Shown here one piece after another: positions 1 to 64,000 of a stretch of 64,000 nucleotides of DNA. The position numbers were made by a program, and so were the translations under genes. Position 1 is the first letter of the stretch. Every line of letters begins with the position of its first letter. This DNA is from Acidobacteriota bacterium (lineage in GTDB: Bacteria > Acidobacteriota > UBA6911 > JACQSX01), in contig JACQSX010000033.1 of NCBI GenBank assembly GCA_016211105.1, forward strand, positions 124,001-188,000, in the 5' to 3' direction. Under the pieces are notes generated by a model. That model ran no database searches and was not told the DNA's origin. It saw nothing but the letters and a program-made list of their open reading frames with translations.

Positions 1-1781
1 ACGTGGTACTAGCTCAAACGGCGGACCTGATCGTTTTCAACGGAAAGATCGCCACGGTTGACGGGAACATGACCATGGCTGAGGCCATGGTCATTCGTGA
101 CGATATCATCATCGCCGTGGGCGCCAACCAGGACATGCTCAAGCTGGCTGGTCCTGACTCCAAAAAGTTAGATGTAAAAGGTAGGACGGTGCTGCCCGGT
201 TTTATAGATCCTCATTGGCATATGACTGGTTTTATGCCCCAAGACTTTCCCGAGGTAAAGGGAATTAACGTGCCACCCAGCCACGATACGGGCGTGGTCA
301 AGAAAGGCATCGAGGAGGCGCTTAAGAAACGAGTCAAGGAAGTACAACCGGGCGAGTGGATTATTATCAATCCTACTGGGGACGCCGCGCGGCAAGTGAT
401 TCTATACGAGGAGATCACCCGCACAGACTTGGACCGTTGGGCGCCCGAAAATCCCGTCATGCTCAATGAGACAGGCTCCGGAGCGAATAGCCAGATCCTC
501 TTCAGCACGAAGGCCCGGGAAATCATTGAAAAGGAACTGCCAGGTTTCAAGTATTTCTCTGATCGGGATATCGTATTTGATGGTGTAAACCTAAGCGGTC
601 TCATCACGAAGGACATCCTTTTAAAAAGAAAAGAAAAAGAATATTCCAGTTCCATCAAGAAACTATTGATGGGCGAGTCCTCTCCCAAAGGAATCACGAC
701 CTTGGGGACCCGAATTACAAGGACGCCGTTGAACTCCCTTTTCTTACTGGATCAAAGAGGGGAGATGCCCGTGCGCTTTGGCTGGTTATTTAGCGATGGC
801 TCATTTTATAACGGTGACGGTTTTTATAAGCGGTTTCCAAACTTTGCAGGAGTCGGTACCAAGTACCTTTGGGGCCTGGGATCTGGAGAGGAAGTCACCG
901 ACTCCCCATCCACAGCATTGTGCACTACCCTTCCCATCATCAATCGTGAACTGAAAGAAAGGCTTGCCAAGGCAAAGATTGATCCCTGCTTCCTCCACAA
1001 TCCCGTTAAGCGGGCCACCGTGAAGGACCAAATCCAATATGGCAGAGGTGTGGAGTATCACGCAAGTGGAGACAAGACAGTAGAAATTCTGTTGGAGATC
1101 ATCGATGAGATCCGGCGTGAAACAGGAATGACCGTGGAGGAAATCCGCGAAAAGCGGCTTACCATGGAGCACCTCCACATGGTCAGACCCGATCAGATTC
1201 CCAAGCTAAAGGAATACGGGATCATCATGTCCAACACTCCCGGCTATTTGCCCTACAACCTGAATCCGGTCGCCCCTGCCAATGTGCTTCAGAACTACGG
1301 TGAACAGTATTTAGGCTGGTCCTTGCCGGCAAAAAGCTTCATTAATGCGGGTATCAGAACCGTCATCGGCGAAGCCTTCGGGGAGCCCTTCGATGCAATG
1401 AAGATGTTAATTACCCGGGAAGCCTGTTTTACCCCAAGGCTTCCAGGCGAAGGAGAGATCGGGGTGGAGAAATGCAAGGTGCTGGCCCCGGAGGAGAAAA
1501 TTGACCGGAACAGCGCTCTGAGGATGTCTACCATATGGCCTGCTTATTACATGCTTAAGGAGAAAGAGTTGGGTTCGCTGGAGGTTGGAAAGTTGGCTGA
1601 CTTCATTGTGATCGATCGCGACTATTTCACTGTACCGGAAAAGGAGATCAAGAATATCAAGGTAATGATGACGGTCCTCGGTGGCAAAGTCGTTTATGCG
1701 ACGCCAGACTTCGGACCCGTCGATCGTCTCCTTTTCAAGACCCCAGAGTACCATGGTAAAGCTCAATTGGCGGGTATGTAA
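1..1781 (+). CDS. Amidohydrolase family 3 (YtcJ-like), 5' end cut by window
   Basis: Metal-dependent hydrolase of the amidohydrolase superfamily; substrate unknown. The N-terminal beta-sandwich strand (TADLIVFNGKI) leads into LPGFIDPHWHMTG, the HxH metal site near residue 75. Later ligands appear as HASGD and TMEHLHM, and the C-terminus has the usual GSLEVGKLADFIVIDRD segment. The reading frame is open to the window edge. A GTG at base 3 is the first possible start, but the preceding residues VLAQ look like the end of a signal peptide, so the true start probably lies upstream. Where family members usually have an Asp near the end of the barrel this protein has IGEAFGEPFDAM, so the last catalytic acid may be changed. 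It ends two bases before the convergent GlcG-like gene. Confidence 0.85.
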   Translation, partial: VVLAQTADLIVFNGKIATVDGNMTMAEAMVIRDDIIIAVGANQDMLKLAGPDSKKLDVKGRTVLPGFIDPHWHMTGFMPQDFPEVKGINVPPSHDTGVVKKGIEEALKKRVKEVQPGEWIIINPTGDAARQVILYEEITRTDLDRWAPENPVMLNETGSGANSQILFSTKAREIIEKELPGFKYFSDRDIVFDGVNLSGLITKDILLKRKEKEYSSSIKKLLMGESSPKGITTLGTRITRTPLNSLFLLDQRGEMPVRFGWLFSDGSFYNGDGFYKRFPNFAGVGTKYLWGLGSGEEVTDSPSTALCTTLPIINRELKERLAKAKIDPCFLHNPVKRATVKDQIQYGRGVEYHASGDKTVEILLEIIDEIRRETGMTVEEIREKRLTMEHLHMVRPDQIPKLKEYGIIMSNTPGYLPYNLNPVAPANVLQNYGEQYLGWSLPAKSFINAGIRTVIGEAFGEPFDAMKMLITREACFTPRLPGEGEIGVEKCKVLAPEEKIDRNSALRMSTIWPAYYMLKEKELGSLEVGKLADFIVIDRDYFTVPEKEIKNIKVMMTVLGGKVVYATPDFGPVDRLLFKTPEYHGKAQLAGM

Positions 1782-1783
1782 AA

Positions 1784-2218
1784 CTATTTTTGACCGGCTA
1801 GTTTACTGAGAAAGTAATCGATGGCTCCTTGCGCTACGATCTGATCCTCCTCCGCGGTGCCGGTGCTGCACCCCACGCCACCCACAATTTCGCCATCCAC
1901 CACGACAGGCAGGCCTCCTCCAATAATGGTGAACCTCCCCTGATTGGTGGTGTTGATGCCAAAAGTGGGCTTGCCTGGAACAGCAAGCTGGTTGTATTCG
2001 TGGGTTCCCCGCCTCGCGCAGGCGCCGGTAAAAGCCTTATTGATCGCAATGTCGATGCTGGTGATCTTTCCACCATCCATGCGAGAAAAAGCAATCAGGT
2101 GTCCCGATTCATCCGTTACCGCAATGCACATCGGAACGCGGATTTCACGCGATTTCTTTTCCGCCCCTTCCAACAAGGTTTTCGCATCTTCCAGTGACAG
2201 CCTTTTAACGGTAAGCAT
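1784..2218 (-). CDS. GlcG/HbpS (DUF336) family heme-binding-like protein
   Basis: A 144-residue protein of the GlcG/HbpS family, small alpha/beta proteins some of which bind heme; many occur beside catabolic oxidoreductases with unknown role. Family features are the MCIAVTDESGHLIAFSRMDG strand, the ARRGTHEYNQL segment and the glycine-rich GGLPVVVDGEIVGGVG near residues 100-115. A very strong ribosome binding site (AAGGAGGT, about nine bases before ATG) fixes the start. It lies 15 bases after the stop of the DapA-like gene, so the two are probably cotranscribed. The length is normal for the family. Confidence 0.85.
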   Translation of the reverse strand: MLTVKRLSLEDAKTLLEGAEKKSREIRVPMCIAVTDESGHLIAFSRMDGGKITSIDIAINKAFTGACARRGTHEYNQLAVPGKPTFGINTTNQGRFTIIGGGLPVVVDGEIVGGVGCSTGTAEEDQIVAQGAIDYFLSKLAGQK

Positions 2219-2233
2219 AAATATTGTACCTCC

Positions 2234-3214
2234 TTAGGGCAGCAACGGCCCTTTTCGCTCCAGAGCAGCCACGACCTCACTGAAGGAAACTGTGACAGGC
2301 CGGGGGCCTTTCTCAAGCAGTCCGATGAGACGGAAGAATTCACCAATCTGAGCGTGATCCTGGGTCGTGACCGACCGGTAGGGTTTCGCCGGATCTCCTA
2401 AATCGATTCCAAAGTGTTTCATTGCACACTTCATCACCGGCGGAAATCCATAAACGGCCCATTTGCCAGGAAACAACGAGAAAAAACGCTGCCAATACTT
2501 TGCCTGTTCCAGATCGCCTTCGCGAAATGCGCGCACAACTTCTGCGCCGATGCGCGTCGCCGGTGGCGGCATCGTGGCGCCGGAACCGCCCATCAGAAGG
2601 GTTATCAACAGGGGCTGCATCGTAGTGAAGTAGCGGGCGTTGCCTGAAAGCTCAATCTCTTCAATTAAGCGGGAGATCTTTGTGATATCGCGCGAGCTTT
2701 CTTTGAAGCCTTGCACCTTATCGATCTGGCTCAACCGAACGGTGGTTTCGACACTTGGGTCGGCCCCACGCACGGGATTGTGATAGGCAAGGATCGGCAG
2801 CGGACTCGATGACGCCACTTCGGTGAAGAAATCCACCAGTTCTCCCATGGTCGGCTGCCCTCCCCATGGGCGGAGCGGGATCAGCACCTGGACTAAGTCA
2901 GCGCCCACGGTGGCTGCAAACTCCGCCAGTTCGATGACGCCGCGTGGTGACGCGCTGGAGGCGCCCAGAATCACGGGAATTCGCCTGTCGACCATCTCCG
3001 TTCCACGCCGCAGCAGTTCTTTCCTCTCCTGGATGGATAACACTGTGTATTCGGCCGCCTCAACCGCGGCAATCGAAATAGCATCGGCGTCACCCACAAT
3101 AAATTCGATCTCGCGTTCCAGAGCGTCGTAGTTGATATGGCCGTTTGGATCAAACGGCGTAAGACAAGCTCCGATAATCCCGCTTACGGAAGGTAAAGGC
3201 GCCACGATTCTCAT
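2234..3214 (-). CDS. DapA-family (dihydrodipicolinate synthase/KDG aldolase-like) lyase
   Basis: A (beta/alpha)8-barrel class I aldolase or dehydratase of the DapA superfamily, which acts on 2-oxo acids through a Schiff-base lysine. With the start used here the lysine is K171 in VQGFKESSRD and the catalytic tyrosine is Y144 in LAYHNP. GIIGACLTPFDPNG is the usual first strand. A longer frame begins at base 3283, but that ATG lies inside a perfect palindrome and its 23 extra residues do not look like the family, so the ATG at 3214 is preferred. The neighbours (decarboxylase-like protein and aldehyde dehydrogenase, divergent; GlcG-like, downstream) suggest sugar-acid or aromatic-acid breakdown rather than lysine synthesis. 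Confidence 0.85.
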   Translation of the reverse strand: MRIVAPLPSVSGIIGACLTPFDPNGHINYDALEREIEFIVGDADAISIAAVEAAEYTVLSIQERKELLRRGTEMVDRRIPVILGASSASPRGVIELAEFAATVGADLVQVLIPLRPWGGQPTMGELVDFFTEVASSSPLPILAYHNPVRGADPSVETTVRLSQIDKVQGFKESSRDITKISRLIEEIELSGNARYFTTMQPLLITLLMGGSGATMPPPATRIGAEVVRAFREGDLEQAKYWQRFFSLFPGKWAVYGFPPVMKCAMKHFGIDLGDPAKPYRSVTTQDHAQIGEFFRLIGLLEKGPRPVTVSFSEVVAALERKGPLLP

Positions 3215-3268
3215 TCCTGGTTGCCTGTAGCAGAAGATTCGGTGCCGCGCTGAAAACAGGCTCCGTTC

Positions 3269-3296
3269 GTGGAGACGCGACATGTCGCGTCTCCAC
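3269..3296. repeat. REP-like perfect palindrome
   Basis: A perfect 28-base palindrome: arm GTGGAGACGCGA, centre CATG, then the exact complement. It lies in the divergent gap between the DapA-like and decarboxylase-like genes. It shares the terminal pattern G-T-x-GAGACG...CGTCTC-x-A-C with two palindromes at 28638-28718, which points to one dispersed repeat family. Confidence 0.75.
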
Positions 3297-3450
3297 AGCG
3301 CTATCGATTCCAGTGTTACAGTTCACCAAACATGCAGGGGCCGATTATAGCTGCCAGCGTCTGTTCGTCAAGCAACGAATTTGCGTGGGGTGCAGAATAT
3401 GGTAAAAGTACGCAGGCGATGCAAAGGATGAATACCCAGAAAGGGGAGCA

Positions 3451-4443
3451 ATGAATCAACTACAAATCACGTTGGCCTGTGGCGACTACGATCGGGTGGC
3501 GGCCCTCAAGGACGGACGCGTGCAGCCCGAGGGCGTGTGCTTGAATTTTGTGCCCTTGGGGCCGGAAGAGATTTTCTTCCGTATGGCCCGCTACCAAGAC
3601 TTCGACGCTGCGGAGATGTCCCTCGCCTCCTACATCTGCAGTCGAGCCCAAGGCAAAGATAATTTGATCGCAATTCCAGTCTTCCCTTCTCGCATGTTTC
3701 GTCATTCTGCAATTTATGTCAACAGAGACACCGGAATTCGCAAGCCAGAAGAGATCAAGGAACGCCGCGTCGGCCTACCCGAGTTCCAGATGACCGCCTT
3801 GGTGTGGATGAAGGGCATTCTCTCAGATGATTATGGAGTAAAGGTTACGGACGTAACTTGGTATACCGGTGGACTAGAGCAGGCGGGGCGCGAGGAGCGT
3901 GTTCCTCTGCCGCTTCCACCAGAGATCAGGATCCAACCCATTCCGGAGTACCGCACACTAAGCGAGATGCTGGAAGAAGGAGAGTTGGATGCGATCATTT
4001 CAGCTCGAGCGCCGTCGCCGTTCCTGAGAGGATCGAAGCGGGTAAAGCGCTTATTCGACGATTTTGTAACAGTTGAACAAGACTACTTCCGTCGCACGAG
4101 CATTTTCCCCATCATGCACACCATGGTTATTCGCAAGAGCCTTTACGATACTCACCCTTGGCTCGCCTTGAGCCTGTACAAGGCATTCAATCAAGCGCAG
4201 AGCGTTTCCCTAGACGGCCTCCACGGAGGACCCGCCTTGCGCTACAGTCTTGCATGGCTCAACCATTATTGGGAGCAGGAGAGGGAGCTGCTGGGCGCTG
4301 ACGCGTGGGCCAACGGTGTGGAGAAAAATCGCAAAACTGTGGAAACCCTGATGCGCTATCTCGTCGAGCAACGTATCGTCGAAAAAGCACCGCGCTTCGA
4401 GACGCTTTTTGCCCCCAGCACCTTTACTGAATTTAAGATTTGA
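3451..4443 (+). CDS. 4,5-dihydroxyphthalate decarboxylase-like protein
   Basis: A 330-residue protein resembling the 4,5-dihydroxyphthalate decarboxylase family, which has a periplasmic-binding-protein type II fold. Recognisable parts are the opening ITLACGDYDRVAALKDGRV, the PLGPEEIFFRM segment, FDAAEMSLASYI, and the RVGLPEFQMTALVWMKGIL hinge. No signal peptide is seen, so it acts in the cytoplasm. The start is supported by AAAGGGGAG just upstream. The aldehyde dehydrogenase follows after 15 bases, so they form an operon. True phthalate breakdown is not supported by other genes here, so the substrate may be a different aromatic or dicarboxylic acid. Confidence 0.8.
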   Translation: MNQLQITLACGDYDRVAALKDGRVQPEGVCLNFVPLGPEEIFFRMARYQDFDAAEMSLASYICSRAQGKDNLIAIPVFPSRMFRHSAIYVNRDTGIRKPEEIKERRVGLPEFQMTALVWMKGILSDDYGVKVTDVTWYTGGLEQAGREERVPLPLPPEIRIQPIPEYRTLSEMLEEGELDAIISARAPSPFLRGSKRVKRLFDDFVTVEQDYFRRTSIFPIMHTMVIRKSLYDTHPWLALSLYKAFNQAQSVSLDGLHGGPALRYSLAWLNHYWEQERELLGADAWANGVEKNRKTVETLMRYLVEQRIVEKAPRFETLFAPSTFTEFKI

Positions 4444-4458
4444 GAAGAGGAATGAACC

Positions 4459-5910
4459 ATGGCCACAACAACAGAATTCCACTTTGGTGAAGCGCAACTG
4501 TTTATTGCCGGACACTGGGTTGACGCCGGTCCGGCCCTCGAGGTGCGCAATAAGTACACCAACGAGACGATTGGCGAGATACCTACTGCTCGAAGAGAAG
4601 ACGTGGATGCGGCTGTGGCCGCAGCAGCCGAGACGGCGCCGAAGATGGCACAGATGCCTGCCTACGAAAAAAGTGAGATCCTGGCTCGTACGTCTCAGCT
4701 CATGCGGCAACGAGCCGAGGAGATTGCGCGGACCATCTCCGCTGAGGCCGGCAAAGCTCTCAAATTTGCTCGAATTGAAGTCGACCGGGCAATTGGCACC
4801 TTCACCATTGCCGCCGAGGAAGCAAAGCGCATCCATGGCGAGACGATTCCGTTAGACGCACTACCGGCTGGAGCAGGCTATTTTGGATTCTGGGTACGTC
4901 GTCCGGTGGGTGTAGTGGCTGCGATTTCTCCTTTCAATTTTCCGTTGAACTTAGTCGCGCACAAAGTGGCGCCGGCCATTGCCGCCGGCAATGCCATCGT
5001 CCTAAAACCAGCAAGCAGCACACCCCTGACGTCGGTGCTCCTGTGCCGCATTCTAGAGGAAGCAGGGTTGCCTCCGGGCGCAATAAATTTGGTGGTGGGT
5101 TCCGGCAGCACCGTGGGAGAGTGGCTCGTGAGTGATCGGCGAGTAGCAAAGATCACATTCACAGGTAGTCCCTCCGTAGGAGAGCGCATCCTTCGGGTAG
5201 CCGGCATCAAGAAAGTCACTCTGGAACTTGGAAACACTTCGCCGGTCATCGTCTCTCCGGATGCCGATCTTCAGTCGGTCGCAAAGCGCTGTGCTGTGGG
5301 AGCGTACTACAATTCAGGGCAGGTCTGCCTGTCGATACAACGTATTTACAGTGATCGTCACATCCATGAACCCTTCACTGAGTTTTTCCTGAAGGCCAGC
5401 GAAAGTATGGTTGTGGGCGATCCGCTGGACGAGCGTGTCGATGTGGGCCCGATGATCGACGAGCATGAGGCCGTGCGCATCCAGGGTTGGGTGCGCGAGG
5501 CGCAACAGGAAGGCGCAAAGGTGTTAACTGGGGGACGCCGGGAAGGACCGGTATACTGGCCCACCGTATTGACGGATGTCGCCCCGGGAATGAAGGTGGT
5601 CAAAGACGAAGTGTTTGCGCCCGTAGCCAGCGTCATCCCATACGACGATTTTGAAGATGCGCTTCGCCAAGCGGATGCGACGGAATACGGGTTACAAGCG
5701 TCAGTTTTCACGCGCGATATCCAGCGCATTTTCCGGGCGATCGAGCGCTTGAATTTCGGCGGCGTCATTATCAACGAGACACCCACCTTTCGCGTCGACC
5801 ATATGCCTTATGGCGGAATCCGCCAGAGCGGGATTGGCAGGGAGGGGCTGCGTTTTGCCATAGAAGAGATGACCAACATCCAGATGGTGGCGATCCGAAT
5901 GGCGACGTAA
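4459..5910 (+). CDS. NAD(P)-dependent aldehyde dehydrogenase
   Basis: A full-length (483-residue) aldehyde dehydrogenase oxidising an aldehyde to its acid with NAD(P). The catalytic cysteine is C290 in NSGQVCLSIQR and the general base is E256 in LELGNTSPVIV. ISPFNFPLN, KPASSTPL and FTGSPSVGE form the cofactor site. The cysteine context resembles the lactaldehyde/phosphonoacetaldehyde/GapN-like branch rather than betaine aldehyde dehydrogenases. Position behind the decarboxylase-like gene suggests it consumes the aldehyde from the same pathway. The ATG at 4459 follows AGAAGAGGAA. Confidence 0.9.
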   Translation: MATTTEFHFGEAQLFIAGHWVDAGPALEVRNKYTNETIGEIPTARREDVDAAVAAAAETAPKMAQMPAYEKSEILARTSQLMRQRAEEIARTISAEAGKALKFARIEVDRAIGTFTIAAEEAKRIHGETIPLDALPAGAGYFGFWVRRPVGVVAAISPFNFPLNLVAHKVAPAIAAGNAIVLKPASSTPLTSVLLCRILEEAGLPPGAINLVVGSGSTVGEWLVSDRRVAKITFTGSPSVGERILRVAGIKKVTLELGNTSPVIVSPDADLQSVAKRCAVGAYYNSGQVCLSIQRIYSDRHIHEPFTEFFLKASESMVVGDPLDERVDVGPMIDEHEAVRIQGWVREAQQEGAKVLTGGRREGPVYWPTVLTDVAPGMKVVKDEVFAPVASVIPYDDFEDALRQADATEYGLQASVFTRDIQRIFRAIERLNFGGVIINETPTFRVDHMPYGGIRQSGIGREGLRFAIEEMTNIQMVAIRMAT

Positions 5911-5919
5911 GGCATGCAT

Positions 5920-5947
5920 CCCATCTTCGGCAACAAGATGGAATTTT
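5920..5947 (+). terminator. Possible terminator after the aldehyde dehydrogenase
   Basis: A seven-base-pair stem CCATCTT/AAGATGG with a seven-base loop, followed by AATTTT, lies ten bases after the aldehyde dehydrogenase stop codon. The stem is short and the T-run weak, so this is only a candidate for ending the two-gene operon. Confidence 0.35.
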
Positions 5948-6047
5948 CCGCGCGCAGCGCGAGGTTTACGTTTTTTTGAACTTTTTGCGTCAACACACGC
6001 GCGATCCAGGAAGCAGTCGAATTACAAGAAGATCCAAGGGAACCATC

Positions 6048-6617
6048 ATGTACAAGACTGGGCGTCTTTGGATAACAGCGGCACTTCTGTTGATGGTTTT
6101 CTCAAAGCCTCAAGGGTCGGCTGGCGGTGAAAAGACAATCCTAGCCCTCACGGCGGCGCAGGTTGCCCCGGGAAATGAAGTGTATGTGACCGTGATGCTC
6201 AGCAACTCGCCGGGAGTCGATGTGTCACAACTGAAACACTGGATCGAGTTCCCGAAAAGCAAGCTCTCTTTCGTCCGCGCCCGCCTGGGAATAGCAGGGG
6301 ATCTGGCGGAGGCGCAACTTGCCGCAGAGTTGGACGATCAACCTGGCCAGGACAAAGACAAAGGTGAGATCGGCACGCTGTATCTTTCTGTCTCCGGCAA
6401 ACGCCCACTCCCTGACGGGCCGGTCGTTGAGATTACTTTTAAGATACCCTCGTCTTTAGAGGAGCAGACAATCACGTTGGGTCATAGAGGAGAAGCCACG
6501 GCGGCCGACGGCCAAAAACTGCCCCAACTCGTTTTCGAGGAAGGAGAGCTAAAAGTCTCCAAGGAAGAGGCGGAGAAGCCTCCTTCCATCTTCAGTTGCT
6601 TTTTTTACATGCATTGA
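6048..6617 (+). CDS. Secreted cohesin-like domain protein
   Basis: A 189-residue protein with an N-terminal signal peptide (basic YKTGRLW, then hydrophobic ITAALLLMVF, cleavage near SAGG). The rest reads like a single beta-sandwich of the cohesin type: APGNEVYVTVMLSNSPGVDVSQLKHWIEFPKSKL is the typical opening and GEIGTLYLSVSG followed by VVEITFKI the typical later strands. Such domains mediate protein-protein binding, and in Acidobacteriota lone copies are found on secreted proteins without cellulosomes. The ATG is preceded by AAGGGA. The last residues (IFSCFFYMH) are unusually hydrophobic and contain a cysteine. The partner is unknown. Confidence 0.65.
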   Translation: MYKTGRLWITAALLLMVFSKPQGSAGGEKTILALTAAQVAPGNEVYVTVMLSNSPGVDVSQLKHWIEFPKSKLSFVRARLGIAGDLAEAQLAAELDDQPGQDKDKGEIGTLYLSVSGKRPLPDGPVVEITFKIPSSLEEQTITLGHRGEATAADGQKLPQLVFEEGELKVSKEEAEKPPSIFSCFFYMH

Positions 6618-6639
6618 GCCAATCGATGCAGGCGAGGAT

Positions 6640-7080
6640 TCAGGAACGAATTTCTTTCTCAATCTGTTTGAAAAATTCGCTCACCATCCAGCGAGATACG
6701 GTGTCTAACAATCGCTGACCCACTCTAGCAATCAGGCCTCCCACTTGGGCTTCCCCTTCCAGCGTCATCACTACTTTCCCGTCCGCTTGGTCAGTAAGCC
6801 GGACCGTTGCTCCCCCTTTGACGAAGCTACCCGATCCACTCCCTTGTGCCTGAAGTTTGTAACTTGACATCGGATCTTTTGCGGAGATCTCAACCCGCCC
6901 CCGATACGTGCCCTTGACAGAACCTACCCCCACACGCATGATGGCTTCATATTTGTCAGGTTCAACAGAGCGCAATTCCTCGCAACCTGGCAGGGACTTT
7001 TTAATAAAGGCTGGATCCATTAAAAGATTCCAGAGGCGCGTCTTGTCGGTGGCAAAACTGTGACTGGCATCGATTTTCAT
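6640..7080 (-). CDS. CoxG-like SRPBCC family protein
   Basis: A 146-residue START/SRPBCC-fold protein of the CoxG (carbon monoxide dehydrogenase subunit G) type. Family marks are the opening MKIDASHSFATDKTRLWNLL, the LPGCEELRSVEPDKY turn, VGVGSVKGTYRGRVEI and the C-terminal helix. CoxG proteins help anchor or mature molybdenum hydroxylases. A molybdenum hydroxylase operon lies about 5.6 kb away on the other strand, separated by the TonB receptor block, so a functional link is possible but not shown. There is no C-terminal membrane segment, unlike Oligotropha CoxG. Confidence 0.8.
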   Translation of the reverse strand: MKIDASHSFATDKTRLWNLLMDPAFIKKSLPGCEELRSVEPDKYEAIMRVGVGSVKGTYRGRVEISAKDPMSSYKLQAQGSGSGSFVKGGATVRLTDQADGKVVMTLEGEAQVGGLIARVGQRLLDTVSRWMVSEFFKQIEKEIRS

Positions 7081-7163
7081 GTTCTTACGCTACCACGCTT
7101 GAATGTGTATGCATTTTTCACTCATGGAGCCCCAATGGCCCGAGAAAAAATAAATATCCGGCA

Positions 7164-7444
7164 CTAAGTACCTCGATTCATAAATACGGTAACGTTTGCT
7201 GATGGTGCTTGCGAGGCGAGATCCAGGAGCGAGGAGGAGTCGATGCAGGGGACATCGGCGACGACGAGCGACGCCGAGATCGCCCGCAACCCCCATCAGC
7301 CTGGAGGGTTGCGGCGGGATAGCCCCGCTTTCTTTGTCGCTCCTCCTCGGCAATGGGCCCCGCATTGACTCGTCGTCGCTCCGCGAAATCGGGGCCATCG
7401 CGCTCGCAACAAACGTTATCGTATTTATGAATCGAGGTACTTAG
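7164..7444. mobile_element. MITE-like element 1 with 35-bp terminal inverted repeats
   Basis: A 281-base intergenic element bounded by 35-base inverted repeats (7164-7198 and 7410-7444) that match at all but one position; each end begins CTAAGTACCTCGATTCATAA. The interior is GC-rich, encodes nothing convincing and contains further partly inverted segments (for example around GGAGCGAGGAGGAG and its complement). A second element with the same end sequence lies at 35751-35987. No transposase is present, so it looks like a non-autonomous element. It lies just upstream of the exported aldolase-like gene. Confidence 0.75.
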
Positions 7445-7473
7445 GTTGTCAAGCAAAAAGGAGCGCGGCGCTC

Positions 7474-8250
7474 ATGTCAAGACTGTATCGCTTTAGCGTA
7501 ATTATTCTCACTGCCAGTCTACTCGGCGTATTTTTCTGGAAGAGCCTGCTAGCGACTCAAACCCGCCCTGAAAGAGACTTACGTGAGCGATTGGTCATGG
7601 CCCATAAGATTCTTGCCATGGAGGGGCTGATTGGACCTTTCGGCCATGTGAGCGTCCGTTCAACGGACAAAGCTAAATTTTTTATCGCAAGGCACGAATC
7701 CGCGATTCAGATAAGTTTGGAAGATGTTGTTGAAGTGGACAACAATATCACTCCTCAATTGGCAAAAGAGCGGGATCTGTATCTTGAAGTTTTTATCCAT
7801 TCCTCGATTTATACACGCCACCCTGACATCAACGCGGTCGTGCATACGCACTCGCCTCAAGCCGTCGCTCTGGGAACTCTGCGAGTGCCAGGCAACCAAA
7901 TTTTCCCTACTACCAATCCGGGAGCAAATCTGGGAAACTTCATTTCGATTTTTCCAGAAGTTGGCTTGGTTCGAGATCCTGAAAAAGGCTTTCGGATCGC
8001 CGATGCGCTGCGGGCCCAAAACGGCATTCTGTTGCGTGGCCATGGTGCTGTGGTGGTGGGCCACTCGCTGGAGCAAGCGGTCTTAAGGGCAATTTACCTC
8101 GAGTTTGAGGCGCGCACTCAGATGGAAAGCCGCAAGGCGGGAGAACCAGTCTTTTACACCACAGAGGAATCCGATCTCTTTAAAGATACGCGCGCCATTG
8201 AACACGCCTGGCACTATTACGAAGAGAAGGCGCGAAGGGATAAAAATTGA
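7474..8250 (+). CDS. Class II aldolase/adducin-like protein with N-terminal signal or anchor
   Basis: A class II aldolase/adducin fold protein (258 residues). Zinc-ligand histidines are visible at H124 and H126 (VVHTHS) and at H190 within LLRGHGAVVVG, and the phosphate-loop GPFGHVSVRS is near residue 54. Family members are normally cytoplasmic fuculose/ribulose-phosphate aldolases or decarboxylases. Here residues 1-28 form a basic start plus hydrophobic stretch (FSVIILTASLLGVFFW) that should act as a signal peptide or membrane anchor. Export of this fold is unusual and the substrate unknown. An AAGGAG sits 12-17 bases before the ATG. The TonB receptor follows after 60 bases. Confidence 0.85.
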   Translation: MSRLYRFSVIILTASLLGVFFWKSLLATQTRPERDLRERLVMAHKILAMEGLIGPFGHVSVRSTDKAKFFIARHESAIQISLEDVVEVDNNITPQLAKERDLYLEVFIHSSIYTRHPDINAVVHTHSPQAVALGTLRVPGNQIFPTTNPGANLGNFISIFPEVGLVRDPEKGFRIADALRAQNGILLRGHGAVVVGHSLEQAVLRAIYLEFEARTQMESRKAGEPVFYTTEESDLFKDTRAIEHAWHYYEEKARRDKN

Positions 8251-8310
8251 TCGCCACCACAGCGTCAGTTAGAATACAAGTTTTTTGGATCATCGGCAAA
8301 GGAGTTTGAC

Positions 8311-11300
8311 GTGTGCATGAGAAATTCTTTTTGGGCGTATGTGCTGCTGCTTTCGTATACCTTACCTGCGTCGCTTTGGGCCCAGTCTTCCGCCGGCTAC
8401 ATTTCAGGGACTACCCGTGACAGAACAGGAGCGGTAATGAAGGGCGTCGTGTTGCAAGCGCGGCAGGAAGAAAGCGATACGGTCTATACGTCGGTTACCG
8501 ACGAACAGGGTCGCTACGAATTCCTGCGGCTTCCCCCGGGACAATACGAAATTACCCCCTCCTATCACGGATTCCAGCCTTCCGAACGCAAGCGCCTCTC
8601 TCTCAATGCGGGTCAGGCTGTTTCGCTCGATCTGGTCTTGGAGGTGCGAGGAATAGAACAGACTATCACAGTGACGGGAGAGGTGGCGCCACTGGACCTG
8701 TCCAGTCCCCACCTGAACTATACGGTCAACGAGATTTCCTTCACTTCACTTCCGATAAACGGCCGCACTTTGGATCGGCTAGCGCTTTTAGCCCCAGGAA
8801 TGATCCCGGTCAGGGCCAAGGACGATCGTCCTGTCAACGGCTTTACGCAAAAGATTGCCGGAAACGGATCACGAGGCTCGGCATTTTTGCTCGATGGAAC
8901 TGACATTGGACATGGCATTTTCCAGGGAGGGACACCAGGTGGAGTTTCTGGCCTGCTGCTGGGAATGGACTCCGTGCAGGAATTCGAGGTGCTCACGGAT
9001 GCTTATCCCGCTTACCTGGGAAACACGGGTGGAGCTGTAATTAACGTAATCACACGCCGAGGCACCGCGAATTTTCATGGCTCGCTCTTTGAGTACTACC
9101 GGAACAGCGACCTAGACGCCAGAAACTTTTTCGATGACGAGCTTCCTCCGTTTACCCGTCATCAATTCGGGGGGTCTGTGGGAGGTCCGCTGCCGGGAAC
9201 AGGCAACACCTTCCTAGTCGGCTATGAAGGATTGCGGGAGCGTCTGGGTCTCACCCTTTTCAATACCGTCCCCAACTTGGCGGCAAGGGGCGGCGTACTG
9301 CCAGGGAAAATATTCCCGGTTAAAGCCGAGATGCGCCCGATTTTGGATCGCTACCCCTTACCCAACGGGCCAGACTTCGGCGACGGTACCGCCCAGTACG
9401 GCTACCAACAGGTGCAGCCGACCGATGATCATCACATAAACGCTCGCACGGATTTCAACTTACGGAGAGACGACTCGTTGTTTTTGCGCTACACCTTTTA
9501 TGACAGTGCAAAGCTCACCCCGCTGGGCTTGAGCATCCAGGGATTTGACAGCGATCTAGCGGCCCGCAACCAATATGTGACTCTAGAAGAAAGTCATATC
9601 TTTTCTCCCAGACTCCTGAATACTTTCCAGCTCGCTTACAACCGGAGCCACTACAGGGGTCTCACCCTAACACGACCCGACTTGGCCGCAGTGGCGCCGC
9701 TGATTGACGGACGCTCCAGCTTTGGGCGTGTCAATATCCGAGGTTTGAGCAGCTTTGGCACGGATACAGGCGATCTTGTTTTTTCCACGAACCAATATGA
9801 ACTAAGCAACTCGGTGCGCTATGCGTTTGGAAGGCACGACTTCCGCGGGGGCTTCAACTGGAAGCACTACCGAAGCAACGGGTCCTATGACGCGTTCTTC
9901 GACGGCCTGCTGATTTATGAGAACTTAGAAAGCTTCCTTACAAACCAACCGCAGCGTTTCGTAGGAGCTGAACCCGGCTCCGATGCTCACAAGAACTACC
10001 GGCAGAACTTGTTCGCTTTGTACCTGCATGACCAGTACCGCTTGGGCGCCGACTTGACCCTAACCTACGGCCTGCGCTATCAGTGGTTCACCGTACCGAC
10101 TGAAGAAGGAGGGCGGCTATCCAATCTGCGACGTCTTACTGATCCAGCACCCGTCATCGGAAATCCGCTCTTTATCAATCCCTCGCGTGTGGATCTTGCT
10201 CCACGGGTTGGTGTGGCATGGAATATCGGCGGCCGAAACCACACCGTGATCCGGAGTGGCTTTGGGATTTTTCACGAGCCGATCCAGGAAAATATCTTTG
10301 GCTACAATGCCAGGCTGCAGCCCCCTTTTGTTACCATCCGCACCATCATTCGTCCCCCTTATCCCCGACCCTTCAGTTCCAGAGTGCAGGGGAGGCCACG
10401 GCTCGACCCCTTGGAATTCCAGCCTGAAACGCCTTATGTCATGCGCTATCATTTGACACTGGAGCAAATGCTGGGGCCAGATTTGGTGCTCAGAATTGGA
10501 TACTCCGGTTCTCGTGGCGTCCACCTTCCCAGAGTTGGCGACTTGAACAGCGCCGCTCCCATCTCTGTGGATCCAGACGGACGTCCTTACTATGGAAGTG
10601 TGGCGGGACCCCGTCGAAATCCGGCCTTTGACCTGGTTCGCTACACCTCTACCGATGCAAACTCCGTTTACAATTCTCTCCAGATTGGGTTTGCGCGCCG
10701 CTGGAAAGACGGACTTCAGTTGGGACTCAATTACACGTTTGGCCGATCGATTGACGACGCGTCAGCCTACCGGCGCGAGTTTAGCACCGGCATTGGTGAC
10801 GTGCCGCCTGATTATTATTATCGCACTGTCGAACGAGCTCTCTCCAGTTTCCACATCGCCCACCAAGCAGTATTCCACTATACGTGGGACCTGCCGCTTC
10901 ACGTTTCAAGAGGTCCGCTCGCAGCGTTCTTGCTGAACCACTGGCAGACAGCCGGCATTGTCACCCTTTCCAGCGGTTATCCGTTTACGCTCAATGTGTC
11001 CTTCGATATTGCCAACAATTTGGTTCGAGAAGGTCATCGTCCCAATTTGGTGTCCGGCGCCAGCAATAATCCTGTTCTCGGTGGACCGAATCGCTATTTC
11101 GACGTATCCGCTTTCCAGTTACAGCGGCCGGGGTATCTCGGAACCCTGGGTCGCAATACCTTGATTGCACCGGGTTATGCTTCCGTTGATTTTGTTATTA
11201 CCAAGGATATTCGCCTGACTGAAGCGCAGCGCCTGCAGTTTCGATTTGAGATTTTTAATCTTTTCAATCGGCCAAACTTTGCGGCGCCGCAAAACTCGGC

Positions 11301-11421
11301 CACCGGCGGAGTCATTGTATTCAACAGCCTTGACGGCATCCCGGTTGGAAATGCCAGTACGATCTTCTCTACCGTTGGATCTTCACGGCAGTTGCAACTT
11401 GGATTGCGATGGGGTTTCTAA
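8311..11421 (+). CDS. Oar-like TonB-dependent receptor
   Basis: An outer-membrane receptor of 1036 residues. It has a signal peptide (to about SLWAQ, residue 25), a carboxypeptidase-regulatory-like beta domain (residues about 28-115, GYISGTTRDRTGAVMKGV), a plug domain (about 120-225, with the GSRGSAFLLDGTDI and GGAVINVITRRGT segments) and a long C-terminal barrel ending in the aromatic strand LQLGLRWGF. This architecture, resembling Myxococcus Oar, is heavily expanded in Acidobacteriota; ligands are mostly unknown. The GTG at 8311 is preferred to the ATG six bases on, because AAAGGAG lies at ideal spacing. It forms an operon with the secreted TPR gene, which starts ten bases after its stop. 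Confidence 0.92.
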   Translation: MCMRNSFWAYVLLLSYTLPASLWAQSSAGYISGTTRDRTGAVMKGVVLQARQEESDTVYTSVTDEQGRYEFLRLPPGQYEITPSYHGFQPSERKRLSLNAGQAVSLDLVLEVRGIEQTITVTGEVAPLDLSSPHLNYTVNEISFTSLPINGRTLDRLALLAPGMIPVRAKDDRPVNGFTQKIAGNGSRGSAFLLDGTDIGHGIFQGGTPGGVSGLLLGMDSVQEFEVLTDAYPAYLGNTGGAVINVITRRGTANFHGSLFEYYRNSDLDARNFFDDELPPFTRHQFGGSVGGPLPGTGNTFLVGYEGLRERLGLTLFNTVPNLAARGGVLPGKIFPVKAEMRPILDRYPLPNGPDFGDGTAQYGYQQVQPTDDHHINARTDFNLRRDDSLFLRYTFYDSAKLTPLGLSIQGFDSDLAARNQYVTLEESHIFSPRLLNTFQLAYNRSHYRGLTLTRPDLAAVAPLIDGRSSFGRVNIRGLSSFGTDTGDLVFSTNQYELSNSVRYAFGRHDFRGGFNWKHYRSNGSYDAFFDGLLIYENLESFLTNQPQRFVGAEPGSDAHKNYRQNLFALYLHDQYRLGADLTLTYGLRYQWFTVPTEEGGRLSNLRRLTDPAPVIGNPLFINPSRVDLAPRVGVAWNIGGRNHTVIRSGFGIFHEPIQENIFGYNARLQPPFVTIRTIIRPPYPRPFSSRVQGRPRLDPLEFQPETPYVMRYHLTLEQMLGPDLVLRIGYSGSRGVHLPRVGDLNSAAPISVDPDGRPYYGSVAGPRRNPAFDLVRYTSTDANSVYNSLQIGFARRWKDGLQLGLNYTFGRSIDDASAYRREFSTGIGDVPPDYYYRTVERALSSFHIAHQAVFHYTWDLPLHVSRGPLAAFLLNHWQTAGIVTLSSGYPFTLNVSFDIANNLVREGHRPNLVSGASNNPVLGGPNRYFDVSAFQLQRPGYLGTLGRNTLIAPGYASVDFVITKDIRLTEAQRLQFRFEIFNLFNRPNFAAPQNSATGGVIVFNSLDGIPVGNASTIFSTVGSSRQLQLGLRWGF

Positions 11422-11431
11422 GGAGCGTTGT

Positions 11432-12667
11432 GTGAAGTTGACACGCAGATGGATCAGAACAACTTGCCTCACTTTCACCTTGCTCCCGGTCTGTTTAACC
11501 CTCGCAGCCCAAGGGGTTTCATCGCCGCGTCAACCACGGCAGCCGGAGAGCAGCCTGATCGATCAGATTACCTCACTTTTGGAGCGGGACGACTCGGCTG
11601 GGGCCGAAGATCTCATTCGAAAGAATAATAAGCGTCTAACCCAGGAATTGAACACGGTTCTCGACCGGATCGATCGAGACTTCGATGAGCTTGGCAGACA
11701 AAAAGCGCGCAGTGACATACTTCAAGAGAAATTCACCCAACTCAACGTCGAGTTGACGCATTACGAAAAAATATTCCAGCTCCACAGCAAGGCCACGGGG
11801 CAGCAAGATTTCCGCACGCACTTTCAAGCCAAGCGATTGCGCATCGATGGAGCCGAGCACACCACCCGCGCCGACTTGCTCTGGGACCGCCAGCAGTACG
11901 ACGAAGCGATAGAGGGATACCGCGAAGCGATTAAGAAATTGCAAGCAGCGACTCTTTTAGCTCGCGCTGTAAGGGATCAAAAATTGGTTGCTTCCTGCCT
12001 CAATAACATCGGCTACGCCGAGATATTTTCGGGAAACCAAGCCGAGGGCATCCGCAACTACTCCGAGGCTTTAAAAATCGCAGAGCAGAGGAACGACCCT
12101 ATCTACCAGGGTTTGTACTTGCTTAATGTGGGAACCTTCTATTTGTATACCGTCAAGGCCGAGGAGTCACTGCGTTATTCTTCACAAGCCGCGGAAACAA
12201 CTCATAAGACGGGCCGGAAGACGTGGGAGGCGAATGCTCTGCTGAATCTAGGATCCGCGTACCTCGCTTTGGGGCGAAACGAAGAGGCGCAAAGCTATTT
12301 ACAAAAAGCGCTGCTAAAGGCACAGGAGGCGAAGGATCGTCGCAGCCACGGAAGAACCCTTTTCAACTTAGCGCTTACAGCGACACGCTTCGAGCAGTGG
12401 CCGGAAGCCTCTCGCTTGATGGAGGAGACTCTTCAATGGTACCAGGATAATCAGAAGGTATACAGCCAAGCCGAGCAGACCGTCGTCGAATATCAAGGCC
12501 TGAATTTTTTGATAGACATTTACAAGAAATTGAATCAGCCGGAAAAGACCAAATATTTTAGCAGTCGGTTGTCTGAACTGCGTACTAAGGACCCCAAGAA
12601 ACTTGCGGCCTACCTGGCCGATCCACACCTCAACTTTTACATGTGGAGGGAATTCAAGAGGAAATAG
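11432..12667 (+). CDS. Secreted TPR-repeat protein, partner of the TonB receptor
   Basis: A 411-residue protein with an N-terminal signal peptide (KLTRRWIRTTCLTFTLLPV, cleavage near LAAQG) followed by helical, TPR-type repeats, clearest at residues about 185-345 (NNIGYAEIFSGNQAEGIRNY, LLNVGTFYLYTVKAEESLRY, LLNLGSAYLALGRNEEAQSY, LFNLALTATRFEQWPEASRL). The GTG start follows AAGGAG at six bases and begins ten bases after the receptor stop, so translation is probably coupled. It is paralogous to the secreted TPR protein at 16487-17599. It probably acts as a periplasmic scaffold; a role in handling the receptor's ligand is inference. Confidence 0.85.
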   Translation: MKLTRRWIRTTCLTFTLLPVCLTLAAQGVSSPRQPRQPESSLIDQITSLLERDDSAGAEDLIRKNNKRLTQELNTVLDRIDRDFDELGRQKARSDILQEKFTQLNVELTHYEKIFQLHSKATGQQDFRTHFQAKRLRIDGAEHTTRADLLWDRQQYDEAIEGYREAIKKLQAATLLARAVRDQKLVASCLNNIGYAEIFSGNQAEGIRNYSEALKIAEQRNDPIYQGLYLLNVGTFYLYTVKAEESLRYSSQAAETTHKTGRKTWEANALLNLGSAYLALGRNEEAQSYLQKALLKAQEAKDRRSHGRTLFNLALTATRFEQWPEASRLMEETLQWYQDNQKVYSQAEQTVVEYQGLNFLIDIYKKLNQPEKTKYFSSRLSELRTKDPKKLAAYLADPHLNFYMWREFKRK

Positions 12668-12731
12668 AATTGCAACATCGGAAGGCTTCATAGTATATCT
12701 AGCTCCATAGTTCATCGGATCTGGGAACAAA

Positions 12732-13334
12732 ATGAAACCTATCTCGAGGCGCCTGTTTATTGAAGAAACCGGGCTCGGAATTCTTTCTACGACGGTGCTC
12801 CCCTCCGTGACGGGCTCCCCAGTCGAAGCCCAGGTAAATTCCCCCGCAGTTTCCGCCCCGCGCACCAAAATAACCATCAAGGTCAACGACGTCAGCCATC
12901 ATCTGGAGGTGGAAGATCGATGGACTTTAGCTGAAACCTTGCGGGATCATCTGGAGTTAACGGGAACCAAGATCGGGTGCGATCGTGGAGAATGCGGCGC
13001 ATGTACTGTCTTGCTGAACGAAAAACCCATTTATTCCTGCAGCTACTTGTCCGTCTGGGCAGATGGGCAGTCGATTCAAACCGTCGAAGGGCTGGCTCAT
13101 GGGGATCACCTCGATCCGTTGCAGCAAGCCTTCATCGAACACGACGGGCCCCAGTGCGGCTACTGCACTTCGGGCCAGTTGATGTCGGCAAGAGCGCTAT
13201 TGAACCACAATCCCTCGCCCACCGCCAAGGAAGTTCGCCGCGCATTGTCCGGAAATATCTGCCGCTGTTCGAATTACAACCGCTACGTGGAATCGATATT
13301 GGCGGCAGCAAAGAGGGGACAGAAACATGCCTGA
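12732..13334 (+). CDS. Molybdenum hydroxylase small subunit, [2Fe-2S], Tat-exported
   Basis: The Fe-S subunit of a xanthine-dehydrogenase-family molybdenum hydroxylase. Residues 1-33 carry a twin-arginine signal (SRRLFIEETG, then a hydrophobic stretch and SPVEAQ). The plant-ferredoxin-type cluster is bound by C83, C88 and C91 in GCDRGECGACTVL plus a later cysteine. The second cluster uses CGYCTSGQ and CRCSNY. The gene overlaps the large subunit by eight bases. The substrate cannot be told from the sequence; aldehydes or N-heterocycles are usual. The Tat signal shows the folded enzyme is meant for the periplasm. Confidence 0.92.
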   Translation: MKPISRRLFIEETGLGILSTTVLPSVTGSPVEAQVNSPAVSAPRTKITIKVNDVSHHLEVEDRWTLAETLRDHLELTGTKIGCDRGECGACTVLLNEKPIYSCSYLSVWADGQSIQTVEGLAHGDHLDPLQQAFIEHDGPQCGYCTSGQLMSARALLNHNPSPTAKEVRRALSGNICRCSNYNRYVESILAAAKRGQKHA

Positions 13335-15432
13335 TGCATTTCACGCCGTCGGGAAGGCAACCCCGCGGATCGATGCGGTCGAAAGAGTGACCGGGAGGGC
13401 GCGCTATGCCGGAGACCTCCGGTTCCCAAACATGCTTTATGCGCGCGTGTTAAGGAGCCCACATCCACATGCACGAATCCGTCGCATTGACATGTCGAAA
13501 GCTTTAGCCTTGCCCGGAGTCAAAGCGGTTCTGACCCGCGAAAACTGCCAAGTCGTTTGGTCCGGAGGAGACACTCGCAACAAGCGCTACCTGTTCAACA
13601 ACCCGGTTCGTTTCGTGGGGGATCCGGTGGCGGCGGTGGCGACAACGGATCGTCATTTGGCCGAAGAGGCTCTCAAGCGCATCGTCGTTGATTACGAGGT
13701 CCTGGATTTTATTCTGGACCCCGAAGAAGCTTTAAAGCCAGGCGCCGTTGAGATCCAACCCGGAGGCAACCTCTCTCCCAATTCCAAGGGGCAGCGGGAA
13801 GCAGAAAGTTACCGGCGCGGGGACGTCGAAAAAGGTTTCGCGGATTCCGACCATGTGTTTGAAGATCTCTATGTCTCCAAGCACGTAAACAATGCCCAGA
13901 TGGAGCCCCGGGTCAGTATTGCCCACTGGGAAGGGGACAAGTTGACCGTTTGGGCGTCGACGCAAGGAATTTCCAACTGCCAGGCGGACATGGCGAAAGA
14001 CCTGAACCTCCTACCGGAACAGGTGCGTGTCATCTGCGAATACATGGGTGGCGGCTTCGGCAATAAGAATCAGAACCATGACTTTGACCTGATGGCCGCG
14101 GTGCTTTCCAAGGAGACGGGGCGGCCCGTGAAGCTGGAGTTCACACGGAAAGAAGACTACATCGGGGTCCACGGCCGCTGGCCGACTCGCCAATATTACA
14201 AGGTGGGTGTAAATAACGATGGCACGCTGCAGGCGATTCAACTGCGAGGATACAGCGGCATGGGGCCTTACCGCAAGAGCAGCGGCGATATCGCTGGAAC
14301 GGAACTGTACCATTGTCCCAACGTCGAGAAAACCGTTCACCCTGTCTATACGAACATGTCCGTCGGCGCCAACTTTCGTGGTCCGGCATACCCACAAGGA
14401 ATATTCGGAATCGAATCCATGATGGACCACATCGCCTACCAACTGAAAATGGATCCGGTCGAATTTCGACTCAAGAATTGCACCCAGAAATACCACGATG
14501 AGGTGCCATACACCAGTATTGGCCTGCAAGATTGTATTCGCCGGGGAGCGGAGATTTTCGAGTGGAAAAAACACTTGCATCCTCCAGGTGCTGACCCTGG
14601 TCTCATCAAAGGAGGCGTAGGAATGGCCATGGGAGCCTTTGGAGCTGGCATTGGCAAGAGCAGCGCGACGTTGCGGCTGGACGCCAGCGGTCATCTCTGG
14701 GTCTACGTAGGAGTGACGGATATCGGTACTGGGGCCAAGACGACCATGGCGTTGCTGGCTGCGGAGGCGACCGGAATTAATCTTGAAAAGGTGCATGTCG
14801 TCTGGGGCGACACCGACCGTTGTCCTTACTCGGTGGGTGAATCCGGGAGCCGAACCACCAACATGACCGGTTATGCGGTCGTAGAAGCGGCCAGGGATCT
14901 ACAACGCCAATTGAAAGAAAAGGGTGCGCCGCAAGGGAATGACGTACTGATTGCGCAGTCGACGCCGAACCCACGACTCGAGGGAGCGGCCCGATACAGC
15001 TTTGCCGCCCATTTCGTGGAAGTCCAGGTGAATGCTGAATTTGGGAATGTGAGAATTCTCAAGTATGTGGCGGTACACGACAGCGGTCGCGTCGTCAATC
15101 CGTTGACTGCTGCCAGCCAGGTTAAAGGTGGCGCAACCATGGGGATCGGAATGGCGCTGCATGAAGAGTTGCTGTATGACCGCGCCACTGGTGTCCCCAT
15201 CAACCCAGGCTACTACGGTGCTCGGGTCATGACGCACATGGACGCCCCGGAGATCGAGGTTCACTTTGTCGAGACCGAGGATGCTTACGGGCCGTACGGC
15301 GCCAAGTCGGTGGGAGAACCCCCGATTACTCCTTCCGTGGCCGCCATCGCCAACGCCGTTTTTAACGCTACCGGGCGGCGGATTAAGGAGCTGCCGATCA
15401 CCCGTGAAAAGATATTGGGAGTTACTGCGTGA
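13327..15432 (+). CDS. Molybdenum hydroxylase large (Mo-cofactor) subunit
   Basis: A 701-residue molybdopterin-binding catalytic subunit of the xanthine dehydrogenase/aldehyde oxidoreductase family. The N-terminal domain starts GKATPRIDAVERVTGRARYAGD. Cofactor-binding loops are visible as GGGFGNKNQNHDF near residue 239 and RGPAYPQG near residue 352. The active-site glutamate lies in KSVGEPPI near residue 663, close to the C-terminus. No signal peptide is present, so export must ride on the small subunit. It overlaps the small subunit by eight bases and the FAD subunit by four, so the three genes are one translationally coupled operon. The MSVGAN stretch before RGPAYPQG differs from the CO dehydrogenase active loop, so a CO-oxidising role is not supported. 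Confidence 0.92.
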   Translation: MPDAFHAVGKATPRIDAVERVTGRARYAGDLRFPNMLYARVLRSPHPHARIRRIDMSKALALPGVKAVLTRENCQVVWSGGDTRNKRYLFNNPVRFVGDPVAAVATTDRHLAEEALKRIVVDYEVLDFILDPEEALKPGAVEIQPGGNLSPNSKGQREAESYRRGDVEKGFADSDHVFEDLYVSKHVNNAQMEPRVSIAHWEGDKLTVWASTQGISNCQADMAKDLNLLPEQVRVICEYMGGGFGNKNQNHDFDLMAAVLSKETGRPVKLEFTRKEDYIGVHGRWPTRQYYKVGVNNDGTLQAIQLRGYSGMGPYRKSSGDIAGTELYHCPNVEKTVHPVYTNMSVGANFRGPAYPQGIFGIESMMDHIAYQLKMDPVEFRLKNCTQKYHDEVPYTSIGLQDCIRRGAEIFEWKKHLHPPGADPGLIKGGVGMAMGAFGAGIGKSSATLRLDASGHLWVYVGVTDIGTGAKTTMALLAAEATGINLEKVHVVWGDTDRCPYSVGESGSRTTNMTGYAVVEAARDLQRQLKEKGAPQGNDVLIAQSTPNPRLEGAARYSFAAHFVEVQVNAEFGNVRILKYVAVHDSGRVVNPLTAASQVKGGATMGIGMALHEELLYDRATGVPINPGYYGARVMTHMDAPEIEVHFVETEDAYGPYGAKSVGEPPITPSVAAIANAVFNATGRRIKELPITREKILGVTA

Positions 15433-16412
15433 AAGGATTTACAAACGTCAACCCGAAAAATCTGACCCAGGCGGTGACTCTGCTTAGTCAAGCACAAGAA
15501 TCTGGAAAGAAGGCGGCAATTGCAGGCGGTGGAAGCGATCTGCTGGGTATGATCAAGGATGATCTTGTCTCTCCTGATTTATTAGTGAACCTAAAGAGCG
15601 TGGGCGGGTTGGACAAGATTGAGAGCAACACTAGTGGGCTCAAGATTGGCGGATCGGTGACGCTGGCGACGCTCAGCCAGCATCCGCTCATCCGATCAAA
15701 GTATAAGGCGCTGGCTGAAGCTGCCGATTCTGTCGCCACCCCACAAATCCGAAACACCGCGACTCTGGCAGGAAATCTCTGCCAGCGACCCTGGTGCTGG
15801 TACTTCCGCGCCGGCTTTCCTTGCTTCAAAGCCGGGGGCCGGAAGTGTTACTCCGTGATGGGAGAAAATCAGCTTCATGCCATCTTTGGAGGTGGACCAA
15901 GTTTTATCGTACACCCTTCGGACACTGCTCCGGCTTTGGTTGCTTTGGACGCAAGCTTTCACGTCATAGGTCCGGCGGGTGAGAGAGTCGCGTCGGCGGC
16001 AGAATTTTTTATTCTGCCATCCAAAAACGCTGCGACGGAAAACATACTGCAGCCGAACGAGATACTAGCCGAAATCCACATTCCTGCGCCGCCCCAGCAG
16101 ACCAAGAGCACGTATGCCAAGATCATGGATCGGGCAACATGGACTCACGCCGTGATCAGCGCTGCCGTCTCGCTTGAAATGAGCAATGGAGTCTGCAAGA
16201 GAGCTAGCATTGTTTTGGGGGGCGTAGCTCCTATCCCATGGCCTCTCCCTAAGGTGGGACAGATGCTGGCGGGGCAGAAATTGACGGCACAACTGGCGGC
16301 TCAGGCGGGTGAAGTCGCGGTATCGGGGGCGCACCCGCTGGCCAAGAACGGTTACAAGATTCCCCTTACCAAAGCACTTGTACGCCGCACGCTACTTTCT
16401 CTTGCGGCTTGA
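15429..16412 (+). CDS. Molybdenum hydroxylase medium (FAD) subunit
   Basis: The FAD-binding subunit (327 residues, CoxM/XdhB-like). AIAGGGSDLLGMIK near residue 30 and ATPQIRNTATLAGNLCQRPWC near residue 110 are the usual FAD-binding loops, and the C-terminal domain follows from about residue 215. The GTG start overlaps the large-subunit stop in a GTGA. There is a cysteine-rich insertion (CQRPWCWYFRAGFPCFKAGG) after the second loop, as in 4-hydroxybenzoyl-CoA-reductase-like and related FAD subunits. There is no signal peptide. Confidence 0.9.
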   Translation: MKGFTNVNPKNLTQAVTLLSQAQESGKKAAIAGGGSDLLGMIKDDLVSPDLLVNLKSVGGLDKIESNTSGLKIGGSVTLATLSQHPLIRSKYKALAEAADSVATPQIRNTATLAGNLCQRPWCWYFRAGFPCFKAGGRKCYSVMGENQLHAIFGGGPSFIVHPSDTAPALVALDASFHVIGPAGERVASAAEFFILPSKNAATENILQPNEILAEIHIPAPPQQTKSTYAKIMDRATWTHAVISAAVSLEMSNGVCKRASIVLGGVAPIPWPLPKVGQMLAGQKLTAQLAAQAGEVAVSGAHPLAKNGYKIPLTKALVRRTLLSLAA

Positions 16413-16475
16413 CCTGTCGGTGGGCTAACAACACCTGTAACGCCGCTACCGCGGCTGCTTCAATTGTGCCAGTTT

Positions 16476-16496
16476 TTCACACTTTCTCAGTGTGAA
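16476..16496. other. Hairpin at the convergent junction
   Basis: A perfect eight-base stem TTCACACT/AGTGTGAA with a five-base loop spans the 3' end and stop codon of the minus-strand TPR gene. It lies 64 bases after the FAD subunit stop. There is no T-run on the exit side of either strand, so a terminator role is uncertain. Confidence 0.35.
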
Positions 16497-17599
16497 TGGT
16501 CGCGCCTCTGCTTCTTTGGCAGATCCTTCAACTCCTCCAGCCGGGCGCGGACAGATTCAACTGCGGCGTCATTACGATTCATTTCGCGGTAGGAATGAAG
16601 CAACAACTCCAGCGCGTCTTTTTCCACATAATTGTATGCGTCGATGTCGTGAGAGTGCCGAATATCGACGGTCCGGATGAATTGCAAACTGTGTTCCAGG
16701 TAGTCCGAGGCCGCTTCCCATCGACCCCAATTGTGATAGAGCACGCCAAGGTTATAACGAGCGCGCCCCTCCGCCAGCCGGTCGCCTACTTCTTGGGCTA
16801 ACCGGAGCGCCTGCCGCAACGCTTTTTCCCCGGATTCGTAATCCTGCAACATCATTTCGGCGCTTCCCGCATTGAGCTGCGCATTTGCCTCCCAAAGTTT
16901 ATTTCCGACCTTGGCCGCGGTTTCCGCCGCTTCAACCGAGTACGGAAGCGACTCGCGGATCCGGCCCGCATGCAAATAAGCCGTACCCAGGTTGAAAAGG
17001 CCAAGCGCCATTTTGGCGGGATCGCTGATCTCACGCGCTAGACGCAGCGCAGTTTCGCAGTCGGCCAAGGTTTGCTCTCGCTTGTCCAGTCCGAGGTATG
17101 CGTACGCGCTGGTCAAATAGGTGGAAAATAAGAACGACTTGTCTTCGAGTTCCAACGCTGTCTTGCGGACCGATTGAGTCACGTCGAGAGCTTTTTGATA
17201 CTGCTTCTCATTGAGAAGCGCGGTAGCCGTCATCCGATCCCGGCGTGCCTGAAAGCGCCTAAGACACGAGTCATCGTGCGTCACTTCGGCCAAAATACTG
17301 CTTAATTTCAACCCTACTTCCAGAAAAGACTGGGAATATTGGACTCGGCGCTGCTCTGGTTTATCTCGGAACGAATGGATCGAGGAGTCGAATTGCGCAA
17401 TCAACGCCTGCAGCGTCTCCTTGGATCTCGCCGGATCCTCCTTTATCGCTTCGCGAGCCTGATCGAGCTGACCGGCGTTGATATATTGGGTCAGCCTGGA
17501 CAAGTACTCCTCTGACGTCGACGCTTTAGCCTGCGCGGCCGCGCTGCCTTGTTCCCCGCTGCCTAAAATTATGGAAAAAAGAAGTATACAGAAAAACAT
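16487..17599 (-). CDS. Secreted TPR-repeat protein (paralogue of the one at 11432)
   Basis: A 370-residue secreted helical-repeat protein. The chosen ATG begins a signal peptide (FFCILLFSIILGSG, cleavage near SAAAQA) and is preceded by GAGAGGAG; a longer frame to 17641 lacks a ribosome binding site. TPR units are clear at about residues 165-310 (TSAYAYLGLDKREQTLADCE, LFNLGTAYLHAGRIRESLPY, QLNAGSAEMMLQDYESGEKA, RYNLGVLYHNWGRWEAASDY). The order of repeats and the shared LWEANA and SLPYSVEAAETAAK-type segments mark it as a paralogue of the receptor-linked TPR protein. The two flank the molybdenum hydroxylase operon. Confidence 0.85.
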   Translation of the reverse strand: MFFCILLFSIILGSGEQGSAAAQAKASTSEEYLSRLTQYINAGQLDQAREAIKEDPARSKETLQALIAQFDSSIHSFRDKPEQRRVQYSQSFLEVGLKLSSILAEVTHDDSCLRRFQARRDRMTATALLNEKQYQKALDVTQSVRKTALELEDKSFLFSTYLTSAYAYLGLDKREQTLADCETALRLAREISDPAKMALGLFNLGTAYLHAGRIRESLPYSVEAAETAAKVGNKLWEANAQLNAGSAEMMLQDYESGEKALRQALRLAQEVGDRLAEGRARYNLGVLYHNWGRWEAASDYLEHSLQFIRTVDIRHSHDIDAYNYVEKDALELLLHSYREMNRNDAAVESVRARLEELKDLPKKQRRDHSH

Positions 17600-17698
17600 T
17601 TCGTTGATTTCTCCTCTCGACGTCACAACACCCTGACGCAACTCACGTACCCCGACCAGCGATCGATAACCGGCGACGCGTGACCAAGGAAGGTAGGT

Positions 17699-19333
17699 TC
17701 AGGGATTGCTAATCTGAAATGAGATATGGCGCTCCAGTTGCTGGCCTGAAATCTGGTCCTGCACGTGCAAGCTCAATTCATATTTGCCTGTATCCATGCC
17801 GCGCAAATTCAACTCGTGAACCAGCTCCAAACGATCTCGATTCTGAGCATTGGAACTGTCGACCTTGATCTCTTCCCGCAGGACTTCCTGCGAGCCGCGC
17901 ATGATTTTGACTTCACTCGTCAAGAAGGGAGCTGATCGAGCAGCGTCCATCGTAAAGTTTGAGAGCTGGAAGAAGACGTACATTGCCTGGTCGGGACGAA
18001 ACATTGCGGAGACATTCGGGAATACCTTTGCCGCTCCGAAGGCACCCGTCTGATCCGCTTGCAAAGCAATACGGTCGGCAAGCACCACCGAACTGATGGT
18101 CAGTGTATCGGTAGTGGCCTTGGGAAGAATGATACCTGTGCTCAACGTTCCGATTTTCCCGCTATTCTCATCGCGCAGAATCATATCCAGCTTGTAGCGT
18201 CCGGGCGGAAGCTGCAGAGATTTTTGGTAAATCGATTTCAGTTTCTGGTTGTCAACCAGTCCTGTGCTGTCGATCTCACTGACAATGGTCTCCTCAAAAA
18301 CCGTGACCACCTGTCCGGTTAAAGAGGTGACGCGGCCATATACACCGACCACCGCACGATTTGCCTGATCCTTGTTGAGGTACTGAAGACTTTTGTTCGG
18401 AACGACGATGCTGATCGGAACCATGTAACTCTCATTGACCGGTAGGTAATCGACACGCAGCTCAAACGGCAAGATTTGGTAGCTGATGCTTGCGCTGACA
18501 AGTTCCTCCGGACGGCGCAGGTCACGGAACTTGATTGCAGGCGGGCGCTGCAGGTTTGTAAAAGTCTGTAGTTTTTCAAAGGGCTGATCTTTGGACCTTC
18601 CGTAGCCGATCAGGAGCGGATTGGTCCATGGCATCGGCGAGGTCTTTCTTACAATGCGATCGACTCGATTGGCCAGACCCAATGCTTCAGCATCGGTCAG
18701 TCCGGCTCCGGGAACACGCAGGAGCGCGTCCTTGTCATCCGGATTCATCGTCATCCGGTATTCGCCGGTCAACGTATCATCGACAAACTCGATCTCCACG
18801 TCGTCACCCACCCCATCAATATGGCGGTACTCCCATCGTTCAAAGGGATACGTGCTGGTCGAACCACCTCCCTCCCAGGATGGCCGATCATAATTGCCTC
18901 CCGATGGGTGAGCCTCAATGCGATCAGGGGGCCCCATCCTGATGTAGGTCATGCCACGATCCGTTTTCCAGCCTGGAATCCCCGAGGCAAAGTGCTCGTT
19001 GGAGTACTGAATCCGGCGGTAATGCTCCTCTTTCGCCTCGTTGTATCTGGTTTCCTGTGTGGGATCCCGCCGGAACCAAAACTGTTCGATAAAATTTTCC
19101 CTCTCTTCGTCCGTCTGCAGCTTCTTGAAAATATCCTTCTCTTCCGGACTAATAATGTAAACGACATCCTCTTCCTGCCACTTCTTAAAGTAATCTTTCT
19201 CTGTTTCTTCTTTTTGTTTTTCCTTCTGGGGCTGTGCCACAGCAAATCCAAAGGCCACAAAAAGTAACAGAGCCCACTGCAACCAACCAATCTTCAGCCG
19301 GCTTTCTGATGGGGTTAACAGACGAGACAACAT
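17699..19333 (-). CDS. GWxTD domain-containing protein
   Basis: A 544-residue exported protein with the GWxTD domain typical of Acidobacteriota and relatives. The hydrophobic LQWALLLFVAFGFAVAQP stretch near residues 19-36 is the signal peptide. The domain shows the DVVYIISPEEKDIFKKL opening, FWFRRDPTQETRYNEAK and the name motif in GWKTDRGMTYIRMGPPDRIE. The C-terminal half is predicted beta-rich. The ATG at 19333 is chosen because GGGAG lies about nine bases before it; a GTG nine bases upstream overlaps that site. Function is unknown for the family. Confidence 0.88.
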   Translation of the reverse strand: MLSRLLTPSESRLKIGWLQWALLLFVAFGFAVAQPQKEKQKEETEKDYFKKWQEEDVVYIISPEEKDIFKKLQTDEERENFIEQFWFRRDPTQETRYNEAKEEHYRRIQYSNEHFASGIPGWKTDRGMTYIRMGPPDRIEAHPSGGNYDRPSWEGGGSTSTYPFERWEYRHIDGVGDDVEIEFVDDTLTGEYRMTMNPDDKDALLRVPGAGLTDAEALGLANRVDRIVRKTSPMPWTNPLLIGYGRSKDQPFEKLQTFTNLQRPPAIKFRDLRRPEELVSASISYQILPFELRVDYLPVNESYMVPISIVVPNKSLQYLNKDQANRAVVGVYGRVTSLTGQVVTVFEETIVSEIDSTGLVDNQKLKSIYQKSLQLPPGRYKLDMILRDENSGKIGTLSTGIILPKATTDTLTISSVVLADRIALQADQTGAFGAAKVFPNVSAMFRPDQAMYVFFQLSNFTMDAARSAPFLTSEVKIMRGSQEVLREEIKVDSSNAQNRDRLELVHELNLRGMDTGKYELSLHVQDQISGQQLERHISFQISNP

Positions 19334-19665
19334 AGGCGCCACTCCCGACGAATTCTCACTCGCAAGCTATTCCGACTTCCGGTCGCAATGGCCACTGTCA
19401 CCGGACTGAATAGGCCCGCTCGCCTCCGCATCCACTGCCATCCCTTAATGGGGAAGGAGAGCAAACCGAGTTGAGAACTCAATTATGCCTCACCCTCCCA
19501 CGGTTTGTCAGCAGGCATTTTTCAATATTGGCGCTACAATAAAGCTGACACTAAACACTGGAGGCTCACTTAGTGGACAACCTGAACGCGGGACGGCTCC
19601 ATCGCTGGGAATATCATACTGTTCCAACGATTTAGCTCTCAGAATTTTGGGATGAGGAGAAGAGA
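19334..19665. other. Intergenic stretch without recognised features
   Basis: A divergent gap between the GWxTD gene and the PNPOx-like gene. I see no open frame of interest, repeat, RNA gene or clear sigma-70 promoter. It presumably holds promoters for both neighbours. The PNPOx-like gene start is preceded by GAGGAGAAGAG. Confidence 0.5.
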
Positions 19666-20151
19666 ATGGCTAGGCTTGTAGGCACGGAATTGCCCGAGGA
19701 CCTGTATCAGAGACTGAATGGCGCCCATCTTGAGGCGAGCGTCGACAAGGCGATTTTGATTTGCACCGTGGACAACAGGGGATGGCCACATCCAGCGATG
19801 CTCAGCTACTTTGAGGTGATCGCCAAAGACCGGCGGAATATCCGACTGGCAACGTACCGCAACAGCACCACTACCGGCAACATGCGCCACAACGGCAAGC
19901 TGACGATTTCGGTCATGGATGAAAGGATTGCCTATTACATCAAGGGCAACGTTCAGGAAATCAAATCAGCATTGAACAGCTCGCCCCAAATTGCGAAGCT
20001 GAACCTCGTAGTCGAGGAAGTCCTCGCGGATCACGCGGATGAACGACTGGAGGCGGATGTGTACATCACGAGCGGAGTTACCTTCAGGAATCCTCATATG
20101 CTCGCAGAGCGACTGAGGGCAAGCGGAGTGCTACGAGAGCTGTTGGAATAA
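19666..20151 (+). CDS. Pyridoxamine 5'-phosphate oxidase-like (FMN split-barrel) protein
   Basis: A 161-residue protein with the PNPOx-like FMN-binding split barrel. AILICTVDNRGWPHPAMLSYFEVIAKD is the usual first strands, followed by IRLATYRNSTTTGNMRHNGKLTISVMD, where the threonine/asparagine run would contact FMN phosphate. It is shorter than true PdxH and lacks its C-terminal signature, so pyridoxal synthesis is unlikely; a general flavin or F420-type reductase is possible. A strong GAGGAG site precedes the ATG. A UbiX-type gene follows after 35 bases on the same strand. Confidence 0.8.
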   Translation: MARLVGTELPEDLYQRLNGAHLEASVDKAILICTVDNRGWPHPAMLSYFEVIAKDRRNIRLATYRNSTTTGNMRHNGKLTISVMDERIAYYIKGNVQEIKSALNSSPQIAKLNLVVEEVLADHADERLEADVYITSGVTFRNPHMLAERLRASGVLRELLE

Positions 20152-20186
20152 ATTCGCGCTCGCTATCTCTCAGGGATCCCTTTAGA

Positions 20187-20792
20187 ATGGCAGCCATGGA
20201 TGGCAAAAGACTCATTGTAGGCATCACAGGGGCAACAGGCAGCGTTTATGGCGTACGCCTTCTTGAGTTACTACAAGGTTCGCAGGTTGAAACCCATCTG
20301 GTGATGAGTAAGTGGGGTGGGCGCACTCTGGTCCACGAAACCCCCTATACACTTGAGCAGATCAAGCAAATGGCTACCTGCACATATCCGGAGAGCGATC
20401 AGGGAGCGGCCATCTCCAGTGGGTCATTTCTCACCAATGGAATGGTAGTCATACCTTGCAGTGTGAGGACTCTATCGGCAATTGCTCATGGTCACGGCGA
20501 CCATCTGATTCATCGGGCCGCCGACGTAATCTTGAAAGAGCGGAGAAAGTTGGTGTTGGTGGTTCGCGAAGCGCCCCTGAACGATATTCATCTCGAAAAC
20601 ATGTTGAAGCTGTCGCGTATGGGGGTGGTCATCATCCCTCCTGTGCCTGCTTTTTACAACCATCCCCGCACCATTGATGATATTGTCAATCAAACGGTGA
20701 TGCGAGTTTTGGACCAATTTGACATCCACACGGATGTCGTCCGTCGTTGGCAGGGCGTCATGTCCGTTCACGGAACGCCGGCGCAAAGCTGA
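20187..20792 (+). CDS. ubiX: UbiX-family flavin prenyltransferase
   Basis: A 201-residue flavoprotein of the UbiX/Pad1 family. These transfer dimethylallyl phosphate to FMN to make prenylated FMN, the cofactor of UbiD-type decarboxylases. Family motifs are GITGATGSVYGVRLLELL near residue 12, the SSGSFLTNGMVVIPCSVRTLSAIAHG segment and REAPLNDIHLENMLKLSRMG. A second ATG three codons in is possible. No UbiD gene is nearby; the neighbours are the FMN split-barrel gene upstream and an IS relic downstream. The UbiD partner must lie elsewhere, or may have been lost with the insertion. Confidence 0.85.
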   Translation: MAAMDGKRLIVGITGATGSVYGVRLLELLQGSQVETHLVMSKWGGRTLVHETPYTLEQIKQMATCTYPESDQGAAISSGSFLTNGMVVIPCSVRTLSAIAHGHGDHLIHRAADVILKERRKLVLVVREAPLNDIHLENMLKLSRMGVVIIPPVPAFYNHPRTIDDIVNQTVMRVLDQFDIHTDVVRRWQGVMSVHGTPAQS

Positions 20793-20970
20793 GTGGCTGC
20801 GTCGCTGTGTCGCGCCCTAACCGTAATCCGATGGGCGGCGTGCACGTCAACGTGAGAGGTAGACGTGATCCCACAGGCGGATGTAGTCGTCTTCATCTAG
20901 GTTGAGGCTTTACCGGCGAGATCTCGGCGGCGAATCAATTTTTCCCCAAATTGTTCCCTACAAATTTTCG

Positions 20971-21635
20971 AGGGTGCGCGACAAAAATGTAAGGGGTAAC
21001 AGGAAAGTTAGGTTTAGGGCTCTGTCTTAACGTATTTCGAGCGATCAGTTTGGGCGACGCCTCTGTGTGGAATCGTGGAATCGAGGCTGGAGCCGTGCCA
21101 AAAAGCGAGTAGTGATTGGTGACGGCGCTGGCTGAATCTGGAATATCGCCGAGGAGCATTTTCCCGGGGCAGTTCAAATCGTGGATCTGCACCACGCCCG
21201 GCAGCACCTGTGGGAACTTGCCGCCAGACTTTTCCCAACCGATGAACGGCCGCGCAGGCGGTGGGTCTCTGGGTTGGAGAGGAAGCTGGACGCCGGCAGG
21301 ATCGAGCCAATCGTCAAAGTCTTACGCAACTTTGCACCGGCTGACACCGACCTGGGTTATCTTCTGTCGGTTGAAGCCGATCATTTTGAGCGTAATGCTG
21401 AGCGTATACGCTACGCTCAGTTTCGAGCCCACCAACTCTTTGTTGGCTCCGGTGTCATTGAAGCCGGTTGCAAGACCATTATCGCCAAACGTTTGAAGAT
21501 GTCGGGAATGTTTTGGACCGTACGCGGGCGCTAACGCCATCATCGCATTGCGCTGCAATCGGCTCAGTCGAAAGTTTACAGACTACTGGGATGAGCGCCG
21601 TGCCACTTGACGTTCATAAATATGTCGCGCACCCT
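20971..21635 (+). mobile_element. ISKra4-like insertion sequence relic
   Basis: A deletion derivative of an ISKra4-type element. Its ends are inverted: GGGTGCGCGACA at about 20972-20983, and the exact complement TGTCGCGCACCC at about 21623-21634. Between them is only the C-terminal part of a transposase. At about 665 bases it is less than half the usual length of the family, so most of the transposase was lost while both ends were kept. Confidence 0.7.
21031..21610 (+). pseudogene. ISKra4-family (UPF0236-like) transposase C-terminal remnant
   Basis: Translating continuously gives FGRRLCVESWNRGWSRAKK, then VVIGDGAG, an in-frame TGA, IWNIAEEHFPGAVQIVDLHH, ARQHLWELAARLFP and SGVIEAGCKTIIAKRLKMSG. 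It reaches MFWTVRG and then shifts by one base near 21525-21530, after which ANAIIALRCNRLSRKFTDYW continues to a natural stop at 21608-21610. These are C-terminal signatures of ISKra4 transposases. With one stop codon, one frameshift and no N-terminus it is dead. Confidence 0.8.
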
Positions 21636-21768
21636 TTTGGCCGTTTCCAAGTGCCAGATTTCCGAAATCGGTTTAGAATGGAGTTTTCTGGTAAGCGAAG
21701 GGTTGCTTTTCGCGTCCCTTCTCTTGTGACGTAAGTTATATAGATACTTTTCTAACTAGGAGGCTTGC

Positions 21769-22938
21769 ATGAACAAAGTGACCCTTTCAGTCATTAAAGC
21801 GGACGTCGGGTCGATCGGTGGGCATACCCGACCCTCAGAGCCGATGCTGAGCTCAGTGCAATCGCGTGTTCGCAGCGCCATAGGAAAGATGCTGATTGAT
21901 GGGCTTGTCACCTGCACTGGCGACGACATTGCCATTATCATGAGTCACAAACGAGGAGTCGGTGCTTCGGAGATCCACCGCTTCGCCTGGGATTGTTTTT
22001 TGGCCGCAACCAGCGAAGCCCAGATTGGAGGCCTGTACGGCGCCGGCCAAGATTTGCTCGTAGATGCTCCGTCCGGCAATGTGCGAGGCGCGGGCCCAGC
22101 GGTCGCAGAGATCGAATTCACGCGTGACCCGAAAAGTAAGGATCGCCCGGCAGAGGCATTCCTCATTTTTGCCGCGGACAAATGCAGCCCGGGTGCTTAC
22201 AGTTTCCCTCTCTACGCCGTCTTTTGTGACCCGATGCACAACGGCGGACTGCTCCTAAGTCCAAAACTGCATCAGGGCTTTACACTCAGCATTATCGACA
22301 TGGACCACACCGCAAAAGATAGTGATCGCATTGTGCGGCTCCATGTCCCCGAGCGGACATGGGATGTCGCCTGCCTGCTGCAGAACCCTGACCGGTTTGC
22401 CATCGAAGCGATCCACTCGCGGTACCAGCCAGACGAGCAGGTAGTCTCGGTTTCGGCGACCCGGTTGCACAACATTGCAGGCAAGTACACCGGTAAGGAC
22501 GATCCGGTAGCGATCGTTCGAACGCAGGGAATCTTTCCCGCTCCAGAGGAAGTGGTAGAACCCTACCAATTGGGGCATTTTGTAACCGGCGACTGCCGGG
22601 GTTCCCACGTCATGCCCATTATGCCGGTAGCGATCAACACTCCGGTAGCCGGACCGTTCTGCCTGCCGGTGGTTTCTTGCTTGGCATTTTCCATGGATGC
22701 CGAGGGTGTCTTTGCCAAAGACTACGTCGACTTATTCGGCAATGTGGTTTGGGATTCGACGCGCCTCAAAGTCCAACAAAAAGCAGATGAGTGGAGGCGC
22801 CAGGGTTTCATCGGTTCAACGATGGCCTCCCATGCTGAGCTGGCCTACACGGGGATTATGGAAACACTGGCCTCGCTCGACAAGGAATTCGTCCTGCGGA
22901 AAGAGGAACTGGTAGGAGGCACAAAGGGAACCAAGTAA
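21769..22938 (+). CDS. Class V fructose-1,6-bisphosphatase / aldolase (bifunctional FBPA/P type)
   Basis: A 389-residue enzyme of the archaeal-type fructose-1,6-bisphosphate aldolase/phosphatase family, which makes fructose 6-phosphate from triose phosphates in gluconeogenesis. Metal-binding N-terminal motifs TLSVIKADVGSIGGH and CTGDDIAIIMSHKRG are clear. The aldolase pair corresponds to Y240 and K243 in GKYTGKDDPVAIVR, so both activities are expected. The C-terminal KDYVDLFGNVVWD segment is typical. AGGAGG lies seven bases before the ATG. This enzyme is found in archaea and deep-branching or thermophilic bacteria and in some soil bacteria. It stands alone between an IS relic and polX. Confidence 0.92.
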   Translation: MNKVTLSVIKADVGSIGGHTRPSEPMLSSVQSRVRSAIGKMLIDGLVTCTGDDIAIIMSHKRGVGASEIHRFAWDCFLAATSEAQIGGLYGAGQDLLVDAPSGNVRGAGPAVAEIEFTRDPKSKDRPAEAFLIFAADKCSPGAYSFPLYAVFCDPMHNGGLLLSPKLHQGFTLSIIDMDHTAKDSDRIVRLHVPERTWDVACLLQNPDRFAIEAIHSRYQPDEQVVSVSATRLHNIAGKYTGKDDPVAIVRTQGIFPAPEEVVEPYQLGHFVTGDCRGSHVMPIMPVAINTPVAGPFCLPVVSCLAFSMDAEGVFAKDYVDLFGNVVWDSTRLKVQQKADEWRRQGFIGSTMASHAELAYTGIMETLASLDKEFVLRKEELVGGTKGTK

Positions 22939-23271
22939 GAATTCCCACGCCCTGCCGGTCTACCGAGACAAGAATTCAGCGAGATATAGCGCTTTTCTCT
23001 GCCTGAATCGAAGCCTTGCTTTCACGCCCGCTTTCGCACGCCGTCCGGCGAAAGCGGGACGCGAAATGTGCTACTATAAAAAGAGGAAGGGCGCATCTGG
23101 AGTGCCCGTGCGCATGGCTTTCCGGGCGGATGCCTCCCCACCTAACCAAAGGGCCAACCTTTTGGTTCAAGGTCAAAAAAATCAGCGCATCCGCCCAGAT
23201 AGCGAAACGGCGCCCATTTTACATCGTCGTACCGCCTCACGCCACAAACATTGCCTTGCATTTCGGGAACC
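22939..23271. other. Intergenic stretch with one strong hairpin
   Basis: The gap between the fructose-bisphosphatase and polX. It contains an 11-base perfect inverted repeat, CCCGCTTTCGC at 23027-23037 and its complement at 23048-23058, with a ten-base loop and no following T-run. A short run CTACTATAAAAAGAGG follows. No protein-coding or RNA family was recognised. Confidence 0.5.
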
Positions 23272-24987
23272 ATGGAAAACATCGATATCGCGAGAATTTT
23301 CAACGAAGTAGCCGACCTTCTTGAGATTCAGGGGGCTAACCCTTTCCGGATTCGGGCATACCGCACGGCGGCGCGCACCCTTGAAACGCTGAGTGTTTCC
23401 GTCGAATCGCTGCTGAAAAGGGACGAGAAAGCGCTCGAAGAACTCCCCGGAATCGGGCAAGACTTGGCGGGAAAAATCCGAGAGATCATCGAAACAGGCA
23501 GTTTGGAACTGCTCCGGGAGATGACAAAGGAGATTCCAGAGAGCTTGATCACCTTGATGCGCGTCCCGGGTCTCGGTCCCAAGCGCGCAAAGCAGATCTA
23601 TAAAACACTGAAAATCCAGACGCTTGATGAGCTGGAGAGTGCGGCACGGGCGAAGCGACTCCGCGAATTGCGCGGTCTTGGACCCACACTGGAAGCGCGA
23701 ATTCTCAAGGGAATCGCAGAAGAAAGGGCCCATGCTGCACGGCATCGCCTAGCCGAAGCAGAAGCTTACGTGAGACCTCTGATTGAATACCTGAGTCGTC
23801 TTTCAAACTTGCAACAGGTCGAGGTGGCAGGCAGTTATCGCCGACGCCGCGAAACCGTGGGCGACATTGATATTCTTGTGGCCGCAAAAAGCGGCGCCGC
23901 TGTTTCGGACCATTTCGTCCACTACCCGGAAGTAAGACAAGTCCTCGCTCACGGAGCTACAAGATCCTCGATTGTGCTGCGATCCGGCTTCCAAGTGGAC
24001 CTCCGAGTGGTTCCAGCACGATCCTATGGCGCCGCTCTTCACTACTTTACCGGCTCGAAGGCTCACAACATCGCGATCCGCACGCTTGGGGTCAAGCGCA
24101 AACTGAAAATCAATGAGTACGGCATTTTCAGCGGCTCCCGACGGATCGGCGGCAGAACTGAACTCGAAGTGTTCAAAGCGGTCGAATTGCCATGGATCCC
24201 TCCGGAACTCCGTGAGGACCGCGGCGAAATCGAGGCCGCCCAGAACGGCACTCTACCGCAGCTCGTTCAGGTCAGTGATATTCGAGGCGACCTCCAGATG
24301 CACACCACATACACGGACGGAAAAGCGACGCTGCAACAGATGGTCGAGGCATGCCGTTGCCGGGGCTACCAGTACCTCGCCATTACCGACCACACCAAAG
24401 CCGTGCGTGTGGCCGGTGGTCTGACGGCGGAAGAATTTCAAAAGCAGTTTCGCGATATCGAGAACATTCAGAAGAAGATGGATAAGCTCGCGATATTGAA
24501 GGGGGCCGAAGTGGACATCCTGGAGGACGGATCTCTGGATCTCGACGATGCAACGTTGGGTGAATTGGACGTTGTCGTTGTGTCGATCCACTCGAAATTC
24601 AACCTAAGCAAAGCAGCAATGACACGGAGGGTCGTGCGCGCCCTTGAAAACCGACGAGTTCATATCTTGGGCCACCCCACGGGCCGGTTGCTGGGAAGGC
24701 GAGAACCCTATCTTCTCGACATGGACGAAGTCATTCGGGTTGCCCGTGACTGTGGCGTACTGCTCGAGGTTAATGCGCAGCCAGACCGGCTGGATCTCAA
24801 TGATCTGCACGTTCAAATGGCAAAACATGCCGGCGTAAAGATCGTCATCAGCACGGACGCGCATCGCATTGAGGAACTCGATAATCTCCACTATGGGGTC
24901 GACCAGGCGCGGCGGGGCTGGTGCACACCGCACGACGTGGCCAACACCTATCCGTTCGAGGCTTTTCGGGCGCTGCTTAGAAAATAA
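23272..24987 (+). CDS. polX: DNA polymerase X family with C-terminal PHP domain
   Basis: A 571-residue bacterial PolX for gap-filling DNA repair. Order: helix-hairpin-helix domain (residues about 45-130, LPGIGQDLAGKI and VPGLGPKRAKQI), nucleotidyltransferase core with metal aspartates D198 and D200 (ETVGDIDILV) and D243 (FQVDLRVV), and a PHP phosphoesterase domain from about residue 335 with DLQMHTTYTDG, ITDHTK, GAEVDIL, SIHSKF, HILGHPTGR and ISTDAHR. The ATG at 23272 (MENIDIARIFNEVADLLEI) matches the family N-terminus; a TTG seven codons upstream extends the frame. It converges on the ribonucleotide reductase gene across a long hairpin. Confidence 0.93.
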   Translation: MENIDIARIFNEVADLLEIQGANPFRIRAYRTAARTLETLSVSVESLLKRDEKALEELPGIGQDLAGKIREIIETGSLELLREMTKEIPESLITLMRVPGLGPKRAKQIYKTLKIQTLDELESAARAKRLRELRGLGPTLEARILKGIAEERAHAARHRLAEAEAYVRPLIEYLSRLSNLQQVEVAGSYRRRRETVGDIDILVAAKSGAAVSDHFVHYPEVRQVLAHGATRSSIVLRSGFQVDLRVVPARSYGAALHYFTGSKAHNIAIRTLGVKRKLKINEYGIFSGSRRIGGRTELEVFKAVELPWIPPELREDRGEIEAAQNGTLPQLVQVSDIRGDLQMHTTYTDGKATLQQMVEACRCRGYQYLAITDHTKAVRVAGGLTAEEFQKQFRDIENIQKKMDKLAILKGAEVDILEDGSLDLDDATLGELDVVVVSIHSKFNLSKAAMTRRVVRALENRRVHILGHPTGRLLGRREPYLLDMDEVIRVARDCGVLLEVNAQPDRLDLNDLHVQMAKHAGVKIVISTDAHRIEELDNLHYGVDQARRGWCTPHDVANTYPFEAFRALLRK

Positions 24988-24988
24988 T

Positions 24989-25076
24989 GGAAATCGAGGG
25001 ACAGTTTACTCATTGCGAATGCATTCAATAAATCGCGTCTGAACTCATGCAATGAGTAAACTGTCCCTCGATTTCC
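24989..25076. repeat. Perfect 28-bp inverted repeat between convergent genes
   Basis: Arms of 28 identical bases, 24989-25016 and its exact complement 25049-25076, surround a 32-base spacer. The arm begins GGAAATCGAGGGACAG and runs through TTTACTCATTGC. It lies directly after the polX stop and just beyond the nrdJ stop, so it could end transcription from both sides. The long conserved arms look more like a small mobile palindrome than a simple terminator. Confidence 0.7.
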
Positions 25077-25104
25077 GTCCTGTATTCTTCAACATCCAGC
25101 CAGT

Positions 25105-26880
25105 TCACAGTCGACACGCCTCCGGGTCGCACTTGGCAAAGTGCTCATACTGGTAGGGCTTTTCAGTAACCCCCAGTCGCAGTACTTGTTCATCCTTGGA
25201 TCCATAGCGGAAGATCGTGATTCCCTTACATCCAAGCCGATGGGCAATCCGATAGACGCGAGCAATGTCGTCGGGTGTGGCTTCCTCAGGAAGATTCACG
25301 GTCTTGGAAACAGCATTGTCCACATACTTTTGGAATGCGGCTTGGATGCGAACATGATGCTCGGCAGATATTTCCAATGCGGTGACGAACAACCGGCGAA
25401 GATCTTTCGGCACTCCGGGTGATCTGCTCAACATCCCCGTCTGTGCCACAGAATCGAGCAGTTCCTCCCAGGCGAGCCACCGGCGCTTAACGTATCTCAA
25501 GAAAAGCGGGTTAAATTCCGTAAGCGTCTGACCATCGAGAGTGGCGCGACGGTAAGCCAGCGCAAACAGCGGTTCAATTCCTGAACTCGTGTTTGCGATG
25601 ATTCCGATAGTTCCTGTTGGGGCAATTGAAGTCTGCGTCGCATTCCGTAGCCGCAGGCCGGCGTGGTAATAAACACTGTGCTCCCAGTTGGGGAATTCAC
25701 CACGTTCCTCGGCCAAGCGGGATGACGCAAGACGAGCTTCCCGCGCAATGAAGCTCATTAACTCGCCCGCTAAGTGCGCGGCTGTATCCGTGCTGTAACT
25801 GACGCCCAAGAGTATGCACATCTCTCCAAAGCCCATGACTCCCAGTCCCACCTTCCTGTTGGCCAGAGTCACCTGCTCCGCCGCGTCCATCGGAAAACGG
25901 TTTACCGTAATCACGTTATCCAAGAACCGGATACCATCATGAACCAGCACACGTAGCCGTTCCCAGTTGACTTCCGGATCACCGTCACGTTCCAAGACCA
26001 AGTGCGCCAGATTGATCGAGCCCAAGTTGCACGACTCGTGGGGCAACAGCGGCACCTCGCCGCAGGGGTTCGTGCTTTCGATGCGGCCAACCGCCGGTGT
26101 CGGATTTGCTCGCTCAATGGTATCCAGAAATATCAGGCCCGGATCCCCCGTCTCCCACGCTGCCTGACAGATACGATCAAACACCGTGGACGCCGGCCGA
26201 GACCCCACGATTCGGCCATCCGCTGGATGGCGGAACAACAGCTCCCCCGCACACTCCACCGCGGTCATAAAATCGTCGGTCGCGCCAACCGAGATGTTGA
26301 AATTCCGCAACGAAGCGCCATGCTTAGCGCCAATAAACTGTTCTATGTCCGGATGGTCGACGCGAAGCACGCCCATGTTTGCGCCGCGCCGCTTTCCTCC
26401 GAGCTTAATATTCTCAGTCGCACAATCATAGATCTTCATGAAGGAAACAGGGCCGGAAGCCACGCCGCCGGTGGAAACAACAATATCCCCTTCGGGTCGC
26501 AGTCGTGAGAAAGAGAAGCCGGTTCCTCCTCCCGTGCGCTGCACAAGCGCCATGTCCCGCAGCGTGCCAAAGATCGACTCGACCGTGTCTTCGATCGGAA
26601 GCACAAAACAAGCGGAAAGTTGCCCCAGAGAGGTACCTGCATTCATCAACGTCGGTGAGTTGGGAAGGAAATCAAGAGAGACCATCATTTTGTAAAAGCG
26701 CTCTTCCCACCGATCGGCATCGGCGGCCGTTCCATGGGCGAGTTCCGCTTTGGAGACGGCCCGCGCCACCCGTCGGAACAACTCCGCAGGTGTCTCGACA
26801 ATTCGTCCTTGAGCATCACGGCGTAGGTATCGCGCCTCCAGTACACGTAGCGCATTCTCGGTGAGTTCCTTGGGCATCAT
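25105..26880 (-). CDS. nrdJ: Adenosylcobalamin-dependent (class II) ribonucleotide reductase
   Basis: A class II ribonucleotide reductase, which makes deoxyribonucleotides using a cobalamin radical without oxygen. At 591 residues it is a compact form. The redox cysteine C91 is in LSACFVLP; the radical-site triad N271, C273 and E275 is in STNPCGEVPLLP; the phosphate-binding TQTSIAPTGTIG and the EISAEHHVRIQAAFQ segment are present. No N-terminal ATP-cone is found, so overall allosteric control is probably lacking. The C-terminus FAKCDPEACRL offers the cysteine pair needed for re-reduction. The gene stands alone with a 0.5 kb leader region. Confidence 0.93.
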   Translation of the reverse strand: MMPKELTENALRVLEARYLRRDAQGRIVETPAELFRRVARAVSKAELAHGTAADADRWEERFYKMMVSLDFLPNSPTLMNAGTSLGQLSACFVLPIEDTVESIFGTLRDMALVQRTGGGTGFSFSRLRPEGDIVVSTGGVASGPVSFMKIYDCATENIKLGGKRRGANMGVLRVDHPDIEQFIGAKHGASLRNFNISVGATDDFMTAVECAGELLFRHPADGRIVGSRPASTVFDRICQAAWETGDPGLIFLDTIERANPTPAVGRIESTNPCGEVPLLPHESCNLGSINLAHLVLERDGDPEVNWERLRVLVHDGIRFLDNVITVNRFPMDAAEQVTLANRKVGLGVMGFGEMCILLGVSYSTDTAAHLAGELMSFIAREARLASSRLAEERGEFPNWEHSVYYHAGLRLRNATQTSIAPTGTIGIIANTSSGIEPLFALAYRRATLDGQTLTEFNPLFLRYVKRRWLAWEELLDSVAQTGMLSRSPGVPKDLRRLFVTALEISAEHHVRIQAAFQKYVDNAVSKTVNLPEEATPDDIARVYRIAHRLGCKGITIFRYGSKDEQVLRLGVTEKPYQYEHFAKCDPEACRL

Positions 26881-27407
26881 AGTTCTTTTTCAGTGAGGAC
26901 GGCTCCTTCCGACACGGTACTGTCGTGATCTTACCATCCCTCTCGTTTGCTTCTCGATCGCAGGGGAAAAGATCAACGCGCGTGAGGATGCCTAACGTGT
27001 TTGAAATTGGCATTAATCTTGCCCCTCCTTGAATTTCGAGGGCAAATATTTTCTCAGATTATTCAAATTTTTGAAAAGGCAATCGATAGGCCAAACTAAA
27101 CCTGAATACACCGGGAGCACAGTGGCCCCCGGTGTCGAGAGATTGGTAGGACTTTTGTTTTGCCTTAAGCATTCCGCAAGCCAATATTACCCAGGTCAAT
27201 GACAAATAGCCGTCCACACGTTAATTTTCGCGTGCATGGCATTTAATTGGCAATCTATCGGGCAATCAGGTGTGTTACACTTCGGTAAGAATTTACAGCA
27301 AGTAAAGGTAAAATTTACAACTTTCGATCTCAGCTAATAGGGACAAAGCTTAAAATTTTTAAAAATATCAATGGTCGGTTCCATTCGGATTGCAACAAGC
27401 GGAGTTT
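26881..27407. other. Long AT-richer divergent intergenic region
   Basis: This region separates nrdJ from the kinase-remnant gene. It is clearly richer in A and T than its surroundings, especially 27040-27390. An eight-base-pair hairpin ACACCGGG/CCCGGTGT lies at 27108-27135. I looked for a cobalamin riboswitch upstream of nrdJ and did not find its conserved B12-box. No open frame is convincing. It presumably holds both promoters. Confidence 0.5.
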
Positions 27408-28001
27408 ATGATGAAGATCAGGGGATTTCCTGTCAGGCTATCCCAATTGTCTCCTATCACGGTGACCGCGATAGGATTGCTGCTCGCCTTGGGGATTGGG
27501 CTTGTCGATGTCACAACCGGCGCCGAGCTATCTTTCTCAATATTTTACCTAATCCCCGTTTGCCTGGTAGTTTGGCTTGCCGGCAAAAAGCCCGGGGTTT
27601 TTATGTCTTCTGTCGCGGCCGCCATCTGGCTCTGGGCGGATATAGTGGGAGGAACCCTTTATACCAGCGCCCTCTTTCCCTACTGGAACGCCTTGGTAAG
27701 GCTCGGATTCTTTTTGATTGTCACTTATCTTTTGTTGGCTTTCAAGGACGCGCAGGAGCGCGAAAAGCTTGCCGTAGCCCAGGAACAGCGCCGCATGCTC
27801 CTGCTCCTGATGGACGAGATCTACAATCCGCTGACTGCGATCCTGGGCAATGTCTCCCTACTCAAAGACGAAGATCTCTCGCCTGCGGCCAGACTGTGCT
27901 TGGGCGAAATTCAGCAAGCGGCCCAAAAAATCGACTCCGTTTTAGTAAACCTCAAGAAACTGAGGTTGGCGAATTTGGGCTCCAGCGACCAGCCGAATTA
28001 A
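27408..28001 (+). CDS. Membrane protein with a degenerate histidine-kinase dimerisation domain
   Basis: A 197-residue protein. Residues about 10-115 form four likely membrane helices (ITVTAIGLLLALGIGLVDV; SIFYLIPVCLVVWLAG; VFMSSVAAAIWLWADIVGG; LVRLGFFLIVTYLLLAF), as in MASE/DUF4118-like sensor modules. A short coiled segment leads to MDEIYNPLTAILGNVSLLKD. This matches a HisKA box, normally HEIRNPLTAI, but the phospho-accepting His is replaced and the entire ATPase domain is absent. GGAG precedes paired ATGs at 27408 and 27411. It could be a truncated kinase or a non-catalytic dimerising regulator. Confidence 0.7.
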   Translation: MMKIRGFPVRLSQLSPITVTAIGLLLALGIGLVDVTTGAELSFSIFYLIPVCLVVWLAGKKPGVFMSSVAAAIWLWADIVGGTLYTSALFPYWNALVRLGFFLIVTYLLLAFKDAQEREKLAVAQEQRRMLLLLMDEIYNPLTAILGNVSLLKDEDLSPAARLCLGEIQQAAQKIDSVLVNLKKLRLANLGSSDQPN

Positions 28002-28026
28002 AAATTACCGGACTGTGCGAGGTGCG

Positions 28027-28584
28027 ATGATGGGCGTAGTACACATTAGAAAAATTCTATTGGTGATTGAAGACACACTCACGGAGAGTGGCAAAGAAGT
28101 CACGCCACCCTTGCGCAAGGCGGCTGCCCTGGCGGTCATTGCGAACCCATATGCGGGACGCTATATCGAGGACTTGTCTCTCTTGATCGAGGCTGGCGGG
28201 GAGCTGGGCGAGCTGCTCGGAACGCGCGCCGTGGAAGCGCTCGGCGCAAACCCAGTGCAAAGCTACGGGAAGGCGGCCATCGTGGGCTTTGCGGGAGAAC
28301 TGGAGCATTGCGCTGCCATCCTGCATCCAAAGCTGGGCAAGCCGTTCCGTGCGGCAGTCGGAGGCGGCGAGGCGATCATCCCCTCCAGCATCAAACGCGG
28401 CGGCCCGGGTACCAGCATCGACGTGCCACTGCACTTCAAGGATGACGTGTGGCGCTTTGCAAACTTTGACGCGATCGAGGTCCGTGTGCCTGACGCGCCC
28501 GGCCCTGAGGAGATCGTGGTCGCGGTCGCGGTCACCAACTTGGGCCGACCGCATCCCCGGGTAGGGGACCGGCGTGTCCTTTAA
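28027..28584 (+). CDS. DUF1185 (amino acid synthesis-like) family protein
   Basis: A 185-residue member of the family named amino acid synthesis protein (DUF1185), whose real biochemical role is unclear. Recognisable segments are HIRKILLVIEDTLTESG, AVIANPYAGRYIEDLS, GTRAVEALG, SYGKAAIVGFAGELEHCAAI and GTSIDVPLHFKDDVWRFANFD. GAGGTG precedes paired ATGs at 28027 and 28030; a GTG at 28015 is less likely. It starts 25 bases after the kinase remnant. Elsewhere the family often accompanies catabolic enzymes; that is recalled context, not shown here. Confidence 0.8.
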   Translation: MMGVVHIRKILLVIEDTLTESGKEVTPPLRKAAALAVIANPYAGRYIEDLSLLIEAGGELGELLGTRAVEALGANPVQSYGKAAIVGFAGELEHCAAILHPKLGKPFRAAVGGGEAIIPSSIKRGGPGTSIDVPLHFKDDVWRFANFDAIEVRVPDAPGPEEIVVAVAVTNLGRPHPRVGDRRVL

Positions 28585-28637
28585 CCTGGAATCCCAGTGC
28601 GTTTACTGTGTGAGATTCCCTTGGCGATATCGATACC

Positions 28638-28718
28638 GTAGAGACGTCCCGCCGGGGCGTCTCTACGGTAAAAATGTAGAAACTCCAGAGTAGAGACGCC
28701 CCGCCGGGGCGTCTCTAC
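28638..28718. repeat. Two tandem REP-like palindromes
   Basis: Two nearly identical 29-base palindromes, 28638-28666 and 28690-28718, are separated by 23 bases. Each has the arm GTAGAGACG, a centre CCCGCCGGGG and the complement CGTCTCTAC; they differ at one base. They share the GAGACG ends of the palindrome at 3269-3296. They lie between the DUF1185 gene and the end of the efflux operon and could act as bidirectional terminators. Confidence 0.75.
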
Positions 28719-28780
28719 TAGCCAACAAACGCCGATCTAGCAGCTTCCAGTAGCAATTCAAATCTCGGTAGAAATGGGGA

Positions 28781-29941
28781 CTAATCCAGACGCTTTTGAA
28801 ATCGCGCAGCGCTCAGTCCCAAAACGACGACTCCAAAAATTAACAGCGCGAACATCTGCGGCCAAAGCACGGCCGGTCCACTGCCCTTGAGGAAGATGCC
28901 GCGAAGAATCTCGATAAAATACCGTACCGGATTTGCGTAGGTCAGATATTGAACGGGCACCGGCATATTACGAATGGGAAACGCGAAGCCACTGAGCATA
29001 AAGGCGGGCATGAAGAAAAAGAACGACGCCATCATTGCCTGCTGCTGAGTCTGCGAAATCGTGGAGATAAAAAGACCCGCCCCCAATGTCGTCAAGAGAT
29101 ACAAAATGGAGCAACCCAGCAGCATGGGACCGGCGCCTCGGAATGGAATGTGAAACAAAAACAGCGCCACCACCGTCACCAGAGCCATATCCAGCAGCCC
29201 CACCAGGGCGAACGGCAATGTCTTGCCCAGGATCAATTCAATGGGACGAATGGGCGTCACCATCAGTTGTTCCATCGTGCCAATCTCTTTCTCGCGCACA
29301 ATCGCCATAGCAGTAAGAATCAGCGTCACTACCGCGATGATATTTGCGATTACGCCCGGCACATAGTAGTTGCGACTTCGTAGTTCGGGGTTGAACCAGA
29401 CACGGCTGCGGGGCACCAAGAGCGGAAGGTTCGTACGCGCCACGTCTGCGCTCAAACCGGTACGGCCAGCAAGCCGCGCCCTTTGTTGTTCCTCCAGCAC
29501 CTGACCGGCGTAACGGGCCACGACTTCGGTGGCGTAATTGGAGACAACCGATGCGGTATTGGAATTCGTGCCGCTGACCAAAATCTGCACTCCCGCTGGA
29601 CTGCCACGCCGGATGTCACGGGCAAAACCCGGGAGGATAGCCACAGCCGCCTGCACCTGCTCCCGATCCAACAACTGCTGCACTTGATCCTGACCAACTG
29701 GCGTGGCGATGACTTGGAAGTACCGCGATCCTTCAAACGCGGCCAGCAACCTGCGGCTCTCGGGGGTTTGGTCAAAATCCATCCAGGCAATCCGGCTACG
29801 TTCCACATCCAAATTGACGGCAAAGCCGAAAATGATCAGTTGCACAAGTGGAGGCAAAAACAAGAGCACACGCATTCGGGGCTCCCGCAATGCCTGGTAG
29901 AGTTCTTTTTTGATGATTTCTCGCAGTCTTTTGCGCATCAT
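28781..29941 (-). CDS. ABC-2 type efflux permease (second)
   Basis: A 386-residue inner-membrane permease of the YbhS/YbhR type. It has one N-terminal membrane helix (VLLFLPPLVQLIIFGFAVNL), a periplasmic domain of about 150 residues, then five or so membrane helices from about residue 180 (VPGVIANIIAVVTLILTAMA onward), with the family segment REKEIGTMEQLMVTPIRPIEL. The start is the first of two ATGs; an AGGATGATG directly follows the stop of the previous permease. A longer open frame upstream overlaps that gene and is not coding. It is last in the efflux operon. Confidence 0.88.
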   Translation of the reverse strand: MMRKRLREIIKKELYQALREPRMRVLLFLPPLVQLIIFGFAVNLDVERSRIAWMDFDQTPESRRLLAAFEGSRYFQVIATPVGQDQVQQLLDREQVQAAVAILPGFARDIRRGSPAGVQILVSGTNSNTASVVSNYATEVVARYAGQVLEEQQRARLAGRTGLSADVARTNLPLLVPRSRVWFNPELRSRNYYVPGVIANIIAVVTLILTAMAIVREKEIGTMEQLMVTPIRPIELILGKTLPFALVGLLDMALVTVVALFLFHIPFRGAGPMLLGCSILYLLTTLGAGLFISTISQTQQQAMMASFFFFMPAFMLSGFAFPIRNMPVPVQYLTYANPVRYFIEILRGIFLKGSGPAVLWPQMFALLIFGVVVLGLSAARFQKRLD

Positions 29942-29943
29942 CC

Positions 29944-31077
29944 TTAGGCCAGTTTTTGCTTCAGTTTTCTTGTGGCCAGCAGGAAAACGGTTCCCGCGTA
30001 ACCCAGCAGGAGTGCAACTTCCCCCCAAAGAACTTCGATGCCGATGCCCTTCAAAAAAATCCCTTTGACGATGGTGACAAAGTAGCGCGCCGGGACAATG
30101 TACGTGACGACCTGAATGATGGCGGGCATGTTTTCGATGGCGTAGACAAACCCGGAAAGCAAAAAAGCGGGCAGAAATGATGTAAGCATTCCCATCTGGT
30201 AAGCCTGCAACTGGGAGCGCGCCATGGCCGAGAGCAGGATTCCCCAGCAGAGGGCGCCAAACAGGAAAATACAGCCGGTAAACAACAAAAATATCGGATT
30301 CCCCCGCAGAGGGACTCGGAAAATAAGCACTCCTACACCGACGGCCACCAGCATGTCGATCAGCCCAATCACGAAGAAGGCCACCATTTTCCCCAGCACG
30401 AGTTCTGCGGATCTCAGCGGAGTGGACAACAACTGCTCCATGGTTCCCGCTTCCCACTCTCGCGCAATGGTAAGCGAAGTCAACAGCGACGCAATAATCA
30501 TCAAGATCACGGCGATCAACCCCGGAACAATGTAGTTTTTCGACTTCAATTCACTGTTGTACCAGACGCGCAACCGGGGTTCGATCGACGCGTCGAGGGC
30601 TCCCCCTCCCCCGCGGTCAAGCGCCGCCGATCGCAGTTCAAAGGCGTAGGTTTGCAACAGGGCCTCGGCATAACCCAGTGTGATGCTCGCCGTGTTTGAA
30701 TCACTCCCGTCAATGAGGAGTTGCACCTCGGCTTCGTTGCCAGACAAGAGTTTGCGCCCGTAATGCCGAGGAACGACCAGCGCGAGGAGACACTGATTAC
30801 GATCGATGCTGGCCTCAATCGTTCGGTATTCGCCGACCGAAGCTGAAATCTCGAAGAAGCGAGAGCCTCGGAATCGCTCGATCAACTCACGACTCTGAGG
30901 GCTTTGGTCGGCGTCATATACCAGAGTAGGAATACGATCGACATCGAGACTTAAGGCATAGCCAAATAGAAGGAGCATCACCAGAGGTACCGCCAGCGCC
31001 ATGATCAGGCTTCTAGGATCACGCACGATATGCAGAAATTCCTTTCGGGCCACTGCCCGTGTCCGCCGATAGTTCAC
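29944..31077 (-). CDS. ABC-2 type efflux permease (first)
   Basis: A 377-residue paralogue of the following permease with the same plan: an N-terminal helix (SLIMALAVPLVMLLLFGYAL), a large periplasmic domain (VYDADQSPQSRELIERFRGS), and a C-terminal membrane bundle with REWEAGTMEQLLSTPLRSAEL. Its ATG overlaps the stop of the upstream ATPase gene in an ATGA. The two permeases probably form a heterodimer served by the two ATPases. Confidence 0.88.
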   Translation of the reverse strand: MNYRRTRAVARKEFLHIVRDPRSLIMALAVPLVMLLLFGYALSLDVDRIPTLVYDADQSPQSRELIERFRGSRFFEISASVGEYRTIEASIDRNQCLLALVVPRHYGRKLLSGNEAEVQLLIDGSDSNTASITLGYAEALLQTYAFELRSAALDRGGGGALDASIEPRLRVWYNSELKSKNYIVPGLIAVILMIIASLLTSLTIAREWEAGTMEQLLSTPLRSAELVLGKMVAFFVIGLIDMLVAVGVGVLIFRVPLRGNPIFLLFTGCIFLFGALCWGILLSAMARSQLQAYQMGMLTSFLPAFLLSGFVYAIENMPAIIQVVTYIVPARYFVTIVKGIFLKGIGIEVLWGEVALLLGYAGTVFLLATRKLKQKLA

Positions 31078-32030
31078 GCCCGCTTCCTCTCCTCTTGCTC
31101 GATCATGGCAACAAATACATCCTCCATGGAGGGAGGGATCTCTTCCAGCCGCTGAACGACGACTCCCTGGCGTTGGAGGGCTTGCCGGATCCGAGGCGCC
31201 GCGTCGGCCGGATCTTCCACGGTTACATGAAGCCCGCCGCCAAACACTGCCACGTCTGAAATCCCTCGCTCCCCTACCAGCGCCTTCATGCTCTCCAAGG
31301 GAGCCGATGAATCCAGGTGCATTAAATGATGCGATCGGAGAGATTCCCTCAAGGCGGCGGGCGCGCCCAGGGCGATAATTTTCCCACGGTACATCAGCGC
31401 CAACCGAGCGCAGTACTCCGCTTCATCCATATAGTGCGTGGAAACGAAAATCGTGCGCCCCTCCTCAGAAAGTTGATAAATCAGGTCCCAGAAGACGCGC
31501 CTGGCAATCGGGTCCACACCTGAAGTGGGCTCGTCCAGGAACAAAATGGGAGGCCGATGTAAAATGGCACAGCCGAGCGCCAGTCGTTGCTTCCACCCTC
31601 CCGCAAGCAGGCGCGTCAAAGTTTGCCGTTTCTCCTCCAATCCGGCCATGCGCAGGACATATTCTTTCCGTTCTTCGCGAAGCCCCTCCGCAACGCCATA
31701 GACACCGCCGAAGAAGTCGATGTTCTCCTCCACGGTTAAGTCGTCATAGAGTGAGAACTTTTGCGACATATACCCAATATGCTTCTTCACCATCTCGGCC
31801 TGGGTGCCTACATCGTAACCGCTGACTTGAGCTCGCCCGGCGGAGGGAGAGAGAAGACCACAGAGAATTCGAATGGTGGTGGATTTGCCTGCCCCGTTTG
31901 GACCCAGGAAGCCAAAAATTTCTCCTCTGCCAACGGTAAAGGAAATATCGTCAACCGCCATAAAGCTGCCGAACCTCTTGACCAGATTTTCCACCTCCAC
32001 GGCTGGGAAAGACTCTTGGTACGGGGGCAT
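31074..32030 (-). CDS. ABC transporter ATP-binding protein (second)
   Basis: A 318-residue ATPase with Walker A GPNGAGKST, Q-loop YMSQKFSLYDDLTV, signature LAGGWKQRLALG and Walker B ILFLDEPTSGVD, then a C-terminal regulatory segment of about 90 residues as in DrrA/YbhF halves. The start is two bases after the stop of the preceding ATPase. It corresponds to one half of the fused YbhF protein. Confidence 0.9.
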   Translation of the reverse strand: MPPYQESFPAVEVENLVKRFGSFMAVDDISFTVGRGEIFGFLGPNGAGKSTTIRILCGLLSPSAGRAQVSGYDVGTQAEMVKKHIGYMSQKFSLYDDLTVEENIDFFGGVYGVAEGLREERKEYVLRMAGLEEKRQTLTRLLAGGWKQRLALGCAILHRPPILFLDEPTSGVDPIARRVFWDLIYQLSEEGRTIFVSTHYMDEAEYCARLALMYRGKIIALGAPAALRESLRSHHLMHLDSSAPLESMKALVGERGISDVAVFGGGLHVTVEDPADAAPRIRQALQRQGVVVQRLEEIPPSMEDVFVAMIEQEERKRA

Positions 32031-32032
32031 GG

Positions 32033-32986
32033 TCAGCCGGCTTTCTCAATCAACGCGATAAAGACGTCTTCCACGGAGGGCACGATGGACCGAAACACAC
32101 TGGGGCCCAGCCCATTCGCAGCAAGAGCGTCCTGAACAATTTCGGCAGAGGTGCGTGAAGGCGACAGAAAAACGTGGAGGGTCTCACCCGAAGGCGCGAC
32201 GTTTGCCACACCCTCTAAATCTCGGAGAAAAGCTCTCGCTGCCCGCAGGTCACGACATCGCACCTCATAGCAGAGCTCTTCCATCCGCTTCTTGAGCGCC
32301 TCGGGAGAATCGCACTCGATTAAACGTCCTCGGTGCATCAAGCCAATCCGGTTACACCGCTCTGCCTCATCCAGGTAAGCCGTGGTCATAAAAATAGTCA
32401 CCCCTTCCTTGACGAGTTGATAGAGGATGGTCCAGAAGTCGCGGCGCGATACCGGATCCACGCCGGTCGTCGGCTCATCCAGGAAGAGAATCTTGGGGTG
32501 GTGCAGAAGCGTACACATGAGCGCCAGTTTCTGCTTCATTCCACCGGAGAGCTGTTGGGCCGGCCTTTTCCGAAAGGGTTCCATTCGGGTCATTTTCAGG
32601 AGGCGCGCCATCAAATCGCGCCGTTCGGCGCCCATGATACCGAACAGATCCGCGTAGAAAAGCATGTTCTCATCGACGGTCAAATCCCCATAAAGCGCAA
32701 AGCGCTGGGCCATGTATCCGATCTGATCTTTCACTGCGTCGGCATCGCGTGCTATATCGAAGCCCGCCACCCAGCCCCAGCCGTCGGTGGGATCCAATAG
32801 ACCGCACAGCAATCTCAAAGTAGTCGTTTTTCCCGCGCCATCGGGACCGACCAAACCAAAAATTTCTCCACGGAAGACTTCCAGGCAAAGTCGGTCCACG
32901 GCGGTCAGCGCGCCGAACCGGCGGGTCAAATTCTTCGTCTGGATGGCCAAGGAATCCTTCAAAGTCATCTCGATACCGTACGACAC
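32033..32986 (-). CDS. ABC transporter ATP-binding protein (first)
   Basis: A 317-residue ATPase with Walker A GPDGAGKTT, Q-loop YMAQRFALYGDLTV, signature LSGGMKQKLALM and Walker B ILFLDEPTTGVD. The GTG at 32986 is preferred over an ATG six codons later because AGGAG lies six bases before it, inside the last codons of the upstream gene. It is a close paralogue of the next ATPase, so two single ATPases replace the fused double ATPase found in enterobacteria. Confidence 0.9.
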   Translation of the reverse strand: MSYGIEMTLKDSLAIQTKNLTRRFGALTAVDRLCLEVFRGEIFGLVGPDGAGKTTTLRLLCGLLDPTDGWGWVAGFDIARDADAVKDQIGYMAQRFALYGDLTVDENMLFYADLFGIMGAERRDLMARLLKMTRMEPFRKRPAQQLSGGMKQKLALMCTLLHHPKILFLDEPTTGVDPVSRRDFWTILYQLVKEGVTIFMTTAYLDEAERCNRIGLMHRGRLIECDSPEALKKRMEELCYEVRCRDLRAARAFLRDLEGVANVAPSGETLHVFLSPSRTSAEIVQDALAANGLGPSVFRSIVPSVEDVFIALIEKAG

Positions 32987-32987
32987 T

Positions 32988-34172
32988 CTATTCTCCTAAG
33001 ACAATTTTCGCATCGACCGGCATGTTTAACTTTAATTCGTGCTCTGGATTAGCAACCTCGATCTTAACGCGATACACGAGTTTGACCCGTTCTTCCGGCG
33101 TTTGAATCTGTTTGGGTGTGAACTCGGCCTGAGACGAGATGAATGCGATGCGACCATGGTAAATCTTCCCTGGAAAAGAATCGGTCGTGACCAAGACTCG
33201 CCCCCCCAACTTGACTCGTCCCAGGTCTGTCTCATTGACGTAACCCCGAACCCAGGGATGGTCCAAGTCGCCCACAGTCAGCACCGTAGTCCCTGCAGCA
33301 AGCACCTCACCCACCTCCGCGGCTTTGACCAGAACCATGCCATCGATGGGAGAGACCGCGATTGTGTCTTTCAGTTGCGACTCAATCACCGCCAATTCGG
33401 CCCGAGCGCGGTTAATTTCCGCTCGCCTGGTTTCAATTTCCTGCTCCCTTCTTTTCAGTTCCAACCGGAGCGACTCCGCCAGCTTGAGGCCCGCACGCGT
33501 GCGGGATACTTCGGCTCTCGCCGCTTCTACTTGTTCCTTTCGCGGACCTTCTACCAGCAATGCCAACTGCTCTTCCGCTTGTTTCAACAAGGCAACCGCG
33601 GCTTGATGGCGCATCTTAAATTGGTCGTATTGAGAAGTGGAGATATCCTCGGTTTTATAGAGAGTTTGAGCCCGTTCCCAGTCCGCCTTTGCCACTTCAT
33701 ATTCGGTGCGGGCGCGATCGACCACCGCCCGCGCCTGTTCCACTTCCTGAGCCCGGGAGCCGGCCAGCAAATCGCGCAACCGAGCTTCCGCCTGCTCTAT
33801 CTCGGCCGTCCGCTGTGCAAGCTGGCCCTCGAGAGTTTCCCTTTGGTATTCAATGGCGGTACGAAGCTGGGTCAACTGGGACTCGGCAGACATCAGCGAG
33901 GCGCGGGCACGATCACGCTGCTGCAGCATTTGATCTTGGTCCAGCCGCGCCAACGTCATATCCGTCTTGACTGCGTCTCCCTCACCCACCGCCAGCTCGA
34001 CCAGTCTGCCAGGAACTTTAAACGCGATTCTTGCTTCTGTGAGCTCTATATTCCCTGAAATAGAAATCGTGTTTTCGCCTTCTCGGCCCAAACGCCTGAG
34101 AGAGACCAAGCCCCCAATCACGGCGACAACGAGAAGTACAACGACAGCGAAATGCTTGCGACTCAATTTCAT
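32988..34172 (-). CDS. HlyD-family membrane fusion protein
   Basis: A 394-residue periplasmic adaptor. It has an N-terminal membrane anchor (HFAVVVLLVVAVIGGLVSL), a lipoyl-like half (RIAFKVPGRLVELAVGEGDAV), a long helical hairpin of about 180 residues rich in E, R, Q and A, the second half (INRARAELAVIESQLKDTIAVSPIDGMVLV) and a C-terminal beta-barrel (VRGYVNETDLGRVKLG). The ATG at 34172 follows GGAGGG; a TTG further upstream extends the frame without a ribosome binding site. It bridges the permeases and the outer-membrane channel. Confidence 0.9.
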   Translation of the reverse strand: MKLSRKHFAVVVLLVVAVIGGLVSLRRLGREGENTISISGNIELTEARIAFKVPGRLVELAVGEGDAVKTDMTLARLDQDQMLQQRDRARASLMSAESQLTQLRTAIEYQRETLEGQLAQRTAEIEQAEARLRDLLAGSRAQEVEQARAVVDRARTEYEVAKADWERAQTLYKTEDISTSQYDQFKMRHQAAVALLKQAEEQLALLVEGPRKEQVEAARAEVSRTRAGLKLAESLRLELKRREQEIETRRAEINRARAELAVIESQLKDTIAVSPIDGMVLVKAAEVGEVLAAGTTVLTVGDLDHPWVRGYVNETDLGRVKLGGRVLVTTDSFPGKIYHGRIAFISSQAEFTPKQIQTPEERVKLVYRVKIEVANPEHELKLNMPVDAKIVLGE

Positions 34173-34315
34173 CAATACGGACCCTCCGATGTCTTGCGAT
34201 GTGGCAGGCAATCGTACGATCGTTCACAATCCCTTATTGCTACGAGGGCAGCGAGTGTGGCTTTTCGCGCTGACTCAAAAACCAAAAGCGGTTTCACTTC
34301 GTCGGCCCTTTCAAT

Positions 34316-35698
34316 TCAACGAATGATGCGCCGAATCACACCCATGGCTTCGCCCAGGCTGATCCGTGCCAGGTTATAACTGAACAAAGCGGCAATCCGA
34401 TTGTCGGTCGCTCGCTCCAACCGCGTCTGGGCATCAGCAACCTCAACACTGCTTGTCATTCCAGCCTGGTAGCGCCGACGCGCTTGGGCCAGCTCTTGCT
34501 GCGACAATTGCAGTCCCTCCTCGGCTACTTTCACCTGCTCCTCGGCAGAACGCAAATTGTCCAGCGCCAGTAGAATCTCCAACTTGATTTGACGCTGTAA
34601 ATCTTTGGTCTTGATGCGTTCCTGTGCCAGTTGAGAAAGACTCTCCGCGCGCCTTGCGTCACGGCGTCCCCCATCGTAGAGCGGGACACGCAGAGAGACG
34701 CCATAGGTCCGTGTCGGGCTGGCGTGGTCAAGGCTCGAACCGATCGTCCCGTAGTCGGCAAAGCCGACAATCGAGGGGACACGCTCCATTTTGATAGCGC
34801 TGTAAGCCAACCTGGCATTTTCCTCCCGCTGCCCTTGGGCTTTCAAATCTGCGCGTGACTGCAAAGCGATGGTCGTTGCCTCCGACGCAAGCGTTTCAAC
34901 CCGGTCATAGGTCAACTTGTCGGTAAGTTGAATCTGAACGTCCAGATCCAGCCCAATCCCTTTCGCCAGTTGGAGATGTGACTGCCGACGCTCACTTTCC
35001 ACTATCAGGAGGCGCTGTCGCTCATTCAATAGCTGTACCTGGGCCCGCGTAACCTCAATTGCTGTGCCTGTACCGGCATTCTTCTGATCGCTGGCAAGCT
35101 TCAAAAGGGTTTCGGCTAACGCGACATTGGCCTGAACCGCGCCCACCCGCGCTTCCGCCCGGAGCGCACTCACATACAACCGTGCAACCTGTGCCGCTAC
35201 CCCATCCTGGACATTCTCGACTTCCGTTTCGGCCACCCTGACACCGATCCGCGCCGCCTGGAAGCGCCGAATGGAACTGAAATCGAAAATGCTTTGGCTG
35301 ACCGTAAGGCGAGCGTCGAAGACATCAAAGGGACCGACGATTTCAGGGAACCTGAACCCAGGAATTGGAGTGGCGATGCGGATTCCAAATGCCGCCAAAT
35401 TCCGCGTCAGATTTTGCTGCAAAACCGAGGATTCGAAGTTTGGCAACAGGGGAGCGCGGGATTGAGCCAGACGATCTCGCGTCTGTCGAACCAATTCGTT
35501 GGCCAGTTGAACTTGCGCATTCCCCTCGGGCGCCAGTGCAAGGTCAACCGCCTGTTTTAGGCTAAGTTGCAACGCGGTTTGACGATCCGCGGGCTGGCCC
35601 AAAGTCGGATCGGCTGTGGAAGTGTCGGCCCTCGATTTTGTGAACATCAATACCGGTATCAGGCATGCGAACACGAGCCTTACAGTGACTTTGCTCAT
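34316..35698 (-). CDS. TolC-family outer-membrane efflux channel
   Basis: A 460-residue outer-membrane efflux protein with a signal peptide (KVTVRLVFACLIPVLMFTKSRA) and the internally duplicated helical plan of TolC. LSLKQAVDLAL and RLTVSQSIFDFSSIRRFQAA mark the first repeat; YGVSLRVPLYDGGRRDARRAE and the terminal RRRYQAGMTSSVEVADAQTRL mark the second. GGGAGG precedes the ATG. It is first in the six-gene efflux operon; 143 bases separate it from the fusion protein. Confidence 0.9.
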   Translation of the reverse strand: MSKVTVRLVFACLIPVLMFTKSRADTSTADPTLGQPADRQTALQLSLKQAVDLALAPEGNAQVQLANELVRQTRDRLAQSRAPLLPNFESSVLQQNLTRNLAAFGIRIATPIPGFRFPEIVGPFDVFDARLTVSQSIFDFSSIRRFQAARIGVRVAETEVENVQDGVAAQVARLYVSALRAEARVGAVQANVALAETLLKLASDQKNAGTGTAIEVTRAQVQLLNERQRLLIVESERRQSHLQLAKGIGLDLDVQIQLTDKLTYDRVETLASEATTIALQSRADLKAQGQREENARLAYSAIKMERVPSIVGFADYGTIGSSLDHASPTRTYGVSLRVPLYDGGRRDARRAESLSQLAQERIKTKDLQRQIKLEILLALDNLRSAEEQVKVAEEGLQLSQQELAQARRRYQAGMTSSVEVADAQTRLERATDNRIAALFSYNLARISLGEAMGVIRRIIR

Positions 35699-35750
35699 AG
35701 ATCCTAAACCTCCCCAGCGTTTGGCGGCTTGTCAGCCATCCTCTTACCAA

Positions 35751-35987
35751 CTCGATTCATAAATACGATAACGTTGGTTGCGAGCCAAGCCCTCATCATT
35801 AAACTATCGAATGCAAGAGCGCAGGATACGGCTCAACCCCGACAGTGCCTGCGGCAAAATTCGCACGTACGGCAACAACATCAATGGCGATTGCTCTTCG
35901 GCCCCTGCAAACCAGTGATTCTAACTTTGCAAGGCGCGCGTTGCCAGGTTTGTTAACATACCGCCATCTGAATCGAGGTACTTAGGT
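35751..35987. mobile_element. MITE-like element 2, related to that at 7164
   Basis: The left end (35751-35784, CTCGATTCATAAATACGATA onward) matches the end of element 1 over 34 bases with one difference. The right end (35969-35987) retains only the outermost 19 bases in inverted orientation (complement of CTAAGTACCTCGATTCA). The outermost ten bases are missing on the left. The interior is unrelated to element 1. The right end runs into the GT39 gene: its GAGGT and the following GTG act as ribosome binding site and start codon. Confidence 0.65.
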
Positions 35988-37668
35988 GGCACACAAAGCG
36001 AGATCTAAGAAATCTCAGGCAAAGGATATCCCTGCAAAGAATCCAGTTGCCCTTCTGTGGAGGTCCATCCTCACGAATCAGGCATGGTTTGCGCTGGTCG
36101 TGATCGCGATTGCATTCGCTTATTTCGTACTTCGGATGCACACCCTCACCATTCCCCTGGACAGAGATGAAGGAGCTTTCGGTTACATTGGGCGAGTGAT
36201 CCTGGATGGCGGCCTGCCCTATCGAGACGCTGTAGACCATAAGCCTCCCTATGTTTTCTATCTTTATGCTTTGGCGCTGCTTCTTGTCCCTGCAACAGCG
36301 GCGGGCATCCATCTCTTTTTGCATGTTTATAACTTCCTCGCACTGATATCTCTTTTCTTTCTAACGAGGATCTACTTCAGGTCTCCGGGCACGGCTCTAT
36401 GGGTGGCCTTCAGTTACGCAGTTTTCAGCGCCAGTCCGGCTATTCAAGGATTTACCGCCTCCACTGAGATGTTCATGCTCCTTCCGGTCACGCTGAGCCT
36501 TTTGTTTGCGGTCATGGCGGTGAGAAAGGCAAGCTTGGTTTCTCTCGCTTTCAGTGGCGTTGCCGGAGCGTTCGCTTTCTGGACCAAGCAGACAGCAATC
36601 ACCTCGCTCGCATTCGTGGTCATCTATGTCGCAGCCGGCTCGCTACAGAGCGGTCAAAGGAAGGAGAGACAACGCCTCCTCGACGCTTTAAAATCACTGC
36701 TGGTCTGGAGTATGGGAGCGGTAGTCGTTTCATGTTTCCTGGCAGGATATTTCTACCAAAGAAACCTCCTCCGAGAGTTCCTTTACTGGAGTTTTACTCA
36801 TAATGTCTCCTACGCTGGCAACGTTCCTATTTGGCAAAGTCTCACATGGGCTGCCACCGCGATGACTGAGATCCTCCGCGGTGATTTTCTGATTCTTGGC
36901 CTGGGTCTAGTCTTTGCGCTATGGCGCTTGTTCAAGACGGATGCAGACAGTTATTTTGTGCTCGGATTTCTTGCGGCCTCTCTGCTGGCGGCCGTGCCAG
37001 GCTATGCGTATCCCCATTATTTCGCCCAGATTGCGCCGGCCGCATCCCTCGCCGGGGGATGGGGATGGTCGACTCTGGTCGCGGGCATCCGGAACAAAAG
37101 AAATCGAGTAGGTGCGACATTGCTTTGTGGAATACTCATCGTCGGCATTCCGCTAAGCGTTCACCAGGAGTACTTCCTGAAAGAATCCTCCGATCAGATA
37201 AGCCGCCGCTATTTCGGCTATAACCCTTTTCCTGAATCAAAGCAAATAGCGCGCTTCCTCGCCGATCGGACCAGCCCCAAGGACGCTGTTTTCATTTTCG
37301 GCTCAGAGCCGCAAATTTTGCTTTACTCACAGCGGAAAAGCGCGACGCGCTTCGTTATGATTTACCCACTGACGAGCCGTTATCCGCGATACCGTGAGTT
37401 CCAGGAGAAAGCTTGGCAGGAAATCCAGGAAAATCGCCCAAAATATATCCTGCTGGTTAATATACCTACGTCGATCCTATGGGACGGTAAGGCAGATTTA
37501 CAGATCGTTAAGCGGCTCGACGACATGATCGGGCAACGATACTCGATCGAAGCGGTCATGCTGGTGAAAGATGCGAGAGGTAAGCTGGTGGTTACGGGAG
37601 ATCAAGATGTGCCCAGCAGGGAAATAACGGAGAGCCAGTCCAACATTTATATCTATCGATCAAAATGA
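35986..37668 (+). CDS. Glycosyltransferase family 39 (ArnT/PMT-like) membrane protein
   Basis: A 560-residue polytopic membrane protein with the GT39-type first loop: catalytic acids in IPLDRDEGAFGY near residue 60, then YRDAVDHKPPYVFYLYAL, both on the outer side. About eleven membrane helices follow, then a soluble C-terminal domain of about 165 residues (QIARFLADRTSPKDAVFIFG, a typical ending). Such enzymes use polyprenyl-phosphate sugars to glycosylate lipids or proteins. The start is a GTG with GAGGT seven bases upstream, both lying in the end of a MITE-like element. No ATG occurs before the first membrane segment. Confidence 0.85.
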   Translation: MAHKARSKKSQAKDIPAKNPVALLWRSILTNQAWFALVVIAIAFAYFVLRMHTLTIPLDRDEGAFGYIGRVILDGGLPYRDAVDHKPPYVFYLYALALLLVPATAAGIHLFLHVYNFLALISLFFLTRIYFRSPGTALWVAFSYAVFSASPAIQGFTASTEMFMLLPVTLSLLFAVMAVRKASLVSLAFSGVAGAFAFWTKQTAITSLAFVVIYVAAGSLQSGQRKERQRLLDALKSLLVWSMGAVVVSCFLAGYFYQRNLLREFLYWSFTHNVSYAGNVPIWQSLTWAATAMTEILRGDFLILGLGLVFALWRLFKTDADSYFVLGFLAASLLAAVPGYAYPHYFAQIAPAASLAGGWGWSTLVAGIRNKRNRVGATLLCGILIVGIPLSVHQEYFLKESSDQISRRYFGYNPFPESKQIARFLADRTSPKDAVFIFGSEPQILLYSQRKSATRFVMIYPLTSRYPRYREFQEKAWQEIQENRPKYILLVNIPTSILWDGKADLQIVKRLDDMIGQRYSIEAVMLVKDARGKLVVTGDQDVPSREITESQSNIYIYRSK

Positions 37669-37702
37669 AATTGACGATTCCCGTCGCAATCTGGAGATCC
37701 GA

Positions 37703-38593
37703 TTGAGTTTTGTGTCACAGGAAGCAATTGGCATCGCTGGAGCCGGGCGGATGGCTCAGGCTCTGGGAAGGTTGTTGTACCAGAAAGGTGAGCCTGTGGT
37801 CGCCGTGGCAAGCCGGAGCTATCACCGCGCAAAGGCCGCCTCCGCTTTCATTGGCCCTGCGGTGGAACCTCTCGTTTACGTTCAGCTACCTTCTCGCGCC
37901 AGGCGTGTGCTCATCGCCGTTCCGGACGATGCGGTTACCGCGGTAGCCCAAACACTTGTTGAAGGGGGAATGAAAGACGGCGCCGTCATTCACACCTGCG
38001 GGGCGCGTGGTCTCGAAGCAGTTGCGCCACTGGCCGACCAGGGTATCTCGTGCGCGGCATTGCACCCGCTACAAACCATCGCGTCCCCTGAACAGGGCGT
38101 GACAACTCTACCAGGATGCGCATTCGCCCTCACCGGTACCGGCGAGGCCGCCGCCTGGGGAGCACATATCATTGCCCTCCTGGGCGGCCAGACTCTTTCG
38201 ATTCAATCCCGGAACAAACCCATGTACCACGCGGCCGCCGTGATGGCCAGCAATTACATCGTGGCGCTCATCGAAGCAGCGACGATGCTGATGCGCGCAG
38301 GCGGGATTGAACGAGAGCAAGCGCTCCGCGCTCTTGCCCCAATGATACGCGCCAGCGCCGACAACGCTTTGTGCCTTGGGCCTTTGAATGCGCTCACGGG
38401 CCCCATCCAGAGAGGCGACATTCAGACCGTGGCGGCGCATTTGGAGGCGCTACGCGCTGTGCCGCTGCCGGGAGCGGTGTTACAGTTGTATCGCGCAGCG
38501 GGACTCCAGACACTGGAGCTTGCCAAGGAACGCGGATTATCCGCAGCCCTTGCAACGGAATTGGAGAACCTGTTAAAGGGAGGAAATAACTAG
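37703..38593 (+). CDS. Rossmann-fold DUF2520 protein, candidate PanG-type ketopantoate reductase
   Basis: A 296-residue protein with an N-terminal NAD(P)-binding domain (IGIAGAGRMAQALGRLL; VLIAVPDDAVTAVAQTLVEGG; VIHTCGARGLEAVAPLADQG) and a C-terminal helical DUF2520 domain (MYHAAAVMASNYIVALIEAA). It resembles ketopantoate reductase and pyrroline carboxylate reductase folds. It sits directly before panB (one base gap) and panC. From memory, the alternative ketopantoate reductase PanG of Francisella is also linked to pan genes and belongs to this broad family. No classical panE is in the window, so PanG function is a reasonable inference. The start is TTG with GGAG seven bases upstream; a GTG three codons later is an alternative. 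Confidence 0.8.
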   Translation: MSFVSQEAIGIAGAGRMAQALGRLLYQKGEPVVAVASRSYHRAKAASAFIGPAVEPLVYVQLPSRARRVLIAVPDDAVTAVAQTLVEGGMKDGAVIHTCGARGLEAVAPLADQGISCAALHPLQTIASPEQGVTTLPGCAFALTGTGEAAAWGAHIIALLGGQTLSIQSRNKPMYHAAAVMASNYIVALIEAATMLMRAGGIEREQALRALAPMIRASADNALCLGPLNALTGPIQRGDIQTVAAHLEALRAVPLPGAVLQLYRAAGLQTLELAKERGLSAALATELENLLKGGNN

Positions 38594-38594
38594 T

Positions 38595-39434
38595 ATGGCA
38601 GATTCCGGCAGACGGATTCGTGTACCTGATCTGAAGGCCAAGAAGGAGCGCGGTGAAAAGATCGCCATGCTCACCGCGTATGACGCCACGATGGCCCGTC
38701 TTTTGGATCAGGCGGGGATCGACGTGCTGCTTGTCGGCGACTCCCTTGGAATGGTGGTGTTGGGATATGAAACCACCCTTCCGGTGACGCTGGAAGCAAT
38801 GATCCACCACACGCAGGCAGTCAGTCGCGGCGCCAAGCGGGCGCTCGTGATCGCCGACATGCCGTTTCTCACCTATCAAGTCAGCGAATCCGAGGCAATT
38901 CGCAACGCGGGACGGCTGCTGCAAGAAGGGGGCGCCGCTGCGGTGAAGATCGAAGGAGGACGTCCGGTGGTCGCTGTCACGCGGCGGCTGGTGGAGCTTG
39001 GCATCCCGGTCATGGGCCACTTGGGACTGACACCTCAGTCGGTACATCTCATGGGCGGATTCCGACCCCAAGCTCAGTCCGAACCGGCCGCTGCGCGCCT
39101 GATTGAGGATGCTCGGATCTTGGAAGAAGCTGGGGCTTTTGCAATCGTTCTTGAATCGATCCCAGCCGAAGTCGCAAGGCAGGTCACCCTAGACGTGGGA
39201 ATCCCGACCATCGGCATCGGCGCGGGCCCGTATTGTGACGGGCAAGTACTGGTCTGTTATGACGCCTTTGGCTTATTCGACACTTTCGTCGCTCCATTTG
39301 TGAAACAGTATGCATCGCTTGGCCAGGAGATCATTGCAGCCGGCAGGGCGTATGCGGAAGATGTCCGCGCGGGCCGCTTTCCAACATTAGAACCGAACGG
39401 CCCGCCGGGCAAGCCACGAGAGGTACCAGAATGA
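38595..39434 (+). CDS. panB: 3-methyl-2-oxobutanoate hydroxymethyltransferase
   Basis: The first committed enzyme of pantothenate synthesis: it adds a hydroxymethyl group from methylenetetrahydrofolate to 2-oxoisovalerate, giving ketopantoate. The 279-residue protein shows the PanB signatures KIAMLTAYDATMARLLDQAG, VLLVGDSLGMVVLGYE (metal aspartate), IADMPFLTYQ, AVKIEGG, GHLGLTPQSVHLMGGFRPQ and IGIGAGPYCDGQVLV. AAGGGAGG precedes the ATG. It overlaps panC by four bases. Confidence 0.96.
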   Translation: MADSGRRIRVPDLKAKKERGEKIAMLTAYDATMARLLDQAGIDVLLVGDSLGMVVLGYETTLPVTLEAMIHHTQAVSRGAKRALVIADMPFLTYQVSESEAIRNAGRLLQEGGAAAVKIEGGRPVVAVTRRLVELGIPVMGHLGLTPQSVHLMGGFRPQAQSEPAAARLIEDARILEEAGAFAIVLESIPAEVARQVTLDVGIPTIGIGAGPYCDGQVLVCYDAFGLFDTFVAPFVKQYASLGQEIIAAGRAYAEDVRAGRFPTLEPNGPPGKPREVPE

Positions 39435-40285
39435 CAGTGCGGCTGGTTCACACGATTGCAGTCCTCAGAAAGGAGCTCGCAGCGTTCCCGGCCGTTCAAA
39501 CGCGTGGATTTGTGCCCACCATGGGGGCGCTTCACGCCGGCCATGGTCGCCTGATCCATCGGGCGCGCGCAGAATGCGACCAAGTGATGGTCAGCGTTTT
39601 TGTCAATCCGCTGCAATTTGGACCGAAGGAAGACTACACCGGTTATCCCAGGACTCTGCAGGAAGATTGCGCTTTTTGTGACGCGCGCGGCGTCGACATT
39701 CTGTTTGCTCCAGAGGCAGAGGAGATTTACCCACGTCCCCAGCTTACCTTCGTGGAGGTAAGCCGGATGAGCGAGCCACTATGCGGGCGCTTCCGACCGA
39801 ACCATTTCCGTGGAGTGACTACCGTGGTGCTCAAGCTTTTTCATATGATTCAGCCCCATCGGGCATACTTCGGCGAGAAGGATGCACAGCAGCTAGCATT
39901 GATCCGCCGCATGGTTCTGGATTTGAACCTGCCAACCACGATTGTTGCAGTACCCACCGTACGTGAAGATGATGGTCTGGCCTGCAGCTCGCGCAATCGG
40001 TATCTCAATCCACAACAGCGTCAGGCCGCGGTTGTCCTCTATCGTGCTCTGCAAGCGGCCCAAAATCAGATTGCCGCCGGAGCCACGGATCCGCGTCAGG
40101 TTCAGGCGGCGGCTTTGGCGATCTTGCAGCAGGAACCGCTGGCGCGGGTCGAGTACCTGGAACTGGTGGACCCGGATGAGATGCAGGCCGTAACGCAGAT
40201 TACCGGCCCAGCACGGTTAGCCGGAGCCATCTGGATCGGTTCGACGCGATTAATTGACAATGTCCTTTGCCAGCCGCCTGGCTGA
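39431..40285 (+). CDS. panC: Pantothenate synthetase
   Basis: Condenses pantoate with beta-alanine using ATP. The 284-residue protein has the nucleotide-binding MGALHAGHGRLIHRA (HxGH-type site), VSVFVNPLQFGPKEDY, FHMIQPHRAYFGEKDAQQLA and the KMSKS-equivalent CSSRNRYL. Its ATG overlaps the panB stop in an ATGA. panD, which makes beta-alanine, is not in the window. Confidence 0.96.
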   Translation: MTVRLVHTIAVLRKELAAFPAVQTRGFVPTMGALHAGHGRLIHRARAECDQVMVSVFVNPLQFGPKEDYTGYPRTLQEDCAFCDARGVDILFAPEAEEIYPRPQLTFVEVSRMSEPLCGRFRPNHFRGVTTVVLKLFHMIQPHRAYFGEKDAQQLALIRRMVLDLNLPTTIVAVPTVREDDGLACSSRNRYLNPQQRQAAVVLYRALQAAQNQIAAGATDPRQVQAAALAILQQEPLARVEYLELVDPDEMQAVTQITGPARLAGAIWIGSTRLIDNVLCQPPG

Positions 40286-40516
40286 GGCTCTGGCGGTCTG
40301 CTTTACCTCTTTCAACCGAGAATTCTTGTCGCGCCAGCGTGACCAGAATTCTTCATTCCTTCGGCAGCTCGTCACTCCTGATCATGGAACAGCGCAGGGG
40401 TATAGTGGTCAGCCATGGATAAGGAGAAGCACGCTAGTGGTGAAGCGCGGACCCAGTGCCTCGCTTGCCCTCGCCACAAGATAAGGTCGTCTCAAAGGCG
40501 CAATATGAGATAGAAA
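40286..40516. other. Non-coding stretch between panC and the REP-transposase block
   Basis: The first part of a 368-base gene-free gap (40286-40653). No recognised gene, promoter or terminator is seen in this part. The second part holds a REP copy, listed separately. Confidence 0.4.
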
Positions 40517-40569
40517 GAAGCCGCGTAGCGGCGTTTTTCAGAATTGTGGCCGGGGGCGTCTGCCCCCGG
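40517..40569 (+). repeat. REP-like repeat, left copy flanking the transposase
   Basis: Contains GCCGCGTAGCGGCG, a TTTTTCAGAATTGTGG linker and a hairpin CCGGGGGC/GCCCCCGG. The same modules in inverted orientation lie on the other side of the broken transposase. Confidence 0.7.
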
Positions 40570-40653
40570 AAGAGAGCAACGATCAATCAAGCAAGCCGCG
40601 AAACGGCGAAATATTTCTTCGCAAACCGTGCCGCCAGATAGTTATGTCTGACT

Positions 40654-41084
40654 ATGGCACAGACATTCAGCAGCCTGATTGTCCACATCGTCTTCAGCAC
40701 CAAGGGGCGCGCTGAGTTTATCTGCAAGCAGATGCGGGCGCCGCTGTGGGGCTATCTGGGAGGAATTGTTCGAAATATCGGCCTGAAGCCGATCATGTTC
40801 ATTTGCTTGTCGGCATGGTCCCCGCTGTGTCGATCTCTGAATGGGTACACGTGCTCAAATCAAATTCTTCAAAGTGGATGCACGACAACTGGCCGCATTA
40901 CCGCCCATTTGCATGGCAAGATGGCTATGCTGCTTTCAGCGTGAGCCTTTCGGATTTGGACCAGCTCTACAGATACATAGTTAGTCAGGAGCAACATCAC
41001 CGTAAGATTTCGTTTCGGGAAGAACTTTTAGCGTTGCTCCGCAGGCACAAGATTGCCTTTGACGAGCGGTACCTGCTCGGTTGA
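40654..41084 (+). pseudogene. REP-associated tyrosine (IS200-like Y1) transposase, frameshifted
   Basis: The first frame gives MAQTFSSLIVHIVFSTKGRA and RAPLWGYLGGIVRNIGLK, the typical start of a Y1 transposase. Near 40790 it shifts: the second frame gives ADHVHLLVGM (catalytic HxH), VLKSNSSKWMHDNWP, FAWQDGYAAFSVS, QLYRYIVSQEQHHRK (catalytic Tyr) and ends FDERYLLG. Around the shift the family normally has several more residues between the two parts, so a small deletion caused the shift. It was a single-domain RAYT enzyme, now inactive. Inverted REP copies flank it. Confidence 0.8.
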
Positions 41085-41134
41085 GAAATCTGTCGGCGCT
41101 TTGCGGCTCTCTGGCTGTGAAAATGGATCTCTCC

Positions 41135-41190
41135 CCGGGGGCTGACGCCCCCGGCCACAATTTTTTAGCGCCGCTGCGCGGCGCTCTGAA
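41135..41190 (-). repeat. REP-like repeat, right copy flanking the transposase
   Basis: Contains CCGGGGGC/GCCCCCGG followed by CCACAATTTTTT and the palindromic AGCGCCGCTGCGCGGCGCT. It mirrors the left copy at 40517-40569, differing at a few bases, so the broken transposase sits inside an inverted REP pair. Confidence 0.7.
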
Positions 41191-41304
41191 AAGCTGCCCG
41201 CAACTGTGAAACAAAAGTTAGTGAGGAAAGAAACAGCAAAAGCGCTCATAGGAATAGCCTATTGACAACAGGGTCTTATAAATGGTCAGGCAGACGCACC
41301 AGCC

Positions 41305-41631
41305 TCAACCCAATACTTTTCTTAGGAACTTTGTCGTCTCATTCATTTCAGTGAGAATGATTATTCCTACTGCAGCATACAAAGCGGTGTCGGCTCGCTT
41401 GCCAGTTATCGCTTCAAAGATCTGCTGAGAAAGTGAGTCGGTCCACTGCGGGATGCCTTGATTCATGAGAGAATCATATGTTTGCAACCGCCTTGCTATT
41501 AAGGCCAAAAAACTCTTTTCGGCTAGACCGGCATTAGCAGCTGTTGATCCGAACTCTGTAAGGAACGATTTGAAATTGCCTACTGCCTTCCGCCTACTGG
41601 CGACGCTGCCAGCGGCACCGACGAAAGCAGA
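41305..41631 (-). pseudogene. Open frame after bioA without a normal start, possible gene fragment
   Basis: Directly after the bioA stop, in the same frame, 108 codons remain open (SAFVGAAGSVASRRK, then NFKSFLTEFGSTAANAG, LAEKSFLALIARRLQTYDSL and DTALYAAVGIIILTEM). There is no ATG or GTG start; a TTG at 41508 is the first usable codon. The composition looks protein-like, with a short hydrophobic stretch. I do not recognise it. It may be the 3' part of a gene cut by the neighbouring transposase event, or chance. Confidence 0.3.
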
Positions 41632-43002
41632 TCAGCAGGGCTCCGGCCAGCGCCACGTCTCTAGCGCCTGCGCAATTTGATCCAGGGCCCACGCGGTCTC
41701 CTGATCGCTGATCACGTAGGGCGGCATGAAGTAGACCACATTGCCTAGCGGACGGAGAAGCAGGCCGCGTCGCAGGAATTCGGCGGCCAGAAGAGGCCCA
41801 ACACGATCCAGGTACCCTCCGGCGGCGCGGGCCTGCTTGTCTTGCACCAACTCTACAATGCCCACTCCACCAATCACCCGCACATCTCCTACATGTGGCA
41901 GCGCCCGAAGCGGCTCCAGCCGGGAGCGGAGCTGTTGTTCCAGCGCTCTAACGCGTTCCAACACATTCTCGGTACGGAACAACTCGAGGCTGGCCAGCGC
42001 CACGGCGCAGCCCAGCGGATTTGCGCTGTAAGAATGCCCATGAAAGAATGTCTTGCGTCGGTCGTCGCTCAAGAAAGCTTCATAGACCGGCTCCGTCGTC
42101 ACCGTCGCTGCCATCGGCAGATAGCCCGCGGTGAGCGCCTTAGAAAGGCAAATCATGTCAGGGCGCACTCCCGCATGTTCGCAAGCAAACATACGCCCTG
42201 TGCGACCGAACCCAGTCAGCACTTCATCAGCAATCATCAGGGTTCCGTACTGCTCGCACAGTCGCCGAACCCCGGAGAGGAACTCCACCGGCCACACAAT
42301 CATGCCGCCCGCCCCTTGCAGCATCGGCTCGACCAGTACCGCCGCGATCGCGCCGTCGCCCTCGCGCAGCAGCCGCTGCAGGTCATCGAGACATGCCACT
42401 CCACATGTGGCGCGCTCAAGACCCAGGGGGCAACGATAACAATAGGGCGACTGAGCCCGAGCCACAGGGAAGAGTAACGGGGCGAATGGCCGCGTAAATG
42501 AAGAGTCTTCGCTGGTTGACATGGTTCCCACCGTGTCGCCATGATAAGCATGGCGAAGGGCGATGAAATTTCGACGTTCCGGTTCACCTCGATTCAACCA
42601 ATACTGACACGCGATTTTTAACGCCACCTCTACCGCCGTGGAGCCGTTGTCGGAATAAAACACCCGCGTCAAACCCCCGGGCAATAAATCGGTCAACCGT
42701 TCCGCCAACTCCACAGCCGGAAGATGGGTGCAGCCTGCAAACAGCACGTGTTCCAACTTGCGTGCCTGCGCTGCCAGTGCTTCGTTTAACTTCGGGTGGC
42801 TGTGTCCATGGATGTTCACCCACCAGGACGAGATACCATCCAGCAATCGGCGACCGTCTTGGGTGTACAGGTAAACTCCCTGGGCGCGTACAATCGGAAG
42901 CGGCGGAGGCGCAGTCTGCATTTGCGTGTACGGATGCCAGACATGTGAGGCGTCGCGAACGATCAGGTCGAATCTGGCATCGGTTCTTGTGTTTGCCAGC
43001 AT
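41632..43002 (-). CDS. bioA: Adenosylmethionine-8-amino-7-oxononanoate aminotransferase
   Basis: A PLP enzyme (456 residues) that converts 8-amino-7-oxononanoate to 7,8-diaminononanoate with S-adenosylmethionine as amino donor. Signatures are HVWHPYTQMQTAPPPLPIVR, GISSWWVNIHGHSHPKLNEA, YSDNGSTAVEVALKIACQYW, RHAYHGDTVGTMS and IADEVLTGFGRTGRMFACEH, with the PLP lysine in LSKALTAGYLPMA. The ATG at 43002 overlaps the bioD stop (TGATG); a longer frame to 43059 runs into bioD and has no support. It is last of the bio operon. Confidence 0.95.
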   Translation of the reverse strand: MLANTRTDARFDLIVRDASHVWHPYTQMQTAPPPLPIVRAQGVYLYTQDGRRLLDGISSWWVNIHGHSHPKLNEALAAQARKLEHVLFAGCTHLPAVELAERLTDLLPGGLTRVFYSDNGSTAVEVALKIACQYWLNRGEPERRNFIALRHAYHGDTVGTMSTSEDSSFTRPFAPLLFPVARAQSPYCYRCPLGLERATCGVACLDDLQRLLREGDGAIAAVLVEPMLQGAGGMIVWPVEFLSGVRRLCEQYGTLMIADEVLTGFGRTGRMFACEHAGVRPDMICLSKALTAGYLPMAATVTTEPVYEAFLSDDRRKTFFHGHSYSANPLGCAVALASLELFRTENVLERVRALEQQLRSRLEPLRALPHVGDVRVIGGVGIVELVQDKQARAAGGYLDRVGPLLAAEFLRRGLLLRPLGNVVYFMPPYVISDQETAWALDQIAQALETWRWPEPC

Positions 43003-43670
43003 CACTCCCGCAAAAACTCTGTTAGTAAACCGGTTGGATCGAGTTGGGTTTGGGCCCATCGACCTAGCGCCGCAGATGTAAGCGGCTCAAGACGTGGCAT
43101 CTCACCCAGTACGGAGACGGAACCAAACTGCTCAATTGCGGCGCGATTGTCTGAGTTGGCATCGCCAACCATCACTACACCGGCGACACGCAACGACCGG
43201 CGCCGCAGCGCCTCCAGTGTAAGCAACGTGTGGTTGATCGTGCCCAAGGCGGCACGCGCCGCCACGACCACTGGAAGAGCCAGCCGTTCCATCAAATCGA
43301 TCATCAGGTGCGTCTCGTTCACGGGAGCCAAGATCCCGCCGGCTCCTTCCACTACCCACCCGATCGTTTTGGGCCGCGGCAGTAGCAGGCCTAAAAGCTC
43401 TTCAATTACAATTCTCTGCCCCGCCAACCGCGCCGCCAGATGGGGTGAGAGCGGACGCGCCAGCCGAACCCCCCCATCAAAAATCTCCGCGTCCGCGCAC
43501 TTCCCCAACATGCGTACCTTGGCCGTATCATCCTCTTGATCGATTCCCGTCTGGATCGGCTTCCAGTAGCATAGTTGCGCTGCGCCACGGTAGCGATGCA
43601 TGAATGCCGCCGCCAACACTGTTTTGCCGACTGCGGTGTCGGTCCCGGTAATAAAGACGCCATGCAACAT
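43002..43670 (-). CDS. bioD: Dethiobiotin synthetase
   Basis: A 222-residue ATP-dependent carboxylase that closes the ureido ring of dethiobiotin. The P-loop FITGTDTAVGKTVLAAAF is at residues 6-23; YWKPIQTGI and VVEGAGGILAPVNE follow. It begins seven bases after the bioF stop and overlaps bioA. Confidence 0.93.
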   Translation of the reverse strand: MLHGVFITGTDTAVGKTVLAAAFMHRYRGAAQLCYWKPIQTGIDQEDDTAKVRMLGKCADAEIFDGGVRLARPLSPHLAARLAGQRIVIEELLGLLLPRPKTIGWVVEGAGGILAPVNETHLMIDLMERLALPVVVAARAALGTINHTLLTLEALRRRSLRVAGVVMVGDANSDNRAAIEQFGSVSVLGEMPRLEPLTSAALGRWAQTQLDPTGLLTEFLRE

Positions 43671-43677
43671 CTCTCCA

Positions 43678-44847
43678 TCACCCTGGCCAACTTAGATCCT
43701 CGGTGGACTCGGCGGCTGCAAGCGCCGCCGCCAATGCCAAGGCAAAGCGGCGCAGCTCCGCTTCCTCAAGATTCACATTGACCGCGATCCGAAGGCGTGC
43801 GGCGCCCTGGGGTACCGTCGGGGGGCGAATCGCCCGCACATCAAAACCGTCCGCTTGTAACGCCGCAGCCACCGCAACGGCTCGCGCATTATCTCCAAGA
43901 ATCACCGGGAGGATCTGCGAACACGCTGCCGGCAAAGGAACGCTGTTCTCAGTCAGCAGCCTGCGTAGCAGTCCGACTCGACTCATGAGGTTCACTCGCC
44001 GCTCCGGCTCATCCGCAATTACCGTGAGAGCGGCGTCCAGGGCTGCCGCCATTGCCGGAGGAGGAGCGGTGGAAAAGATAAACGGCCGCGCGCGTTGGAT
44101 CAGAAAATCAACTGCCCAGGTTGGGCCCGCCACAAAGGCGCCGCCGACTCCAAGCGCTTTGCCCGCGGGGTTAATCGACAGAAAAACATTCTCGTCGACG
44201 GCGGTGGCCTCAATCAGCCCACTTCCCCGAGAGCCGTAGATGCCGACGGCGTGCGCCTCATCCACGATCAACGCGGTACGGGTGGCGCGACACAAGGCGG
44301 CATATTCGCGCAGCGGCGCCTGGTCACCATCCATACTGAAGAGTGATTCAGTGACAAGAAATTTTTGCCCTCCTTCCCTCTCCGCCTCCAGCCGTTGCCG
44401 CAGGGCTGCGACGTTGCAGTGGGGATAGACGACCCTCCGCGCCTGAGCCAATCGCAAGCCGTCGATCAGACTGGCGTGATTGAACTCATCGGAAAACACC
44501 ACATCTCCCGGTTCGAGAAAGGTGGTCAAGACGCCGATGTTTGCGGCGTAGCCGCTTCCAAAATAGAGCGCGGCTTGCGTTCCCTTGAACGCCGCGAAGC
44601 GCCGCTCGACGGCGCTAAAAGTGGTTCGCTCTCCCCGCAGCAAACGCGAGCCGGTGGAGCCACAGCCTTCGCGCATCACCGCTTCCGCCATGCGCTCTTT
44701 TAACAACGGATGCGTGGATAACCCGAGATAATCATTGGACGAAAGATCGATGCCCGTGGGAGGACGCAGGTAGCGCCGCAAGCCGGCGGCGTCCAGCTCT
44801 TCGAAGTGATGGCGCACGCGTCGCTCAAGTTCACCAGGTAGCGTCAT
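43678..44847 (-). CDS. bioF: 8-amino-7-oxononanoate synthase
   Basis: A PLP enzyme (389 residues) joining alanine and pimeloyl thioester. Signatures: [85 protein letters not shown] and [17 protein letters not shown]. The PLP lysine is in [14 protein letters not shown]. The family normally has T/S-x-x-K here, so NPAGK is slightly divergent but keeps the lysine. The gene overlaps bioB by 17 bases. Confidence 0.93.
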
Positions 44848-45871
44848 TCGCTAGTTCTCCAATACGCGTCTCGGATTGCGGAGTCCGCTCGGCGTCTGCT
44901 TCAGGCCGAGAGCGCAGACGCATCCCCAGTTTGTCCAGAAACAAACGGTCATGCCCAATTTCCGGGTTCGAGGTCGTGAGCAGCCTTGCGCCAATGAATA
45001 AAGAGTTGGCTCCGGCAAGCAGGCACAGCGCCTGCGTTTCCTCGGAGAGTGAAAGACGCCCGGCGCTTAAGCGCACCATCGAGGCCGGCATCAGGATGCG
45101 CGCGGTCGCGATCATCCGAACCATCTCAAAAGGATCCACCATGGGTTGAGTCGCTAGCGGCGTGCCTTCCACGCGCACGAGCAAGTTGATGGGCACGCTT
45201 TCCGGATGAGGTCGCTGCCTCGCCAATTGCTCGAGCAATCGATAACGATCTTGCCGCCCCTCGCCCATGCCAATGATCCCGCCACAGCATACAGCAATCC
45301 CCGCGCGCCTCACCCAAGCCAACGTGTCCAGCCGATCCTGATACGTGCGGGTGGTAATGATTGCGCCGTAAAATTCGGGCGAGGTGTCAAGATTGTGATT
45401 GTAAGCCGTCAGGCCCGCTGCCGCCAAAGCCTCCGCCTGTTCCTGGTGGAGCATTCCCAGCGTGCAGCAGGCTTCCATACCAAGGGCGCGCACACCACGG
45501 ACCATTTCCAAGATCCGCTGGAAATCCGCCCCGTCAGGAACATTGCGCCACGCCGCTCCCATGCAGAAACGCGTTGCCCCCTGCCGGCGCGCCTTTGCCG
45601 CAGTTGCCAATGTTTCCTCCACCGTCATCAAAGAACGAAGCGTGACCCCCGTTGGGTAGCGCGCCGATTGAGGGCAATAGGCGCAATCTTCGGGGCACGC
45701 GCCCGTCTTAATGCTTAAAAGGGCGCATCCCTGGACTTCATCGGGAGAATGATAAACACGATGGACGGTTTGCGCGCGGAAGATCAATTCCGGCAAGGGA
45801 AGGTTGTAAATGCTTTCAATCTCACCAACGATCCAATTGTAACGCAACGGCGCGGCGCCTATTGCAGCCAT
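44831..45871 (-). CDS. bioB: Biotin synthase
   Basis: A radical-SAM enzyme (346 residues) inserting sulfur into dethiobiotin. The SAM cluster cysteines are C59, C63 and C66 in [33 protein letters not shown] and [15 protein letters not shown] are typical. A strong GAGGAGG precedes the ATG. It is the first gene of bioB-bioF-bioD-bioA. The pimeloyl-forming genes bioC and bioH are not in the window. No biotin-regulator operator was recognised upstream. Confidence 0.96.
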
Positions 45872-45961
45872 CCCAACCTCCTCTCACCAACAGGCGTCAC
45901 CGTACCAGAGCAGATACGGCGACGCAAGCAAGAACGGAAGCAAACTTCACTTGCGCAAGAA

Positions 45962-46876
45962 TCACCCCCGGTTCCCTGCGCCCTCTTCCATCTTGTCTGT
46001 TGCGCGCGTCCGGAACGGATCTGTAAAGCTCTTCCACACCACCCCCGCCAGTCCCGCTGTCCAGATCCCCACGTAAGCGGCCCAATTTTCCCACCATGGA
46101 TTTCCCTCATAATAATGCTTGCGGTAAAAGAGCCACATCGCATGATAGAAGTGATACAGCGAAACATAGCGCCGACTTCTGGTGCTTTGCCCTTTCCGAT
46201 GTCGGAGAACAATTTTCGGCCAATAGACGACGCGCTTCCCGGCGCGCATGGCGCGAAGGCACCAGTCCAAATCCTCCCCGTACAAGAAGAATCGCTCGTC
46301 CAGACCTCCGACCGCACGTATCAGTTGACGCGAAACCATGAGAAAGGCCCCCGATACCGCTTCTACGTCCATCCTCGTATCCTCGTCGGTATACGTGAGG
46401 TTGTACGCGCCAAAGGAGCGACAGCGGGGAAACAGGCTGCTCAGACCTACGAAGTGAAAAAATGCGGAGCGAACCGTAGGAATGGATCGCCTGCAAGCAA
46501 GTTGAAGCGTGCCGTCCTCGTTCAAGACCTTCCCGCCCAGGATGCCGGCATCGTCATGCGCGCGCAAATAATCAATCGCCTCAGCGAGAGTTCCTGACAT
46601 CAAATAAGCGTCAGGATTCAGCAGCAGGATAAACTCGCCCGTAGAAATCTCTAGACCTTGATTGCAGGCGCGCGAAAATCCAAGATTTCTCGAGTTCGCG
46701 ATGCGCCGGACTTGCGGAAACGACGCCGCCAGTTTCTCCATGGAGCCATCGGAAGAGGCATTATCAACGAAGATAACCTCCAGATCGATGCCACCCGCAT
46801 GCAACCGGATCGATGCTAAACAATCGGGAACATATCGCCAGGAATTGTAACCGGCGATAATGACACTCAGGTCCAT
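45962..46876 (-). CDS. Glycosyltransferase family 2 (rhamnosyltransferase-like)
   Basis: A 304-residue GT-A glycosyltransferase. LSVIIAGYNSWRYVPDCLAS is the nucleotide-sugar-binding start, VDNASSDGSMEKL and NLGFSRACNQGLEISTGEF follow, with LLLNPDAYL as the acidic metal motif and RFFLYGEDLDWCLRAMRAG as the catalytic-base region. The C-terminal stretch YHAMWLFYRKHYYEGNPWWE is typical of dTDP-rhamnosyltransferase-like enzymes. The ATG at 46876 is preferred; a GTG three codons earlier is possible. It lies 90 bases upstream of bioB on the same strand. Confidence 0.88.
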   Translation of the reverse strand: MDLSVIIAGYNSWRYVPDCLASIRLHAGGIDLEVIFVDNASSDGSMEKLAASFPQVRRIANSRNLGFSRACNQGLEISTGEFILLLNPDAYLMSGTLAEAIDYLRAHDDAGILGGKVLNEDGTLQLACRRSIPTVRSAFFHFVGLSSLFPRCRSFGAYNLTYTDEDTRMDVEAVSGAFLMVSRQLIRAVGGLDERFFLYGEDLDWCLRAMRAGKRVVYWPKIVLRHRKGQSTRSRRYVSLYHFYHAMWLFYRKHYYEGNPWWENWAAYVGIWTAGLAGVVWKSFTDPFRTRATDKMEEGAGNRG

Positions 46877-46977
46877 AAACTGCACGGATTATAAAGTACG
46901 GATTGCACAAATTGGAATTGCCAAAAGCGATTGCCTCGGCGCGTAAGCCGCTTTAGGCTTCATCCTGGATCCAAGCG

Positions 46978-47568
46978 ATGCAGCGCGCCGTGCAGTTGCT
47001 AAACAAGATCAACCTATTGGGCGTCCAGCAGCGCCGGGATATTGGGACGCTATTGGAAGCATTGCAGCAACCCACAGGTCGCGCATCGCGCCTCGTCACA
47101 ATCCTGGCCCGCCAGCTTCATGACGAATATTTGCAACGTTGGGTTGAGATCACTGGGGGACAAAGAAAAGAGCTAAAAAAATTCCTCCGAGGAACGGTTA
47201 ACCACGTTTCCATGCGCAAAGCGTCCCTCGTCAATCTTTACAGTGGCAGTGAGTTTTTAGTTTTCTCCGCCCTGTTCCACGAAGACGCCGGAATGGACAA
47301 TTTTGTTCAACCGGATTTGATGGAGATCTTTTACGTGGTACAAGGCTCCATAGAATTAACGCTACACCGGCGGCGGGGTTATCTCCATTTTTGCCTGTCT
47401 CCGAACCAGGTAAGCCAGGTTCGCCCAGGCGCCTCTTACCAGCTTTTCGCCTCCAGCGGGACCCATCTCGCGGTCGTTCACGCGCACATCCAGGAGCGCG
47501 TCCATCGGGACTTCGGAGTATGCGGGGCGCCAACATCATCCCGGCGTGATCGGGCGAGGAACCCATGA
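46978..47568 (+). CDS. Unrecognised protein A of a paralogous pair, cupin-like C-terminus
   Basis: I do not recognise this 196-residue protein. The N-terminal 65 residues are helical (AVQLLNKINLLGVQQRRDIG and RASRLVTILARQLHDEYLQ). After ELKKFLRGTVNHVS the chain becomes beta-rich, and MEIFYVVQGSIELTLHRRRG, then QVRPGASYQLFASSGTHLAV read like cupin strands, but the metal-binding histidines of classical cupins are absent. It has no signal peptide. It overlaps gene B by four bases (ATGA) and both share the same domain order. The ribosome binding site is weak. It diverges from a glycosyltransferase gene. Confidence 0.75.
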   Translation: MQRAVQLLNKINLLGVQQRRDIGTLLEALQQPTGRASRLVTILARQLHDEYLQRWVEITGGQRKELKKFLRGTVNHVSMRKASLVNLYSGSEFLVFSALFHEDAGMDNFVQPDLMEIFYVVQGSIELTLHRRRGYLHFCLSPNQVSQVRPGASYQLFASSGTHLAVVHAHIQERVHRDFGVCGAPTSSRRDRARNP

Positions 47569-48164
47569 GAGAAGAGAGTCTGGAACTGCTGAAAAAACTG
47601 AACGCGCTAGACGCGAAGGCCTTGCAGGACCTGCACGAGTTGGTGGACATCCTGTTGCTGAGAAACAGCGGCGAGATGGTGACCCGCGGGGGAACGGCGA
47701 AGTTGAATGGAATCGCGAAATTGTTTCGTTTCACGTACAAGGATTTGAAGGCTTTTCTCCTTGGAACTGAAACCACTTTGAAATCTCCAGTGGTGGAAAT
47801 AAAAAATATCCTCGCGATGGCGGATTTCTACTTGATGGTATGGCGTTTCTTTCGGCAAAGCAGTTTCCATGTTCCCACGACCGCCTTCCAACCCTTCACT
47901 TTTCATCTGATGGCCGGAAACGTGCGAATCCGCATGACAACGGCTACCGGAGTCAAGGATTTTCCCTTGACCAAGGGGCGAATCTTCCAAAATTTCTCTG
48001 CGCAGAATCTGCGATGTTCTTTTGAGGCGGGAAGTCAGGTTTTGTTTTACGATTTTCCACTATTTCGCGACGCGCGCAGGAAAATACGACGGTTTTACCG
48101 CTTCCAGCCGGTGGGGCCCTTATTTTCCCGCCAGCCGTGTTCCCAACCAGCGACGTTCCAGTAA
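47565..48164 (+). CDS. Unrecognised protein B of a paralogous pair, cupin-like C-terminus
   Basis: A 199-residue protein with the layout of gene A: a helical start (SLELLKKLNALDAKALQDLH, then ELVDILLLRNSG), the linker FTYKDLKAFLLGTETTLKS (compare ELKKFLRGTVNHVS in A), and a beta-rich end (FQPFTFHLMAGNVRIRMTTA; NLRCSFEAGSQVLFYDFPLF). It is translationally coupled to A. Its last 45 bases overlap the 3' end of the convergent glycosyltransferase gene. A heteromeric complex of A and B is a natural inference. Function unknown. Confidence 0.75.
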   Translation: MREESLELLKKLNALDAKALQDLHELVDILLLRNSGEMVTRGGTAKLNGIAKLFRFTYKDLKAFLLGTETTLKSPVVEIKNILAMADFYLMVWRFFRQSSFHVPTTAFQPFTFHLMAGNVRIRMTTATGVKDFPLTKGRIFQNFSAQNLRCSFEAGSQVLFYDFPLFRDARRKIRRFYRFQPVGPLFSRQPCSQPATFQ

Positions 48165-49082
48165 TGAGTCCAGGTATTCGTCCGTCACTACCTTTTGTCT
48201 TTGCACCTGGTCCCTTTTGCCTTCAATAGAGTCTCGGCCCTTCCAGGCCGCCCATTTGGCGCACAAGAAGGTCCCCAGCTCGGCACGCGAGGCGAAGTAC
48301 ACCGCCGAAACCCACAGGTAAAGAATCCGCGATGGAAGATATTTACGCAAAAGGCTTGCAGGAAAATTCTTCCAGATCAGCCATTCACTGTTGCGCTGAC
48401 CAAAGAAGACCATGCGTTTGCGATCGCGCTCCAGCGTGGCATTCACCTTGTGATAGACAACCGCGGCGGGAACGTAAAAACACCGATAACCGCAGAGTTG
48501 CGCCCTCAAATTCAAATCGGCGTCCTCATAAATGCAAAAGAAATCTTCGTCGAAGCCGCCCAGTTTCCGCAACAAGTCGGTCCGGTATAAGGCGGCTGCG
48601 CCGCTGGGGCCAAACACATATCTGGGTTGGCAATAAAGCTGCGCCGGCTGAAGATGTCCAATTTTAAACGCCGCGCCGGCAATGGGTAAGCCATCCCCTG
48701 CGCTGTCCAGCAGATGACGTTCACCGAACAGGCGTATCTGGCTGGCAAAAAAGGCTGCCCCCGGATGACTTCCGGCGGCCTCCATCAACGCTTGCAGCCA
48801 GCGGGGATCCGTTTCCGTATCATTATTGAGAAGAGCGACCCAGGGCGTATCACACGCTTCTATGGCGCGGTTGTTGGCGGCAGCAAAACCCAGATTCTCT
48901 TCCAGCGACAGCACAGAGATCTCCGGAAACTCACTTCGTACCCATTCCCTCGAACCATCAGTCGAACCATTATCGACCAGCAGGGTTTTGAAGTCTCCAA
49001 AGGTCTGACGCCGCAATGAGTGAAGACAGGTCGGCAGATGCTCCAGACCGTTCCAGTTAAGAACGACCACCGTGCATTGCAC
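48120..49082 (-). CDS. Glycosyltransferase family 2
   Basis: A 320-residue GT-A enzyme with CTVVVLNWNGLEHLPTCLHS, LVDNGSTDGSREWV, NLGFAAANNRAIEACDTPWV, LLNNDTETDPRW (acidic metal motif) and FFCIYEDADLNLRAQLCGY. The C-terminus has one short hydrophobic region near RILYLWVSAVYFASRA. The GTG start is three bases after the stop of the secreted hypothetical gene. It probably adds sugars to a surface polymer, together with the GT2 at 45962 and the cluster after 57 kb. Confidence 0.88.
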   Translation of the reverse strand: MQCTVVVLNWNGLEHLPTCLHSLRRQTFGDFKTLLVDNGSTDGSREWVRSEFPEISVLSLEENLGFAAANNRAIEACDTPWVALLNNDTETDPRWLQALMEAAGSHPGAAFFASQIRLFGERHLLDSAGDGLPIAGAAFKIGHLQPAQLYCQPRYVFGPSGAAALYRTDLLRKLGGFDEDFFCIYEDADLNLRAQLCGYRCFYVPAAVVYHKVNATLERDRKRMVFFGQRNSEWLIWKNFPASLLRKYLPSRILYLWVSAVYFASRAELGTFLCAKWAAWKGRDSIEGKRDQVQRQKVVTDEYLDSLLERRWLGTRLAGK

Positions 49083-49085
49083 GAC

Positions 49086-49751
49086 TTATCCGACCAACAG
49101 GATCGAGCCAGCGCTAATTTCTACTCGTTTTAAGCCGTAGGGTAAAGCCGCCGGTTGGGACGTGTCCACGGGGGGATTTTGGCGGCGTCCGAGATAGTGG
49201 ATCACCTTGTCAATGAAGTAAACCGGAAGCCTCACGCTGGCAAAGTAAGCCTTCTCCAATTTGAACTGACCTTTTCCATCTTTGCAGGCAATCGATCCTT
49301 CAACATAAATTTGTTTTTCACCGGACAGCAGCGACCGGACCATACGTACCGCAAGACTCTGATCTTCGACCTGCACCTTTGCGAAATCAATGGTCGTGGT
49401 GGCGCCGACGTAGTCAGGCCCGATCAGCTTCACGTACACGGAGGTCACCCCATAGCGTGATTTGGTTTTTATCGCCTGCCGCATATAAGCATTCACATCC
49501 TCCTCGCTCAAACGCACAACTTTCTGTGGTGGATTCTTGCCATGGTTGCGTAGATCGGCCTGTACAACGAACTCCTGGAGAATGTCGGATATCCTCTCTG
49601 CGGTTGTCTTCGGTTTTACGGGAGCTTCAGCCTTCACGCCGCCAACCGGAGCTCTTTTTGCTCTCGCTGGGGCCTTTTTTTGCTGAGAGAACAGGCCAAC
49701 GAACGCCACAGACATCACGAAGCCGACGATTAGAAATTTACGAAGATCCAT
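49086..49751 (-). CDS. Secreted or anchored hypothetical protein
   Basis: A 221-residue protein with an N-terminal hydrophobic segment (FLIVGFVMSVAFVGLFS), a basic Ala/Pro/Lys-rich linker (residues about 24-50) and a single domain. The segment LSEEDVNAYMRQAI and later alternating strands (YVGATTTIDFAKVQVEDQSL; YVEGSIACKDGKGQFKLEKA) faintly recall TULIP-type lipid-binding proteins, but I am not sure. The ATG at 49751 is used because the codon upstream is only a TTG. It is upstream of and close to the GT2 gene. Confidence 0.7.
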   Translation of the reverse strand: MDLRKFLIVGFVMSVAFVGLFSQQKKAPARAKRAPVGGVKAEAPVKPKTTAERISDILQEFVVQADLRNHGKNPPQKVVRLSEEDVNAYMRQAIKTKSRYGVTSVYVKLIGPDYVGATTTIDFAKVQVEDQSLAVRMVRSLLSGEKQIYVEGSIACKDGKGQFKLEKAYFASVRLPVYFIDKVIHYLGRRQNPPVDTSQPAALPYGLKRVEISAGSILLVG

Positions 49752-49916
49752 CAAAATCTCTCACAAAAAAGAGACGCGATCCAGCGTCTGTAATTGAGAC
49801 AAAGGCTCCATTGCAACTTCATCCCTCGCCCTCTCCGCAGCACATTTTTCAAAGGCGCGCGCTCGCCGCTCTACTACGGCGCTTCCTCGGTCAGCGGCGC
49901 CGGCTGTGGTCCTCGT

Positions 49917-51635
49917 CTATCGTCTTGCCTCCAGCGTGACCTGAGCGCGAACGGTTTGGGTACCTCGAATACACTCCACCTCGATGACCTGGCCCGGCGC
50001 ATGAGTGCGCAGAGCAACCGTGAAGTCGTACAGATTTTCGATCGCCGCGCCGGCAAACTTTACCAACACATCGCCGGCTTGGAGGCCCGCTTTGGAAGCC
50101 GGACTATCCGCCCGCACATCGGCAAAACGGACTCCCTTGATCTCCTGGGCAAAATCGGGAACGGATCCGAAGTAGGCCCCGTAACCCGATCCGTCCCCTA
50201 CGGGACGGGGCTCTGCAACCTGGACAAAATGCAGCTCGGTGGTCGAAGCGGCCAACTTGTCTACCACCTGGCGAACCAGCTCCAATATCTGCACTGCGGA
50301 TTCGCTATTGATTTTTTGCCAGTCATCCGTCGCCTTGTGATAGTCGGTATGAAGGCCGGAAAAGAAAAACAGTGCGGGAATACCACGTTGGGTGAACGAC
50401 ATATGATCGCTTCCCCCCAGACTACTTTGAGACGCTTCCACTTTCAATGATTTCTCCACTTTCAAAGGTGACGTGAAATCTTTTACCAGTTCCCCAAACT
50501 CCCGCGCGCTTCCCACGCCGCCCAAGTAAACCTTCCCCTGCGACCGCCCGATCATGTCCATGTTGATCATGGCAATAACACGCGGTACTTCGGACGGTAC
50601 ATGCCTTACAAAATATGCGGAGCCAAGCAACCCAAGTTCCTCTCCAGCAAATGTGACCAAAATAACGCCTCGCCGCAGATGAGAAGCCTCCTTGACGATT
50701 CCTCGAGCCAAGGTAAGCACTCCTGCGGTACCACTCGCATTGTCATCCGCGCCCTTGTGAGGTTGACCGATCGCCGACGGATCGAGCGCAAATTTTTCAC
50801 CCAGGCCCAAATGATCGTAGTGAGCTCCCACAACCACCCACTCATCGGGCAGGCGGCGCGGCGCCACGTACCCGACCACATTGGCCACCTTCTTCCGCTT
50901 CTCTTCAACCTGTAAATTCCAAGCCAGGGAGGCGGGAGTAAACGAGGCGCGCGGGTCGCCAAATTGATCGGGAGTTACGCCCAGTAGCGCTGATGCCAAG
51001 CCAGGAGAAGCGGCAAAAGCGGGAATTCCCATGCGTTCAGCGGCGCGCGAGGACGACTGGCGAGGATCCCGGACGATCACAAGAGCCGCTACTTTCCGGT
51101 GCTTGGCGGTTACAATCTTCGACATCACGTCCGCCAAGGGAGCAATCCAATGCTCCTTCTGCGGTAGCTGTGGGGATCCGTCAAGGACCACCGCAACTTT
51201 CCCTTCCACCTCTTTACCGGCGTAGTCATCGTAACCGCCGTCTGCCGAAACGATCCCATAACCACAAAACACGGCCTCACTCCGTCCCGCGGGAAGATCC
51301 GAAAACGACAGAAGCGAAAAATCCTTGTCAAGTTGATACACCCTCTCCCCGACCCTCAGTTCGCTTCCAGTCCCAACCTTGATCTCGGCCGTGATTTCAA
51401 AAAATTGCCGATAGCCTCCGAGGGAGGGAAACGCCTTTACGCCGGACCGGCGGAACACATGCTCAATGTAATCGGCCGCTTTCTCCAGTTCCGGCTGATT
51501 ATTTCCGCGACCCTTCAGTTCATCGGAGGCCAGATAGCGCACATGGGCCAAATATTGCTCGGCGGAAAAACGCGTGTCTGCCGCCAGCACAAGGGCCGTG
51601 CAGCACAACCACAACCAAAAGATAATTTTCTTCAT
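49917..51635 (-). CDS. Secreted M28-family zinc aminopeptidase with PA and PDZ domains
   Basis: A 572-residue exported peptidase. It has a signal peptide (IIFWLWLCCTALVLA), a protease-associated insert around residues 110-250, and the M28 catalytic domain with zinc ligands in VVVGAHYDHLG, GADDNASGTAG, TFAGEELGLLGS (catalytic Glu pair), NMDMIGR and GGSDHMSF. The C-terminal PDZ domain (residues about 485-570) contains GVRFADVRADSPASKAGLQA. It probably trims peptides in the periplasm. It diverges from the TolB-like gene across 54 bases. Confidence 0.9.
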   Translation of the reverse strand: MKKIIFWLWLCCTALVLAADTRFSAEQYLAHVRYLASDELKGRGNNQPELEKAADYIEHVFRRSGVKAFPSLGGYRQFFEITAEIKVGTGSELRVGERVYQLDKDFSLLSFSDLPAGRSEAVFCGYGIVSADGGYDDYAGKEVEGKVAVVLDGSPQLPQKEHWIAPLADVMSKIVTAKHRKVAALVIVRDPRQSSSRAAERMGIPAFAASPGLASALLGVTPDQFGDPRASFTPASLAWNLQVEEKRKKVANVVGYVAPRRLPDEWVVVGAHYDHLGLGEKFALDPSAIGQPHKGADDNASGTAGVLTLARGIVKEASHLRRGVILVTFAGEELGLLGSAYFVRHVPSEVPRVIAMINMDMIGRSQGKVYLGGVGSAREFGELVKDFTSPLKVEKSLKVEASQSSLGGSDHMSFTQRGIPALFFFSGLHTDYHKATDDWQKINSESAVQILELVRQVVDKLAASTTELHFVQVAEPRPVGDGSGYGAYFGSVPDFAQEIKGVRFADVRADSPASKAGLQAGDVLVKFAGAAIENLYDFTVALRTHAPGQVIEVECIRGTQTVRAQVTLEARR

Positions 51636-51689
51636 CAGGGGCTAGCTTACCATAGGAAATGACATAATGGAGCCCGGAGAGATCGGACC

Positions 51690-52733
51690 ATGAAGATCAC
51701 GATTCTTGTACTCATCTTGGCATCGGCGGCAGCCTGGGCAATACAAAACTCGCCCGCCACCCCTTCCCAGGAACAAGCGAAGGAAAAGCACTTGAAAAAC
51801 ATTCGCCAACTCACCAGCGGCGGCGAAAATGCCGAAGCCTACTTTGATTTCCAGGGGAAGCGGCTCATCTACCAGTCTACGCACCCCCCGTATACATGTG
51901 ATCAGATGTTCATTCGGGATCTAGGATCGGGAGATGAGAAACTTGTCAGCACAGGCAAGGGACGTACCACTTGTGGATACTTCTTACCCGACGGCCAACA
52001 CGTGATTTATTCATCAACCCACTTAGCGTCGGACCGATGCCCGCCTCGACCCGGTTATGAGCGAGGTTACGTATGGCCGATCTATAAGGACTACGACATT
52101 TTCAAAGCCGACCTGGAGGGACATATCGTGAAACGGCTGACCCAGTTGGATGGGTACGACGCCGAAGCGACCATCCGTCCCGATGGCAAGCGCATCGTGT
52201 TTACCTCGGTCCGGGACGGAGATCTCGAAATATATTCCATGAACCTGGATGGTAGCGGCGTGCGGCGGCTGACTCACGAACCGGGTTATGACGGTGGGGC
52301 CTTTTACTCGCCCGACAGCAAGAGGATCGTCTATCGAGCCTCGCGGCCGCAGGAAGGGGAATTAGTCCGTGATCGTCTATTGCTGAAGGAAGGACTGGTG
52401 CAGCCGACTCAATTGGAGATTTATGTGATGGACGCGGACGGCTCCAACAAAAGACAAGTCACGCATAACGGAGCGGCGAACTTTGCTCCCTTCTTTCATC
52501 CTTCCGGACAAAAGATCCTATTTTCCAGCAACATGAATGATCTCACGGGTCGACATTTTGACCTGTATCTCATCCACCTCGATGGAACGGGGCTAGAGCA
52601 GATCACATTCAGCAATACATTTGACGCTTTTCCCATGTTTAGTCCCGACGGCAAACAACTGGTATTTGCCTCCAACCGCGCCAGCAACCAGCCCGGGGAA
52701 ACGAACGTGTTCCTGGCCGACTGGGTGGAATAA
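51690..52733 (+). CDS. TolB-like beta-propeller (PD40 repeat) exported protein
   Basis: A 347-residue protein with a signal peptide (ITILVLILASAAAWA) and five or six PD40/WD40-like blades, each with a pattern like RPDGKRIVFTSVRDGDLEIY, SPDSKRIVYRAS, HPSGQKILFSSN or SPDGKQLVFASN. It resembles the C-terminal propeller of TolB but lacks the TolB N-terminal domain. The YIYSST-type first blades include paired cysteines (PYTCDQ, RTTCGY). Acidobacteriota carry many such proteins, often beside peptidases, as here. Its 3' end overlaps the open frame of the decayed integrase. Confidence 0.85.
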   Translation: MKITILVLILASAAAWAIQNSPATPSQEQAKEKHLKNIRQLTSGGENAEAYFDFQGKRLIYQSTHPPYTCDQMFIRDLGSGDEKLVSTGKGRTTCGYFLPDGQHVIYSSTHLASDRCPPRPGYERGYVWPIYKDYDIFKADLEGHIVKRLTQLDGYDAEATIRPDGKRIVFTSVRDGDLEIYSMNLDGSGVRRLTHEPGYDGGAFYSPDSKRIVYRASRPQEGELVRDRLLLKEGLVQPTQLEIYVMDADGSNKRQVTHNGAANFAPFFHPSGQKILFSSNMNDLTGRHFDLYLIHLDGTGLEQITFSNTFDAFPMFSPDGKQLVFASNRASNQPGETNVFLADWVE

Positions 52734-53421
52734 GGCGATTGCCTGTAAGAGGCGATGCAAGGCTGTCTAGGGTGATACAGGGATCGGCCCTGCCGGTGAT
52801 TCGTAGTTGTCGCATCACCAATGAGCCTCCCGGACAGAGGGTGCGAAGCAGCCAAATCTGACGGCAAAACTGACACAAAATCAGATGTTTTCGCAGCGGT
52901 TCCTCAAGAGAATGTGGAAGGACCGTCACTCGATCTTTATTGCCTTTTCCGTCGCGAACGAGGATCTGATTGTATCCAAAGTCGACATCTTTGACCCGGA
53001 GCCTAACGCACTCCATCAGCCGTAGACCGGCGCCATACAGCAGACTGGCCATTAGCCATGCGGAGCCTTCCATGAATGCGAGCACTGATTGGACTTCCTG
53101 CCGTGTAAGTACCACCGGGAGGTGGACCGAACTTTTTGCTCTCGCCACATCATCGAGCCACCCGAGCGGCCGTTTGAGAACGTCTCGATAGAGAAAAAGC
53201 AGGGCACTGAGAGCCTGATTCTGGGTGCAAGCTGCCACCTGGCGATCGATGGCCAGGTGTGAAAGAAAGGCGCTCACTTCCTTGGGACCCATTTCGGAGG
53301 GATGCCGCCTGTTGTTAAAAAGAATGTATTTTTTGATCCAGCCCAGGTACGCCTGCTCGGTCCGAATGCTGTAATGCTTGATTCGGATCACCTCGCGAAC
53401 CTGCTCTACTAATTTCGCCAT
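52639..53421 (-). pseudogene. Integron-integrase-like tyrosine recombinase, C-terminally truncated
   Basis: The first 178 or so residues strongly resemble integron integrases: HYSIRTEQAYLGWIKKYI, HPSEMGPKEVSAFLSHLA, TQNQALSALLFLYRDVL, HLPVVLTRQEVQSVLAFM, LLYGAGLRLMECVRLRVKDV (first catalytic Arg) and VRDGKGNKDRVTVLP (catalytic Lys). After PLRKHLI, near 52887, similarity stops: the IntI-specific insertion, the HxxR box and the catalytic Tyr are absent, and the frame continues as unrelated sequence into the end of the propeller gene. It cannot recombine. Toxin-antitoxin cassettes lie upstream in the opposite direction, the standard integron layout. Confidence 0.8.
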
Positions 53422-53602
53422 CAGCTCCCCCTCTCTTACTCATACCCGACCTCTCTTTTCGTATAACAAAACCGCCGCTGCGCGAAATCTGCGAATCAAA
53501 AGAACCCAATCCTATCACTCGGTGTTTTATACCTGCCATTAACCGTATAATATGCGGGCTTTTAGCAGTTATACTTGTAGTTATGCGACGGGGCTGTGGG
53601 GA

Positions 53603-53631
53603 TTGACAAGCGTCACGTGACGAATTACAGT
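53603..53631 (+). promoter_or_regulatory. Promoter with palindromic operator for higBA
   Basis: TTGACA at 53603-53608 and TACAGT at 53626-53631 are separated by exactly 17 bases. The spacer contains the perfect 12-base palindrome CGTCACGTGACG (53611-53622), well placed for repression by the antitoxin. The toxin GTG lies seven bases after the -10 box, so the transcript may be leaderless. Confidence 0.6.
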
Positions 53632-53637
53632 TGATGG

Positions 53638-53919
53638 GTGATCAAGACGTTCGCGGACAGGCACACGCAGGAGCTGTTCGCGACCGGCTGCTCCAGGCGG
53701 CTGTCGCCAGACATCGTGCGGCGGGCGAGGAGAAAGCTTGAATACATCGACTTGGCGGCGCGCCTAGATGATCTTCGAGTTCCTCCGGGTAATCGACTCC
53801 ACAAGCTTGGGGGAGACCGAAGAGGCCAGTACGCGATTGCCGTCAATGACCAATGGCGCATCTGCTTCCGGTTTGTCGATGGCGATGCCTACGATGTCGA
53901 GGTTACAGATTATCACTGA
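53638..53919 (+). CDS. higB: HigB-family toxin (RelE-like mRNA endonuclease)
   Basis: A 93-residue toxin of the HigB type: MIKTFADRHTQELFATG, ARRKLEYIDLAARLDDLRVP, NRLHKLGGDRRGQYAIAVND and QWRICFRFVDGDAYDVEVTDYH. HigB cuts mRNA on the ribosome until bound by HigA. The start is GTG; no Shine-Dalgarno sequence is seen and the promoter -10 box is seven bases away. The toxin precedes the antitoxin, as usual for hig. Together with higA it fills integron cassette 1. Confidence 0.9.
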   Translation: MIKTFADRHTQELFATGCSRRLSPDIVRRARRKLEYIDLAARLDDLRVPPGNRLHKLGGDRRGQYAIAVNDQWRICFRFVDGDAYDVEVTDYH

Positions 53920-53932
53920 GCCGAGGTCACCA

Positions 53933-54247
53933 ATGAGCATTCCGAACACGAGAAAAAAGGAGGTTCGCCCCATCCATCCGGGGGAGTTGCTTCGGGAGGA
54001 CTTCCTCCCCGATTTCGGGCTCACAGTTTCGGGTCTCGCTGAGGCGTTGGGTGTTTCGCGTCAGACCGTCAACGAGCTGCTTCGTGAGCATCGGGCGGTA
54101 ACTCCGGAAATGGCGCTTCGGCTTTCACGTCTGTTCGGAAACTCTCCCGAGTTCTGGCTCAACGCGCAGCGTGCGGTGGATCTCTGGGATGCGGCCCGGG
54201 AAATCGGGCCCGAGGTCAAGCAGATCAAGCCGTTGACCGTCGCATAA
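53933..54247 (+). CDS. higA: HigA-family antitoxin
   Basis: A 104-residue helix-turn-helix antitoxin: VRPIHPGELLREDFLPDFGL leads to LAEALGVSRQTVNELLREH (the DNA-binding helices), then TPEMALRLSRLFGNSPEFWL, the family signature. It begins 13 bases after higB with GAGGT before the ATG. It should neutralise HigB and repress the palindrome upstream. Its TAA stop is part of the attC core box GCATAAC. Confidence 0.92.
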   Translation: MSIPNTRKKEVRPIHPGELLREDFLPDFGLTVSGLAEALGVSRQTVNELLREHRAVTPEMALRLSRLFGNSPEFWLNAQRAVDLWDAAREIGPEVKQIKPLTVA

Positions 54248-54304
54248 CAACGGCATCCAGACTGGCGGCTCTGCGCACCGCAGCTGATGCCGAGAACGTT
54301 AGGC
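54242..54304 (+). other. attC recombination site of integron cassette 1
   Basis: A 63-base site. Outer boxes GCATAAC (54242-54248) and GTTAGGC (54298-54304) are imperfect inverses; inner boxes CGGCATC (54251-54257) and GATGCCG (54286-54292) are perfect inverses; the middle folds as CTGCG-CAC-CGCAG. The crossover would lie at G|TTAGGC (54298/54299). Cassette 1 would start at 53581 (TTATGC after G), so its circular form would have GTTATGC, the exact inverse of GCATAAC. Confidence 0.75.
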
Positions 54305-54321
54305 CGCAGCCACAACTGTGG

Positions 54322-54342
54322 TTGACATACCATCTTAGGTAT
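54322..54342 (+). promoter_or_regulatory. Likely promoter/operator of the second toxin-antitoxin pair
   Basis: TTGACA at 54322-54327 is followed by an inverted repeat ATACC-ATCTTA-GGTAT (54327-54342). No -10 box at normal spacing is convincing; TATAGC at 54351 is 23 bases away. The operator reading is inference from its position just before the toxin gene. Confidence 0.35.
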
Positions 54343-54356
54343 AGTCATGATATAGC

Positions 54357-54638
54357 ATGTGGCGAATCGAAGAGCACCGCCGCCTCGACAAGCAAATCGC
54401 GTTCGCGCCAAAGGAGATTTTGAAGCGCTACGAGAAGTGGAAAGACATCGCCACGTTGTCCGGCCCGCCTGGCTTACGTCTAATCAGAGGGTTTCATGAC
54501 GAGGCTCTGTCGGGTAAGTGGGAAGGTTACCGATCCTCCCGCCTGGGGCTGCAGTGGCGGATAATTTACCGAGTTATTGGCGAAGAGGTATTGTTGCAAG
54601 TCGCTTCGATAACCACTCATGACTATCGGAGGCCCTAG
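54357..54638 (+). CDS. RelE/ParE-superfamily toxin
   Basis: A 93-residue toxin-like protein: MWRIEEHRRLDKQIAFAPKE, then LKRYEKWKDIATLSGPPGLR, FHDEALSGKWEGYRSSRLGL and QWRIIYRVIGEEVLLQVASI. The GxRSSRLGxQWRIIYRV core is typical of RelE-type mRNA endonucleases that adjoin Xre antitoxins. No clear ribosome binding site precedes the ATG. Its stop directly abuts the antitoxin ATG. It occupies integron cassette 2. Confidence 0.85.
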   Translation: MWRIEEHRRLDKQIAFAPKEILKRYEKWKDIATLSGPPGLRLIRGFHDEALSGKWEGYRSSRLGLQWRIIYRVIGEEVLLQVASITTHDYRRP

Positions 54639-54899
54639 ATGAAGGAGTACCGTCCTGCGAAAAAGCGAATCTCCGTTTCGATCGGCGAGTCAGTACGTGT
54701 CGTTCGCCAGCTTCAGGAACTGAGCCAGAATCAGCTTGCTCAGCTCACAGGGATTCCACAGGCCACGATCTCGGCCATCGAGAACGACCGAGTTCGCCTC
54801 GGAGTCGAGCGCGCGAAGGTCTTGGCGAAGGCGCTGAAGTGCCACCCTGGGGTTCTGGTTTTTCCGGGATGGCAGCTTCCCAGTGACGCTGCGGCATAA
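54639..54899 (+). CDS. Xre-family antitoxin
   Basis: An 86-residue helix-turn-helix protein: VRVVRQLQELSQNQLAQLTG, then IPQATISAIENDRVRLGVER and AKVLAKALKCHPGVLVFPGW. It follows the toxin without a gap and has GGAGG before its ATG. It should bind the toxin and the inverted repeat upstream. Its TAA stop again lies inside a GCATAAC box, the start of the second attC-like site. Confidence 0.88.
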   Translation: MKEYRPAKKRISVSIGESVRVVRQLQELSQNQLAQLTGIPQATISAIENDRVRLGVERAKVLAKALKCHPGVLVFPGWQLPSDAAA

Positions 54900-54976
54900 C
54901 ACGGCGTTCGAGCGGACCGCCGCATGGACGGCTCGATGTTTCCGCCTGTGTCGGCAGGCGACCGCCGCTCAACGCC
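54894..54976 (+). other. Second attC-like site, right core box lost
   Basis: Begins with GCATAAC (54894-54900). Inner arms are GGCGTTCGAGCGG (54903-54915) and CCGCTCAACGCC (54965-54976), which pair fully except for one extra base in the left arm, like the extrahelical bases known in attC sites. Where GTTRRRY should follow, the sequence instead runs CAGACC and into a group II intron-like start. The site therefore seems interrupted or deleted at its right edge. Confidence 0.6.
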
Positions 54977-54982
54977 CAGACC

Positions 54983-55430
54983 GTGTGCGCCCGGCATGGG
55001 CGCTGGCTTGGAGGTGGAAGTCCTCCGGAAACCTAATCGCAGGGATCCAAGCGACGCGCAAGGTGTCGATCGCGAGGTCGAGGCTGGAGAAAGTGTGTAG
55101 CGAATCCGCGGGCGGACCTGTCTGCGTGTACGCACAGGCAGGCGTACAGAAACTGGATTGGAGGCGTACGCGGGAGGGCGAGTGGGCACCTGTCTGCGTG
55201 CGGACACGCACAGGCAGGCGTAACCGCAAAGCTCTTGCGATCGGAACCCGTGAGCGTAAATCCGGCCGTGGTGCGGAGAAAGTCGGCGTTCTTGCCCGGG
55301 GAGGTCTCGCCTGACGCCTGAAAGGGCGCCGCCGGGCGACCGGCGGAGCGAGAAGTCAGCAGAGGCCGTAGTAGTCATGTCCGGTGGTGTGGCAAGGGAC
55401 ATCCCTATGCCGATTAGCTGGCTTGAACCA
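54983..55430 (+). mobile_element. Group II intron 5' fragment
   Basis: The sequence opens GTGTGCGCCCGGCATGGGCG, the conserved GUGYG start with a GCGCCC/GGGCGC stem. It continues with a GGAGG-loop-CCTCC stem at 55010-55026, AAGGTGTCGATCGCGAGGTC and GGCTGGAGAAAG, all resembling domain I of bacterial group II introns. Near 55362 GAAGTCAGCAGAGGCCGTAG resembles sequence usually found shortly before the intron reverse transcriptase. No reverse transcriptase core and no domain V are present, so the 3' part was lost. The right edge is approximate. Confidence 0.55.
55116..55222. repeat. Two copies of a hairpin repeat inside the intron fragment
   Basis: ACCTGTCTGCGTG ... CACAGGCAGGCGTA occurs at 55116-55146 and again at 55188-55222. 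Each copy can form a hairpin (CCTG-CTGCGTG with CGCACAGGCAGG). A related CGCCTG...CAGGCG lies at 54944-54961. They are either part of the intron's own structure or a small inserted repeat. Confidence 0.5.
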
Positions 55431-55489
55431 AGAGTACCCTCCCCACCACTGCTGGGAGTACAATGGGTGCAAGGAGACAACAAGCGCCA

Positions 55490-55696
55490 ATGACGTTCAA
55501 GGTTGAGATCGAGCAGGAGGAAGACGGTCGCTGGATCGCTGAAGTACTTGAGCTTCCCGGCGCCCTCGCCTATGGGTACCAGGTGAACATGCGCTCGACG
55601 GCAACGATCACAAACCCACCTACAAAAAACAGAGCTCTGCAAGGGTGCGCACACCAAAACCGGTGGCGCCCTTCAACGGCGACGTGTCATCCTTGA
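55490..55696 (+). pseudogene. HicB-like antitoxin, truncated
   Basis: The first 29 residues, MTFKVEIEQEEDGRWIAEVL then ELPGALAYG, match the N-terminal half of HicB antitoxins. After 55576 similarity ends abruptly and the frame runs on as unrelated sequence into the end of pepA. No HicA partner is present. It is likely the stump of a third toxin-antitoxin module cut at the right border of the accessory region. AAGGAG lies 13 bases before the ATG. Confidence 0.6.
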
Positions 55697-57122
55697 ACAG
55701 ATCCACTCCCGCAATGTCCAGGTGCGCCCAGGGGGTGTCCTCCACGAACTCTTGCAAGAACTTCGCGGCATAGATGGCGCCGCCCCAGCGGCTACCACTG
55801 TTTTTCATGTCGGCGATGTCGCTCTGGATTTCTTTCTTATAATCGTCGTAGAGAGGGAATTGCCATAACTTTTCCCCGGCGCGACGACTTGCTTGCATCA
55901 GGCGATCCCGAAGGGTGTCATCTGAAGCAAACAACCCGGCGCAAACATGGCCTAGGGCTACGACACAGGCGCCAGTCAGCGTGGCGATGTCTACCAGTTC
56001 CCTCGCCCCAAGCTGGCGAGCATACGTGAGCGCGTCTGCCAGGATCAGCCGGCCCTCGGCGTCGGTATTGGTAATTTCGATGGTCTTTCCGCTCAGTGAC
56101 TTAACGACATCTCCGGGACGCTGCGCGGCTCCGCTGGGCATGTTCTCCACCGACGGGATGACGGCAAGGACTTCCCGCTGGGGCTTCAGTTGCGCAACGG
56201 CTCGCATCGCGCCCAGCACGGCGCAGGCGCCTGCTTTGTCCGCCTTCATCTCCTCCATTGACTGGGAGGGTTTAATGTTGATTCCTCCGGTGTCAAACGT
56301 CACTCCTTTGCCGACCAAAGCTAAAGGTCCCTTCCGTTGTTTCCGGCCGGCGCGGCCAGACGCCGGCATGTAACTGAGAACGATCAAACGTGGAGGCGCC
56401 ACACTTCCCCTGGCGACGCCAAGCAGGGCATGCATCCCGATCCGTTGCATCTGCTTTTCATCCAGAACCTCGATCTTCAGATTCCCCTGGCGTGCCACTT
56501 CTTCGGCTTTTTCGGCAAGCACAGCCGGAGTAACGATGTTGCCAGGCTGGTTGGTGAGATGCCGCGCAAAATTGACACACTCGGCCAGAATTCTGGCCCT
56601 CTCAATGTTGTGTTGGACCCGGCCCCGCCGTAACGGTCCCAACCCTCCCAAAATGAAGGTGACTTCGGAACTTCCAAATGCGCGATCGGAGGTTTTAAAT
56701 TCCTCCGGATCATAACTCGCCAGAATCAGGCCTTCCACGGCGGCGCAAGCGGTGCGGTCCACCTCCACACCCTGTCGTTTCCAGAGTGCAACTCGCTTGA
56801 AGATGACCTGGCGCCATCTTGCAAAACCATTGCTCATCAATTGACGGATTCTATCGGCATCGTATTGCGCTCGCCTTCCCGCGCCGCACAACAACAACCG
56901 CTTGGCGTGCAGTTTGGGCGGTCTTGGAACCAGATAGAAATCCCCCGGTCTCCCCCGAAACTCGCGAGACTGCAACACCTCCGCGATCAAACCATCCGTC
57001 CCACTTCTCAAGACGGCAAATTCCTGAGATGCCACATCTTCGTCTTCGAACACCGGAACCGCGAGAACATCTGCTTCGATCTCTTCCGGCTTTCCTGTTT
57101 TCAGTTCTAGCTCTAGTTTCAT
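55620..57122 (-). CDS. pepA: Leucyl aminopeptidase (M17)
   Basis: A 500-residue cytosolic M17 aminopeptidase that releases N-terminal residues with two metal ions. The catalytic domain shows LVGKGVTFDTGGINIKPSQS, EMKADKAGACAVLGAMRA and the signature NTDAEGRLILADALTYA, then LTGACVVALGHVCAGLFASD. The N-terminal domain (residues about 1-165) is poorly conserved as usual. It lies 44 bases after the smpB stop, last in the run of minus-strand genes. Confidence 0.95.
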   Translation of the reverse strand: MKLELELKTGKPEEIEADVLAVPVFEDEDVASQEFAVLRSGTDGLIAEVLQSREFRGRPGDFYLVPRPPKLHAKRLLLCGAGRRAQYDADRIRQLMSNGFARWRQVIFKRVALWKRQGVEVDRTACAAVEGLILASYDPEEFKTSDRAFGSSEVTFILGGLGPLRRGRVQHNIERARILAECVNFARHLTNQPGNIVTPAVLAEKAEEVARQGNLKIEVLDEKQMQRIGMHALLGVARGSVAPPRLIVLSYMPASGRAGRKQRKGPLALVGKGVTFDTGGINIKPSQSMEEMKADKAGACAVLGAMRAVAQLKPQREVLAVIPSVENMPSGAAQRPGDVVKSLSGKTIEITNTDAEGRLILADALTYARQLGARELVDIATLTGACVVALGHVCAGLFASDDTLRDRLMQASRRAGEKLWQFPLYDDYKKEIQSDIADMKNSGSRWGGAIYAAKFLQEFVEDTPWAHLDIAGVDLFKDDTSPLKGATGFGVRTLAELCFL

Positions 57123-57165
57123 CGAGTTCTATTCGGGCCCCGTTTTTTCGTGCGACGGACCAACC

Positions 57166-57627
57166 TTAGCGCCGTGCCTTTTTCATCACCTTCGCCAGTT
57201 CCCGATCGGATTCTTTCCTCCTTTCCGTTTCCCTCTTATCGTAAAGCTTCTTCCCCTTGGCAAGAGCGATTTCAATCTTGGCCCGCCCCTTCTTAAAATA
57301 GATGCGCAAAGGCACCAAAGTGTACCCCTTCTCCACGGTTCTGCCGATCAGCTTGTTGATCTCCTTCCGATGAAGCAGCAACTTACGGGCGCGGGTAGGC
57401 TCGGGGCTCTCGCGGCTCCCGTGAGAATAGGAACTAATGTGACAATTCAACAGGTAAATCTCTCCCTGCTTTACCTGAGCATAACTGTCTTTCAAGTTGA
57501 CGCGTCCCTCGCGCAACGACTTTACTTCGGTCCCAGTCAAAACGACGCCTGCTTCATAACGGTCAAAGATATGGTAGTCGTGGAGAGCCTTCCTATGAGT
57601 GACGACGACTTTCTCCGCTTCACTCAC
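57166..57627 (-). CDS. smpB: SsrA-binding protein
   Basis: The partner of tmRNA in rescue of stalled ribosomes; 153 residues, the usual length. [20 protein letters not shown], then [50 protein letters not shown] and the basic tail [19 protein letters not shown] are diagnostic. The GTG start overlaps the rmlD stop (GTGA). A longer open frame to 57786 is only rmlD sequence in another frame. tmRNA itself is not in the window. Confidence 0.95.
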
Positions 57628-58460
57628 GATGCTTCTGCAAGATATTCTGCCAGCGCGTCCCGCCAGGAACTCAACAAAGTCACCCCTTCCAATTGCAGAG
57701 CCAAGTTGCGCAACACGCTGTTGCGCGGTCGCCGCGCTGAAACCGAATAGTCGCCGGTCTTGATAGGAATCACCCGGGCACTGCACCGTTGCCTTTGCAT
57801 GATCGCCTCAGCAAATTCAAAACGAGAGCAGCTTCCGGAGTTGGTCACGTGGTAGGTTCCGCAGCCGCAAGAAGAGACGATTTGGCCGATCTTCTGAGCC
57901 AGATGGTAGGCGTACGTCGGGGATCCAATCTGGTCCGATACCACCCGGATTTCCTCTTTTTCTCGGGCCAGCCGTAAGATGGTGTCTACAAAATTCTTTC
58001 CCCTTTTTCCGAACAACCATGAAGTACGCACGATATAGTGGCTACCGCAGGATTCGCGCACGAATACTTCTCCTGCTAATTTCGACTTTCCATAAACGTT
58101 AATCGGCCGAACTGGATCAAATTCCGTGTAGGAATCGTCCTGGGCGCCATCGAACACATAATCGGTACTGATGTAGACCAAAGCCGCGCCCACCTCCTCG
58201 GCCGCCCGCGCGACGTTGCGCGAACCCAGACCGTTGACGCGGTAGGCGACCTCAGGATGCAACTCGCAGGCATCCACATCCGTGTACGCGGCGGCATGGA
58301 TAACCAATTCGGGCGCCTGCTCGCAAAACGTGCGTCTCACTTGCTCCCAACTGGTGACGTCTAAATCTCGTGACGACAGACCCACGGTATCCTGCGGCGG
58401 CAACGCTCTTATCAAGTCGTGCCCGAGCATGCCGCGGGCCCCGGTAATTAAGGTCCGCAT
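57624..58460 (-). CDS. rmlD: dTDP-4-dehydrorhamnose reductase
   Basis: The last step of dTDP-L-rhamnose synthesis, NAD(P)H-dependent. This 278-residue SDR has [42 protein letters not shown] and the catalytic [11 protein letters not shown]. The ATG at 58460 lies five bases after the rmlB stop. Downstream it overlaps smpB by four bases. Confidence 0.93.
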
Positions 58461-58465
58461 TGCAG

Positions 58466-59491
58466 TCAAAGACTCGACAGCGTGCGGTCACGTTGGTGGT
58501 ACATCTTGCGGTAATAGGTTCGATATGCGCCCGTGCGAACGCGCTCCACCCAAGTTGGATGATCCCGGTACCACTGCACGGTCCGGGCCAGGCCTTCCGG
58601 CAGTTGAATTTTAGGACTCCATCCCAGCGCGTGCCTTATTTTTGAAGAATCGATGGCATACCGGCGGTCGTGACCCGGGCGATCGGCGACGAATTGAATC
58701 AAAGATTCCGGCTTCCCGAGTATGCAAAGGATTTCACGTACGAGCGAGAGATTATCTCGCTGGTTATCACTTCCAATATTGTACACCTCTCCCGGCTCGC
58801 CTACTTCCAGCATCCGTACGAGAGCCGCGCAGTGATCACTCACATGGATCCAGTCGCGTATATTCCCTCCATCCCCGTAAACGGGCAGCGGTACGCCATC
58901 CATGGCATTGCATATCATCAAAGGGATCATCTTCTCGGGAAACTGACAAGGACCGTAGTTATTCGAACAACGAGTGATCACGGCAGGAAAACTGTAAGTT
59001 TGGAAATAGGACCGAACTAGAAGATCACTGGCAGCCTTGCTCGCAGAATACGGACTATTCGGTTGCAGCGGGCTGGACTCGGTGAATCTGCCGGTGGAAC
59101 CCAGCGATCCATAAACTTCGTCCGTCGACACATGTATGAATTTCCAAACTCCGTGGCGACGGCCTATTTCCAACAGGCGGTGCGTACCATTCACATTGGC
59201 CCGAACAAAGGCGCCGCTTTCTAGGATGCTCCGATCTACGTGAGTTTCAGCAGCAAGATGGATCACCGCCTCCGGCTTCATGGAAAAAACCGATTCTAAA
59301 ATCTCCACGTCTGCTACGTCCCCGTGCACAAAACGGTAGCGAGGGTCTTTCTCCACCTCCGCCAGATTCTCCAAATTGCCTGCATAGGTAAGGGCGTCCA
59401 GGTTGATGACCGAATGCGATGTGTGTTCCAAGACGTAGGAGATGAAATTGGAACCGATAAAGCCGGCGCCACCGGTGACCAGCAGTCGCAT
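58466..59491 (-). CDS. rmlB: dTDP-glucose 4,6-dehydratase
   Basis: A 341-residue extended SDR that makes dTDP-4-dehydro-6-deoxyglucose. LLVTGGAGFIGSNFISYVLE is the NAD site, AAETHVDRSI and STDEVYGSLG are family motifs, YSASKAASDLLVRSY is the catalytic YxxxK, and RCSNNYGPCQFPEKMIPL follows. It begins two bases after rmlA ends. Confidence 0.96.
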   Translation of the reverse strand: MRLLVTGGAGFIGSNFISYVLEHTSHSVINLDALTYAGNLENLAEVEKDPRYRFVHGDVADVEILESVFSMKPEAVIHLAAETHVDRSILESGAFVRANVNGTHRLLEIGRRHGVWKFIHVSTDEVYGSLGSTGRFTESSPLQPNSPYSASKAASDLLVRSYFQTYSFPAVITRCSNNYGPCQFPEKMIPLMICNAMDGVPLPVYGDGGNIRDWIHVSDHCAALVRMLEVGEPGEVYNIGSDNQRDNLSLVREILCILGKPESLIQFVADRPGHDRRYAIDSSKIRHALGWSPKIQLPEGLARTVQWYRDHPTWVERVRTGAYRTYYRKMYHQRDRTLSSL

Positions 59492-59493
59492 GT

Positions 59494-60231
59494 CTAGCGC
59501 CCCCGTCCAAGCTTCCGTTCTGTTTCCGCGACCAGATTGCTGGCCTTCAGGAGAGAGTCAAAAGTTCCGGCATCGGTCCACCATCCGTCCAACACGTCGT
59601 AGGTCATCAGGTTCCGCTCGATGTATGCATTGTTAACGTCGGTGATCTCCAGTTCGCCACGATTGGAAGGCTTGAGCGTCTTCACAATGTCAAAAACTTC
59701 CGAGTCGTACATGTAAATCCCAGTCACGGCATAGCAGGACTTAGGAACGGCAGGCTTCTCCTCGATTCGTATCACGCGCTTGCCGTTTAACTCGGGCACG
59801 CCGAAGCGCTGCGGATCTTCCACCTCCTTGAGTAGTATTTTCGCCCCCTTTCCAATACGCTCAAAGTCTTCCACATACGGCCGAATGCTCTTCTCAACCA
59901 AATTATCTCCCAGGATCACACAGAGCAGCTCCTGGTCGGCGAAATATTCTGCATGAGAAAGTGCCTCGGCGATGCCCCCTTCTCCCTCCTGGTACGCATA
60001 GTTGATCTGTTCCAATCCAAACTGCTTCCCGTTACCGAGCAGTCGCAGAAAGTCGCCGGCATCGCTCCCACCAGTCACAATCATGATATCGGTAATGCCG
60101 GCATCCACCAGAGTCTCCAGGGGATAGTAAATCATCGGCTTGTTAAACACCGGAAGCAGGTGCTTGTTCGTCACTTTGGTGAGTGGTCGCAGTCTTGTCC
60201 CCAGTCCGCCAGCGAGTATTACTCCCTTCAT
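59494..60231 (-). CDS. rmlA: Glucose-1-phosphate thymidylyltransferase
   Basis: A 245-residue nucleotidyltransferase producing dTDP-glucose. MKGVILAGGLGTRLRPLTKV, KPMIYYPLETLVDAGITDI, GEGGIAEAL, VILGDNLVE, IEEKPAVPKS and the terminal GWWTDAGTFDSLLKAS are clear. The C-terminal extension of some RmlA enzymes is absent, as in the short archaeal/Gram-positive form. The ATG at 60231 is preferred to a frame reaching 60303, because it starts exactly at the family N-terminus and follows GGGGGTAGGA. Confidence 0.94.
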   Translation of the reverse strand: MKGVILAGGLGTRLRPLTKVTNKHLLPVFNKPMIYYPLETLVDAGITDIMIVTGGSDAGDFLRLLGNGKQFGLEQINYAYQEGEGGIAEALSHAEYFADQELLCVILGDNLVEKSIRPYVEDFERIGKGAKILLKEVEDPQRFGVPELNGKRVIRIEEKPAVPKSCYAVTGIYMYDSEVFDIVKTLKPSNRGELEITDVNNAYIERNLMTYDVLDGWWTDAGTFDSLLKASNLVAETERKLGRGR

Positions 60232-60343
60232 TCCTACCCCCGCACTAAACTTGACGATGATAACGATTTTTACGCGGTGAATGCACGCAGAATCAAACTC
60301 CACGTACCTGACACAAGTTCATGGGAAATTCTAGCAGGCCCGT

Positions 60344-61438
60344 TCAATCCACCTCAATCCGCCGCCCTGCCCTGGATAACAGCAGCCGGTAAATACGCAG
60401 GGTTTTCATGACTTTTCGATCCAGCGTGAAATGCTCCAGCACGCGCTGCCGCCCTGCCTTACCATAACGCATACGTAACTCGGGCGCATCAACGAGCAAT
60501 TGCAAAGCATCCGCCAGAATTTGCGGTCGCTGAGGCGGCACCAGCAATCCAGTCAACCCATGCTGTACCAGCTCTGGGATTCCTCCAATATCGCTCGCCA
60601 CAACCGGGAGCGATGCGGCCATTGCAGTGAGAATTGCCGACGATAACCCTTCGGACAACGATGGCAACACAAATATGTCGCAACCTCGAAGAAACGACGC
60701 TACCCGTTCCTGAAATCCCAGAAATTGCACAACCTCTGCAATGCTTAACTTCCGCGCCTGGTCCTCTAGAGAAAAACGTAAAGGTCCGTCACCTAAGAGG
60801 ACCAGCCGCGCCGCTGGGCGCTGGCTGACCAGCCGGGAAAATGCCGCCAACAACGTAGTGTGACCTTTTTCCTCGCTAAGAGAAGCCGCGCAACCAATCA
60901 CAATGTTCGAATCCGGATAGAGCCGGTGACACGACGCGCTTCCAACTTCCACGGCGTCTACCCCCTCGTAGATCACTTCCACTCGATCCCGTGGAATTCC
61001 TGACGCCACCAGCGTCGCAGCGATTCCACTGGATACGGTAATAATGTAGTCTGCCGCATAGAGATATTTCCAGCGGCTGATTCGCCCACGCAATGGAAAG
61101 TTCACGCGGCGGGAAAGGATACGGACCGGTACCCGAGCGCGGCGGCTGAGAAAGGCAGCGAGAGCGATCCCGCATGGGGTGTTGAAATGCACAATGTCCC
61201 ATTGCCTGTCTTCGAGAATACGGCGCAACGTACGAATTTCCCACAGACTAAGCTCGCCCCGCCAGTGCCCCGAAAAATGCGCGATCCCCAGCTTACGAAC
61301 GCGCTGTGAAAGCGGCGCTTCCTTCGGCGCCAGCAACGTCACATAAATACCACGCTCATACAAGCCCCGAATGAGTGTAAAGATCTGTTCCTGCCCTCCT
61401 CGCCATGTAGTTTCGTTGTCCAAAAAAAGGACGTTCAT
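60344..61438 (-). CDS. Glycosyltransferase family 4
   Basis: A 364-residue GT-B glycosyltransferase. The acceptor-side domain begins MNVLFLDNETTWRGGQEQIF; the donor-side domain shows IGCAASLSEEKGHTTLLAAF, LVLLGDGPLR, FLGFQERVASFLRGCDIFVL and PSLSEGLSSAILTAMAASLP. In the usual EX7E motif the first Glu is present but the second is Thr (SEGLSSAILT), which may affect donor binding. It lies 112 bases upstream of rmlA in the surface-sugar cluster. Confidence 0.9.
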   Translation of the reverse strand: MNVLFLDNETTWRGGQEQIFTLIRGLYERGIYVTLLAPKEAPLSQRVRKLGIAHFSGHWRGELSLWEIRTLRRILEDRQWDIVHFNTPCGIALAAFLSRRARVPVRILSRRVNFPLRGRISRWKYLYAADYIITVSSGIAATLVASGIPRDRVEVIYEGVDAVEVGSASCHRLYPDSNIVIGCAASLSEEKGHTTLLAAFSRLVSQRPAARLVLLGDGPLRFSLEDQARKLSIAEVVQFLGFQERVASFLRGCDIFVLPSLSEGLSSAILTAMAASLPVVASDIGGIPELVQHGLTGLLVPPQRPQILADALQLLVDAPELRMRYGKAGRQRVLEHFTLDRKVMKTLRIYRLLLSRAGRRIEVD

Positions 61439-61571
61439 CCGCTCGGTGATCCGTCGCTAGTAGCCGTACGTCTATGTTCCCTTGTCATCGGTCATCGGCT
61501 ACAAACACTGGTTCCAGGAACCAAGTTCGTAGTGAAACCGCCATCGAGAGACCCGGCTGCTTTCATGACTG

Positions 61572-62321
61572 CTAGCCGGATCGTCGCCTGCGTTCCATCT
61601 CAAGCAATTTAAGATACCGGAAAAAAACGGAGATTCCCGCCAACACTGAAACAGCAAAGCCCGCGCGCCCATCTTTAAAACCGCTCTTGAGGAAATAGCT
61701 TTTGACAAAAACGGCCGCGGGTTCAGCGAGCAAATGGTAGCTCCGTACACGAATGCCGCGATCACAGCAATCTTCCGCGGCCAACTGGGAATAGCGATCG
61801 AGCCTTTGCAGGAAATCACTCACCGAGCGGTAGGAATAATGGAGCAAAGGGTGAGTTAAGCGGCCGACAGGACCTTTCACCTGCACCGATTCGTGGAGCC
61901 GCTCGCCTCGCCACTGACCTCGTGTTTTGTCAAACAGGCGAACCTGATAATCAGGCGCCCAGATCGTGTGCTCCATCCACTGGTTTAAGAAGAACGTCTT
62001 GCGCCGGATCCGATATCCGCCCATCCGGTCTTCCGGCAACCATCGAATCTCGTCCTGCAATTGCTGAGGAACTCGCTCGTCAGCATCCAGACTAAGCACC
62101 CATCGTTGTCTTGCCTGCGCAGTCGCAAAATTTTTCTGATCGACGTAGCCTTGCCACTCTCTTTGAAAAAAGCGCGTCCCATGGCGAAGGCAAATCTCCG
62201 GCGTGGCATCTGAACTAAAGGCGTCCACTACCACGACCTCGTCCGCCCACGAGACGCTCTCGATGGCCGCTTCTATGTTTTTTCCCTCATTGAGCGTAAT
62301 CAGGACTGCAGAGACGTTCAT
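61572..62321 (-). CDS. Glycosyltransferase family 2 (WaaE/KdtX-like)
   Basis: A 249-residue GT2 enzyme of the lipopolysaccharide core beta-1,4-glucosyltransferase type. VSAVLITLNEGKNIEAAIES, DEVVVVDAFSSDATPEI, the DQKNFATAQARQRWVLSLDA segment with the LDADER metal motif, and GERLHESVQVKGPVGRL are characteristic. Its start overlaps the end of the preceding GT2 gene by 35 bases, so the two are tightly coupled. Confidence 0.9.
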   Translation of the reverse strand: MNVSAVLITLNEGKNIEAAIESVSWADEVVVVDAFSSDATPEICLRHGTRFFQREWQGYVDQKNFATAQARQRWVLSLDADERVPQQLQDEIRWLPEDRMGGYRIRRKTFFLNQWMEHTIWAPDYQVRLFDKTRGQWRGERLHESVQVKGPVGRLTHPLLHYSYRSVSDFLQRLDRYSQLAAEDCCDRGIRVRSYHLLAEPAAVFVKSYFLKSGFKDGRAGFAVSVLAGISVFFRYLKLLEMERRRRSG

Positions 62322-63330
62322 GATGTCGCTGTTTTACTTCTTGCTGGCTGCGAAACACGTCAATATCGGAACGCGCTGCAAACTCATGCAGCAGTTCTTT
62401 TACGGCACGGTCCGAGCGCCGCGCCTCAGATTTCTCCCGCATTCGAGATTGCCGCCACTGCGGCCATTTTTGCAACGCTCTTCCAAAGGCGCGGTAAAAT
62501 GCCAAATCGCCAGCCGCCCAACGACTCAGAAGCATGAACAGCAACATCCCGATGTGCTGGCAAAGCATGAGAGGATCGTGAAGGTTCTTCCAGTGAAATA
62601 ACAGGCGATTCTTGATTGCTATGATTTCTATATCGCCGCCGCGGAACGCCCTCCCAATGGTACTGCTAGCCTGATGCCAACCCACGGCCTTCGGCTGATA
62701 AACGATGTTCCAGCCCCTCTTCCACGCGCGATAGGAGAGGTCCACGTCTTCCCAGTGAAAGGGTGACATGGTTTCATCAAAGCCGCCCCATTTCCTGGCT
62801 TCAGCGGTTCGAAAGGCGCAAAATCCACCGACCGCATAAGCAGAAATAAATTGCTCTGAGCTAAAGGCGCCATCACCGACTGGTCGATCATAGTTAAAGT
62901 ACACCGACCAAAAGCCCTTTCGAAACTCGCCTATTTTCCCCGCCGTCGCCAGCAGCCCGCTGAGAGGCTCAAAAATACGCGCGGTGACTGCGAAAACACT
63001 CGGATCGGAAAACGGCTGCACCAAAGAGAGCAGAAAATCTGAAGCAACCCGCACATCATTGTTCAGAAGGATACAGAATGCGAAACGTGCGGCGCGAATA
63101 CCCGCATTACAGGCGCGAGAAAACCCTCCGTGCTCTGGCATCACTACCAGACACACGGGCAGAGATTCTACAAACTCTCGGGTCCCGTCCTCGCTGGCGT
63201 CATCGACGATGATCACTTCGCATGCGCCCGCCTCCCGCCGATAGCGACCCGCTTGCTCGAGCAGGGGGGGAAGGAACCGCTTGAGCAAATCAACGCCGTT
63301 CCAAGTAGGCACGATAATGGAAACATTCAT
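62287..63330 (-). CDS. Glycosyltransferase family 2
   Basis: A 347-residue GT-A enzyme: MNVSIIVPTWNGVDLLKRFL, VDDASEDGTREFV, HGGFSRACNAGIRAARFAFC, ILLNNDVRVASDF and SPFHWEDVDLSYRAWKRGW. The C-terminal 90 residues include a hydrophobic stretch (LMLCQHIGMLLFMLLSRWAA) that may bind the membrane. It is the first glycosyltransferase of the run, 33 bases after gpmI. Confidence 0.9.
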   Translation of the reverse strand: MNVSIIVPTWNGVDLLKRFLPPLLEQAGRYRREAGACEVIIVDDASEDGTREFVESLPVCLVVMPEHGGFSRACNAGIRAARFAFCILLNNDVRVASDFLLSLVQPFSDPSVFAVTARIFEPLSGLLATAGKIGEFRKGFWSVYFNYDRPVGDGAFSSEQFISAYAVGGFCAFRTAEARKWGGFDETMSPFHWEDVDLSYRAWKRGWNIVYQPKAVGWHQASSTIGRAFRGGDIEIIAIKNRLLFHWKNLHDPLMLCQHIGMLLFMLLSRWAAGDLAFYRAFGRALQKWPQWRQSRMREKSEARRSDRAVKELLHEFAARSDIDVFRSQQEVKQRHHERLCSPDYAQ

Positions 63331-63363
63331 AGTTCCGTTGTCCGTTTGCGCCAGGAGCCTTTT

Positions 63364-64000
63364 CTAGCCCGGCAATAAAGAATATCCAGTCATCTCATTC
63401 GGTTTTTCCAGATTAAGATAGCGCAACATGGTCGGAGCCACATCCTTCAGGGCGCCCCCCTCTCTCAGTCCTCCACAGAAATCTTCATCCGCTAAAATGA
63501 AGGGTACCGGATTGGTGGTGTGCGCGGTATGAACCCCGCCCGTGATCGGATCGATCATCTGCTCGGCATTTCCATGATCTGCCGTTACCATCATAATTCC
63601 TCCCAAATCCCGAATCTTGCGGTAAACCCGACCAATGCACTCATCAACCGCCTCCACCGCTCGGCAGGCAGCAGAAATTACGCCCGTGTGTCCCACCATG
63701 TCAGCGTTGGCAAAGTTCAAGATAATGCAATCATCTTGCTTGCTCTCGAGTTCCACCAACAACCGATCGGTCACCTCAAAGGCGCTCATCTCTGGTTTCA
63801 AATCGTAGGTCGCCACTTTGGGAGACGGAACCAGGATACGCCGCTCTCCCGGAAACAGTTGTTCTTCTCCTCCATTAAAAAAATAAGTCACATGCGCGTA
63901 TTTTTCTGTTTCCGCAATCCTCAGATTCTTCAGCCGGTGCTCTGCGAGAACTTTGACCAGAATTCGGTCCAAGATGATGGGCTTAAACGCCTTCGGCAGA
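63364..64000 (-). CDS. gpmI: 2,3-bisphosphoglycerate-independent phosphoglycerate mutase, C-terminal part
   Basis: The C-terminal 211 residues of the manganese-dependent glycolytic phosphoglycerate mutase; the 5' end is beyond the window. [15 protein letters not shown] leads to [29 protein letters not shown] (substrate and metal ligands), [11 protein letters not shown] and [16 protein letters not shown], all diagnostic. The stop lies 33 bases before the first GT2 gene. Confidence 0.95.

Follow-up and report, generated by a model that had tools for sequence, protein, structure and literature searches.

The Rossmann/DUF2520 protein whose gene lies immediately 5′ of panB in the window (the whole stretch of 64,000 nucleotides of acidobacterial DNA that was analysed) is very probably, at about 0.88 by our own estimate and judging from the sequence, a PanG-type, NADPH-dependent 2-dehydropantoate (ketopantoate) 2-reductase that is made together with PanB and PanC. 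In the proposed pathway, PanB would convert 2-oxoisovalerate to ketopantoate, the DUF2520 protein, with NAD(P)H bound to its N-terminal Rossmann domain, would reduce the keto group, giving D-pantoate, and PanC would couple this pantoate to beta-alanine. An earlier, sequence-only reading of the same DNA had predicted a PanG-like function and presented the gene as a candidate alternative ketopantoate reductase; the function draws support from linkage, the phylum profile, gene order and the literature (PMC4572677), but the novelty does not stand, as the role of the family was already established. The PanG assignment for DUF2520/COG5495 proteins is thus in the literature, and the window gene is most likely a further, ordinary member of a known family, whose PanG-type enzyme is known from experiment in two genera only.

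The locus consists of three consecutive open reading frames on the forward strand (37703–40285). The first of these, the panG-like gene for a Rossmann + DUF2520 oxidoreductase (37703–38593, 296 aa, assigned from the reading frame and Pfam), begins with a TTG, which is favoured over an in-frame GTG at 37712 because a Shine-Dalgarno-like GGAG, read from the sequence at 37691–37697 of the same strand, lies about 6 bases before it. It is followed by panB, for ketopantoate hydroxymethyltransferase (38595–39434, 279 aa; Pfam match 5.5e-114, and the NCBIfam panB equivalog TIGR00222 above cut-off), and by panC, for pantoate–beta-alanine ligase (39431–40285, 284 aa; Pfam match 7.3e-106, and the panC equivalog TIGR00018 above cut-off). 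The coordinates agree with what had been described, namely a DUF2520 gene one base before a panB that overlaps panC: the stop codon TAG occupies 38591–38593, a single base follows, and then comes the ATG of panB, while panB and panC share 4 bases (ATGA); a GGGAGG 5′ of panB, also read directly, would be its ribosome-binding site and sits within the final codons of the DUF2520 gene. The gene had been said, furthermore, to be fused into the pantothenate operon, and of this the adjacency holds, but a DUF2520-PanB protein fusion is ruled out, as the two are separate reading frames, with a stop and a start of their own.

A promoter scan at the locus gave matches at chance level, and 3′ of panC a terminator-like hairpin followed by a run of T (40520–40532, forward strand) is a consensus match only. 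The glycosyltransferase gene upstream (35986–37668), 34 bases away, is unlikely to be a member of the operon, since a relative (L035) carries a peptidase S49 gene in that position. On the other side, between panC and the biotin genes, there are remains of an IS200-like (Y1) transposase (40654–41084, forward strand), apparently frameshifted into two overlapping reading frames, and bioA, bioD and a bioF-like gene stand in a row on the reverse strand (41632–44847), close to the pantothenate genes.

The DUF2520 protein combines an N-terminal Rossmann-like domain (PF10727, residues 8–122, E = 8e-13) with the DUF2520 domain itself (PF10728, residues 139–269, E = 2.6e-33, 114.9 bits against a cut-off of 25), and its GxGxx(G/A) NAD(P)-binding motif reads GAGRMA, at residues 13–18. 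It contains D75, H97, G100, H121-P122, Y175-H176 and the motif LTGPxxRxD, residues that are invariant or nearly so across 19 diverse sequences (where the motif takes the form LxGPxxRxD) and that are common to the Enterococcus and Clostridium homologues as well. The probable catalytic site would be formed by the invariant Asp75, His97, His121, Tyr175 and His176, together with LTGPxxRxD, at the cleft with the helical C-terminal domain. A structure model built from three sequences (mean pLDDT 85.8, pTM 0.83) has a beta-alpha-beta Rossmann domain at the N-terminus and a helical domain at the C-terminus; in fold it comes closest to 3d1l, a DUF2520 protein, and to reductases and dehydrogenases that use NAD(P)H and are of the 6-phosphogluconate-dehydrogenase type, although with TM scores of 0.45–0.54 and large rmsd values, because of which the relative placement of the two domains in the model is uncertain. 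Equating Lys172 (NKPMYH) with the catalytic Lys of PanE was considered and is suggestive only, given that the hhalign match ends before this position and that two relatives have Arg there.

The sequence-only reading had also stated that panE is lacking, and had called for a search of the whole genome for panE and ilvC. In the assembly (3.50 Mb, 52 contigs, 93.6% complete), the profile search found no PanE C-terminal domain, ApbA_C (PF08546), anywhere, the window protein included, and the four matches to the ApbA N-terminal domain belong to other enzymes: GpsA (glycerol-3-phosphate dehydrogenase), UDP-glucose dehydrogenase, 3-hydroxyacyl-CoA dehydrogenase and ProC (pyrroline-5-carboxylate reductase). 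A PanE hidden elsewhere in the genome is accordingly rejected, and this half of the search speaks for the earlier reading; the other half leaves room for redundancy, in that the genome has, beside its single DUF2520 gene, one intact ilvC, so that the DUF2520 gene need not be the sole ketopantoate reductase here. PanD aspartate decarboxylase (PF02261) was not found in the assembly either, despite the presence of PanB and PanC, and its gene may fall in the missing 6%.

That IlvC could suffice is a point against the PanG role, and it leads to a different explanation, in which IlvC would be the real ketopantoate reductase of this organism and the DUF2520 protein secondary or redundant. IlvC does contribute to ketopantoate reduction in B. 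subtilis (PMC11487621), and within the phylum there are 31 genomes with DUF2520 and IlvC in the absence of PanE, as well as seven PanB-positive genomes in which IlvC is the only known reductase. We nevertheless consider this explanation improbable, firstly, because the DUF2520 gene has been preserved in intact form, in tight coupling with panB, secondly, because two relatives of the same class (G185 and G192) have the same gene order with neither IlvC nor PanE, and finally, because of the distribution of the two enzymes in the phylum, where IlvC, unlike DUF2520, is also found in genomes without PanB.

This distribution was obtained by searching one and the same set of 198 genomes of the phylum for DUF2520, PanB, the PanE C-terminal domain and KARI (IlvC). 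PanB is present in all 116 genomes that have DUF2520 and in 45 of the 82 that do not, and none of the 37 genomes without PanB has DUF2520; among the 161 with PanB, DUF2520 and PanE are mutually depleted (odds ratio 0.095), and this avoidance keeps its direction, in weaker form, when the genomes are collapsed to family majorities, a treatment that covered PanE alone, the genomes being related, so that the respective p-values (Fisher, 1.5e-17 for the association with PanB; 1.5e-9 for the avoidance, and 0.014 after the collapse) are only indicative. When DUF2520, PanE and KARI are compared, DUF2520 is the sole known reductase in 53 of the 161 PanB-positive genomes; put another way, where both PanE and KARI are missing, DUF2520 is found in 53 of 55 genomes with PanB, as against 0 of 6 without it. 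The two PanB-positive genomes that lack all three reductases (G065, 90% complete, and G166, 87% complete) could reflect assembly gaps or a further ketopantoate reductase.

Gene order in relatives and in other phyla points in the same direction as the distribution. In the same class, G185 and G192 carry DUF2520-panB-panC, with DUF2520 proteins 54–55% identical to that of the window, and G121 carries DUF2520-panB, while in two loci of the sister family (L054 and L055) the order is panB-panE-panC. Elsewhere in the phylum the arrangement varies, with DUF2520-panC-panB in two loci (L047 and L048) and panB-panC-DUF2520 in three (L049–L051). Beyond the phylum, DUF2520-panB-panC-panD is found in an E. 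faecium plasmid, in E. avium and in a Clostridium, and the same order without panD in a plasmid of Thermomicrobium roseum; the Enterococcus query matched only E. avium and E. raffinosus, along with a Clostridium. A chance adjacency of the DUF2520 gene and the pan genes is unlikely, as the same order recurs in another family of the class, at the 54–55% identity mentioned, and in unrelated phyla. Plasmid DUF2520 genes at a distance from every panB or panC gene listed were also seen, in Legionella antarctica (L037, its protein 31.8% identical to that of the window) and in Novosphingobium (L038, 34.9%).

In the phylum sample as a whole, DUF2520 genes adjoin panB or panC in 10 of 116 cases, from five families, as read from the contig lists (L033 in the case of G121); most lie away from panB, which counts against the PanG role, and some are beside murB, an adjacency observed in other families at L008, L029 and L034 (G056, G067 and G167) and judged by eye at L031 (G143). 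Those members that adjoin murB and no pan gene would also fit an explanation in which the DUF2520 protein reduces some other substrate, or regulates a link between B5 and folate as was once proposed for Rv3603c, and is linked to panB for co-regulation; a regulatory B5-B9 link has indeed been put forward for COG5495 (PMC3317503), and the fold is common to many NAD(P)H reductases. We regard this as very improbable, in view of the complementary distribution of DUF2520 with PanE and IlvC among PanB-positive genomes, the presence of PanE in the same operon of the sister family, and the PanG activity reported for the DUF2520 family (PMC4572677). The first two of these speak for the reductase step itself. 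It also seems likely that DUF2520 and PanE enzymes have been swapped within the same pan operon in one class, and that the DUF2520 enzyme is the main ketopantoate reductase of the whole phylum.

Annotation pipelines label these proteins as “DUF2520 domain-containing”, and no model in NCBIfam 20.0 names the window protein; under such generic labels, pantothenate synthesis seems to have a gap in numerous genomes that are probably complete. The pattern across the 198 genomes offers a simple reason for annotating the DUF2520 family as PanG, and it is the most useful by-product of the analysis, with the PanB-positive genomes that lack both PanE and IlvC as good test cases.

Among known systems, the nearest solved homologues are 3d1l (Bacteroides fragilis BF3122) and 2i76 (Thermotoga maritima TM1727), found at 7e-13 and 4e-11 by sequence and at 2.5e-38 and 2e-45 by profile, and both also rank near the top in fold; they are about 22–23% identical to the window protein, their domain orientation differs from that of the model (rmsd 13–16 Å), and both were deposited without an assigned substrate. 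PanE/ApbA (PF02558 + PF08546) shares the proposed reaction and an N-terminal Rossmann domain, but the hhalign match to E. coli PanE is weak, limited to that domain and at 12% identity, which is a further point against the PanG role. COG5495 we take to be the DUF2520 family. Its M. tuberculosis member, Rv3603c, shares an operon with panC and further pantothenate genes and was proposed in 2012 to be regulatory (PMC3317503), a proposal that predates the description of PanG. In another published case, DUF2520, panB, panC and panD have nearby locus tags and a similar change in expression (PMC9705837). The name PanG has been given to two proteins, the Francisella DUF2520 enzyme and YkpB of B. subtilis, which belongs to the PanE family (PMC11487621).

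The pan operon of Enterococcus and Clostridium has its first three genes in the same order as the window, with DUF2520 proteins about 26–28% identical over nearly the full length, and differs in having panD after panC, none being found in the genome of the window. Francisella SCHU S4 is not known to have an ilvC. The organism of the window does have one, and its order is DUF2520-panB-panC, without panD. In 2013 Miller et al. reportedly observed reciprocal complementation among F. novicida, E. coli and EF1861. The likeness to PanG (FTT1388/EF1861) consists in a Rossmann + DUF2520 family protein linked to pantothenate synthesis where PanE is absent, with the homology drawn from PMC4572677: there, EF1861 of Enterococcus faecalis and FTT1388 are included among the DUF2520 homologues, with the activity shown in Francisella, for which Miller et al. 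2013 (PanG, J Bacteriol 195:965) is cited, and Corynebacterium ulceribovis is described as having a DUF2520 protein and no panE.

Follow-up and report, generated by a model that had tools for sequence, protein, structure and literature searches.

Two toxin-antitoxin cassettes and an intron-split attC site in a probable chromosomal integron relic of an Acidobacteriota bacterium

What are the two toxin-antitoxin (TA) pairs that lie beside a truncated integrase gene in this Acidobacteriota genome, and why are they still there? The first-pass annotation had read them as the only cassettes left in an integron whose integrase had decayed, and had taken this to suggest that they resisted loss. The locus was analyzed within a 64-kb stretch of DNA, here called the window (genome G000, contig C22, positions 124,001–188,000; the assembly comprises 52 contigs and 3.5 Mb). 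It is very probably a chromosomal integron relic with a dead intI gene and two TA cassettes next to a putative attI site, the second attC site being split by a group II intron on the top strand (Table 1).

Table 1. Features of the integron locus, in coordinates of the window.
Feature	Coordinates	Strand	Support or remark
Truncated integron integrase gene	52871–53421	-	IntI homology; N-terminal about 183 residues
Putative attI region	53422–53580	not assigned	Lies between intI and cassette 1
Gene cassette 1 (higBA)	53581–54298	+	attC match at end; closed ends complementary 12/12
Promoter-like site TTGACA-17-TACAGT	53603–53631	+	Consensus scan; before higBA
higB toxin gene	53638–53919	+	PF05015 3e-18
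higA antitoxin gene	53933–54247	+	TIGR02607 1.3e-32, above cut-off; stop within attC R'' box
attC of cassette 1	54242–54304	+	R'' GCATAAC, extra L'' base, R' GTTAGGC
Gene cassette 2 (relE/xre)	54299–54984 (to intron insertion point)	+	attC matches at both ends
Promoter-like site TTGACA-18-CATGAT	54322–54351	+	Consensus scan alone; before relE/xre
RelE/StbE-family toxin gene	54357–54638	+	TIGR02385 4.7e-9, above cut-off
Xre-type antitoxin gene	54639–54899	+	HTH_3 2.6e-13; stop within attC R'' box
attC of cassette 2	54894–54984 (to GT of R' core)	+	Model match; stem with one extra base
Group II intron remnant lacking an ORF, D4 and half of D5	54985–55414	+	Rfam matches; profile of relatives
Remainder of split R' core, TAGCT (joined GT+TAGCT)	55415–55419	+	Comparison with relatives
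Short ORF start, hicB-like by eye	55490–55576	+	Without support
34-nt scrap of IS110-like transposase gene	55577–55610	not assigned	88% identity to C5 ORF, E 2.9e-4; family by eye

The integrase remnant and the putative attI site

The ORF at 52639–53421 on the minus strand, previously annotated as integrase down to 52639, is IntI-like for residues 1–183 alone, a part that ends near 52871, and continues as unrelated sequence. The remnant matches the TIGR02249 profile (5e-74, profile positions 2–179 of 315) and the structure PDB 2a3v (8e-45), both matches stopping at residue 183, and it is 59–69% identical to the IntI of many integrons. No further piece of IntI representing the C-terminal half was found near the remnant gene. 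As the catalytic C-terminal half is gone, this copy is unable to recombine cassettes, and the locus, which retains residues 1–183 in place of a functional IntI tyrosine recombinase gene, was therefore classed as a relic and not as a working integron. Elsewhere in the assembly, an intI gene on C6 is frameshifted, one on C14 runs off the contig end, and C9 retains 27 residues.

The layout is divergent, with intI on the minus strand and the cassettes on the plus strand. By its position, the stretch between intI and the first cassette is the putative attI region, for which the crossover point would lie at G53580^T53581. A second copy of this stretch, on contig C9, shows 98% identity as far as the same end point, after which different DNA follows. 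The aminopeptidase gene flanking the locus had no match in the genus mate G001, so that this genome allowed no empty-site comparison.

The two toxin-antitoxin cassettes and their attC sites

The higBA and relE/xre pairs belong to known type II families and are adjacent and intact, with the PF05015, TIGR02607 and TIGR02385 matches above cut-off and an HTH_3 match for xre. These profiles, together with TIGR02249 and PDB 2a3v, agree with the truncated integrase gene and divergent TA pairs of the first-pass annotation. Judged by sequence, each pair is a complete type II operon that would be expected to have TA activity. Both operons are probably transcribed from predicted promoters of their own; the consensus scan of the region gave two such sites where 0.7 were expected, and a palindrome (CGTCACGTGACG, 53611–53622) lies in the spacer of the one preceding higBA.

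The GCATAAC boxes at 54242 and 54894 include the TAA stop codon of the respective antitoxin gene, as had been noted before. A covariance model of attC (R1) was built here from 33 sites, found by rule in integron loci of other organisms (L021–L100) and none of them taken from this genome. Its best match in the 64-kb window was 54242–54304 (24.8 bits, E 0.0013) and its second 54894–54986 (21.4 bits, E 0.0085), these E-values being modest (0.001–0.009) and derived from a short calibration; beyond these two sites, the window contained no match at E 10 or below. This is the outcome that the first-pass annotation had anticipated in proposing an attC-like site at the first position and a weaker one at the second. 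The end that it gave for the second site, 54976, needs correction, as an intron breaks into the R' core after 54984 and the core continues from 55415.

A simple box-and-stem scan also gave 54242–54304 the top score in the window, yet this score was reached in 4 of 20 shuffles of the 64 kb, and weight was therefore placed on the covariance model and on position. A strict RYYYAAC/GTTRRRY box scan missed both sites, GCATAAC being one base off, and its relaxed version returned many chance matches. The folding energies of the two sites were not distinct from those of shuffles. An extra L'' base is present in both sites, as it is in almost every site from the loci used for training, and the stem of the second site (GGCGTT(C)GAGCGG / CCGCTCAACGCC) has one extra base.

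When cassette 1 is closed to its circular form, GTTATGC at 53580–53586 pairs with its own GCATAAC over 7 of 7 bases, a match already pointed out from the sequence, and the pairing extends to 12 of 12 (CCGTCGCATAAC / GTTATGCGACGG). This agrees with intact arrays, the closed ends being complementary over 8–12 bases in genome G075 and on contig C11; in the cassettes of contig C31 they are so over 2–5 bases. The ends of cassette 2 pair with each other over 6 of 7 bases, with four pairs contiguous, and the restored R' of its attC (GT+TAGCT) pairs over 4 of 7 with its R''.

A search for HigB and RelE covered 396 genomes from the phylum. The relE/xre pair of G075 (78/86% identity) is part of an attC array, and its contig includes a full-length match to IntI (1.9e-121), oriented like the cassettes; the higBA pair of G069 (83/84% identity) ends in an attC. 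Not all relatives show this layout: in G044 the contig with higBA has no attC match, and in G055 none was found at the gene. With both window sites matched by the model and the same pairs present as attC cassettes in relatives, the first-pass reading of the pairs as cassettes stands. The attC site begins two bases before the last base of the antitoxin gene in G069 (attC start 10672, higA end 10674), G192 (762 and xre end 764), G075 (1254 and xre end 1252, minus strand) and G379 (8319 and higA end 8317, minus strand), and an antitoxin stop codon at the start of attC is therefore a recurrent layout.

A group II intron remnant in the second attC site

The second attC site contains an intron remnant that had been overlooked in the first-pass annotation. 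It matches the Rfam families RF02001 (83.8 bits) and RF01998 (37.9 bits), with group II intron domain matches at 55066–55291 and 55326–55400 that represent parts of D1–D4. The 5' end (GTGCG) was set where an nhmmer profile of relatives begins to align, and the 3' end (CCTATGCCGAT) by comparison with the copy on contig C4 and with plasmid introns, against which D4 and half of D5 are missing. The class C reverse transcriptase ORF present in relatives is absent from the window intron, and a search of it for an EBS1–IBS1 pairing found none. From its relatives and its insertion behind a hairpin, the intron would belong to class IIC. Its exons read ...ACCGT and TAGCT, and the R' core is split as GT|intron|TAGCT on the top strand, which is the strand of the cassettes.

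Group IIC-attC introns usually target the bottom strand of attC at R'', in an orientation opposite to the cassettes and with the target consensus TTGT/T (PMC7923331). The window intron resembles them in its insertion into an attC core (R', GT|T) and in its T/T junction (CGT|T compared with TTGT/T). It differs from them in that it lies on the top strand at R' in cassette orientation, is ORF-less and is internally deleted; on account of this strand and position it was not classed as an IIC-attC intron. The account in PMC7923331 mentions one exception to the bottom-strand rule, in E. cloacae, which, compared by its description only, shares the attC top strand and the cassette orientation with the window intron.

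Further introns of this type were detected in the same genome, elsewhere in the phylum and on plasmids. Contig C5 carries a second remnant after an attC-like hairpin (14.8 bits, CGACGT|GTGTGCC), and contig C4 an ORF-less copy that is cut off on its 5' side by the contig end and neighbors an attC-bearing cassette of ParE type. Weak attC model matches end at the intron start in G102 and G304 (19.5 and 16.3 bits). In G204 the junctions read GGCGT|intron|TAGGT, but the contig ends too soon for an attC to be visible. In two plasmid class 1 integrons the intron lies in the attC of aadA1 and of aac(6')-Ib4, with the 3' exon TAGATGC. The insertion point is shared by related introns elsewhere in this genome, in three further genomes from the phylum and in the two plasmid integrons, in attC or attC-like sites; the integron loci L021–L100 contained no intron of this type. 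The 5' region of the plasmid intron was matched by nine plasmid records, and on this low count the tentative label Kl.pn.I3 was set aside for the plasmid introns. Two plasmid matches (L234 and L235) sited among conjugation or replication genes were left out.

In a tree constructed without the long branch of the window copy, the attC-inserted introns formed one clade (99/98), apart from introns behind other hairpins. It is about an even chance that they represent a distinct group IIC lineage specialized for the attC top strand (R' core, CGT|T), which would be shared between chromosomal integron arrays in this phylum and the class 1 integrons of resistance plasmids, and whose insertions would split the crossover core and so lock cassettes in place. 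On this view the window copy either belongs to the lineage and has decayed or reached the same target independently; it differs from the plasmid introns in being a decayed remnant and in falling outside their clade when included in the tree. There it was placed beside introns with 5' exons of a hairpin followed by a T-rich stretch, as might be expected if an ordinary IIC intron of the terminator type had used the attC hairpin by chance, without belonging to an attC-targeting lineage. This explanation could prove right or wrong with equal probability. The placement favoring it depends on the long branch, the R' core is split at the same GT|T as by introns in known attC sites, and the use of an attC as a hairpin is hard to tell from specificity for attC.

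Retention of the cassettes and history of the locus

It has also to be considered whether the TA cassettes were kept since their loss harms the cell, selection having reduced a larger array to these two. The two TA operons have stayed intact, whereas decay has affected the integrase, the intron and the sequence to their right (the hicB label given by eye to the ORF start in the latter was rejected, having no Pfam match). Stabilization of arrays by TA cassettes has been proposed for Vibrio (as cited in PMC7370490). An attC search of the genome itself gave matches on contigs C11 and C31, weaker ones on C12 and at C4:157030, and one more at the end of C4. On C31 the genes include a ParE-type toxin, a Phd/YefM-like antitoxin, DUF2283 and DUF4160/DUF2442, which makes this contig TA-rich as well. 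However, the C11 cassettes have other, non-TA functions, and the cassettes marked by the sites on C4, C11 and C31, and by the weaker ones on C5 and C12, are some TA and some non-TA, although C11 and C31 are short contigs for which a binning error is possible. The two pairs are thus not the only cassettes left, and the resistance to loss deduced from this loses its ground. HigBA and RelE-type families are common as cassette contents, and TA genes rank with the most frequent integron cassettes in any case (PMC7370490). The dead integrase and the split second attC block excision without selection and can also explain why cassette 2 was retained; a single locus, moreover, yields no statistics. Addiction as the cause of retention is accordingly doubtful.

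That the TA pairs are ordinary chromosomal operons with attC-like boxes arising as chance inverted repeats, as the shuffles of the box scan might suggest, is very improbable, given that an independent model matches both sites at the antitoxin stops near an intI remnant, that the ends of cassette 1 are fully complementary and that relatives have the same pairs with attC.

The integron relic proposed here can be compared with two known systems. As in the higBA of the Vibrio cholerae superintegron, as cited in PMC7370490, a two-gene TA operon forms a single attC cassette; unlike that superintegron, the locus has only two cassettes left beside a truncated integrase, and the attC boxes enclose the antitoxin stop codons. 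Like CALIN or relic integrons, it has attC sites with cassettes but lacks a working integrase gene on site, and it differs from them in that an integrase remnant and the putative attI are still in place. The component parts are all of known kinds, and the less expected one is an intron on the attC strand that is not usually targeted. In the history suggested for the locus, a group II intron would have entered the top strand of the second attC at its R' core, probably guided by the attC hairpin as stem-loop signal and by GT|T as target sequence, and would thereby have split the crossover core. With this core split, cassette 2 would be stuck at its right end. A later loss of D4 and half of D5 should have left the intron dead as well. 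Cassette 1 retains its attC and may be mobile in trans if the cell has an active IntI.

Integrons with TA cassettes and attC arrays are confirmed for this phylum, with the antitoxin stop codon recurring within the attC box. Insertion of a group II intron into the top strand of attC, a single unusual case in PMC7923331, recurs at one position across several genomes and plasmid integrons. Retention of TA cassettes through addiction is held to be unlikely. The top-strand introns are a lead to follow. If their lineage is real, it would offer a testable route to cassette locking and would connect environmental with clinical integrons.

A copy of the intI start and other intI genes

Contig C9 of the source assembly holds a copy of the intI start and inferred attI region that parts ways with the window at the same GTT point. 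Beyond this point the C9 copy runs into an element with the start GTTGAACTAAACCGC, which is adjoined by a tyrosine recombinase gene and whose start is also present on C40 (L005). The second intI of the assembly shows ~61% identity to a full-length IntI, and a further intI piece on C14 is cut by the contig end.

Locations of features in the source assembly (G000) and another genome (G075)
Locus	Position	Feature	Detail
L007/L105	G000:C9:603-844	intI start and inferred attI region, copy	98% identity to window
L004	G000:C6:84-1036	second intI, nearly full-length	frameshift near residue 98
L101 scrap 1	G000:C5:38692-38803 (both scraps)	xre start	91% identity over 92 nt
L101 scrap 2		last 27 nt	fused directly to xre-start scrap
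Repeat (22 nt)	window 52815-52836 and 53927-53948	unrelated tail of intI ORF; higA start	86% identity
L226	G075:C315:5381-6334	full-length IntI match	

Cassette-related sequences

The scraps on C5 derive from a relE/xre cassette resembling cassette 2 of the window. Four attC hits were detected on the short contig C31 (L150), which carries several toxin-antitoxin-type genes (ParE, Phd/YefM, DUF2283, DUF4160/DUF2442).

Arrangements in other genomes

The IntI match of G075 shares its strand with its attC array, the inverted arrangement. In G003 two group II introns lie in tandem on C2 (L153), with the first intron's 3' end followed directly by the start of the second (GTCGATT|GCCGGGC).
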